Shown here: positions 1 through 45,638 of the stretch, one piece after another
Layout of the letters: each line of letters begins with the position of its first letter
Numbering within the stretch: the stretch's first letter is position 1
The notes under the pieces: generated by a model
What the model was told of the DNA's origin: nothing
Database searches by the model: none
What the model saw: the letters and a program-made list of their open reading frames with translations, nothing else
Source: an uncultured Verrucomicrobia subdivision 3 bacterium
Lineage (GTDB): Bacteria > Verrucomicrobiota > Verrucomicrobiia > Limisphaerales > UBA11358
Direction: 5' to 3'
Assembly: GCA_903827955.1 (NCBI GenBank)
Contig: CAIKKJ010000061.1
Location: 69,788-115,425 of the forward strand
Length of the DNA: 45,638 nt
Program-made: the position numbers and the translations under genes

Positions 1-1926
1 GTATTTTGAAACCTCAATAAATTTCTGGTTCACACGCAAAATGTCGCCCTTCAAATCCGCTTCGGATACAATGCAAGTCGTGTTGATGATATCATTCATC
101 ACCTTCAGCTCCACCTGACGCGCCGTGTTGTCCGTGCTGATTTCCACCACTTTCATGATTTCTCCTTTGGCGTTCAAAATTGGCTGGACGGTGGACTGGA
201 AGTAAAGTTCGCGTCCGCCTTTCGCGATGCGCGTGACCTCGCCGTTAAAAGATTTTCCGCCGGCCAGATCACTCCAGAGCTGGCGATATTCCACAGTTTC
301 GCGCTGCGACTGACTGACAAACAGGCTGTGATGACGGCCCTTTACATCGTCAATTGAATAGCCGGTAAGTTTCAAAAAAACTTCATTGGCCGCCGTCACC
401 GTGCCGTCCAGATTGAATTCCAAAACCGCCTGCGAACGGTTCAAAGCCTCGTCCTTGCCTTTGATTTCCGCCATCCCGTTCCAGTTGATTTCGTCCTGAC
501 CAAACGTCTGGCGCAAACCCTGCCGCGCCCGATTGAATGCCGCCGCCATTGCGCCAACTTCGTCGTTGGAATTTACCGGCACATCGTGACTAATGTCGCC
601 AGCCGCAAGGCCAACTACAGCCTCTTTGACCTGCACCACGCCGCCGACAATTTTTCGCGCCACCAGCCAGAGCACGGATACACCCAGCGCTAGACCGACA
701 ACGGTGGTGATCATCGTCGCGGATTTCATGGTATTGGTGACGGCAAACAGCTCTTGAGGTTCCGTGCGAACGTAGGTCGTGAAGCCACTGCCAGAAAAAC
801 CGAGCGTGTTCACACTCTTAGCAAAACCACCCGGCTGAACAAACGGATGACCGGCAATTTTACTCATGCGGGCATTCTTGGCGGACGAGGAAGTTATTCC
901 CTGTGAGTCTGCTGTTTTTTTTGCGGCGATACCAATGTCTTCGCCAGCATCGTTGAAATTGTATTTCATCGTGTCCGCGTAGCGCAGTTTTTGGTCGCCA
1001 GTTTCCGATGGATCAGCGTCCACTATGAGATTGCCTTTCGCATCCACAATCTGAATTTCAGTCGAAACCAGCCCCTGCTTCTTTTGCTCGGGATATTCTG
1101 ACAAAGCAATTTTTTCAATCATGTCGCAGTCAAAATAATTTTGCCAGTAGCCACGAATCTCCCCGGTTTGGCTGTCGCGAATCGGCGCGGTAAAAGTCAT
1201 CGTCCAGGTCGGCGCCTTGTCGCCATAAACTTTGGCAATGATCGGGCTTTTTTCCGGCTGGGAAACGACGCTGCCGGTTAACGCACCCGCCGAAGTATCC
1301 GTCGTGAATTTACCCGCGACCGCGCGCCGGTAGCCCTCCGTGTCGGCCAGACTCTGGCCGATGAGCAAATGCGCGTTGGGCAACGGATCGCCCGAAGGCG
1401 AAATCGAATTGACCAGCACTACGTTGCCGGCATTGTCCAAAATCACGCTCAAATCATAACAACCGTAGCTTTTGGCATAATCGTTCAACAGGCCAATCAA
1501 GCCCATTTTATCCGTGTCCGGCACTTTGGTCAGATCACGATGAACCGTTCGGTTCAAGGCAAACGCCTGCACATCACCGTAGCGCTCAAACAAACAACGA
1601 TCCACCTTATCCTGCACCGAGCGTGCAGCCGAAGACAGCGCCGCCAAGCGTGACGCCTCCAGCACCGTGGCCTCGTGGCGCACCGTCACATAAATCGCGC
1701 CCAGACACGCCAGTAAAATCAAGGCCGCTGGTAGAATGATTTTCGTCTTCAGTCCCAGTGCCAAGCCGGCGCGCGGCCCGCGCGGGGGTTCACTGCTACG
1801 CGCCGGCGGCGGATCATCGTGAAATTCGTGGTGGCCATGGCCGTTGCCGTTGCCGTTGGCGCGGCCGTTCTGGCGGTGCGGGTCAGTCGGGAGGCTGACG
1901 CGGCGGGCGGGGGTCTCGGTGTTCAT
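1..1926 (-). CDS. Methyl-accepting chemotaxis protein, C-terminal part truncated by window edge (TM - Cache-like sensor - TM - HAMP - PAS - partial PAS)
   Basis: Open minus-strand frame read from ATG at 1926 (MNTETPARRVSLPTD...) to position 1 with no stop, so absent from the ORF track. Shows a TM segment (KTKIILPAALILLACLGAIYVTV), a Cache-like region, HAMP (GDISHDVPVNSNDEVGAMAAAFNRAR) and an MCP-type PAS (LEFNLDGTVTAANEVFLKLTGYS). The signalling tip is outside the window. Confidence 0.85.
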   Translation of the reverse strand, partial: MNTETPARRVSLPTDPHRQNGRANGNGNGHGHHEFHDDPPPARSSEPPRGPRAGLALGLKTKIILPAALILLACLGAIYVTVRHEATVLEASRLAALSSAARSVQDKVDRCLFERYGDVQAFALNRTVHRDLTKVPDTDKMGLIGLLNDYAKSYGCYDLSVILDNAGNVVLVNSISPSGDPLPNAHLLIGQSLADTEGYRRAVAGKFTTDTSAGALTGSVVSQPEKSPIIAKVYGDKAPTWTMTFTAPIRDSQTGEIRGYWQNYFDCDMIEKIALSEYPEQKKQGLVSTEIQIVDAKGNLIVDADPSETGDQKLRYADTMKYNFNDAGEDIGIAAKKTADSQGITSSSAKNARMSKIAGHPFVQPGGFAKSVNTLGFSGSGFTTYVRTEPQELFAVTNTMKSATMITTVVGLALGVSVLWLVARKIVGGVVQVKEAVVGLAAGDISHDVPVNSNDEVGAMAAAFNRARQGLRQTFGQDEINWNGMAEIKGKDEALNRSQAVLEFNLDGTVTAANEVFLKLTGYSIDDVKGRHHSLFVSQSQRETVEYRQLWSDLAGGKSFNGEVTRIAKGGRELYFQSTVQPILNAKGEIMKVVEISTDNTARQVELKVMNDIINTTCIVSEADLKGDILRVNQKFIEVSKY

Positions 1927-1945
1927 ATTTTTTCTCGGTTGGGGT

Positions 1946-2392
1946 TTAATCAGATTTCAAAGCGGACGTCAGGCTCACGGTTTTTTCCGTGTCCAAAATC
2001 AACAGCAGGCGTTCTTTCATTTTATAAACGCCCAGCACCAGCTCGCGCGCCACGCCCGTAACGGTTTCCGGCGGACGCTCAAAAATGTCATCAGACATTT
2101 CCACGACATCGCCAATCTCATCCACGAGCAGGCTCACCGCACCGTCCGCCGTGCGCACGACGACATTCATCGGCTGCTCGTCCGCGCCACGCGCCGGCAA
2201 CTCCAGCCGCTGGCGCAAATCCAGTGCGGTCACAATCTGTCCGCGTAAGTTGATCAGGCCGCGCACCGTCCCCGAGGACAGCGGCACGCGCGTCATCGGC
2301 TGGTGACGCAACACTTCCTGCACGTTCAGCACTTCTACGCCGAAGAACAGGCCGTTCAAAAAAAACGTGCAAAATTGTTTCGTCTGGCTCAT
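1946..2392 (-). CDS. cheW: CheW chemotaxis coupling protein
   Basis: 148 aa, FCTFFLNGLFFGVEVLNVQEVLRHQPMTRVPLSSGTVRGLINLRGQIVTALDLRQRL is typical CheW; overlaps the cheA stop by 4 nt. Confidence 0.93.
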   Translation of the reverse strand: MSQTKQFCTFFLNGLFFGVEVLNVQEVLRHQPMTRVPLSSGTVRGLINLRGQIVTALDLRQRLELPARGADEQPMNVVVRTADGAVSLLVDEIGDVVEMSDDIFERPPETVTGVARELVLGVYKMKERLLLILDTEKTVSLTSALKSD

Positions 2393-4737
2393 GGATTCGC
2401 CTGGGATTTTTCGTAGAACGACGGATCGGCGGCACGGATAATTCCTGGCACATCCAACAAATCGGTGACGCGGTTCTGGATCACTGCCGAGCCGGAAATG
2501 CCATTGCGTCGCGATTCGCGCCGCACCGTGATCGCCTCGTGAACGATGTCGTTGATCTTGCCGACGACCAACCCAACGCTGCGGCCGAGCTCGGAATAAA
2601 CCACCACTTGCATCGGGTCAGCCGGCGTTGCGGCGGCCTCGGCTGGCGACAAAAATCTGGCGATGGGGATGAGCGGCAGAATCTGGCCGCGATATTGCAC
2701 GACTTCCTGGCCGCCGGAATTTTCCACCGACTCGCGCGAAAACTCCTCGAGCCGCGCCACCGTCGAAAGCGGAATGGCAAGCCGCGAATTTTTTCCCGTG
2801 TTGAAGACGAGCAGCGTCTGTTTTTCACCGGACTGGTCGAAGGTTTTCGTCTTCTCCAGCGCCGCCTTATCGCGCACCTCGGAGATGACTTTGGAATATT
2901 GGGCAATGCCCAGCACGTCCAGAATCAATGCAACTTTGCCGTCGCCCATGATGGTCGCGCCGGCAAAACAGGAAATCCCCTTGAGCTGTTTTCCCAGAGG
3001 TTTTACGACGATTTCCTCGGTGTCGTTGATGTCATCCACGATCATGCCGAATTGACGTCCGTCCGCCTGCAGCACGACAATTTGCACGGCATCTTCCGGT
3101 TTGGGTTCGCCCAACTTCAACTCACGATTGAGGTAAATCAGCGGCAGCAACTGACCGCGCAGACGATAAACCGGCGAGCCGTAAAGCATCTCGATTCCCT
3201 GTTTGGCCTGCTCGCCATCGAGTCGCAACAGTTCCAGCAAGCTGACCTGCGGAATGGCAAACCGTTCGCCGCCGCTCGTGACAATGAGCGCGGGAATGAT
3301 GGCGAGCGTCAGCGGAATTTTAATTTTCAGCGTCGTCCCCTGCCCGGTTTCGCTAAACACATCCACCGATCCGCCAATTTTTTCGATGTTCGTTTTCACC
3401 ACGTCCATGCCCACGCCGCGCCCGGATACATTCGTAACTTTTTCCGCCGTGGAAAATCCCGGCAGGAAAATCATGTTGAAAACTTCGCGATCGGTCATGC
3501 GCGCCGTGTGCTCGGCGGTGACGAGACCTTTTTCCACCGCCTTGTTTTTTACCCGTGCGACATTGATGCCGCCGCCGTCGTCCATGATTTCAATGTTGAC
3601 CTGGCCGCCCTCGTGAAACGCCCGCAGCACGAGCAAGCCCTCCTCGGCCTTGCCCGCTTTGACGCGAACATCGGGCTTTTCGAAACCGTGATCAATCGAG
3701 TTGCGGAGAATGTGCGTGAGCGGGTCTTTGATCGCCTCGATGATGGTGCGGTCCAGTTCCGTCTCGCTGCCTTCCATCACGAGCTGGACTTTTTTGCCCA
3801 ACTCGCGCGAGACGTCGCGCACGATGCGCGGAAATTTTGCCCAGACATTTTCAATCGGCTGCATGCGCGTTTTCATCACGCTTTCCTGCAACTCGGTGGT
3901 GATGATGTTCAGCCGTTGCGACGCGTTGAGCAGCGTCGGCTCGGTGGACTCGGCGGTGAACTGCAAAATCTGGTTGCGCGCTAAAACTAGCTCGCCCACC
4001 AAGTTCATCAACTTATCAAGCTGGCCCACGTCCACGCGGATGGCGGTTTCAGAAACGGACGCGGCCGACGGTTTCGCGCCGGCTGCGGCATTTTCTATGG
4101 GTGCCGGCACTTCGATGGCGGTAGCGGGCGCGGCGGGTTCATCTTCAAACAATCCCCACACTTGCTTTTCAGCTTTGTCCGACGACGGCGCAACGGCGGG
4201 CGCAGGCTCCTCGGCGGCAGGTTCGTCGGAAAATAATCCCCACGCGCCGGAAGCTACAGCAGCAGCGGGCGCAGGTGCGGCAACGGAGTTTTCAACCGCG
4301 GCAACCGGCTCCGGCTTTTTTTCTTCGGCTGGATTTTCGCCGGCGGCAAACTGCTGCAATTTTTTCAGCAAGTTAGAATAGTCGGTGTCACCTGGCGTGC
4401 CGGTCTGTTCGAGCGAACGCATCATTTCCTTTAGCGCATCGGAATACTCGAGCAGCGTGGAAATCATTGGCGGCGTGATCTGCAACTTGCCGTCACGCAG
4501 CAGGCTCAGGAGATTTTCGCCGACGTGGGCGACCAACTCGATTTTAGAAAGGCCGATGCAGCCCGCCGTGCCTTTGATGGTGTGGATGGCGCGGAAGACG
4601 ATGTTGAGTGAATCTTTTTTGCCCGCGCCTTTTTCGAGCAGGAGCATTTCGGCGTCAAAACGATCCAGCCCTTCGCCGCTTTCTACGATGAGATCGTTGA
4701 TGAGCTGCTGCTGTAGGGCTTCGTTGTTGAGGGCCAT
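2389..4737 (-). CDS. cheA: CheA histidine kinase with two C-terminal CheW-like domains
   Basis: 782 aa; HPt motif HTIKGTAG, dimerisation/HATPase motifs (HILRNSIDHGFE, GRGVGMDVVKTNIEK), then two successive CheW-like domains. Confidence 0.95.
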   Translation of the reverse strand: MALNNEALQQQLINDLIVESGEGLDRFDAEMLLLEKGAGKKDSLNIVFRAIHTIKGTAGCIGLSKIELVAHVGENLLSLLRDGKLQITPPMISTLLEYSDALKEMMRSLEQTGTPGDTDYSNLLKKLQQFAAGENPAEEKKPEPVAAVENSVAAPAPAAAVASGAWGLFSDEPAAEEPAPAVAPSSDKAEKQVWGLFEDEPAAPATAIEVPAPIENAAAGAKPSAASVSETAIRVDVGQLDKLMNLVGELVLARNQILQFTAESTEPTLLNASQRLNIITTELQESVMKTRMQPIENVWAKFPRIVRDVSRELGKKVQLVMEGSETELDRTIIEAIKDPLTHILRNSIDHGFEKPDVRVKAGKAEEGLLVLRAFHEGGQVNIEIMDDGGGINVARVKNKAVEKGLVTAEHTARMTDREVFNMIFLPGFSTAEKVTNVSGRGVGMDVVKTNIEKIGGSVDVFSETGQGTTLKIKIPLTLAIIPALIVTSGGERFAIPQVSLLELLRLDGEQAKQGIEMLYGSPVYRLRGQLLPLIYLNRELKLGEPKPEDAVQIVVLQADGRQFGMIVDDINDTEEIVVKPLGKQLKGISCFAGATIMGDGKVALILDVLGIAQYSKVISEVRDKAALEKTKTFDQSGEKQTLLVFNTGKNSRLAIPLSTVARLEEFSRESVENSGGQEVVQYRGQILPLIPIARFLSPAEAAATPADPMQVVVYSELGRSVGLVVGKINDIVHEAITVRRESRRNGISGSAVIQNRVTDLLDVPGIIRAADPSFYEKSQANP

Positions 4738-4746
4738 GGAAAACGG

Positions 4747-5115
4747 TTACGACGGCAGCACTTTACTGACGACCGCCAGCAGCTGTTCCTGATTGAATGG
4801 CTTCACAATCCAGCCGGTGGCTCCGGCGGCGCGGCCTTCATTTTTTTTGCCGGGATCGGATTCCGTTGTGAGCAAAATGATCGGAGTGCGGGCGTAATGC
4901 GGAATCGTCCGTAATTGCTTGGTCAACGTGATGCCGTCCATGTTTGGCATATTGATGTCGGAGATGACCATGTCCACCGGGCGCGTCTTGAGCAACTTGA
5001 GCGCGTTTGCGCCATCTTCAGCCTCGATGACATCGTAGCCGGCGGATTTGAGCGTGAACGAAACCATCCGTCTCATGGTGGATGAATCGTCAACGGTAAT
5101 GATACTTTTGCCCAT
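4747..5115 (-). CDS. cheY: CheY-like single-domain response regulator
   Basis: 122 aa; ITVDDSSTMRRMVSFTLKSAGYDV, DMVISDINMPNMDG, LTTES, WIVKPF. Confidence 0.93.
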   Translation of the reverse strand: MGKSIITVDDSSTMRRMVSFTLKSAGYDVIEAEDGANALKLLKTRPVDMVISDINMPNMDGITLTKQLRTIPHYARTPIILLTTESDPGKKNEGRAAGATGWIVKPFNQEQLLAVVSKVLPS

Positions 5116-5180
5116 ATCGTTTCAGCGTTTGTAAAAACCAACTTACCGGCAGCCAGTTAAAAAGCAGACTGCCAGATGAT

Positions 5181-5208
5181 TTGTCGGCAGATTGCAACTG
5201 ACACTTGA
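5181..5208 (-). promoter_or_regulatory. Candidate sigma-28 (FliA)-type promoter upstream of cheY: TCAAGTGT-N12-GCCGACAA
   Basis: Minus-strand reading of 5208..5181; consensus TAAAGTTT-N11-GCCGATAA, -35 matches 6/8, -10 matches 7/8, spacer one nt long. Confidence 0.45.
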
Positions 5209-5236
5209 GCACCGATGTAACTTTTTGAATGAAGCT

Positions 5237-7249
5237 TCAAAAGAATTCAACGTTCACTCCAGAAACAGCGGGCGTTTGGGGCGGCGCTGCGGGCAGCGGC
5301 ACCGCCGTCTGCCCGCCGTTGGCTGGTGGTGGTGCGTCAAACAATTCAACCGCGCCGGTGGCGGCGGGAACATCCCTCTCCACGGCGGAATCTGCCGCAC
5401 CGGATCCCGTGAGCGTTGTTTCATAAACGCGGCGCTCGGAAGCCATCGTGTAATCTTGCCGGAACCGCGTGACCAGGCTGCGTTTGCGCTGCGGATTTTC
5501 ACCCATCTGTTGAGCGGCCAAGTCGGCCACGACCAACAGTTTTTCCTCAAGCTCCGCCAGTGACGCATCGGCGGTGCTGACATAGTTGGCTGCGTCCAGA
5601 ACCATTTCTCCCTGCGTGCGGATGCCGTTCAGCAAATCGTGGATATCAATCAGCGAGGCCAGCGCCTTATCGCGCATGGCATGAAGCCGATTTTCACAAT
5701 CGCCGCCTTTGGCAATCAGGACGGACTGTTGCGCGCTGGCCTCGGCGTGCAATTTCTCCAGCGACTGCAGGCTTTCATTCAGGCCGGAGACCAGCCGGTC
5801 AAGCTGTCTGGCCATCTGCTCACTGATACGGTTGGTCTCGCGGGAAATTTCGCTGGTGCGAGCGGACAAGACCTCCAGCCCCATGCCGTCGGCCACCTGC
5901 GCGGCCTGCACTTGCGCATTGAGGCCGATCAAGTGAATACGTTGTGATAAATCGTGCACGATGCGCGTAAGCCCTGAAGCCGTGTTGCCAATCGGCCGCA
6001 ATAGTTCCACGGCCGACGCGCAACCTGTGACCGTCGTGCCAATCTGTTTTTGCACCGTGGCAAAAACATCCAACAACACCTGCACCATGCCATCCGCCGA
6101 AACCGTCAGCGCCTCAAACTCACGCAGGGAAACGCATTTCTCGGATGACGACACGATTTGTGAAAGGACATTATCAATGCCGACTTTGATGGATTTTTCC
6201 GCCCCGGCCAGTTCGTCGCACACGGATTTAATCTGCGCGGACTCGAGCCGGCAGGCCTGTTCCATGAACTCAATACCACCATCCGAGCCATCAAACTGTT
6301 CGCGGATGGCGAGCAGCGCTTTGGTGGTGTGCTGAAGCCGTTGGCTGACGATGTCCTGATATTGCAGACCGACGACGATAGTTTGAATTTCATGCGCAAT
6401 CCGGCCGCTCAAGCCGACGATGCTGGATTCGCGCTTCTGGTTATCCATCAGTTCGCTCTGCAACTTCATGAGCGTGGAGTCGATGTGCTTTTTTTCGCGC
6501 GCGATGTTTTTCCAGACATTGTCCGTCTGGAGCTGCAACTGGGAAATGACCTCGGCAATCGTCAGTTGAATGCTCTGCAGCTCGGCATACTTGGTAGAAA
6601 ATAAATCGCTGACCTGCGAATGAAGTTTTTCAATCTCCTGCGTCAACGCAGTAAACATCAATTGCACTTCCTCGCCCAGCGGTGCCGCTTCCACGCGAAA
6701 GGAAGTCTGGATGTATTTGAGCGGAGCCATGGTGCGCTGCAAATCTTCACGCCCACTGATCAAGCCGAGGATCCCCTCGTTATCCTGCGTGAGCCGGTCC
6801 AGCAGCGCCTTCATCTGCACATGGCTGGCATTCAAAAAATTCAACGGCGGATCGAGCACCGTCATGGCCGTGAAAAAAACTTCCGACCCGCCCGTGCGCC
6901 CAGTCGCGACGTTGATTAGTTTCTCGCTGTGCCGCACAAAATGGCCACCGTGCGCGTCGAGTTCCATCAGGATATTGGCCGTCTCCAGAAATCGCTCTTC
7001 CAGCGTGGCGGAGACCTCCTGCAAATCGGCTGCCATCGCCTCGACATCCTCAAAGGCGGTGTGCAACTTCCGCCGGCGCGAATGCGAAAAGGGCGAGCAA
7101 CGTTCCGCCAAGTCCCGCAGGGCAGAGAAAAGCTCCTTCGCCCGTGCCGCTGACAGATTTCTCCGCATGGCGACGGTGGTGTTGTTTCCAGAAATCATTC
7201 CCGTTCCGCTCGTTATCGGATTTCTGTTCTGATTCTTTAGCGAAACCAT
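5237..7249 (-). CDS. Soluble coiled-coil receptor-like chemotaxis protein with CheZ-like D-x3-Q motif
   Basis: 670 aa with no TM segment; MCP-tip-like helix (LIGLNAQVQAAQVADGMGLEVLSARTSEISRETNRISEQM) and VVGLQYQDIVSQRLQHT, resembling the CheZ FQDLTGQ active site. Confidence 0.7.
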   Translation of the reverse strand: MVSLKNQNRNPITSGTGMISGNNTTVAMRRNLSAARAKELFSALRDLAERCSPFSHSRRRKLHTAFEDVEAMAADLQEVSATLEERFLETANILMELDAHGGHFVRHSEKLINVATGRTGGSEVFFTAMTVLDPPLNFLNASHVQMKALLDRLTQDNEGILGLISGREDLQRTMAPLKYIQTSFRVEAAPLGEEVQLMFTALTQEIEKLHSQVSDLFSTKYAELQSIQLTIAEVISQLQLQTDNVWKNIAREKKHIDSTLMKLQSELMDNQKRESSIVGLSGRIAHEIQTIVVGLQYQDIVSQRLQHTTKALLAIREQFDGSDGGIEFMEQACRLESAQIKSVCDELAGAEKSIKVGIDNVLSQIVSSSEKCVSLREFEALTVSADGMVQVLLDVFATVQKQIGTTVTGCASAVELLRPIGNTASGLTRIVHDLSQRIHLIGLNAQVQAAQVADGMGLEVLSARTSEISRETNRISEQMARQLDRLVSGLNESLQSLEKLHAEASAQQSVLIAKGGDCENRLHAMRDKALASLIDIHDLLNGIRTQGEMVLDAANYVSTADASLAELEEKLLVVADLAAQQMGENPQRKRSLVTRFRQDYTMASERRVYETTLTGSGAADSAVERDVPAATGAVELFDAPPPANGGQTAVPLPAAPPQTPAVSGVNVEFF

Positions 7250-7269
7250 GCAGAATTAAATTGCCGGGC

Positions 7270-7296
7270 TCAAGTTACGCTCCGTTCGGCCGATAA
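7270..7296 (+). promoter_or_regulatory. Candidate sigma-28 (FliA)-type promoter: TCAAGTTA-N11-GCCGATAA
   Basis: Exact GCCGATAA at 7289-7296, 11-nt spacer, TCAAGTTA at 7270-7277 (6/8 to TAAAGTTT), upstream of the plus-strand operon. Confidence 0.6.
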
Positions 7297-7324
7297 CACG
7301 CTGGCAAGCTCAATCCGCAAACCG

Positions 7325-8938
7325 GTGATTCTGAACCCCACAGCCAATCCAAAGTCGAAACGGCCTCCGCGCGTCATGGTAGTGGAGGATGATTCGACTA
7401 GTCGTGAATACCTGCGCCGCGCGTTGGAAAAAAACGGCTGTGACGTGGCCACCGCCGATTGCGCGGACGCCGCCGAAAGCCTCCTCACCGAGCGCGGCGA
7501 CAAATGGTTTGATACCGTCCTCACGGATTATTCCATGCCCGGACGCAACGGGTTGGAACTGCTCACCGCCATCAAGCAAAAGGATTCCTGCCTCGCCACG
7601 ATCATTCTCACCGGCGAAAACGAACGCAGCCTCATCACCCAGTCGCTGCGCGCCGGGGCGGCGGATTTTCTCGACAAGCCGGTCAACATCCAGAAGCTGC
7701 TGCCCGCGCTCACCCGCGCCGTGGACACCACCCACCGCCTGCGGCATCTCGCCGAGACCGAGGCCGCCGTGCGCAGTCTCGGCCGCAGCCAGAAAAACCT
7801 GATCAACACCCGCGCCGTCATCGTGCCCGGCGGCGGCACGGCCACGGTGGATGTGTGCTTTCATCCCAAGCAGGATGCGGGCGGTGATTTTTTCGCACAA
7901 TTCCAGCCCACGCCAGAGCGGCTCGTCTGCCTGCTGACGGATGTTTCCGGCCACGACCTGCGCGCGGCGTTTGTCTCGGCGTATTTTCAAGGCATGGTGC
8001 GCGGCATGAAACTGTGCGCCACGCCGATGCCGGAAATTTTCAAGCAATTCAACCGCTTCCTCATCGAAGAATGGAACCGGCCCGGCCAGTTCCGCTGGCA
8101 GGGCGAAAAAGTGGAAACCTCCGTGGCCGCACTTTCGGTCTCACTGGATTTTACGCAGCACACCGCGACCGTGCTCACCTGCGGCACACCCGCCATCGTC
8201 CATGTTGGTGCCGATGGCCGCGCGTATCCCGTTGGCACGGCCGGCGGCGCACCGCTCGGCTGGTTTGAAAATCTCGAAACGGAAGTCACAACCATCTCCA
8301 CCACCAACACCGGCAGCATCCTGTGCTGGACGGACGGGCTGGAGGAATTGGCCGAACAGCTCGACGTGCATCCGCTCTGCGCAGCGCATCTTCTGGAAAC
8401 CGCACGGCAACGCGGAGAAATTTTGCCGCAGTTGCACGAGGCAAAGGATGATGTGATGTTTGCCAGTATCCGCCTGCCGAACAATCCCGCCGTCGCCGGA
8501 TTTTTCTCCCCGCTGCTGCTCGACGAATATCACGGCGCGCAGGCCGAGGAAATTGACCAGCTTGAACAGCGTTGGGCCTGGCATTTGGCACAGGCCATTC
8601 CCAGCCTGACGGAACATTTGCAGCATGACATTTTATTGGCCACGCGCGAGGCGGTGTTGAATGCCATGAAGCACGGCTGCACCGGCGATGCGGCCAAACG
8701 CATCCGCTTCCAAATCGGATTTCATCCCGCCGCTGAAGCGGTCAAAATCTGGATCGAAGACCCCGGTCCCGGGCACCAGTTTGATTTTGCCGCACACGAG
8801 AAAACCGCTGCCGAAAATATTCTCGACGAGCATCGCGGGCTAATCTTCATGCTCAACCTCGCCCACGCCGTCAACTTCGAGCGCAGCGGTGCGACCGTGA
8901 TTTTGGAATTTCACCTCAACCATAAAACCCATCCATGA
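7325..8938 (+). CDS. Response regulator with PP2C/SpoIIE-type phosphatase and C-terminal RsbW-like HATPase domain
   Basis: 537 aa; REC (VMVVEDDSTSREYL, VLTDYSMPG, FLDKPV), PP2C (DAGGDFFAQF, LLTDVSGHDLRAA, WTDGLEEL), HATPase (LATREAVLNAMKHG, IWIEDPGPG). Start is GTG at 7325 or a later codon. Confidence 0.9.
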   Translation: MILNPTANPKSKRPPRVMVVEDDSTSREYLRRALEKNGCDVATADCADAAESLLTERGDKWFDTVLTDYSMPGRNGLELLTAIKQKDSCLATIILTGENERSLITQSLRAGAADFLDKPVNIQKLLPALTRAVDTTHRLRHLAETEAAVRSLGRSQKNLINTRAVIVPGGGTATVDVCFHPKQDAGGDFFAQFQPTPERLVCLLTDVSGHDLRAAFVSAYFQGMVRGMKLCATPMPEIFKQFNRFLIEEWNRPGQFRWQGEKVETSVAALSVSLDFTQHTATVLTCGTPAIVHVGADGRAYPVGTAGGAPLGWFENLETEVTTISTTNTGSILCWTDGLEELAEQLDVHPLCAAHLLETARQRGEILPQLHEAKDDVMFASIRLPNNPAVAGFFSPLLLDEYHGAQAEEIDQLEQRWAWHLAQAIPSLTEHLQHDILLATREAVLNAMKHGCTGDAAKRIRFQIGFHPAAEAVKIWIEDPGPGHQFDFAAHEKTAAENILDEHRGLIFMLNLAHAVNFERSGATVILEFHLNHKTHP

Positions 8939-9261
8939 AAACGTCATTGAACGAAGCCAAACGACTGCTCACCGTGCAACTGCCCGGCGACCTCATCAGC
9001 ACCAACGCCGCTGCCGTGCGCGAAAATCTGGCGGACATCATCAATGCCAGCACGGATAAACTGCCCGCATGGAGCACGCTGCGGCTCGAATTGTCCGGTG
9101 CCAAAATGGTGGACTCGGTGGGCCTGAATCTCGTCGTCACCCTGCTCCGCGCCGTGCAAAAGCTGAACGGCAAGATGCAGGTAATCTACACCAACCCGAA
9201 TGTGTTGCGCACCTTCCAGTTCACACGGCTGGATCAGCACATGGAAATGATAAAACTTTGA
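8935..9261 (+). CDS. STAS-domain anti-sigma factor antagonist (SpoIIAA/RsbV-like)
   Basis: 108 aa with KMVDSVGLNLVVTLLRAV; Ser61 sits at the position of SpoIIAA Ser58. ATGA overlap with the preceding gene. Confidence 0.85.
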   Translation: MKTSLNEAKRLLTVQLPGDLISTNAAAVRENLADIINASTDKLPAWSTLRLELSGAKMVDSVGLNLVVTLLRAVQKLNGKMQVIYTNPNVLRTFQFTRLDQHMEMIKL

Positions 9262-9270
9262 TTTGCTCCC

Positions 9271-12200
9271 ATGAGTGACTCCACCGGAAACATAAAACCG
9301 CGCCAACCGCTAGCGCGCTGGGGGTTCCCGGCACTAGTCGTTGCCGTGTTAGTTTTAGGTGGGATCACCGCTTGGTGGGCCGGCAGGCAGGCGGAGGAAG
9401 ACTGGAGCGATCAGTTGCTCAAACAAACCACCGGCATCGCACGAACGATTGACGCAAATCTCCTGAAACAATTGCGCTTTGACGAATCCGACCGACAAAA
9501 CCCTGCCTATCAGCGCATCCGCGGTGAATTAACCGCCTACGGTCAGGCTCTGGGGTTGACGCAAATCTGGAGCACAACCCGAAAAGACGGTCACCTTGTG
9601 TTCGGGCCGGAAAATATTCCGACAACCAGCCAAATGGCTTCGGAGCCTGGAACCATCTATAAAAACCCGTCAAAAAAAAATGAGGAGATTTTTTTGACCG
9701 GCGAGCCGGGACTGGAAGGCCCTTACACCGATGAATACGGAACATTCATCAGCGCCTTCGCACCAGTCAAGGATCCTCGCACAGGAAAAATCCTGCTGGT
9801 CATCGGCGCAGATGTTCCCGTAAAAGACTGGCATCTCCGCATCTGGCAGCAACGCACCGGAACCCTTGGTCTGACGGTGGTCATGCTGTTGATTTTATTC
9901 TGCAGTTACGAGGCCTGGCGCTGGCGTGAACGCAGTTCCGGCTATGTCAAAAAATATTTCCGACATCTTGAAGCCGCCACCGTTTTATTAACTGGGCTGT
10001 TGCTCACCTGGTGTGCCGTGCAATTGGCTCATTCCCGCGAGCAGTCTAACCGCAAAGACACCTTCAGCCAGATTGCCGAGGCGCAGGTCGCCGCCGTCCG
10101 TGAAGGATTTCGCGACGTGAAAGACACCGTTCTACCTGGCCTCGAACATTTGCTCGCCAACGACAGCAACCTGACGGCGGAACAATTTAGCCAGATCACC
10201 AGCCACCTCGCGAGCAGTGGCGGCATCAAAGCCGTGGCCTGGGCACCGTTGGTGACCGGCGATGCTCTGGCCGACTTTCAGTCACACGCCAAGAAAATAT
10301 CCGGCCAGCCGGATTTTCATGTGTATGAAAAAAATTCTACCGGTGAAAAAATCTCACCGTCGTTACGCGCCAATTATTTCCCCATCCTCAACACCGAACC
10401 GCTCGCTGGCAATCAGGCCATCCTCGGCTTCAACCTCGCCGCGGACAACACCTGTGGCCGCGCGCTGGCGACCGCCAGTGCGACGCGTTTCTCTACGGCT
10501 TCCGACCCGGTAAACCTTGGCCAGCCGAACGGCACCCCAAACGTGAGCCTCGTTGTCCGTCCGGTATTCGAGAACTCCGGCGGGGCGGAAAAAAAATTAA
10601 AGGGCTTCGCCGTTGCTGTGTTGCGTTTTGATCCGATGCTGGACGATGTGCTGTCCGCCGCGTCCGGCGAGGGCAAAGTGGCGGCAGCCGACCTGCTCCA
10701 GCTCGCAGACGGAAAACCTGCCACCACACTCGCTTCCTGGCCGAGCGATGATTCAACCATCCACCCGGATGCAGAAACGCTGTTGCAGGCAAATGAAAAA
10801 TCACTCTGGATCGTGCGGCCGGTATTTGCCTTTGGCCAGGCTTATGCCTTGGCAGTCACGCCCGGCTCGGCCTTCATGGCTGCGCATCCGAACCGTGCTG
10901 GCTTGCTCGTCGGCAGTTGCGGTCTGTTTGTCACTTTGATTACCACGCTCATCATCGGCCTGATGCGCCACCGCCAGCATCTGCTCGAGGAAGAAGTCAC
11001 CACGCGCACGGAGTTGCTCCGCGCCACCGTGGATCGGTTGCAAATGCTTTGGCATGCGCTGGATCAAAGCCCCGTCAGCATCCTCATCACGGACGCCCGG
11101 CAGTGCATCGAATATGTGAACCAAAAACAATTAAGCCTATCGGGATATTCTCGCCAGGAACTGGTCGGCCAGTCGCCGCGCATCTTTAAGAGCAATACCA
11201 TGCCGGCTGAAACCTATCAAATACTCCGCGAAACTTTGAGCGCGCGCATGACCTGGACCGGGGAACTGTGCAACCGCAAAAAAAACGGCACGCTGTTCTG
11301 GGAATCCGGCATCATCACCCCCATCAAGGACAAAAATGGCAACGTGACCAATTACCTCGCCATCAAAGAGGACATCACCGAGCGCAAAAATTCCGAACTG
11401 GAACTTAAAAAGTCTTTCTCCCAATTGCAGGCCACACTGGAATCCACCGCCGACGGCATTCTCGTAGTGGACACCGACGGAAAAATCGTCAACTTCAACC
11501 CGCAATTCGTAGAGCTTTGGCGGCTCTCGGCAAAGGATTTGAAAAACTGGGACGAAGCTCGGCTCATCGAGGAATTTCTTTCCAAAGTGAGCGATCCGGA
11601 AACAGTTCTGGAGCGCATCAAGGAACTTCATGCCGACCGCACACAGGACAGTTTTGAAGTCATCACCTTGACGGATCGCCGCGTCATCGAACGCTACTCG
11701 CACGCGCATCAGGCTGACGGCGTGCCCGCCGGACGCGTGTGGAGTTTCCGCGACATCACCCAGCAGGAGCGCGCCCATCGGGCGTTGCAGGAATCCAACG
11801 AGCAACTCGAGGCCGCCAGCTCGCGCGCCAACGAAATGGCGCTCAAGGCCGAGATGGCCAACATCGCCAAGAGCCATTTCCTCGCGAACATGAGCCATGA
11901 AATCCGCACGCCGATGAATGGCGTCATCGGCATGACCACTTTACTCCTGCAAACAGATCTCACCGCCGAACAACAGCAATACGCCCATCTGCTCAAGAAC
12001 AGCGGCGAATCGCTACTCGCGCTCATCAACGACATCCTCGACTTCTCCAAAATTGAGGCCCAAAAACTCACGCTCGAAAAACTCGACTTCAATCTGCGTG
12101 AAACGATGGAGGACGCCACCGAACTGCTCGCGTTCAAGACGGCGGAAAAAAACCTGCAGCTCGCCTGCTTCATCGCGCCGGAAGTCCCCGAACTGTTGCG

Positions 12201-13908
12201 CGGCGATGCGCTGCGGCTGCGCCAGATTTTCATCAACCTCGCCGGCAACGCCATCAAGTTCACCGCCGAAGGCAGCGTCGTGCTGCGCGCCGCGCTCATC
12301 GCCGAGGATGAAAAATCCGCGACGCTCAAGTTCACCGTCAAAGATTCGGGCATCGGCATCCCGAAAGACCGGCAGTCCGCGCTGTTCCACTCCTTCACGC
12401 AGGTGGACGGCTCCACCACGCGCAAATTTGGCGGCACCGGCCTCGGCCTCGCCATCTCCAAGCACCTCACGGAAATGATGGGTGGCCAGATCGGCCTCGA
12501 AAGCGAAGTCGGCGCGGGCACGGAATTCTGGTTCACCGTCGCGCTGGACAAACAACCTCCGGCCGCGCCCGCTACAAAAACTTTTTCCGGAACCAGCGTG
12601 CTCGTGGTAAAAAACCGCGCCATCTACCGGCAAGTCATCGCGCAGCAACTCTCCGCCATCGGCTGCAACTACGCCCTATCTGAAAATTTTCCCGACGCGG
12701 AAAACCAACTCGCCCAACGCGCCGCGACCGGCGAGCCATTCAGTGTCGTCCTCATCGGTCAGGACACCGGAGATGCCGCCGCCTTCGCCGAAAATATTCG
12801 CAACCATCCGCGCCTCCGCAACGTGCGACTCGTCAAGCTCACGCCGTTTGGTTGCCGTGCCACCGCAGCCGAACTGGCGCAATCAGGCTTTGCCGGCCAG
12901 TTGAACCAGCCGTTCCGACGCGCACAACTTTTGGAATGTCTCGCACATGTCCTCCAGAAAAACGTTGCCGTCCCCAAATCTGTGCCGGAAAAACTTTCCC
13001 CCACCAACACCACGCCGATGCGCGTGCTCATTGTCGACGATAATTCCACCAATCTCGTGGTCATCTGCAAAATTTTGGAGAAGCTCGGCCACCGGCCGCG
13101 CGGGGTCGGGAGCGCCGCAGAAGGCATCGCCGCGTTACAGTCACCGGATTTCGACCTCGTGCTGATGGATTGCCAGATGCCGGAGATGGACGGCTACGAA
13201 GCCACACAAAACATCCGCAGCGGCGCGGCGGGCGAACATAGCCGCACACTGCCCATCGTCGCACTCACCGCCAACGTCCTCGCCGCCGATCAACAACGTT
13301 GCTTAGCCGCCGGCATGGATGGTTACCTCGGTAAACCGATTCAGATGGACGCGCTCAAGGCGGCGCTCGAAAAATGGCAGCCGACCAACGGAACGCCGGC
13401 AGCCAGCACAACCAGTTCAGAACCGGTTGCGGTTGAAAAAAATCCTACTGCCGAAACACCGGCCGTGGAGAATATTTCAACGCCCATCGAAAAAAAATTC
13501 TCGCCGAATTTTGTCTCCCTCACCGGCAAAGCCATTTTCAATCGCGCCGACTTGATGAACCGGATGCTGGACGACATGGAGATGGCTACTTTGACAGCGC
13601 AGGCGTTTCTGGATGATCTGCCCAAGCAAACCGCTGCGCTGCTGAAGGCCGTGACCAGCGGCGACCCCGCCGCCACCGCCAGCGCCGCGCACCGGCTCAA
13701 AGGCGCCGCCGGCACGATGGGCGGCGACTCGCTGCACTATCTGCTCGGTGAAATCGAACGACTCGGCAAGGCCAAGGACATGGACGCCGTCACCAAGCTC
13801 GCGCGACAAATTGAAGGTGAAGCCGCCGCGCTGGCCGAAATACTGACCAGCGAAATTCTCAACGCCCCGCCCGATCCGTTTGGTGTGCCGTTTGCGGAAA
13901 AGGCATGA
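9271..13908 (+). CDS. Membrane hybrid sensor histidine kinase (Cache-like, CHASE, PAS x2, HisKA, HATPase, degenerate REC, REC, HPt)
   Basis: 1545 aa; CHASE-like YFPILNTEPLAGNQAILGFNLAADN, HisKA FLANMSHEIRTPMNGVIGM, HATPase GTGLGLAISKHL, REC MRVLIVDDNSTN/LVLMDCQMPEMDGYEAT, HPt AHRLKGAAGTMG. Confidence 0.95.
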   Translation: MSDSTGNIKPRQPLARWGFPALVVAVLVLGGITAWWAGRQAEEDWSDQLLKQTTGIARTIDANLLKQLRFDESDRQNPAYQRIRGELTAYGQALGLTQIWSTTRKDGHLVFGPENIPTTSQMASEPGTIYKNPSKKNEEIFLTGEPGLEGPYTDEYGTFISAFAPVKDPRTGKILLVIGADVPVKDWHLRIWQQRTGTLGLTVVMLLILFCSYEAWRWRERSSGYVKKYFRHLEAATVLLTGLLLTWCAVQLAHSREQSNRKDTFSQIAEAQVAAVREGFRDVKDTVLPGLEHLLANDSNLTAEQFSQITSHLASSGGIKAVAWAPLVTGDALADFQSHAKKISGQPDFHVYEKNSTGEKISPSLRANYFPILNTEPLAGNQAILGFNLAADNTCGRALATASATRFSTASDPVNLGQPNGTPNVSLVVRPVFENSGGAEKKLKGFAVAVLRFDPMLDDVLSAASGEGKVAAADLLQLADGKPATTLASWPSDDSTIHPDAETLLQANEKSLWIVRPVFAFGQAYALAVTPGSAFMAAHPNRAGLLVGSCGLFVTLITTLIIGLMRHRQHLLEEEVTTRTELLRATVDRLQMLWHALDQSPVSILITDARQCIEYVNQKQLSLSGYSRQELVGQSPRIFKSNTMPAETYQILRETLSARMTWTGELCNRKKNGTLFWESGIITPIKDKNGNVTNYLAIKEDITERKNSELELKKSFSQLQATLESTADGILVVDTDGKIVNFNPQFVELWRLSAKDLKNWDEARLIEEFLSKVSDPETVLERIKELHADRTQDSFEVITLTDRRVIERYSHAHQADGVPAGRVWSFRDITQQERAHRALQESNEQLEAASSRANEMALKAEMANIAKSHFLANMSHEIRTPMNGVIGMTTLLLQTDLTAEQQQYAHLLKNSGESLLALINDILDFSKIEAQKLTLEKLDFNLRETMEDATELLAFKTAEKNLQLACFIAPEVPELLRGDALRLRQIFINLAGNAIKFTAEGSVVLRAALIAEDEKSATLKFTVKDSGIGIPKDRQSALFHSFTQVDGSTTRKFGGTGLGLAISKHLTEMMGGQIGLESEVGAGTEFWFTVALDKQPPAAPATKTFSGTSVLVVKNRAIYRQVIAQQLSAIGCNYALSENFPDAENQLAQRAATGEPFSVVLIGQDTGDAAAFAENIRNHPRLRNVRLVKLTPFGCRATAAELAQSGFAGQLNQPFRRAQLLECLAHVLQKNVAVPKSVPEKLSPTNTTPMRVLIVDDNSTNLVVICKILEKLGHRPRGVGSAAEGIAALQSPDFDLVLMDCQMPEMDGYEATQNIRSGAAGEHSRTLPIVALTANVLAADQQRCLAAGMDGYLGKPIQMDALKAALEKWQPTNGTPAASTTSSEPVAVEKNPTAETPAVENISTPIEKKFSPNFVSLTGKAIFNRADLMNRMLDDMEMATLTAQAFLDDLPKQTAALLKAVTSGDPAATASAAHRLKGAAGTMGGDSLHYLLGEIERLGKAKDMDAVTKLARQIEGEAAALAEILTSEILNAPPDPFGVPFAEKA

Positions 13909-13920
13909 GGAACCAATTTA

Positions 13921-16779
13921 TTATTCCTGCACCAGCAGGGTCACTGGGCCTAGCAAGCCGGCTTCTTCGAGCGGCGTTTTGGCCGTCAGCTTGCGGATGT
14001 TGGTGCGCGTGAGGCGCTGCTCTTTTGGCAGACCGGCGTCGCCGATGATGCGGTTGGGCCAGAAGTTCACGACTTCGATTTGCAATTGATTTTTTCCCGG
14101 CCTCACCACGTCCGTGATATCCACGCGGAATGGTGGGCACCAAACGATGTCGCAGGATTTTCCATTTACTTTCACTTCCGCAAGTTCGTGAACGTTGCCA
14201 AGGTCGAGCAGCAATTTTGACGTTTTGGATTTTAGTTTTGAATCAGGAGCCTCAAAAGTTTTTTCATACGTCGCCGTGCCGGAATAAAATTTTATGCTCG
14301 GCTCCGCGCGCGTCGGCCAGCTCACCAGCGAATCAAACTGTGCGGTGTCCGGCCCGCCCCATTTCGGATCAAAGTGAACCGTCCACATACCGGAAATTTC
14401 TCGCGCCGTTTTCAAAATCAACCGATTGTCGTATCGCGTCGCCGGATGCTTTGAATCCGGTTCGCGAAAGACTACAAACCAGGAGCCGCACGGATCAAAA
14501 TCTAACGGCACAAAAGTCTTTCCATTCCTTGCTTCATAGCCGACGGCAAATTTTCTTTCGCCCGTCACCGCGTTCCACAACTCCGGTGCTTTGCCGGTCA
14601 CCCCAAACGCCGCCGTTGCGCTCACCGCCAAGTTGGTGCGGTTAGCGATAAAATAAATTTCCGCACCTTCCGTCGTCCGGTGGATGAAATCAAAGTCGCC
14701 ATTTATCGCCTGGATTTCGCAATCAGGCTTTACCCCATCTGCTTCCAGAACCTGCCACGCAGTTTTGCCAGTGATCACACGGCCGTTACCGGTTTGTCCG
14801 CCCCATAATTCATCCGCAATTTTTTTTATCGCGGCATCGGTCGCCGCAAAATTATCCAGCACTTCGCCGCGCGCCGGCTTCGGGCCAATGATCGTTGCGC
14901 CCGCCTTCACAAGTTCGGAAATTTTCTTCAGCACCGGCAGCGAAATCACGTCGCGCTCCGGCAGCACGAGCACGCGATAATTCATTCCGTCCGGCAGAAA
15001 AATTTTTCCATCCTTCACGCTTGCCCGCTGGATGAGCGCCTCGGCGGTGATGACGTCGTAGTCATAGCCCGGCTGGCAGTGCGCGGGATCGGTGCGCTTG
15101 AATTGCGTAAAATTCGGAACCTCGTCGCCGTAATAATACAAAACGTCCGCGTGAAAGTTTCCCTGCTGAAGCAGCCACTGGCAGCGGTTTATGTAGCCAA
15201 AAAACGGCGCGGATTTTTCCCACCACGTCACGTTCGGATTCAGGTGCGTGCCGGCAAAATATTGCTGGCCGGGCATGCCTTCGCTCGCCGGCGAGCAGAC
15301 GAACGCGTGCCACACGAGCAGGTTCAAACCTTCGCATAGCGCCTTGTCGAAACTCGGTTTCAGATTGTCCCAAAGTTTTTCCTGCCAATGCGGCCCGATA
15401 GTCGTGAAACCTTCGGCGAAAACAAATTTGCGGCCGTAAGTGTGCGCGGCACTCGCCGGCTGCTTCACGAAGAAACGATTCGCGTCACCGATGCGGTGCG
15501 TCCATGACCACGCCCAGAATTCGCTCATCGGCGCGTCATCCATGCCGAGGCATTGCTGCGCGTCAATCGGCACGGCATGCGGGCCGCCGGATTCGGGATG
15601 GATGAGCAGGCCGTGCTTGTGGGCGTTATCGCGGAAAAGTTTGTAATGACCGTCAATCGCCAGATCACCGAGCGTGCGGCGGTAGTCGAAAAGAAAACGG
15701 TCACTCTCGGCACGGGAATTCACGATGCGCCCGGCGAGCACCGGCAGCCACGGAAGCAAATCGTAGCCGCGCCGTTTCTGAAATTCCGCGCGCAACGTCG
15801 GCGTCCAGTTGGCGAGTTCCACCTCCCAACTGTCCGTGTGTAAATACTTCAACGTTTTTCCCGCGAGCGGCCCGGCGTCCTGAATCAGTGGCTCGACAAT
15901 CTTGTCCCAATAATGTTGAAACGCCGTCGCGCTATAAACATCAATCGCATAGCCGCTCCACCCTTCGCTGCTGGTGGAAACGAACGCATGATCGCCAATC
16001 GTGTAGCCGAAGCGGAGAATCTGCCATTCACCGGCGGGCGCGTCCCACTGCAACGTTCCGTCGCTGGAAATATTTTTGGTCAGGTCAATTACGCCCGCCG
16101 TATCGGCGTCCTCCTCGCCGGCAGTGGCGGGAATTTCCGCGAACAGCGGTGAAGAATCCGGCGCGGAAAATGGCACGAGCGATTCCTGCAAGGCTTTTTG
16201 CTTCCAGTTTTTCAACGGCTCATGCGCGCGCGAACTTTTGACAGGAAAGGCAACAGCGCACGAATCACGGTAAAAACCATCACGCGCTTTTCCTGACGGC
16301 AGTTTCACCACGACATTTGTGCTGCCGGAAATTTTCAGCTCCGACCAGACATATTTTTTCGCAGCATCTTCCGGCGCGACCACCGGGCCGCCAAGATTCC
16401 AGCCGCTCTGGATGTTCAGGCTCAGGTCGAGGCCGAGCAGATCGGCCTCGCGCAGCGTGTGCTGGTATAGCTCGCGCCATGCGGGCGAGAAAAAAGTCGG
16501 GCCGTGCGGCACGGTGTCGTTGCCGTCCTGGCTCGCGCCGTTCGCGTCGCAAATCAATGCGCCGCCAAAGCCTTTGGCCTTCATCTGCTCCAGATCGTGC
16601 GTGATGGCGGCCTTGGTAACATTGCCGTTGAGCCACCACCAGTAGGCGCGGAGCCGTGCTTCATTCGGTGGATTTTCCCAGCCGGATTCCAGAGCAATTT
16701 CTGCACGCAAACCCATCTGACCAAAGCCACACACCAGCGCGAAAACGGCAAAGCCGACCGGAAAAAATTTGATTAACAT
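13921..16779 (-). CDS. Glycoside hydrolase, GH106 alpha-L-rhamnosidase-like, secreted
   Basis: Start taken at internal ATG (16779) giving signal peptide MLIKFFPVGFAVFALVCGFGQ; ARLRAYWWWLNGNVTKAAITHDLEQMKAKGFGGALI is the GH106-type N-terminal motif; C-terminal galactose-binding-like region. Confidence 0.82.
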   Translation of the reverse strand: MLIKFFPVGFAVFALVCGFGQMGLRAEIALESGWENPPNEARLRAYWWWLNGNVTKAAITHDLEQMKAKGFGGALICDANGASQDGNDTVPHGPTFFSPAWRELYQHTLREADLLGLDLSLNIQSGWNLGGPVVAPEDAAKKYVWSELKISGSTNVVVKLPSGKARDGFYRDSCAVAFPVKSSRAHEPLKNWKQKALQESLVPFSAPDSSPLFAEIPATAGEEDADTAGVIDLTKNISSDGTLQWDAPAGEWQILRFGYTIGDHAFVSTSSEGWSGYAIDVYSATAFQHYWDKIVEPLIQDAGPLAGKTLKYLHTDSWEVELANWTPTLRAEFQKRRGYDLLPWLPVLAGRIVNSRAESDRFLFDYRRTLGDLAIDGHYKLFRDNAHKHGLLIHPESGGPHAVPIDAQQCLGMDDAPMSEFWAWSWTHRIGDANRFFVKQPASAAHTYGRKFVFAEGFTTIGPHWQEKLWDNLKPSFDKALCEGLNLLVWHAFVCSPASEGMPGQQYFAGTHLNPNVTWWEKSAPFFGYINRCQWLLQQGNFHADVLYYYGDEVPNFTQFKRTDPAHCQPGYDYDVITAEALIQRASVKDGKIFLPDGMNYRVLVLPERDVISLPVLKKISELVKAGATIIGPKPARGEVLDNFAATDAAIKKIADELWGGQTGNGRVITGKTAWQVLEADGVKPDCEIQAINGDFDFIHRTTEGAEIYFIANRTNLAVSATAAFGVTGKAPELWNAVTGERKFAVGYEARNGKTFVPLDFDPCGSWFVVFREPDSKHPATRYDNRLILKTAREISGMWTVHFDPKWGGPDTAQFDSLVSWPTRAEPSIKFYSGTATYEKTFEAPDSKLKSKTSKLLLDLGNVHELAEVKVNGKSCDIVWCPPFRVDITDVVRPGKNQLQIEVVNFWPNRIIGDAGLPKEQRLTRTNIRKLTAKTPLEEAGLLGPVTLLVQE

Positions 16780-16902
16780 GAATGTAAAAATAGTATCGCA
16801 ACGACAAAATTTGAACATCCCCCATTTGCGTGAGGGATTGACTTGGTGGACCGTGACGCTCCCCAGACCGAGGGGCGGGAGAATAAAACAGCCAGATGTT
16901 TT

Positions 16903-16936
16903 CTTAACGTCGCCTTAATGTCACGAATGCTAGTCT
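16903..16936 (+). promoter_or_regulatory. Candidate Pho-box-like direct repeat (CTTAACGTCGC CTTAATGTCAC) with -10-like TAGTCT
   Basis: Two adjacent 11-mers at 16903-16913 and 16914-16924 matching at 9/11 positions, then TAGTCT at 16931-16936, just before ATG 16943. Confidence 0.35.
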
Positions 16937-16942
16937 GCGCAC

Positions 16943-18238
16943 ATGAAATCGCTTTCAGCTCTATTGTCGTTCATTACCGCAGCAAACGCATTTGCCGCCG
17001 ACCCGCAGGTAGCATCGTGGTTCACGCTTAACTCCGGCAAGTTCGCACAAATCTACCAGGACAATGCCGCAAAAAACTCCGATCAACCTTCGACGACGTG
17101 GAGCAATGGCCGGAACTCACAAACGCAACCGGCCTACTGCGGCGTGCAGGAAATTCTTTCATCAGCTAACTGGATTTACATCCGCAGCACGGGGCTGGGC
17201 AGCCAGATCATGGGGCCGTGGCTCAACGGACGTTTTCCGAATCTGCCCATCGACCAGCATTTTATTTTTGCCATGTCGCGGCATCCCACGGAACAGAAAG
17301 GAAATAATTTTAATCATCTCGGCGAGATCGGAATGTTCGTGGACGGCGTGCGGATGTTTGATGCCGGCGACGCCTTTTCCTACTCGAATGGAAATGGCCG
17401 CGACGCCGACCCGCGCGCAGGCATCGGTCAAGGCGACCGCATCTGGAACCGCGACGCGTATGTGAACGAGTCACGGACTTTCGACGCCGCACTGGCGCAC
17501 CAGCAAAACTGGGGACGTTATCATTACCACGCCAATCCCATCGCCTTGCGCTACCTGCTCGGCGACCACGTTGATTTTGACGTGACCACGAAGACTTATC
17601 ACGAAAGCCAAACCACGCCGCAAAAACATTCCCCCATCGTCGGCTGGATGCAGGATGGCTATCCGCTCTACGGGCCTTACGGCTATGCGAACGCGACCAA
17701 CTCCGCGAGCGGCGTGCGCCGGATGACTTCCGGCTTTGTGTTGCGCAACGGAAAGAACGGCACGGACAATCTCGCGCAAACCGGACGCCACACCCTGCCC
17801 GTCTGGGAGGCGCGCGAACAAAATCGCTCCGCCACGCTGACCACTTCCGAAACCGGCCCGAACGTAAATGAACAATTTCCGCTTGGCCATTACCTCGAAG
17901 ACTATGCCTACCTTGGCGACAGTGGAAAAATTCTCGGTCAAGATTTTGATCTCGACGAACTAAACGGACGCTGGTGCGTCACCCCAGAATTTCCGCAAGG
18001 CACGTTCGCCTATTTCATCACGATTGATGCGGCTGGCCAGCCCGTCTATCCTTACAACATGGGTCGCCGCTATCATGGTTATCCGAACGGTCGTCTCGTC
18101 ACCGCGATTCATGAACCGGTCACGACCAATTTCATCGCTCATCCGGTGACACCCACAAAAACGGGGGCCAGCGCCGCCGCCGGGAAAACCACAACGCTGA
18201 CGTGGAACGCCAGCGGCTACGAATCCAAATCAAAATGA
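16943..18238 (+). CDS. Secreted YHYH-domain protein
   Basis: 431 aa; signal peptide MKSLSALLSFITAANAFA, motif WGRYHYHANPIALRYLLGDHV, IVGWMQDGYPLYGPYGY. Confidence 0.85.
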   Translation: MKSLSALLSFITAANAFAADPQVASWFTLNSGKFAQIYQDNAAKNSDQPSTTWSNGRNSQTQPAYCGVQEILSSANWIYIRSTGLGSQIMGPWLNGRFPNLPIDQHFIFAMSRHPTEQKGNNFNHLGEIGMFVDGVRMFDAGDAFSYSNGNGRDADPRAGIGQGDRIWNRDAYVNESRTFDAALAHQQNWGRYHYHANPIALRYLLGDHVDFDVTTKTYHESQTTPQKHSPIVGWMQDGYPLYGPYGYANATNSASGVRRMTSGFVLRNGKNGTDNLAQTGRHTLPVWEAREQNRSATLTTSETGPNVNEQFPLGHYLEDYAYLGDSGKILGQDFDLDELNGRWCVTPEFPQGTFAYFITIDAAGQPVYPYNMGRRYHGYPNGRLVTAIHEPVTTNFIAHPVTPTKTGASAAAGKTTTLTWNASGYESKSK

Positions 18239-19989
18239 CCCGGACGCGGACTATCATATTTTCCCTCGCCATGGCCTGTGGCGTGGAACTTTCCGCCGCC
18301 ACACTGCAAGTTGAAATCACGCCCAAAGTTTCCGGCGAACCGCTCCAGCCCGCGTCCTTCCGTTACCAGACTACCGGCGGCGAGACATTTTCCATCACGC
18401 GCGTCAGTTACCTCGCCAGCGATTTTGCGCTGCAACGCAACGACGGTTCGTGGCTGGAACTTTCCAATTCCGTCGCGTGGCTGGACTACGAGGCCAACCG
18501 CAATTCAGTTCACCTGGACAAAATTCCGGCGGGCGAATTCCGCGCCGTGCGTTTTCTCGTCGGCTTGAACCCAAATTTGAACCACGCTGACAGCGCGCAG
18601 TTTCCGGCGAGCCATCCGCTCAATCCCAATCTCAACGGTCTGCACTGGAGCTGGCAGGGCGGCTACATTTTTCTCGCGCTCGAAGGCTTATGGCGCAACG
18701 CCAGCGGCGAACTCGACGGCTGGTCTTACCACTTGGCGCGCGACACCAATTCCGTTCGCGTCACCCTCGCCGCGCCGCTGGCAATCACCAATGAAACTAA
18801 AGTGGAAATGGATTTCGACCTCGCCACGCTGCTGCACGCGCCGCGTTCGCTGTCATTCGCCAAGGACGGTTCTTCCACGCACTCGCGCGACGGCGACCCG
18901 ATCTCCGCCGCGCTCGTGGCGAACCTACCCGGCGCGTTCCGCGTGCATCGCGTCACGCAATTGAGCGAGACTGAAATCGCCAGCGCGCATCCCAAGCCGC
19001 TTTATTTGCCGGCAAAATTTACGCCGTATGAATTTCAGATGAGCGCGACGTTTCCGATTCCCGACCTGCCGCGCGATAATCCCCTGCTCGTCGAACGCGT
19101 CGAGCTTGGAAAAAAACTTTTCTTCGACAAGCGCGTTTCCATCAATAACCAGCAGTCCTGCGCCGATTGCCACGCGCCAGAAAAAGCGTTCACGGACGGA
19201 CGCCGCACGGCGCGCGGCGCGGAAGGCACATTCGGCGAACGCAATTCCATGCCGCTGTTCAACCTGGCCTGGAAGAAAGAATTTTTCTGGGATGGCCGCG
19301 CAAAAAGTTTGCGTGAGCAAGTTTTGCAGCCGATTCAAAACCCGATTGAGATGCACCAGTCGCTGACAAACTTGGTCGTGAAGCTACAAACAGAAAAGCC
19401 GGAAGCCAGTTACCCCGCCCGCTTCGCCGCCGCGTTCGGCTCGCCGGAGATCACGGCGGAAAAAATTGCGCTCGCGCTGGAAAATTACCTGCTCACGCTC
19501 ACGTCGTTCGACGCCAAGTTTGACCGTGTGCTGCGCGGTGAGGAATCGTTCACCGCCGAGGAGCAGCGCGGGTTTGAATTGTTCTCCACGGAATACGACC
19601 CGCGTCGCGGGCAGTTCGGGGCGGATTGTTTTCATTGCCACGGCGGGCCGCTGTTTCAGAGCCAGGCGTTTGCGAATAACGGCTCGGACGGCGCGCTGCT
19701 CGACTTGGGCCGCGAAAAAGTTACGGGCAAGGCGAGCGACCGGGGGAAATTTTCCACGCCCAGCCTGCGCAACATCGCGCTGACCGCGCCGTATATGCAC
19801 GACGGACGTTTCCGGACTTTGGAAGACGTCATTCAGCATTACTCCACCGGCGTGCCACGCAGCCCGACGCTCGACCCCAACCTCGCCAAGCATCCCGACG
19901 GCGGGGTGCCGTTGAGCGATGAAGACAAGCACGCTTTGGTGGCGTTTTTGAAAACGTTGACGGACGAACAGTCTGTCCGGGCGAAATAA
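18235..19989 (+). CDS. Fusion protein: N-terminal MbnP-like domain plus C-terminal MbnH/MauG-type di-haem cytochrome c peroxidase
   Basis: Start set at ATG 18235 (ATGA overlap with YHYH gene; signal peptide MTRTRTIIFSLAMACGVELSAA). N-terminal half resembles the MbnP family (FRAVRFLVGLNPNLNHAD, LHWSWQGGYIFLALEG). C-terminal half has CADCH (19159-19173) and CFHCH (19627-19641), RRTARGAEGTFGERNSMPLFNLAWKKEFFWDGRAKSLREQ. Confidence 0.88.
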   Translation: MTRTRTIIFSLAMACGVELSAATLQVEITPKVSGEPLQPASFRYQTTGGETFSITRVSYLASDFALQRNDGSWLELSNSVAWLDYEANRNSVHLDKIPAGEFRAVRFLVGLNPNLNHADSAQFPASHPLNPNLNGLHWSWQGGYIFLALEGLWRNASGELDGWSYHLARDTNSVRVTLAAPLAITNETKVEMDFDLATLLHAPRSLSFAKDGSSTHSRDGDPISAALVANLPGAFRVHRVTQLSETEIASAHPKPLYLPAKFTPYEFQMSATFPIPDLPRDNPLLVERVELGKKLFFDKRVSINNQQSCADCHAPEKAFTDGRRTARGAEGTFGERNSMPLFNLAWKKEFFWDGRAKSLREQVLQPIQNPIEMHQSLTNLVVKLQTEKPEASYPARFAAAFGSPEITAEKIALALENYLLTLTSFDAKFDRVLRGEESFTAEEQRGFELFSTEYDPRRGQFGADCFHCHGGPLFQSQAFANNGSDGALLDLGREKVTGKASDRGKFSTPSLRNIALTAPYMHDGRFRTLEDVIQHYSTGVPRSPTLDPNLAKHPDGGVPLSDEDKHALVAFLKTLTDEQSVRAK

Positions 19990-20040
19990 ATTTCTTTCCG
20001 TTTGAATTTGCCGCGGTTTGACGTTTTACTTCTGCCGCCA

Positions 20041-21171
20041 ATGTCCCTAAGCCATTTCAAGTCCATCCTGATTGTTGCGGTCCTGTTTCTTCCCGCCGGG
20101 CTTTGCGCCGCCGCCGAAAGCACCAACACGCTGACTCAGGTCTGGCATTTCAAACTTTCTGGCGCAGCAACCGTCTCGTCACCGGCGGTTGCGCCGGATG
20201 GCACGATTTATCTAGGCACGTTTCAAGGCTGGTTTTTTGCCTTTTCACCAGTCGGCAAGGTGCAATGGAAATTTAAGGCAGGACTGGACATCAAGTCATC
20301 CGCCGCCATCGCCGATGACGGCACAATTTATTTCGGCGCGCGCGATCGGAATTTCTATGCACTCTCACCGAAAGGCAAATTAATCTGGAAATTTGCCACC
20401 GACGCTTGGGTGGATTCCACCCCGGCCATCGCAACGGACGGCACAATTTATTTCGGATCATGGGACAAAAACTTTTACGCACTGACACCGGACGGAAAGT
20501 TGAAATGGAAATTTGCCACCAGCAATGTCATCACCACTTCCCCGGCCATCGCCGCCGACGGCACGATTTATTTTGGCTCGCACGACAAAAATTTTTACGC
20601 CCTCGCACCGGACGGAAAGTTGAAGTGGAAATTTGCCACGGGCGGACAGATTGATATTTCCGCCGCCATCGCTACGGATGGCACGGTTTATTTCGGCGCG
20701 ACGGACGGGAATCTCTTTGCGTTGCGGCCTGACGGCTTGGAATTTTGGCGGTTGCACACCGGCAGCTACACGGCAGCTTCGCCGGTGCTGGATGCAGATG
20801 GAAACCTTTATCTGGCGGCCAGCAAGAATCACATCTCCGTCACGCCTGACGGAAAACTTCGCTGGTCATCGGGCAGCGATGTGCCGATGGATATGGCACA
20901 ACTCGTATCCGCCGACGGTCGGGTTTACGGCTCCGTGCCGTGGATGCACCTCGGTGTCTCCGATCGCACGGGAAAATTTGACTGGGGATTTCACATGGAA
21001 GACAACCTCACCTCCGCACCGAACCTCAGCCGCGACGGGCTGATTTATGGAACCGACGGCAGCCAACTGTTCGCGCTCCAGCCAGCCAACCCCGCAGTGC
21101 TGGAACAAAGCTCCTGGCCGATGTGGGGTGCCAATCCACGCCACACCGGGCGGGTTCAAATCCAGAAATAA
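20041..21171 (+). CDS. Secreted PQQ-binding-like beta-propeller repeat protein
   Basis: In-frame ATG at 20041 with signal peptide; about 40-aa repeats of DGTIYFGSxDKNFYALxPDGKLKWKFAT. Confidence 0.88.
   Translation: MSLSHFKSILIVAVLFLPAGLCAAAESTNTLTQVWHFKLSGAATVSSPAVAPDGTIYLGTFQGWFFAFSPVGKVQWKFKAGLDIKSSAAIADDGTIYFGARDRNFYALSPKGKLIWKFATDAWVDSTPAIATDGTIYFGSWDKNFYALTPDGKLKWKFATSNVITTSPAIAADGTIYFGSHDKNFYALAPDGKLKWKFATGGQIDISAAIATDGTVYFGATDGNLFALRPDGLEFWRLHTGSYTAASPVLDADGNLYLAASKNHISVTPDGKLRWSSGSDVPMDMAQLVSADGRVYGSVPWMHLGVSDRTGKFDWGFHMEDNLTSAPNLSRDGLIYGTDGSQLFALQPANPAVLEQSSWPMWGANPRHTGRVQIQK
20170..20770 (+). repeat. Coding tandem repeats, about 120-nt period, inside the beta-propeller gene
   Basis: GGCACAATTTATTTCGG recurs 120 nt apart; GGACGGAAAGTTGAAATGGAAATTTGCCAC recurs almost identically. 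Confidence 0.85.
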
Positions 21172-21174
21172 GCA

Positions 21175-21558
21175 CTAAAGTTTTTCCCGCCCGCTGAACC
21201 CGGTTTCCAAATCGTGCCAAAATTCAATATCGTCCTCGTCTTGTTCCCAGCAGAGAAAAACCTCCCTGCCGCCAATTATGGCGGGAAAGTCCACCAATCC
21301 GCGCATCACGTCTTTGATGAAAATACTACGATGCTGAAACTCGGCAAGGGTTGCCTGCATCCCGGCTAACGCCCGGATCCAGTTGTTCACGGTCTCGCCG
21401 CCGATGTCGCTGCCAGACTCCGCAAGGCCGCTCAGTCGCTTTTCATAACGCGCAACGTCGTCTCGATAACGGTTAAGCTCCGCCAGCCACTGGCGAACCT
21501 GCGGCAACAACTCTCGGGCTTCCTCACGCGTGTAATGTTTGTCGAAACGGTGCGGCAT
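21175..21558 (-). CDS. DUF2203 family protein
   Basis: MPHRFDKHYTREEARELLPQVRQWLAELNRYRDDV... VDFPAIIGGREVFLCWEQDEDDIEFWHDLETGFSGRE. Start placed at ATG 21558. Confidence 0.8.
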   Translation of the reverse strand: MPHRFDKHYTREEARELLPQVRQWLAELNRYRDDVARYEKRLSGLAESGSDIGGETVNNWIRALAGMQATLAEFQHRSIFIKDVMRGLVDFPAIIGGREVFLCWEQDEDDIEFWHDLETGFSGREKL

Positions 21559-21627
21559 AAAAAAGACGTTCGCGGCGGACGCAAAAAGCACCACCGCGAA
21601 CGGTTGAAATCACATGGCTACGGCAGC

Positions 21628-21729
21628 TTACTTCTGCCAGGTGCGCTTCTTGTGACGATTCAAGCGCAGCTTCTTGCGCCGTTTGTGTTTGTTGATCTTT
21701 GCCTTGCGGCGTTTTTTAATTGATCCCAT
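21628..21729 (-). CDS. AURKAIP1/COX24-domain 33-aa protein (bS22-like small ribosomal protein)
   Basis: Not in the ORF track (too short). Minus strand gives [33 protein letters not shown]-stop, with a highly basic KKRRK...[15 protein letters not shown] pattern. Confidence 0.8.
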
Positions 21730-21847
21730 AAATGGATGCGTAGTTAGTTAGCAAATTGTGAAGGTTAAGCCAAACAAAATTTCGCGGTTGCGGCAAAGCG
21801 TGCATGGATGGCGCACACCAACCTACTCCAAGTAAAACGAAAAAACA

Positions 21848-22258
21848 TCAGCGAGAATGCCGGCGCTTGACGTTCAACTGCGTCAGCGCATGCATGAGTG
21901 AAGCCTGAACGGTGGCTGTTTCTTCATCGTTCAACTTTTGCGTGAGTCGGTTCTCGGCCTTCTGACGGGCTTCCTCGGCCTTGGCTTCGTCAATATCGTC
22001 GGCCTTAATCGCCATGTCGGTCAACACGGAGACTTGATTGCGTGTGACCTGCACAAAACCATCGCCCACGGCAAGAAAAATACTTTTACCGTCCTTGCGC
22101 GCGTGGATTTCGCCAGACGCAAGTTGCGTCATCAGCGGCATGTGCTCCGGCAGGATGCCCATCTCGCCGTCAATGCCGGTGAGCGTGACCATCTCCACGT
22201 CTTCGGAGAAAATTTTCGCCGACGGCGTGACGATTTCAAGTTTGAGCGTAGCAGCCAT
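21848..22258 (-). CDS. atpC: F-type ATP synthase epsilon subunit
   Basis: 136 aa; LKLEIVTPSAKIFSEDVEMVTLTGIDGEMGILPEHMPLMTQL. Confidence 0.95.
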   Translation of the reverse strand: MAATLKLEIVTPSAKIFSEDVEMVTLTGIDGEMGILPEHMPLMTQLASGEIHARKDGKSIFLAVGDGFVQVTRNQVSVLTDMAIKADDIDEAKAEEARQKAENRLTQKLNDEETATVQASLMHALTQLNVKRRHSR

Positions 22259-22295
22259 TTAATTTGATGCGCGAGTCGTTTATCAATTCAGCGGC

Positions 22296-23768
<1,473 letters not shown>

Positions 23769-23775
23769 TTATTTT

Positions 23776-24654
23776 TCAACCCAACGCCATTTGCGCCGTG
23801 GTGATTTCGAGCAACTCTTTCGTGATGTTCGCCTGCCGCAGCTTGTTGTATTCGAGCGTGAGATCTTTGATAATCTGCTTCGCGTTGTCCGTCGCGTTTT
23901 TCATCGCCACCATGCGCGCGCTCTGTTCGCTGGCCTTCGTCTCCAGCAAAATCTGATGCATCTGAAAATTCAAACTGTGCGGCAGCAATTCGCCGAGCAC
24001 CTGTTTTTCATCCGGCTCAAATTCGTAAACTTCCGCCGTGTCGTGCGACGCTAGTTCGGTTTTTTCGGCGCCGATGCCAGCGCTGACCGCCGCCAATTTT
24101 CCAATCGGCAGGAACGGAACCGTATGCGGCGACTGCGTGAGCGTGTTGATGAAACGCGGAAACAAAATATCCACCGCGTCCACTTCGCCCTTCAAAAACA
24201 TCTGCTGCGCCGACTTGGAAATCGCGCGCGCCTCGCCGTATTCCGGCGTGTCTTTGTAGGAAAATTCCGCCGCGAGATTGCGCTTAGTGCGGGCGATGAA
24301 CGCTGCGGCTTTTTTTCCGGCCGTGATAAAAACCGTCGTGTTCTTGTCGAGTTTCGCGACTTCGCGAAAAAGATTTCCGTTCAAGCCACCGCACAGTCCG
24401 CGATCGGAACTCACCAAGATGACCAGACGTTTTTTCACCGGACGCGCTTGCATCAATTCGTGACTAAAACCAACCGCGCCGGACGCAGCTTCCGCCATCA
24501 TGACGTTCAGCAATTGAGCGTAAGGACGACCAACGAGCGCCGCCTGCTGCGCTTTCCGCATCTTGGCAGCAGCGACCATCTGCATCGCCTTTGTGATTTG
24601 GGCGGTGTTCTTGACCGACTTGATACGTCGGCGTATGTCGCGCGTGCTGGCCAT
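23776..24654 (-). CDS. atpG: F-type ATP synthase gamma subunit
   Basis: 292 aa; RDIRRRIKSVKNTAQITKAMQMVAAAKMRKAQ, SSDRGLCGGLN, EYNKLRQANITKELLEI. Confidence 0.97.
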   Translation of the reverse strand: MASTRDIRRRIKSVKNTAQITKAMQMVAAAKMRKAQQAALVGRPYAQLLNVMMAEAASGAVGFSHELMQARPVKKRLVILVSSDRGLCGGLNGNLFREVAKLDKNTTVFITAGKKAAAFIARTKRNLAAEFSYKDTPEYGEARAISKSAQQMFLKGEVDAVDILFPRFINTLTQSPHTVPFLPIGKLAAVSAGIGAEKTELASHDTAEVYEFEPDEKQVLGELLPHSLNFQMHQILLETKASEQSARMVAMKNATDNAKQIIKDLTLEYNKLRQANITKELLEITTAQMALG

Positions 24655-24660
24655 GAAAAA

Positions 24661-26193
24661 TCAGCGATAGGTCTGTTTGAATTCGCCAACCGCCGCCTTG
24701 AGTTCCGCGGTGATGGCGTCGCTGATGGCTTTTTCGTTGCGAATCTTGAGCAGCAAATCCGCCTTGCGCGTCTGCAAAAAGTCAACCAGCTTGCCTTGAA
24801 AATCTTTGACCTTATCCACCGAAACATCGTCAAGCAGGTTGTTCTGCACGGTCCACAAAACCGCGACCTGCACTTCGACGGGCAGCGGGTTGTATTGGTT
24901 CTGCTTGAAAATTTCGATGATGCGCTTGCCGCGTTCGAGCAACGCCTGCGTCTTCGCGTCGAGGTCGGAACCGAATTGCGCGAACGCCGCGAGTTCGCGG
25001 AACTGCGCCAAGTCGCCTTTGATACGTCCTGCCACCTGTTTCATCGCTTTGATCTGCGCGGCGGAACCGACGCGCGAGACGGAGAGACCGACGGAAACAG
25101 CGGGACGAACGCCTTGGTAGAACAAATCGGTTTCGAGATAAATCTGACCGTCCGTGATGGAGATCACGTTCGTCGGAATGTAGGCGGACACGTCACCGGC
25201 TTGCGTTTCAATAATCGGCAGCGCAGTGAGCGAACCATTGCCGTATTTTTCAGACACGCGCGCCGAGCGTTCGAGCAAACGGCTGTGCAAATAAAACACG
25301 TCACCGGGATACGCTTCGCGACCGGACGGACGCTTCAAGATCAGCGCGACCTGGCGGTAAGCGACGGCGTGCTTGGACAAATCATCAAAAATGATCAGCG
25401 CATCCATGCCGTTGTCCATGAACCATTCGCCAATCGCCGCGCCCGCGAACGGAGCAAGGTATTGGTTCGTGGCGGAATCGGAAGCGGAGGCCGCAACGAT
25501 CACCGTGTAAGGCAAGGCACCGGCTTCTTCGAGAACGGCGACGACACGAGCGATGTTCGACTGCTTCTGGCCGATCGCGACGTAGATGCTGTAAATCGGA
25601 CGGAAATCTTTTTCACCAGATTTTTCGGCGGCGATGTTGATGCGCGCCTGATTGATCATCGTGTCCACGCCGATAGTGGTCTTGCCCGTGCCACGGTCGC
25701 CAATGATGAGTTCGCGCTGACCACGGCCAATCGGGATCATCGCGTCAATCGCCATAATGCCCGTCTGCACCGGCTGGCTCACGGGTTTGCGGCGGATGAT
25801 GCCGGGTGCAATTTTTTCAACGGGATAAAAAGTGGTTTCCTTGATCGGCCCTTTGCCATCAAGCGGCTGGCCGAGCGTGTTGACCACGCGACCCAACATT
25901 CCTTTGCCGACCGGCACCTGCAACAGCTTGCCGGTGGTGCGGACTTCGGAGCCTTCTTTGACCTTGGTGTAATCGCCGAGAATAATCGCGCCGACTTCCG
26001 TTTCCTCGAGGTTCAGCGCGAGGCCGACCACGCCGCCGCCGAAGTCCAACATTTCGTTGAGCATCGTGTCGGTGAGACCTTCGATCTTGGCCACGCCGTC
26101 GCCGATTTCGCGCACGGTGCCGACGTTCTGTTTCGCGGTCGCGGTTTTGGCACCGGCGATCTGCGCTTCGATTTCTTGCAACAAATTACTCAT
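24661..26193 (-). CDS. atpA: F-type ATP synthase alpha subunit
   Basis: 510 aa; [53 protein letters not shown]. Confidence 0.98.
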
Positions 26194-26207
26194 AGGGGGA
26201 AATTAAA

Positions 26208-26600
26208 TTAAAAACTCTGCGCCAACTTTTCCAAACGCGTTTTCACGCTGCCATCATACAAATCGCTACCCACTTGAATCCGCAAACCGCCGATGAGCGA
26301 CGGATCCACGCTGTAGGTCACATTCAAACCCGCGCCATAGCGCTTTTCCAAATCGGCCTTGATGGCGGTCTGCTGCTCCGGCGAGGCAGCGACTGCCCCT
26401 TCGACTTTCGCGGAACGCTGGGCAAGGTTCAAACCCACCAAACGATGCAAGCGCGAAAGGATTTCCACATAACCGCGCGGCTTCTTTTCGGAAAGCAACT
26501 TCACGACCTGACGCACGCGGCTATCATCGAGCAAACCGTTCACCGAGCAACTGCGGAATAGTTGACGGGCGTCGCGCTGGGCTTGTTTGGAAATTTTCAT
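26208..26600 (-). CDS. atpH: F-type ATP synthase delta subunit (short form)
   Basis: 130 aa between atpA and atpF; C-terminal VTYSVDPSLIGGLRIQVGSDLYDGSVKTRLEKLAQSF is characteristic of delta/OSCP. Confidence 0.9.
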   Translation of the reverse strand: MKISKQAQRDARQLFRSCSVNGLLDDSRVRQVVKLLSEKKPRGYVEILSRLHRLVGLNLAQRSAKVEGAVAASPEQQTAIKADLEKRYGAGLNVTYSVDPSLIGGLRIQVGSDLYDGSVKTRLEKLAQSF

Positions 26601-26610
26601 TCCGTCGAAA

Positions 26611-27099
26611 TCAGGACAACTGCTTCTGCGTTTCTTCCGCGAGACGTTTTTGGTCGTCAGCGGTGAGGACTTTGCCCGTGACCGTCGCCGTGGTCTTCAC
26701 GACGAGCTGGCCAACTTCGCGTTTGAGTTGCGCGAGCATCTGCGCGCGTTCCTGCGCGGCGGCTTCACGCGCCTTGACGACGATCTGCTCAGCGGCAGCA
26801 ATGGCCTTCTGCGTTTCGGTTTCCCGAACGCGGGCGGCGGCTTCGCGCGCATCGGCGATCATTTTATTCGCCGTTTCGCTCGCCTCGGTCAAAGTTTTTT
26901 GGCGGTCAACTTCCGTCTTGGCCAGTTCCGCTTTGATCTTGTCCGCGCCAGCGAGACTGTCGGCAATTTTCTGCCGGCGTTCCGCAAGCACGACCGCGAT
27001 CCGCTTAAAGGCCAATTTGTTCAGGAGCAGAAAGACCAGCGAGAAGCTGATCAACTGCGCGATGAACTCCGGCCATTTTACGCCAAGTGATTCGAGCAT
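26611..27099 (-). CDS. atpF: F-type ATP synthase b subunit
   Basis: 162 aa; one TM (FIAQLISFSLVFLLLNKLAFKRI) then a long charged Ala-rich helix. Confidence 0.93.
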   Translation of the reverse strand: MLESLGVKWPEFIAQLISFSLVFLLLNKLAFKRIAVVLAERRQKIADSLAGADKIKAELAKTEVDRQKTLTEASETANKMIADAREAAARVRETETQKAIAAAEQIVVKAREAAAQERAQMLAQLKREVGQLVVKTTATVTGKVLTADDQKRLAEETQKQLS

Positions 27100-27110
27100 A
27101 ACGCCTCGTA

Positions 27111-27317
27111 TTACTTGGTCGGGATCACGATCCAGGCGAGAATCGCCATACCTTCGGCGAGCGCCATGCCGATGAACATGAACGTCAAAATTTTTCCAGC
27201 GAGTCCGGGATTGCGGCTCATGGCGATAACGCCACCAGCGGCTGCAATGCCGATGCCGATGGCCGCGCCACCGAACGCCAGACCGATGTGAAGATTTCCG
27301 TAAGCTTCAGCTAACAT
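27111..27317 (-). CDS. atpE: F-type ATP synthase c subunit
   Basis: 68 aa; two-helix hairpin with GMALAEGMAILAWIVIP containing the conserved acidic residue. Confidence 0.95.
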   Translation of the reverse strand: MLAEAYGNLHIGLAFGGAAIGIGIAAAGGVIAMSRNPGLAGKILTFMFIGMALAEGMAILAWIVIPTK

Positions 27318-27383
27318 ATACTTTTCTTTCTTTTGGTTTTGGTTGTCGCCGCCGCATTTGATTGCGACGGCAAATTGTTAATC

Positions 27384-28334
27384 TTAATGGCCGTGTTCGT
27401 CCGACGGCGTGCAAAGCGTGCCGACGAACGCAATCGTCAACATCGCAAACACGAACGCCTGCAACACACAAACCGCCGTCTCAAACAAATATCCCGGCAA
27501 CGACAGCAGCACCGACCAGAAAATGGATTTCTGCGCCAGCGACATGGTCAGCATCGTTTCGCCGCCATAGACATTGCCGTAAAGACGCAGCGCGAGCGCG
27601 ACCGGACGGATGAATAAAATGGAAAACGTTTCCATGATGCCGATGAAAATGAAGAGCAGGAACAACGGTATGAACGCGTATTTATTGGTCTCCACTTTCA
27701 CCGCGAAAACGTGCTTAATCAAACCAATCGGCCCGTTGTATTTCAGCGCCCAAAACAAACTCATCACGAAGAAGATGGAAGCCATCGCAAACGTCAGGTT
27801 CGCATCTGAAGTCGGCGGACGGAAAAACGGAGTATGCGCTTCATGAATGGCGAAGGGCAGCGAACTCGCCGTGTCACGAATGCCGTAGCCGATACTGCCG
27901 ACGCCCGGAATCAAATCGACAAAGTTTGCCAGCACCGCAAAGAGAAAAAACGTCGTCGCAAACGGAAAAACCCAACGAACAACTTTGGGTTCAAGAACGC
28001 CGCCCGCAAGCTCTTCCCAAGCTTCGCAAAGAACTTCGAGCAGGTTCTGCATTCCCGACGGAATCATTTTAATGTTCCAAGTGCTGAAACGGACGATGAC
28101 CAAGATGAGCAGTGCTACAATCCACGTGCAGATGATGGAGTTGGAAACCGGCAGCGGCCCGATGTGAAATAACGCCGGCGCAATCGGTGCGACAATCGGC
28201 TCCGCAGCTTCAGCCGCAGCGTGAGTCGCCTGGTGGACACCCGCGGCGGCGGCGGGTTCAGCCGCGCGCAGACTAAAAACTGAAGCGGCGGCGAAAAACG
28301 CCAGCGCAAAAATAATTTTACCAAAACGGTTCAC
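27384..28334 (-). CDS. atpB: F-type ATP synthase a subunit
   Basis: 316 aa; FILFIRPVALALRLYGNVYGGETML with the essential Arg, and C-terminal QAFVFAMLTIAFVGTLC. Confidence 0.96.
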   Translation of the reverse strand: MNRFGKIIFALAFFAAASVFSLRAAEPAAAAGVHQATHAAAEAAEPIVAPIAPALFHIGPLPVSNSIICTWIVALLILVIVRFSTWNIKMIPSGMQNLLEVLCEAWEELAGGVLEPKVVRWVFPFATTFFLFAVLANFVDLIPGVGSIGYGIRDTASSLPFAIHEAHTPFFRPPTSDANLTFAMASIFFVMSLFWALKYNGPIGLIKHVFAVKVETNKYAFIPLFLLFIFIGIMETFSILFIRPVALALRLYGNVYGGETMLTMSLAQKSIFWSVLLSLPGYLFETAVCVLQAFVFAMLTIAFVGTLCTPSDEHGH

Positions 28335-28410
28335 AGCGAATAAAAAACCGACGACACCAATTTCTTAACGAAGAAAATTACAGGCCGTCAGAGCCGCGAA
28401 ATGTGCCGCA

Positions 28411-28428
28411 TCGTGAAATTTTTCACAA
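28411..28428 (-). promoter_or_regulatory. Candidate Rex-type operator upstream of the atp operon: TTGTGAA-AAAT-TTCACGA
   Basis: Minus-strand 18-mer TTGTGAAAAATTTCACGA versus Rex-type TTGTGAA-N4-TTCACAA: one mismatch in the arms; about 77 nt upstream of the atpB start. Confidence 0.5.
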
Positions 28429-28460
28429 GCCTTTTTTGAAAAAAATTTGGTTGAGTTGGC

Positions 28461-29348
28461 CTAATCTGGTGCACCCCAGGCCAAACGAAGTTCAGCCGGA
28501 GTTTTACCCTGCCCGCTTAATTGCCGCAAACTCAAGGCATCGTGCCGTTTGGCGAGCCGTTCCCCCTTATCATCGAGCATCAGTTCGCAATGGAAAAATC
28601 GCGGCGGCGGCAAACCAAGCGCGCGATACATCAAAATCTGCCGCGCCGTGCTGACCAATAAATCCGCGCCGCGCACGACTTCCGTGATTTGCATCGCGGC
28701 ATCGTCCGCGACGCACGAGAGCTGATACGCCGGCACGCCGTCGTTGCGCCACACGACGAAATCGCCAAAATCTTTGCCCGCGATGAATTTTTGTTCACCG
28801 AGATTTTCGTCTGCGAATGCAATTGTCTCGCCGTCCGGCACGCGAAAGCGCCAACTGAACTTCCGGTCTCCGGTTTCAGATTTCAGGTTTCTCCTGCACG
28901 TCCCCGGATAAACCACCTCGTCATCCGCCGCGTGCGGCGCGGTCACGGCTTGCTGTATATCCTTACGCGAACAGGTGCAGGGATAAATGAAATTTCCAGC
29001 GCGAAGCCTTTCCAGCGCGGCTTGATAAAAACTCATCCGCTCGCTTTGGTTGTAGGGTGCAAAGCTCCCACCCACATCCGGCCCCTCGCTCCAATCAAAA
29101 CCAAACCAACGCAAGTCTTCCAGCATCGCGTCCACGAATTCCATTTGGTAGCGCGTGGAATCCAGGTCGTCGTTGCGCAAGATCAATTCGCCGCCGAATT
29201 GTTTCGCGCGTTGTTGCGCAAACCAAAACGTCCGCGCGTGGCCGAGGTGCAAGTAACCCGTCGGCGAGGGCGCGAGGCGTCCGCGATATTTTGGAGCGAC
29301 GGCTATGGGTGGCTGATGCACACCGGAAAATAGACAACGAAGCAACAA
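28461..29348 (-). CDS. gluQ: Glutamyl-Q tRNA(Asp) synthetase
   Basis: 295 aa; GRLAPSPTGYLHLGHARTFWFAQQRA, LRNDDLDSTRY, YPCTCSRKDIQ, YPGTCRRN; ends without a full anticodon-binding domain. Confidence 0.9.
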   Translation of the reverse strand: MLLRCLFSGVHQPPIAVAPKYRGRLAPSPTGYLHLGHARTFWFAQQRAKQFGGELILRNDDLDSTRYQMEFVDAMLEDLRWFGFDWSEGPDVGGSFAPYNQSERMSFYQAALERLRAGNFIYPCTCSRKDIQQAVTAPHAADDEVVYPGTCRRNLKSETGDRKFSWRFRVPDGETIAFADENLGEQKFIAGKDFGDFVVWRNDGVPAYQLSCVADDAAMQITEVVRGADLLVSTARQILMYRALGLPPPRFFHCELMLDDKGERLAKRHDALSLRQLSGQGKTPAELRLAWGAPD

Positions 29349-29428
29349 AGGAACAAAGTTTTTCTTTTTCAGAACATCAACCGATTTGGATATGGACTTT
29401 CGCCGCCGCCAAATTTAATAATTACTTT

Positions 29429-31543
29429 ATGAACCTAATTAAATCCCTCACCCGCATGCTCGCGCCCGCAAAAGCAGCCGGCGTTTTCGCCTTGTTCGCC
29501 GCGTCAGCGCTGGCGCAAAACGCCATGCCCGTCATCCAGATTTCCGCCGACAAGGTCGTGGCCAAGATGCCGCCGACGTTTTACGGTCTGATGACCGAGG
29601 AAATCAATTACGCCTACGAAGGCGGGCTTTACGGCGAACTCATCCGCAACCGCGCATTCAAAGCCGACGCCATCCAGCAACCCATCAAGCCGGAGGATTA
29701 CGACCCGGCAAAATATTATCCCGTCAAACTCCCGCACGGCAGCGCGCCGAAATTTTGGAGCACCGTGGGCGCGGCGAAAATCTCCCTTGATACGAACACG
29801 CCGCTGAATACCGCGCTCAACGTGAGTCTCAAACTCGACGTGAGCGGCGCGTCGAAAAATTCCCCGGCGGGCATCGCCAACGGCGGCTACTGGGGAATTC
29901 CCGTGAAACCGAACACGACGTATCACGCGTCGTTTTTTGCGAAGGGAAAACATTTCAACGGCGCGCTGACCGTTTCGCTTGAAAGTGCGGATGGCAAAAA
30001 AGTTTATTCGCAAGCAGTGATTTCCGGTGTCAGCGGTGACTGGGAAAAATTTGAAACCACGCTCACGACCGGCAGCGACCTCACGCCGTCCAAAGAAAAT
30101 CGCCTCGTGATTTCCACCACCAAGAACGGCACGTTCTTCAATCATCACGGCACGATTTGGCTGCAACAGGTTTCGCTGATGCCGCCGACGTTCAAGGATC
30201 GCCCGAACGGCAACCGCACCGACATCGCGCAACTGCTCGACGACGCTCATCCGAAGTTTCTCCGTTTCCCCGGCGGCAATTACGTCGAGGGCGATTACTT
30301 CAATGAACGTTTCAACTGGAAGGAAACCGTCGGCCCCGTCGAACAACGTCCCGGTCATCGCAGTTGCTGGGGCTACTGGTCCACGGATGGTTTCGGCCTG
30401 CCGGAATATCTCGGCTGGTGTCAGGATCACGGCATGGAACCCGTGCTCGCCGTCTTCGCCGGTTATTGTTTGAAGCATGATGTCATCCCCGCCGGGCCGA
30501 AACTGGAGCCTTACGTTCAGGAAGCGCTCGAAGAAATTGAATACGTCACCGGCGACGCCTCCACCAAGTGGGGCGCACAACGCGTGAAAGATGGTTACCC
30601 AAACCCCTTCAAGCTCCGCTACGTCGAGATCGGCAATGAAGATTGGTTCGACCGCTCCGGTGCTTACGACGCGCGCTTCGCGCAATTTTTTGACGCCATC
30701 AAAGCCAAGTATCCGCAGCTCAAAATCATTTCCACCGTCGGCTACGAACATCCCGAAGCCCAGCAGGTTCACAGCCGCACGCCGGATTTGGTGGATGAAC
30801 ATTACTATCGCTCCGAGGAAGAAATGGAAGCGCAGTCCTTCGTCTATGACGCGCGCGACCGTAGCAACCCCACGAAAATTTTCGTCGGCGAATGGGCCAC
30901 GCGCGTTGGCTCGCCCACGCCCAACATGGCTGGTGCGCTCGGCGATGCCGCGTGGATGTGCTGCATGGAACGCAATGCCGACATCGTGCACATGCACTGC
31001 TACGCCCCGCTCTTCGTGAACGTCAGCGACCTCGGCACGGGCCGTTCGATGCAGTGGAAGTCCGACCTCATCGGCTACGACGCCTTGAACAGCTACGGCT
31101 CGCCGAGTTATTACGCGCAGAAAATTTTCAGCGAACATCAAGGCGATGAAGTCATCACCGTGTCCGCGCAGAACCTGCCGACCTACACCTGGATTCAAAA
31201 CAACCGCACCCGCAACGGTCAGGTCCAGCCGCCGCGCACCAACGAAGTGAAATCACTCTTCTACTCCGCCACGCGCGATTCCGCCTCTGGCAAAATCATC
31301 GTCAAGATCGTGAACCGCGCCGACGCCGCGCAGGAAGCAAATGTGGAAATCAATGGCGTGAATTCCATCGCCGCCGAAGGCACCGCCACCGTGCTCAAGG
31401 CCGACAACCGTGACGCCACCAACGCGATCAACGACCCGAAACACGTCGTGCCTGACACGGAAAAAGTGACCGGCCTTGGCACCAGTTTCAGCCGCAGCTA
31501 CCCGCCCTGCTCCATCACCATTCTGGAATTGAGCACGAAGTAA
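29429..31543 (+). CDS. Secreted alpha-L-arabinofuranosidase, GH51-like with N-terminal CBM-like region
   Basis: Start set at ATG 29429 with signal peptide; ADKVVAKMPPTFYGLMTEEINYAYEGGLYGELIRNRAF, LRFPGGNYVEGDYFNERFNWKETVGP, RYVEIGNEDWF. Confidence 0.93.
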   Translation: MNLIKSLTRMLAPAKAAGVFALFAASALAQNAMPVIQISADKVVAKMPPTFYGLMTEEINYAYEGGLYGELIRNRAFKADAIQQPIKPEDYDPAKYYPVKLPHGSAPKFWSTVGAAKISLDTNTPLNTALNVSLKLDVSGASKNSPAGIANGGYWGIPVKPNTTYHASFFAKGKHFNGALTVSLESADGKKVYSQAVISGVSGDWEKFETTLTTGSDLTPSKENRLVISTTKNGTFFNHHGTIWLQQVSLMPPTFKDRPNGNRTDIAQLLDDAHPKFLRFPGGNYVEGDYFNERFNWKETVGPVEQRPGHRSCWGYWSTDGFGLPEYLGWCQDHGMEPVLAVFAGYCLKHDVIPAGPKLEPYVQEALEEIEYVTGDASTKWGAQRVKDGYPNPFKLRYVEIGNEDWFDRSGAYDARFAQFFDAIKAKYPQLKIISTVGYEHPEAQQVHSRTPDLVDEHYYRSEEEMEAQSFVYDARDRSNPTKIFVGEWATRVGSPTPNMAGALGDAAWMCCMERNADIVHMHCYAPLFVNVSDLGTGRSMQWKSDLIGYDALNSYGSPSYYAQKIFSEHQGDEVITVSAQNLPTYTWIQNNRTRNGQVQPPRTNEVKSLFYSATRDSASGKIIVKIVNRADAAQEANVEINGVNSIAAEGTATVLKADNRDATNAINDPKHVVPDTEKVTGLGTSFSRSYPPCSITILELSTK

Positions 31544-31561
31544 AAAATCTTCAGCATCGGA

Positions 31562-31582
31562 GCGCAGAGTAATGCTCTGCGC
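31562..31582. repeat. Hairpin GCGCAGAG-TAATG-CTCTGCGC between convergent genes
   Basis: 8-bp perfect arms with a 5-nt loop; related to the 44326-44342 element. Confidence 0.75.
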
Positions 31583-31588
31583 TTCGGT

Positions 31589-32500
31589 TCACGCCCGCCA
31601 CTTCAAGGTCTGCACCTGCGCGTGTTCGGGATGATTAGCATCCAGACAGCGCAGTTCAAATTCCGCGCCGGCCGCCGCAAGCGCGCAACGCACCCAACCG
31701 CTCGGCCGGCCGTCTTTGAAAACATAACCCGTCGGCGGCAAGTTGATGAGGTGAACGCCGCTGGCGTGCCGGGAAATTTTCCAGTCGTGCGTGTGGCCGA
31801 AGATGTAGGCCTTCACCTGCGGATGCTTCGCAAACATTTCTTCCATCGCCGCCGTATCTTTCAAACCAGTGGTGGCTCCCGCCAGTCTCAAATTATGATG
31901 GCATACGACGATGGCGGGCTTGCCGGGGCGAGTGGACAGTTCTCGGTCGAGCCAAGCCAACTGCGCGGCTCCGGCTTCGCCATCGGCCTGATCCGTCACC
32001 TCCAGCGAGTCGAGCAGAAACCAATTCGCGCGGGCGCTGCTGAAAACGGCGGCCTGCTTTTGGGGAACGGATTTTAATTTTGCCGCGTCGTGCGGGAAAG
32101 CGTTCCAAAAATGCTCTCGCTCGTCGTGATTGCCCAGCGAAAGGTGAACCGGCGCGAGCGCGCGAACGGGCGCAAGGGTCTGCCCAAATGTCGCGTAATC
32201 TTCCGGCAGCCCGGACTTGAACGCGAGATCGCCGTTCACGATGACCGCCGCCGGTTTCACCGGCCACGCGGCGAGTTCGCGCACGCAAGCAGATAAATTA
32301 TCCGCCACGTTCACGCCGCTTTTCACCGTGGCGACATCGGCGGCGATGTGCGAATCGGAGAAAAAAACTAACGTGTGCTGGTCGCGCGATTTGCCGAAAA
32401 TTCCCGCGTGGATTTGTGGTGCGAACGCACAGGCCGCGCCCGCAAGCGCAGCGCGTTTCAAAAATTCGCGGCGGGAAAGTTGCGGCAAGCGAATTGGCAT
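31589..32500 (-). CDS. Tat-exported metallophosphoesterase
   Basis: 303 aa; Tat signal SRREFLKRAALAGAACAFA; FSDSHI, NGDLAFKSG, LGNHDEREHF, VVCHHNL, FGHTHDWKI. Confidence 0.9.
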   Translation of the reverse strand: MPIRLPQLSRREFLKRAALAGAACAFAPQIHAGIFGKSRDQHTLVFFSDSHIAADVATVKSGVNVADNLSACVRELAAWPVKPAAVIVNGDLAFKSGLPEDYATFGQTLAPVRALAPVHLSLGNHDEREHFWNAFPHDAAKLKSVPQKQAAVFSSARANWFLLDSLEVTDQADGEAGAAQLAWLDRELSTRPGKPAIVVCHHNLRLAGATTGLKDTAAMEEMFAKHPQVKAYIFGHTHDWKISRHASGVHLINLPPTGYVFKDGRPSGWVRCALAAAGAEFELRCLDANHPEHAQVQTLKWRA

Positions 32501-32504
32501 AAAA

Positions 32505-33773
32505 TCACAGCAGCAATCCCGCGAGGCTTGCCGTCATGTAAGCCGCGAGCAAGCCGCCAACCATCGCGCGGAAACCAATCTTGGCCATTTCGCTGCGGCG
32601 TTCCGGCGCGAGCGAGCCGATGCCGCCGACTTGGATGGCGATGCTGGAAAAATTGGCGAAGCCGCAGAGCGCGTAGGTCGCAATCGTGAAACTGCGCGGA
32701 TCGAGCGCGAGTGTTTTGGCGTTGCCGGTCAGGTCGAGGTAGCCGACAAATTCATTTAGCACGATGCGTTCGCCGAGGATTTGCCCGATGCTCAAGCAGT
32801 CCTGCGTCGGCACGCCCATGAGCCACGCGAACGGGGCATTGATCCAGCCGAAAATGTTTTGCAATGTTACGGGATTCTTCACGCCGAAGTGCGTCTGCGG
32901 AAAACCGACGACGTAATTCGCCAGCGCGATGATGGCGATGAACGCAATCAGCATCGCGATGATATTCAGCGCGAGGTGAAAGCCGTCCCCTGCCCCGCGA
33001 CAAATGGCATCAATAGAATTCGCCGTCGTGCGCGGCACGGTGGCAGGCGAAGTCCCGGCGGTTTCGCTGACCTCGGTTTCCGGCAGCATGATCTTGGCGA
33101 TCATCAGCGCAGCGGGGCAATTCAGCACGGACGCCGTGAGCAGATGCCCGGCGGTGTCGTGATAACCCGCCTGCATTCCCATCGCCGCATAAACCGCCGC
33201 CACACCGCCCGCGATGTGTGCCATGCCGCAGACCATGATGGTCATCAACTCGCTCTTCGTCATGCGCGGGACGTAAGGCCGGATGACGAGCGGGGCTTCG
33301 GTCTGTCCCATGAAAATGTTCGCCGCCGCCGAAAGTGTTTCGCTGCCGCTTGTCCCCATCGCCTTGCGCATCACGAACGCCACCGCACGCACGACGCGTT
33401 GTAAAATCCCCCAATGATAAAATAACGATGACAACGCGGAGACAATGACGACCGTGCCCGTCACGAGAATGGCGAAAACCAAACTATGTTCCGGGCCAAA
33501 AGATTTGCCCAGCGAACTGCTGTCCGCCAGCGGACCAAAAACGAACTTCGTTCCGTCCGTGGAAAATTGGATGAGTTTTTGCACCACCTTGCCGGCGATG
33601 ATGAAAAAATCTTTGCCGAACTGCGTGTTGAGGATCAGCAGCGCGAGAAGGAATTGCAGCCCCGTGCCCCAGATGACCGTGCGCCAGGGAAATTTTTTGC
33701 GGTTGTAGGAAATCGCCCACGCGATTGAAAGCATCGTGAGCCAGCCGAAGAAACTAATCAATTTAGGTTCCAT
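32505..33773 (-). CDS. Concentrative nucleoside transporter (NupC/CNT family)
   Basis: 422 aa; FMGQTEAPLVIRPYVPRMTKSELMTIMVCGMAHIAGGVAAVYAAMG, VLNEFVGYLDL, ALCGFANFSSIAIQVGGIGSLAPERR. Confidence 0.94.
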   Translation of the reverse strand: MEPKLISFFGWLTMLSIAWAISYNRKKFPWRTVIWGTGLQFLLALLILNTQFGKDFFIIAGKVVQKLIQFSTDGTKFVFGPLADSSSLGKSFGPEHSLVFAILVTGTVVIVSALSSLFYHWGILQRVVRAVAFVMRKAMGTSGSETLSAAANIFMGQTEAPLVIRPYVPRMTKSELMTIMVCGMAHIAGGVAAVYAAMGMQAGYHDTAGHLLTASVLNCPAALMIAKIMLPETEVSETAGTSPATVPRTTANSIDAICRGAGDGFHLALNIIAMLIAFIAIIALANYVVGFPQTHFGVKNPVTLQNIFGWINAPFAWLMGVPTQDCLSIGQILGERIVLNEFVGYLDLTGNAKTLALDPRSFTIATYALCGFANFSSIAIQVGGIGSLAPERRSEMAKIGFRAMVGGLLAAYMTASLAGLLL

Positions 33774-34375
33774 TATTTTTTGGCCGCGTGCTCCAGCACT
33801 TCCTTGTAAATATGTGGGTGCAGCACGCCGACGAACGGAAGATTGCGGTAACGCTCCGCAAAATCAAGCCCGTAGCCGATGACAAAATAATCTGGAATCT
33901 CAAAACCAACGTAGTCGGCTTTTATTTTTTCGACACGGCGCGCGGCTTTATTGAGCAGCACGCAGGTCTTGATGCGACGCGGCTTGAGCGCCTGCAATTT
34001 CGGAATCACGCGACTCAAAGTTTTGCCCGTGTCGAGGATGTCGTCCACCAGCAGCACGTCGCGCCCGCGCACATCAATGCGTAGCTCCTTGGTGAAAACC
34101 AGTTCACCGGATTCCGTGCCCGCGCCGTAGCTGGAGACGCCCATGAAATCGAGGCGCAGTGGCGAATTCAGATGACGGATCAAGTCCGCCAGAAACATGA
34201 CCGTGCCGCTCAAGAGCGAGACCACGACCATCTCGCGTCCGCGAAAATCTTTTTCAATCTGCCGCGCCAAAGTTTTTACGCGCTTGGCGAGTTGTTCGTC
34301 AGTGATGAGAATGCTTTGGACTTCCTTGCGCCAGCGCGGCGGGACGGAAGTTTTGGATTTAATTTTTTTGATCAC
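33773..34375 (-). CDS. hpt: Hypoxanthine phosphoribosyltransferase
   Basis: 200 aa; VVSLLSGTVMFLADLIRHL, PRPP motif VLLVDDILDTGKTLSRV, DYFVIGYGLDFAERYRNLPFVGVLHP. Confidence 0.94.
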   Translation of the reverse strand: MIKKIKSKTSVPPRWRKEVQSILITDEQLAKRVKTLARQIEKDFRGREMVVVSLLSGTVMFLADLIRHLNSPLRLDFMGVSSYGAGTESGELVFTKELRIDVRGRDVLLVDDILDTGKTLSRVIPKLQALKPRRIKTCVLLNKAARRVEKIKADYVGFEIPDYFVIGYGLDFAERYRNLPFVGVLHPHIYKEVLEHAAKK

Positions 34376-34378
34376 ACG

Positions 34379-34759
34379 TCAGATGTGTTTGGAATCGTTC
34401 TCATCCTTCTTCACATAGCCGCTGTCTTGACGCTGAAAATTCACCGCGTTCTTTTTGACGTATGCGGCGAAGACGTCGTCTGCGCTCATGCCGAGAACTT
34501 GCGCCATGCTGATGAGAAAGTGAAACAAGTCCACGACCTCGACGCGCGCGTTTTGCTCGTCGAACTTCTGATACTTGGCCCACCATTTCCACGGGACGCT
34601 GTCGGTCAGTTCGGCCATTTCCTGCTGCATGGCACGGGTGTAGTTGAGCAGCCACTTGGTTTTTTCCTCCTCGCTCATGCCATCGGTTTTTACGCCAATG
34701 CGTTCGTTGAGGGCTTTTTGCATCCGAAAGAGTTCGCGTAATTGGTCGGGATTTTCCAT
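34379..34759 (-). CDS. Dimeric (all-alpha) dUTPase-like nucleotide pyrophosphatase
   Basis: 126 aa; AMQQEMAELTDSVPWKWWAK and ARVEVVDLFHFLISMAQVLGMSADDVFAAYVKKNAVNFQRQDSGY. Confidence 0.82.
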   Translation of the reverse strand: MENPDQLRELFRMQKALNERIGVKTDGMSEEEKTKWLLNYTRAMQQEMAELTDSVPWKWWAKYQKFDEQNARVEVVDLFHFLISMAQVLGMSADDVFAAYVKKNAVNFQRQDSGYVKKDENDSKHI

Positions 34760-34778
34760 GGGCGAAAAATACCGAATT

Positions 34779-34806
34779 TAGAATTTAGAAGCTAGAATTT
34801 AGAAGC
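34779..34806. repeat. Perfect 14-bp direct repeat, TAGAATTTAGAAGC x2
   Basis: Read directly in the divergent intergenic region between the dUTPase and exbB genes. Confidence 0.9.
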
Positions 34807-34889
34807 TGTTGTTCTCGCGCTCCTAAATTCCAACTTCAAACTCCTAACTTCTGATTTACACTTCCCGCGCAAACGCCTTTAATAAACCC

Positions 34890-35501
34890 ATGCCTACGCT
34901 TTTAGCCAATGGCGGGCCGGTCATCTGGCTCATCCTCATCGCCGCCGCCGCCGCCGCCGTCGTGTTCGTCGAACGCGCGCTGTTCTGCCATCGCTCGCAG
35001 ATCAACTCCGCCGAGTTTCTCAACGGCGTCCGCACCGTCGTCAAACGCGGCAACGTCGTCGAGGCGATTTCCATCTGCGACGCCACGCCGGGCCCGGTCG
35101 CGCGGCTGGTGAAGGCCGCAATTCTCAGCCGCGAGCATGGCCGCGAACGCGTGCGCGAAGCGGTCGAGGAAGCCGGCCTTACGGAAGTTCCGCGGCTCGA
35201 AGAAAAATTAAATTTGCTCGCGACCATCGCGCAGATCGCGCCCCTGCTCGGACTTTTTGGAACGGTCGTGGGCTTCATTGACATCTTTGGGCAGGTGGAA
35301 CAGGCGGGGCTTTACGCCAACGTGCAACTGCTTTCCCACGGTGTCTGGAAGGCGCTCATCTGCGCGGCGGCAGGCATTGGCGTGGCAATCCCGGCGCACG
35401 CGGGCTACAACTACCTCGTCAGCCGCGTGAACAAAATTGTCTTGGACATGGAACGCGCCGCCGCCGAGATCGTCAACATCATCACCGAGAACGGCAAATG
35501 A
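34890..35501 (+). CDS. exbB: MotA/TolQ/ExbB proton channel family protein
   Basis: 203 aa; LLANGGPVIWLILIAAAAAAVVFVERAL, NLLATIAQIAPLLGLFGTVVGFIDIF, GVAIPAHAGYNYL. Confidence 0.92.
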   Translation: MPTLLANGGPVIWLILIAAAAAAVVFVERALFCHRSQINSAEFLNGVRTVVKRGNVVEAISICDATPGPVARLVKAAILSREHGRERVREAVEEAGLTEVPRLEEKLNLLATIAQIAPLLGLFGTVVGFIDIFGQVEQAGLYANVQLLSHGVWKALICAAAGIGVAIPAHAGYNYLVSRVNKIVLDMERAAAEIVNIITENGK

Positions 35502-35926
35502 AGTTTCCGCGCAATTCAAAAATCCTGCGCAGCCAGTTTGACGTCGCGCCGTTCGCCGCCGTTTTTTTCATCGTCATGATTTTCCTGCTGCTCGGCGCGC
35601 TCGTGCCGGTGCAGGGCTTGCACACGCAGCTCACGCCGCCCGCCGCCGACAATTTACCCGGCGTGGACGGACGCACCGTGGCGATGGCCGTGGATTCGCA
35701 AGGACAATTTTATTTTGAAAATCAGATGGTCAGCGAACGCGTCCTCGTCAACGGTCTGACGGTCGCCGTGAAAAGCGCAAGCGAACCGCCCACGCTCGTC
35801 ATCCACGCCGACCGCGCGGTGACCTACGACCAGCTCGCGCACCTGACCTTGCTCGCGCGGAGCGCGGGCATTACCAACGCCCTGCTCGCCACGCTCCCGC
35901 GCGTGACGGACGCCGCTAAAAAATGA
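35498..35926 (+). CDS. exbD: ExbD/TolR family protein
   Basis: 142 aa; one TM after DVAPFAAVFFIVMIFLLLGALVP and periplasmic LVIHADRAVTYDQLAHLTLLARSAG; ATGA overlap with exbB. Confidence 0.88.
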   Translation: MKFPRNSKILRSQFDVAPFAAVFFIVMIFLLLGALVPVQGLHTQLTPPAADNLPGVDGRTVAMAVDSQGQFYFENQMVSERVLVNGLTVAVKSASEPPTLVIHADRAVTYDQLAHLTLLARSAGITNALLATLPRVTDAAKK

Positions 35927-36705
35927 ACGACGCCAGCGCCAGCCCGACGTTGGAAGCACCGCCAAGTTCCGGCGCGCTGCAAAAAAAATTCCTCCTGCTC
36001 GTCGCCTTTGCCGTGGCCACGCACGTTTCGCTGGTGTTCTTGTTCGGGACAAAAAAAGAAATTGCGCCGTTGCCGGCTACAAACGTGCCGCAACTGCAAC
36101 TGGCCGAGGCCGGCGACGAATTGCTCGAACTCGACAATCCGGCGCTTTTTGCGCTGCCCAACGCGCGCGATTTCTCCGCCGCCGTGTGGCAGAAAAATCC
36201 GGCCGTGCCGTTGCCATCGTTCCGCTATCATGAAGAACCACGCTGGCTGCCGCTGGCATCGGAAAATCTGGGCGCGGCGTTCGCGCAGTTTTTGCAGACG
36301 AACCGGTTTGGAAATTTTACGCCGGATCTCAAGCCCGCGCCACAGTTCGCCGAGCTTTTGCCGGTGGCAGATGACGCGTTGCCGCAACGGACGACGCTGG
36401 AAATTTCCGGCGCGCTCGCGCAGCGGAAACTTTTGTCCGCGCCCGCCCTGCCGGTTCTGCCGTTGAACGACGTGCCCGCGCCCAGCACGGTGCAGGTGCT
36501 CGTGAACCCGGCTGGTCACGTTGCCTCGGCCGTCCTGCTGCCGCCGCAAAATGTGGCCGAGGCTGCCGGGCGCGCGGCGGCGGGCGACACAAATGCCGTG
36601 GCCATCGCGCTCGGCCTGCGGTTCGCGCCCGCACCGCAGCCCGCGTTTGGCGAAATCATTTTCCACTGGCACACCACCCCCCTGACCACTACCAACTCAC
36701 CATGA
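35923..36705 (+). CDS. TonB-like protein (single N-terminal TM, divergent C-terminal domain)
   Basis: 260 aa; TM KKFLLLVAFAVATHVSLVFLFG; C-terminal STVQVLVNPAGHVASAVLLPPQN resembles a TonB beta-hairpin; ATGA overlap with exbD. Confidence 0.6.
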   Translation: MNDASASPTLEAPPSSGALQKKFLLLVAFAVATHVSLVFLFGTKKEIAPLPATNVPQLQLAEAGDELLELDNPALFALPNARDFSAAVWQKNPAVPLPSFRYHEEPRWLPLASENLGAAFAQFLQTNRFGNFTPDLKPAPQFAELLPVADDALPQRTTLEISGALAQRKLLSAPALPVLPLNDVPAPSTVQVLVNPAGHVASAVLLPPQNVAEAAGRAAAGDTNAVAIALGLRFAPAPQPAFGEIIFHWHTTPLTTTNSP

Positions 36706-37361
36706 ACACTGCACCTGAAAAAATCCTCGTAATTGATGTCGGCGGCACGAATTTGAAAATCCGCGCCTCGGGAACCGCGCTCGTGAAAGTTCCCTCCGGC
36801 CCGACCATGACCGCCGCGCATATGGTCGCCGCCGTGAAAAAAGTTGCCGCCGACTGGAAATTTGATGCCGTATCCATCGGCTATCCCGGCCCGGTAAAAG
36901 ACAACCAACCGCTGCTCGAACCGCACAACCTCAGCACCGGCTGGGTGAAGTTCAATTTCAAAAAAGCCTTTGGCCGCCCCGTGAAAATCATCAACGATGC
37001 CGCCATGCAGGCGCTCGGCAGCCACATTGGCGGACGCACCCTTTTCCTCGGCCTCGGCACCGGACTGGGTTCGGCGCTGGTAATTGATGGCAGCGTGCTG
37101 CCACTGGAACTCGCGCATCTGCCCTACAAAAAAAATCGCAGCTACGAAGATTACCTGGGCGAAGCGGCGCGGAAACGGCTCGGCAAAAAGAAATGGCTGC
37201 ATCACGTCGAGGAAGTCATCTTGCTGCTCAAAGCCGCGTTGCTCGCCGACCGCGTCGTGCTGGGCGGCGGCAATGCGCGGCACGTCAAAAAATTTCCCGC
37301 GGGCGTTGAGGCCGGGAAAAACGCCAACGCGTTCATCGGCGGGCAGCGGCTTTGGAAATAA
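36702..37361 (+). CDS. ROK-family / polyphosphate-glucokinase-like sugar kinase
   Basis: 219 aa; LVIDVGGTNLKIRASG, INDAAMQALG, TLFLGLGTGLGSALVIDG, VVLGGGNARHV. Confidence 0.88.
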   Translation: MNTAPEKILVIDVGGTNLKIRASGTALVKVPSGPTMTAAHMVAAVKKVAADWKFDAVSIGYPGPVKDNQPLLEPHNLSTGWVKFNFKKAFGRPVKIINDAAMQALGSHIGGRTLFLGLGTGLGSALVIDGSVLPLELAHLPYKKNRSYEDYLGEAARKRLGKKKWLHHVEEVILLLKAALLADRVVLGGGNARHVKKFPAGVEAGKNANAFIGGQRLWK

Positions 37362-37364
37362 GCC

Positions 37365-37589
37365 ATGAGCAACGACTGGCTCATCATTCTCTACGTCGCG
37401 TTTGCGCTCGGCGCGATTTGCGCGATCGGCATCGCCTCCGAACTGCGCCGCCGCCACTTCGGGCCGGCGCATCCAGAAGACACGGTTTTTCGCTGTGCGA
37501 AATGCGGCAATGTTTATACCGATGACGGCGATGTGGAACGCTCGCGCTGCTCGCAATGCGGCAAGTTGAACGAGCCGATGATTTTTTAA
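37365..37589 (+). CDS. Small membrane protein with C-terminal CxxC...CxxC zinc ribbon
   Basis: 74 aa; N-terminal TM WLIILYVAFALGAICAIGIA, then FRCAKCGNVYTDDGDVERSRCSQCGK. Confidence 0.65.
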   Translation: MSNDWLIILYVAFALGAICAIGIASELRRRHFGPAHPEDTVFRCAKCGNVYTDDGDVERSRCSQCGKLNEPMIF

Positions 37590-37628
37590 TTAGTCAACCG
37601 TCAGTCGTCAGTGTTTGCTGGCTGCGGA

Positions 37629-39194
<1,566 letters not shown>

Positions 39195-39266
39195 GTCAGA
39201 AAATGCCGTTTGGAACGGCGACTTGGCAAGCTAATTTTATTTGCGGATGCAGCGGAAAATTCACGG

Positions 39267-40538
39267 ATGAAAACAAAAATTGCAGGAATCATTTTGGGCG
39301 GCCTGACGGCCGCGAACATTTTTGCGGACGGCACGAACGAACCGCCCGCCACGCTTTGGAACCGCGCCACGCTGCTCGGCGACCTCGGCGGCGTGCGACC
39401 CAAAATCGCCGAGCATGGCTTTTCGTTCACGCCGGTTTACACCGCCGAAGTCATGGGGGAACTGGCCGGGGAAAATTCCGGCAGCCGCATCGTTTCCGCG
39501 CAGCAGCTCGCCCTGCCATTCGATGTGGATTTGGAAAAATCCATCGGCTGGCGCGACGCTCTGTTCCACGCCAATGCCTTTTGGATTACCGGGCGCGGGC
39601 TGACCGAGGACAACATCGGTGACCTCGCCAACGTCAGCAACATCAATGCCTTTCGCACCTTCCGCCTGAATGAACTCTGGCTCCAGCAAACGCTCTGGGA
39701 CAAAAAAATTTCTGTGAAAGCCGGCGCGATTGCGGTGGACACGGAATTTTTCAGTTCCGCGTGCTCCGGGCTCTTCATCAACAGCTCGTTCGGCACGTTT
39801 TCGCTCATCGCCGCCAATCTTGCCAACACGCCCATCTATCCAGTTGCCGCGCCCGCCGTGCGCGTGGCCATGCGCGCGGGCACACACTGGAATTTTCTCG
39901 CAGGAATTTTTGACGGCGACTGCCTTGCGCAGGACGTGAATAAGAACGGCACAGACTTTCACATTGCCAGCGGTGATGGCGCGCTGATTTTTTCCGAGGC
40001 GCAATTCACGCCGCATCCCGATGCCGATGACAAAACGCTCGCCAGCATTTTCAAGCTCGGCGGATTTTTGCACACGAAACGCACGCCGACTTGGGACGCG
40101 CAACTCAACGGCGACAACTCCGGCGGCAGCGTGAACTACGGCTTCTACGGCGTGGCGGAACAGGATTTATACAAGCGCGACGGCAAACGCGTGACGGCCT
40201 TCCTGCGCGGCGGCGGCGCGCCCGGCAATCGCAACGTCATCGGCTGGTATTTTGATACGGGCTTCAACTTCACCGGTTTTCTGCCGGGCCGCGACAACGA
40301 CGTGGCGGGCATCGCCTTTGCGCGCTCCAGTTTTTCCCGCAGCTTCAGCGACTATCAGCAGGCGGCCAACGCTACGGATTCGTTCGGTGCGGAAATGGTC
40401 ATCGAAGCCACCTACAAGGCGCAACTCACGCCGTGGTGGATGGTGCAGCCGGATTTGCAAATCATCCTCACGCCCGGCGGTGAAAAAAATTCCGGCAACG
40501 CCGTCGTGCTCGGCCTGCGCACGGCAGTCTCGTTTTAA
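39267..40538 (+). CDS. Carbohydrate-selective porin, OprB-like
   Basis: Start at ATG 39267 with signal peptide MKTKIAGIILGGLTAANIFA; WNRATLLGDLGGVRPKIAEHGFSFTPVYTAEVMGEL... ETTYKAQLTPWWMVQPDLQIILTPGG-type ending (here VIEATYKAQLTPWWMVQPDLQIILTPGGEKN). Confidence 0.85.
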   Translation: MKTKIAGIILGGLTAANIFADGTNEPPATLWNRATLLGDLGGVRPKIAEHGFSFTPVYTAEVMGELAGENSGSRIVSAQQLALPFDVDLEKSIGWRDALFHANAFWITGRGLTEDNIGDLANVSNINAFRTFRLNELWLQQTLWDKKISVKAGAIAVDTEFFSSACSGLFINSSFGTFSLIAANLANTPIYPVAAPAVRVAMRAGTHWNFLAGIFDGDCLAQDVNKNGTDFHIASGDGALIFSEAQFTPHPDADDKTLASIFKLGGFLHTKRTPTWDAQLNGDNSGGSVNYGFYGVAEQDLYKRDGKRVTAFLRGGGAPGNRNVIGWYFDTGFNFTGFLPGRDNDVAGIAFARSSFSRSFSDYQQAANATDSFGAEMVIEATYKAQLTPWWMVQPDLQIILTPGGEKNSGNAVVLGLRTAVSF

Positions 40539-41371
40539 TTTCCGTTTTTTGGCTTTGGTTTGAGCATCACCAACAAGCCGCACAGGAGCAGCATCGCACC
40601 CAGCACACAGATGATGGCCGCGCCCGTTGGCAAATCAAAACGATACGCCGCATACAATCCCAGCACGCCCGCCGCCGTCGCGATGCCCCACCCCAGCGCC
40701 AGCAGCGCGGCGATGCGCGTGACCAGCAGATTCGCGCACACCGCCGGCACGATGAGATACGAAAACACCAGCAGCACGCCGCCGATTTGCACAAAGCTCG
40801 TGACGACCAGGCCGAACAGCGCGTAAAAAATGAAATCCCACCAGCGCACCGCCATGCCTTCCGCCTCCGCGCGTTCCGGCTCAAACGAAATCATCATGAA
40901 TTTTTTCCGAAAAATAAAATGCACCGCACCGATGGTGAGATAGATGCCAAATGTTTTCAGCACTTCTTTCGGGCTGACCAGCAGCACGTCACCGATGAGC
41001 GTGCGACGCAATTCTTCGTTACCTTCCGCCGTGCGGCTCAACAGCAAAATTCCCGTGGCCGCCGCCACGACGTAGATGATTCCAATCAACGCCTCCTGCG
41101 GCACGCGCGAATGATTTCGCATCCGCGTCAGCGCAAAAATCGCCGCGCCCACGAGCGTGAAGCCCACCGACCAGATGTAAGTCTGCGTGTCCGCCGCCTC
41201 GTGGCCGAGCAGCAAACTCACGCACGCGCCAAGCGACGCCACCTGCGCGAGCGCAAGGTCCACAAAAATTACTTCGCGCCGCACAATATGCAGGCCGAGA
41301 TAAACCAGAATTCCCGGCAGCAACAGGCACGCAATCAGCGGCCACTTCATCACGGTAAAAATTTCAGCCAT
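40535..41371 (-). CDS. Metal (Zn/Mn) ABC transporter permease, ZnuB/TroC-like
   Basis: 278 aa; multi-TM; HIVRREVIFVDLALAQVASLGACVSLLLGHE, SYLIVPAVCANLLVTR. Confidence 0.9.
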   Translation of the reverse strand: MAEIFTVMKWPLIACLLLPGILVYLGLHIVRREVIFVDLALAQVASLGACVSLLLGHEAADTQTYIWSVGFTLVGAAIFALTRMRNHSRVPQEALIGIIYVVAAATGILLLSRTAEGNEELRRTLIGDVLLVSPKEVLKTFGIYLTIGAVHFIFRKKFMMISFEPERAEAEGMAVRWWDFIFYALFGLVVTSFVQIGGVLLVFSYLIVPAVCANLLVTRIAALLALGWGIATAAGVLGLYAAYRFDLPTGAAIICVLGAMLLLCGLLVMLKPKPKNGN

Positions 41372-41376
41372 AACAA

Positions 41377-42288
41377 TTATTTTTTCTCCGCCAAAGCCGC
41401 CGCCAGCGAGTTGACCAGCGAATCAATCAACTCAATATAGCCGCCGTCCGTGCCTTTCAGTCCGCCGGGAAATTGCGTCACCGGCACAACCGTCGCGCCG
41501 GTTTCGCGCGCCACGGTTTCCGCCGTGCGATGATTCAGATACGCGTCCACGATGATGACGTTCACCTGTTCCGCCTTCATCTTGGTGATGACCTCGGCAA
41601 GGTGTGACGGCGTCGGCGGAATGCCCGGCTTCGGTTCGAGGAACAACTCAATCTTCAGCCCGAACTCCCGTGCGAAATACGGCCAAGAATCGTGATACGC
41701 CACGACGCTGCGGCCCTTGAACGGCGCGAGCTTCTGCCGCCACTCGGCCAGCTTCGCGTCCAGTGCGGCGAGAAACTTTTTCAGGTTCGCGCGATACGCA
41801 TCGGCGTTTGCCGGATCATTTTCCGCGAGCGCCGCCGCGATGGTTTGGGCGATGATTTTTCCGTTGGACGGGCTGATGACGAAATGCGGATTGCCCGCCG
41901 CGTGAATGTCGCCGCGCGAACGGTCGAGCGTCGCCGGCACATCCAGCAACGGCACGCCCTGCGCGCAGTTCACATGGCCGGGCGCGCCCGCCACGATTTT
42001 TTCGTTGCGCGATTGGTCAAGCAACGCCGGCAGCCAGCCAATTTCTAGTTCCGCGCCGCCTTCGATGACCATGTCGGCGCGGTTCAGCTTCGAGATGAAG
42101 CTCGGCTTCGCGTCCACGAAGTGCGGGTCTTCCGTGGGCTTCGCCAGCGTGGCGAGCGTGATTTTATCACCGCCAATTTCTTTCGCGATGGCCGCGAGGT
42201 CAGACGTGGTGGCAACGACATTCAGTTTCGCCTGCGCGCTTGCCGCGAAAAGCAACGCGCCTAAAAATGTAAGAATTTTATTTTTCAT
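41377..42288 (-). CDS. Metal (Zn/Mn) ABC transporter substrate-binding protein, ZnuA/TroA-like
   Basis: 303 aa; signal peptide; TEDPHFVDAKPSFISKLNRADMVIEGGAELE, GNPHFVISP, VAYHDSWPYFAREFGL. Confidence 0.92.
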   Translation of the reverse strand: MKNKILTFLGALLFAASAQAKLNVVATTSDLAAIAKEIGGDKITLATLAKPTEDPHFVDAKPSFISKLNRADMVIEGGAELEIGWLPALLDQSRNEKIVAGAPGHVNCAQGVPLLDVPATLDRSRGDIHAAGNPHFVISPSNGKIIAQTIAAALAENDPANADAYRANLKKFLAALDAKLAEWRQKLAPFKGRSVVAYHDSWPYFAREFGLKIELFLEPKPGIPPTPSHLAEVITKMKAEQVNVIIVDAYLNHRTAETVARETGATVVPVTQFPGGLKGTDGGYIELIDSLVNSLAAALAEKK

Positions 42289-42326
42289 AATCTGTGTTTC
42301 ATCTGTGTTAATCCGTGGCTAAAAAA

Positions 42327-43799
42327 TTAAAATTTATGCGCCCCGTGTGCGCCCAGCATGAATTCCAGTTGCAGCCAGATGGAATGTGCATCCCCAAACT
42401 GCGCGCCGTGGTCGTAGTTATATTGCAGCCGGATTTTGGAAAACTCGCTCGGAAAAAAAGTCAGCGCCGGCGAAAAGCGATAACGCTCGCCGCGATACGG
42501 ATCGCCCGCGTCGTTGGCGGCGGAATTGCCCGTGGCGTATTCGCCGCGCAGGCCGGTAACCCAGCGCGGTTTGAAGCCCCACAGCACTTGCGAGTAACCG
42601 CCCCAGTCCGTCAGATTTTCCGCGCGCAAAACCGGCAGCGCCGTCGGGTCGGCCGCCGCGCTGAAACGGCGATACAACAATTCCGTCTGCCACGAGACGA
42701 ACGGAAAACCCGCATCCGCGTCCGCCGGTTTCCATTTCCAATACGCATCCACGCCGTAGATTTCCGTGCGCGCATCGGCGCCGGTGTCGTTCGGGCCGAA
42801 CGCCGCCGAGGCGCCGAGCACGAACGTTTGTTCATCGGTTAATTCAAACGACGACGCCAGACGCGGAACGAACACCAAGTCGCCCGCACCTTCCAGCGAA
42901 CGGCTCGTCGTCGCGCGACCGTAAAAGCGATTCACGCCGAGTGTGTCCGGCTCGCCGGGATTGCGGAAACTGAACGACGTGCTGCCCTGTCCATCAAGCA
43001 CGCTGAGAAATGCCTCGGTGTAAAATGGCGTCGGCACGAGCCACGACACTTGCGCGGCGATGCTCCGCAAACCATCCGGCCCAAACGCGCGGCCTAAAAC
43101 AATCGGCTGATCCACAAACGCCCAGGTGTGCGGATGCTGCGAATTTTGGCGGCCGAAGTTGGCGAAGAATTGCCCGGCCTTCACTTGCAAATTTGCGGGC
43201 AGCGTCGTGGATTGCAGATACGCTTCTTCCAGTTCGATGCTCGTCTCGTTGTTGTTATCGAGCTTCAGCACGATGTTGGCGAAGCCTTTGAAATACGGAT
43301 CCACCGCGCCATCGAGCGCAATCTCGGCGTTGCGAAGTGAGAAGCCATTTTTCTGCGGGTCGTGATCGCCGAGCTGGAGAAACTGCGACGGCGCGGATTT
43401 CGTGGAGCCGCCGACGGCCATCATGCCATCGAAGCTCATGTTCATGTAGGCGGAACCGGCGCGCGCCACGGTGAAGGTGTCGGCGGGCGACCACGGTTTT
43501 TTTTCCGGCATGGCGGGCGCGTTCGTCGCATCGGCGGACATTTCGGCGGCAAGCTGCATTTGCAACTTTTGCTTTTCCTCCGCTGCCGACTGTGCCTTGG
43601 TGAACGCCTCCAGCTTTTGCGTGAGCGCGTCAATCTGCGCCTTCTGCTCACGCTGCACGCGGTCAAAATTTTCCTGCATCTGGAGCAACTGCCGTTGCAA
43701 TTGCCCGATTTCATTGGTCGCCTGCGCGCGGACGCTCGTTGCGCCCGCTGTCAACGCGAGGACCAAAACTGCCAGACCAAATTTCTTAAAAACTTTCAT
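42327..43799 (-). CDS. Outer-membrane porin-like protein with N-terminal coiled coil
   Basis: Start taken at ATG 43799 (MKVFKKFGLAVLVLALTAGATSVRAQA); coiled coil, then beta-barrel pattern ending FSKIRLQYNYDHGAQFGDAHSIWLQLEFMLGAHGAHKF. Confidence 0.8.
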   Translation of the reverse strand: MKVFKKFGLAVLVLALTAGATSVRAQATNEIGQLQRQLLQMQENFDRVQREQKAQIDALTQKLEAFTKAQSAAEEKQKLQMQLAAEMSADATNAPAMPEKKPWSPADTFTVARAGSAYMNMSFDGMMAVGGSTKSAPSQFLQLGDHDPQKNGFSLRNAEIALDGAVDPYFKGFANIVLKLDNNNETSIELEEAYLQSTTLPANLQVKAGQFFANFGRQNSQHPHTWAFVDQPIVLGRAFGPDGLRSIAAQVSWLVPTPFYTEAFLSVLDGQGSTSFSFRNPGEPDTLGVNRFYGRATTSRSLEGAGDLVFVPRLASSFELTDEQTFVLGASAAFGPNDTGADARTEIYGVDAYWKWKPADADAGFPFVSWQTELLYRRFSAAADPTALPVLRAENLTDWGGYSQVLWGFKPRWVTGLRGEYATGNSAANDAGDPYRGERYRFSPALTFFPSEFSKIRLQYNYDHGAQFGDAHSIWLQLEFMLGAHGAHKF

Positions 43800-43894
43800 A
43801 CAATCCTTTCCAAGCATCCGCCCACGCGGAATGCAAAATTATTTTCAGTTAAACCAAGGGAATAACCGGTCTGAAATTAGACCAGCGAACTCAA

Positions 43895-44221
43895 TCAGGA
43901 ATTGCAGGAAGCCGACGGCGGGGCGCGACCGGGCGGAAGATTTTCCGCGACGGTGCGGGAGACGGAAGCGGGAGCGGACGGAAAAAATTCAAAAACAGCG
44001 GACGGGACATTCGCGACCACGGCGACATCCGCCGCCTCCACCTGGCCGTGCGCGAATAGCGTGACGGCGCAATGATGCTGGGATTTGCTGGCGTCCGCGT
44101 GGAATAATTCGTGGAGTTTCGGCGACGCGGCCAGCAGGTTCAGCAGGAGAACTAAAGCAATCAGCAAACTGCCGAGCGGCAGCTTGCTCCATTGAAACCA
44201 AGTTTTATTTTGGCACTGCAA
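43895..44221 (-). CDS. Small membrane/secreted protein with His/Cys cluster (candidate metal binding)
   Basis: 108 aa; hydrophobic N-terminus LGSLLIALVLLLNLLAASP then HELFHADASKSQHHCAVTLFAHGQVE. Confidence 0.6.
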   Translation of the reverse strand: MQCQNKTWFQWSKLPLGSLLIALVLLLNLLAASPKLHELFHADASKSQHHCAVTLFAHGQVEAADVAVVANVPSAVFEFFPSAPASVSRTVAENLPPGRAPPSASCNS

Positions 44222-44290
44222 AGCGACGGCACACTAGCACAAGACCCTACAGGCGCAAGTATTTGTAAAGTTTCGGTAGCCGGAGTGCGA

Positions 44291-44342
44291 AGCATTGCTC
44301 CGCGCGAACACGCCAGCCAAAACTTGCGGAGCAATGCTCCGC
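44291..44342. repeat. REP-like inverted repeat pair, GCATTGCTCCGC ... GCGGAGCAATGC
   Basis: 12-bp perfect arms (44292-44303 and 44326-44337) with a 22-nt spacer; the right arm is itself part of hairpin GCGGAG-CAATG-CTCCGC. Confidence 0.8.
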
Positions 44343-44350
44343 GTTCCGTT

Positions 44351-45322
44351 TTAATCCGCGTAGCCCGTCGGATTTTTCAGATGCCATGCCCACGCGGTTT
44401 TCACGATGTCTTCCAGCTTGGGATACTGCGGCTGCCAACCAAGTTCGGTGTGTGCCTTGTGCGCGGCGGCGATGAGTCGCGGCGGATCGCCCGCGCGACG
44501 AGGCTTTTCAATCACCGTGATTTTTTTGCCGGTGATTTTTTCGCACGTCGAGATGACTTCCTTCACGGAGTAACCGTCCCCGTTACCAAGGTTGAAGAAG
44601 CCGCTCTTGCCCGGTTGCAGGCCGAGGATATGCGCTTGTGCCAAATCTTTGATGTGAATGTAATCACGGATGCACGTTCCGTCCGGCGTAGGATAATCCG
44701 TGCCGAAAATTTCCAGATGCGACTTTCGGCCTTGCGCCACGAACAGCACGTTCGGAATCAAATGCGATTCGATGCGATGATGTTCGCCAAATTTTTCGCT
44801 CGCACCGGCGGCGTTGAAATAACGGAAAGCCACGAACTCCAGCCCGTAAATCTGCTGATACCAGATGAGCGCTTTCTCGAACATCAGTTTACTCTCGCCG
44901 TAGGGATTGATCGGGCGCTGCGGCAAATCTTCTGTCATCGGAATTTTATCCGGCGGGCCGTAGGTGGCACACGTGGAGCTGAAGACGAATTTTTTCACGC
45001 CACATTCCACGGCGGCATCGGCGAGCTTGAGGGCGTTGACGAAGTTGTTGTGGAAATACTTTTTGGGATTCGTCATGGACTCGCCGACGAGGGCGAACGC
45101 GGCGAAGTGCAGAATCGCATCCGGCATCACCGACTTGACAGCGGCAAGGATGTTCCCCTCCTCTTCCGGCTTGGCGAAAATAAATTTCGCGCGCGGGTCA
45201 ACGGCGGAGCGATGTCCTTCCGTGAGGTTGTCATAAACCGTGACCTGATGCCCGGCATTGAGAAGTTCTTCCGTGCAAACCGATCCGATGTAGCCCGCCC
45301 CGCCAGTGACAAAAACATTCAT
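44351..45322 (-). CDS. galE: UDP-glucose 4-epimerase
   Basis: 323 aa; NVFVTGGAGYIGSVCTEELLNAGHQVTVYDNL, SSTCATYG, NPYGESKLMFE, RYFNAAGAS, GTCIRDYIHIKDLAQAH. Confidence 0.96.
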   Translation of the reverse strand: MNVFVTGGAGYIGSVCTEELLNAGHQVTVYDNLTEGHRSAVDPRAKFIFAKPEEEGNILAAVKSVMPDAILHFAAFALVGESMTNPKKYFHNNFVNALKLADAAVECGVKKFVFSSTCATYGPPDKIPMTEDLPQRPINPYGESKLMFEKALIWYQQIYGLEFVAFRYFNAAGASEKFGEHHRIESHLIPNVLFVAQGRKSHLEIFGTDYPTPDGTCIRDYIHIKDLAQAHILGLQPGKSGFFNLGNGDGYSVKEVISTCEKITGKKITVIEKPRRAGDPPRLIAAAHKAHTELGWQPQYPKLEDIVKTAWAWHLKNPTGYAD

Positions 45323-45394
45323 GCGCCAAGTTTAGAAAAATTTTTCACGGGTGAAAGTTCAAAAACGGTTGCTACCACGCGTATGTCATAAAAT

Positions 45395-45638
45395 TTAACC
45401 CCACGCACCGGACGGACTTTTTAATTTTTCCAGCAACTGCGCGTCGGCGGCGGGGAATTCAAAATCGGCCAGCCGCGTTTTTTTTATCCACCGCACAGCG
45501 GCGCAATCCAGCGGCTGCGGGTCGCCAGAAAGAAGAGTGCAGCGATAAAATTTCAAGTGGACGGATTTCTCCGGGTAGTCGTGGCGGATTTCCTCAAACA
45601 GCTCACCGACGGAAATTTCCACGCCGAGTTCTTCGCGA
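45395..45638 (-). CDS. MutT-like Nudix hydrolase, N-terminus beyond window
   Basis: Frame is open to the right edge, reading REELGVEISVGELFEEIRHDYPEKSVHLKFYRCTLLSGDPQPLDCAAVRWI; REELGVE is the end of a Nudix box. Confidence 0.8.
   Translation of the reverse strand, partial: REELGVEISVGELFEEIRHDYPEKSVHLKFYRCTLLSGDPQPLDCAAVRWIKKTRLADFEFPAADAQLLEKLKSPSGAWG

Follow-up and report, generated by a model that had tools for sequence, protein, structure and literature searches.

The locus considered here lies in a window of 45,638 nucleotides (the whole stretch of DNA analyzed) from an uncultured Verrucomicrobia subdivision 3 bacterium, and it raises the question of whether a MauG/MbnH-type di-haem enzyme and the MbnP protein it would modify can be parts of one polypeptide, and what such a chain would do. 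The preliminary description, made from the letters alone, had read one frame as an MbnP-type domain followed by a two-haem MauG-type peroxidase, that is, as a two-gene pair fused in this genome. Translation of the window confirms the one-polypeptide reading, with both halves sharing a single 584-residue frame at 18235..19989 (+) that has no internal stop (Table 1). The product looks like a secreted protein, judging from a predicted Sec signal peptide, and its genome contains one MbnP.

Table 1. Features of the fusion gene and its upstream neighbor, in positions of the window.
Feature	Position	Strand	Basis
YHYH-domain protein (PF14240), directly upstream of the fusion	16943..18238	+	Pfam
MbnP–MauG/MbnH fusion gene, 584 aa, ATG start	18235..19989	+	translation, Pfam
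Predicted Sec signal peptide, residues 1-21, MTRTRTIIFSLAMACGVELSAA	18235..18297	+	read from sequence
MbnP domain, residues 23-235 (Pfam match 23-211)	18301..18939	+	Pfam; fold match 7L6G
H137-W138-S139-W140, WxW motif; W138 predicted kynurenine precursor	18643..18654	+	alignment
H166, predicted Cu ligand at the position of the His conserved in WMVH of classical MbnP	18730..18732	+	
H216, predicted Cu ligand in place of the Met conserved in GCM of classical MbnP	18880..18882	+	
Linker, residues 236-273	18940..19053	+	alignment of fusions; HW-to-haem spacing
Di-haem MauG/MbnH-type domain, residues 274-581	19054..19977	+	Pfam, NCBIfam, PDB sequence and fold matches
Haem 1 site CADCH (309-313); expected high-spin peroxide-reacting haem	19159..19173	+	
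W352 (between haems), Q362, P366, E372	19288..19350	+	alignment
Haem 2 site CFHCH (465-469)	19627..19641	+	
Y536, axial-ligand position	19840..19842	+	alignment

Identity of the two halves

The assignment of the N-terminal half to MbnP is confirmed by the PF20243 profile (E 2.5e-34, 119.2 bits against a cut-off of 27) and by the fold of a structural model of this half (pLDDT 95), whose six significant PDB matches are all chains of the MbnP structure 7L6G (TM 0.66-0.70, probability 1.0, E from 1.7e-9). A PDB sequence search with the single MbnP half gave no match, and a profile built from 43 MbnP domains gave a weak one to 7L6G (E 0.15). Of the two profiles that the preliminary description had proposed as a check, CCP_MauG scores above its cut-off, whereas TIGR04052 (MbnP family copper-binding protein) reaches 41.8 bits against a cut-off of 140 and covers residues 84-171 only.

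The C-terminal half matches PF03150 (CCP_MauG) over residues 287-437 (E 1.6e-55, 188.3 bits against a cut-off of 25.6), and both Pfam domains were matched in all 40 of the 40 fusions scanned. Its best NCBIfam match is TIGR04039 (MbnH) at 234.9 bits, below the cut-off of 362.85, and TIGR03791 (MauG) gives 181.9 bits against 443.85. The best PDB sequence match is the MbnH structure 6E1C, which is also the top fold match of the full-chain model (pLDDT 87, pTM 0.83), with MauG structures among the other top fold matches. The residue set of MauG/MbnH-type enzymes is present in full: two CxxCH motifs, an inter-haem Trp, distal Gln and Glu, and an axial Tyr in place of Met, so that the two-haem MauG-type character claimed for this half holds. 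W352, Q362, P366, and E372 follow one another in the order and spacing of MauG W93, Q103, P107, and E113. MauG itself makes TTQ on a separate protein, methylamine dehydrogenase, and no mau genes were recognized among the listed open reading frames of the window.

The axial position also bears on what kind of enzyme this is. In MauG and MbnH, too, the residue aligned with Y536 is Tyr, whereas ordinary peroxidases carry Met there. Y536 is missing from just one of 105 fusions, an incomplete row. Pfam names the domain a di-haem cytochrome c peroxidase, and Trp chains can protect haem enzymes, both of which would suit a protective peroxidase that removes peroxide, with W138 and W140 sacrificial or structural and no kynurenine site being built. 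The axial Tyr argues against such a role, as does the placement of W138, which together with the invariant H166 and H216 sits exactly at the kynurenine-copper site of MbnP, and we consider this explanation very improbable.

Distribution and origin of the single-chain form

Other genomes carry the fusion too. MbnP was present in 44 of 146 genomes of the same order and in 22 of 388 genomes spread over the phylum, nearly all of the latter from one class. Among the 55 loci from both searches, which include the window itself, 51 carry the MbnP match and both CxxCH motifs in a single frame; the 4 exceptions are a frame cut short by a contig end, a break after the first haem, a split-gene fragment (G253), and a partial MbnP from outside the class. 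Named genomes gave a similar picture when scanned: among the best 80 of 404 matches, all from Verrucomicrobiota except one labeled only "bacterium", 76 could be parsed, and 74 of these have both haems in the same frame, the remaining 2 being truncated by a contig end. The fusion occurs in the complete genome of Verrucomicrobia bacterium IMCC26134 and in Chthoniobacter flavus Ellin428. Since the two halves are in frame in nearly all loci of both sets, isolates and complete genomes included, a hidden frameshift or chimeric assembly can be ruled out, and what had been described as a pair fused in this genome becomes a phylum-wide arrangement: the fused single chain is the normal form in Verrucomicrobiota.

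The linker has the lowest conservation of the whole protein yet an almost constant length, and most fusions have about 172 residues between the HW motif and the first CxxCH. Longer linkers or insertions occur in 4 loci (L026, L030, L016, and L019), where this distance is 191-242 residues. In one locus (L027:1411-2907) what looks like a frameshift, which could reflect decay or sequencing error, closes the fusion frame behind the first haem. The long N-terminal additions of 2 further homologs (L079, 1143 aa; L126, 1047 aa) were interpreted as an open frame that extends beyond the true start on its upstream side, since these stretches are Arg-rich read-through and belong to no recognizable family.

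In a tree of di-haem domains, for which rooting and sampling are limited, 25 fusions form one clade (support 100/97) that falls apart from both classical MbnH and the peroxidase of an unfused Deinococcus pair. Joined to this clade (98/99) are two proteins from Photobacterium and a second MauG-like protein encoded by the genome of the window. Because the fusions make up one clade outside MbnH, it is probable that one fusion event gave rise to all of them, with a peroxidase half that is not just a classical MbnH linked to its partner. The second MauG-like protein (458 aa; G000:C38:7841-8566, locus L144) has a different N-terminal region without MbnP, and its nearest neighbors in the tree are encoded on Photobacterium plasmids. 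No MbnP was found beside it or beside the Photobacterium proteins in the stretches read.

The predicted kynurenine and copper site

Conservation was counted over 105 non-redundant fusions, less than 90% identical to one another. H137, W138, E150, H166, H216, D221, W346, W352, Q362, and E372 are the same in every one of the 105, so that all the residues that oxidation and copper binding would need are conserved. W138 and W140 had both been put forward as candidate sites of modification. The W138-S-W140 motif aligns with the WNW of MbnP; W138, the invariant member, corresponds to the first Trp of the MbnP WxW motif, and W140 is kept in 104 of the 105.

In a 2021 paper on the structure of MbnP, this first Trp reportedly becomes kynurenine, and the Cu(I) site is said to combine this kynurenine with one His, one Met, and a solvent molecule. 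We infer that the His and Met are the conserved ones of the alignment. The methanotroph MbnP/MbnH system (7L6G and 6E1C; TIGR04052 and TIGR04039) consists of the same pair of domains, encoded in matching order and with matching folds, and shares the WxW motif, the conserved His, and the MauG-type haem residues. The fusion differs in being one polypeptide instead of two, in scoring below both NCBIfam cut-offs, and in having its peroxidase half in a separate clade of the di-haem tree. The copper site differs as well: the fusion has His137 before the Trp and His216 for the Met of MbnP, and lacks the four-Cys motif of classical MbnP, with no Cys at all in residues 23-235.

The pair on D. radiodurans plasmid 3 (WP_187767772.1 and WP_028328040.1; L136:3872-5726) resembles the fusion in order, orientation, WxW motif, MauG-type residues, and the missing four-Cys motif, but consists of two genes 55 bp apart. 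Its MbnP has a His near, not at, the position of H216, and a Met-rich C-terminal tail (MSMPMPAMPGQPQH). Some other MbnH-type di-haem enzymes (L137:3932-5092, L138:2899-4053, L139:2899-4050, and L141:3777-4946) are labeled "methanobactin export MATE transporter MbnM" in a plasmid gene table, an evident naming error.

A copper site built from two His and a kynurenine is found in CorA, whose gene partner is a di-haem peroxidase (PMC3912023). With His216 in place of Met, the fusion is therefore predicted to combine the MbnP scaffold with a two-His site like that of CorA. In the methanotroph CorA/CorB and MopE/SACCP systems a kynurenine and two His form the site that the fusion residues predict, but CorA and MopE are separate proteins, and the PDB fold search with the N-terminal model gave no significant match to CorA or MopE.

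Taken together with the families to which the halves belong, these residues make it fairly probable, in our judgment, that the di-haem domain oxidizes W138 of its own chain to kynurenine and so matures a Cu(I) site. By analogy with those families, the fusion protein would be exported and cytochrome c maturation would attach two haems to its C-terminal domain; peroxide would then oxidize the two haems by way of W352, giving a high-valent state like that of MauG, and this state would draw electrons from W138 of the attached MbnP domain and convert it to kynurenine. Cu(I) could then bind at the modified site, where H166, H216, and possibly H137 would take part, and the mature protein, along with the YHYH protein encoded next to it, may handle copper in the cell envelope. 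Counting against this explanation are the NCBIfam scores below cut-off, the separate clade, the missing Met and four Cys, and the fact that the usual neighbor is a YHYH gene instead of a known copper gene.

The same oxidation could also take place between chains, the di-haem domain modifying the MbnP of another molecule in a dimer or transiently, and the fusion would then merely fix expression and stoichiometry. Many bacterial di-haem peroxidases are homodimers, a linker of variable sequence does not force contact in cis, and separate-chain pairs such as that of D. radiodurans exist and must act in trans. The whole-chain pTM, however, suggests a defined packing of both halves, and together with the near-constant spacing from HW to haem it suggests a fixed arrangement within one chain; on the strength of linker length and fold score we hold oxidation between chains to be rather unlikely. 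Covariation between the halves (14 pairs above z=5, confounded by ancestry) was left out as evidence of contact because it comes from only 105 related sequences.

MauG-type enzymes act at a distance on separate partners, and how the target is found and held is a central question for them. The fusion naturally places enzyme and substrate 1:1 in one chain, with W138 as the one predicted site, so that electron transfer, peroxide dependence, and the conversion of Trp to kynurenine can be traced in a single purified protein; if oxidation does occur in cis, it is a simple candidate for a self-modifying protein. It would also widen the predicted reach of kynurenine-type copper sites to a large phylum, where the site is expected to contain two His. 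Neither component is new as such, and Pfam annotates both halves. The literature searched, a set without the main MbnP/MbnH papers, gave no description of the one-chain protein, of how widely it is spread, of the replacement of Met by His, or of the partnership with YHYH.

The YHYH neighbor and copper context

The ATG of the fusion lies in a four-base overlap (ATGA) with the stop codon of the YHYH gene, its conserved operon partner on the upstream side, and the two genes are therefore probably translationally coupled. YHYH is the commonest neighbor of the fusion across Verrucomicrobiota: among the scanned genes lying directly next to it, PF14240 was found in 38 of 69 on the upstream side and 7 of 35 on the downstream side, nearly all on the same strand. 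Chance adjacency is excluded because the 3.86-Mb genome contains just two YHYH genes, and the YHYH family is likely a component of the same system as the fusion.

This association invites another explanation, in which the matured MbnP domain passes electrons or copper to the haems and the protein works as a Cu-dihaem peroxidase or oxidase on some other target, perhaps the YHYH partner. Besides the frequent YHYH neighbor, a continuing catalytic role would account for a permanent linkage after a one-time modification, which maturation alone does not explain. Tyr ligation of the MauG kind, as predicted at Y536, is poor for ordinary peroxidase turnover, as established for MauG, and we know of no MbnP/MbnH precedent for such a catalyst, which we regard as improbable. 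A combination of the two ideas, a self-maturing enzyme class that builds its kynurenine copper site in cis and then serves as a redox catalyst or copper oxidase acting on the YHYH protein or a cargo, also seems to us doubtful, with only a small chance of being correct. Maturation of W138 in cis, followed by copper handling in the envelope, is the reading we retain.

Genes near other fusions and unfused pairs support copper handling. A CusA/CzcA pump gene lies directly upstream of the fusion in three Verrucomicrobiota loci, and a CusB-like adaptor in one; the unfused D. radiodurans pair adjoins CopC/CopD, and a Paracoccus pair adjoins PCu(A)C and SCO. In the window itself the fusion has no copper gene beside it. 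About 20 kb away in the same window, at 40535-42288 (-), are genes that read as a ZnuA/ZnuB-like metal ABC transporter.
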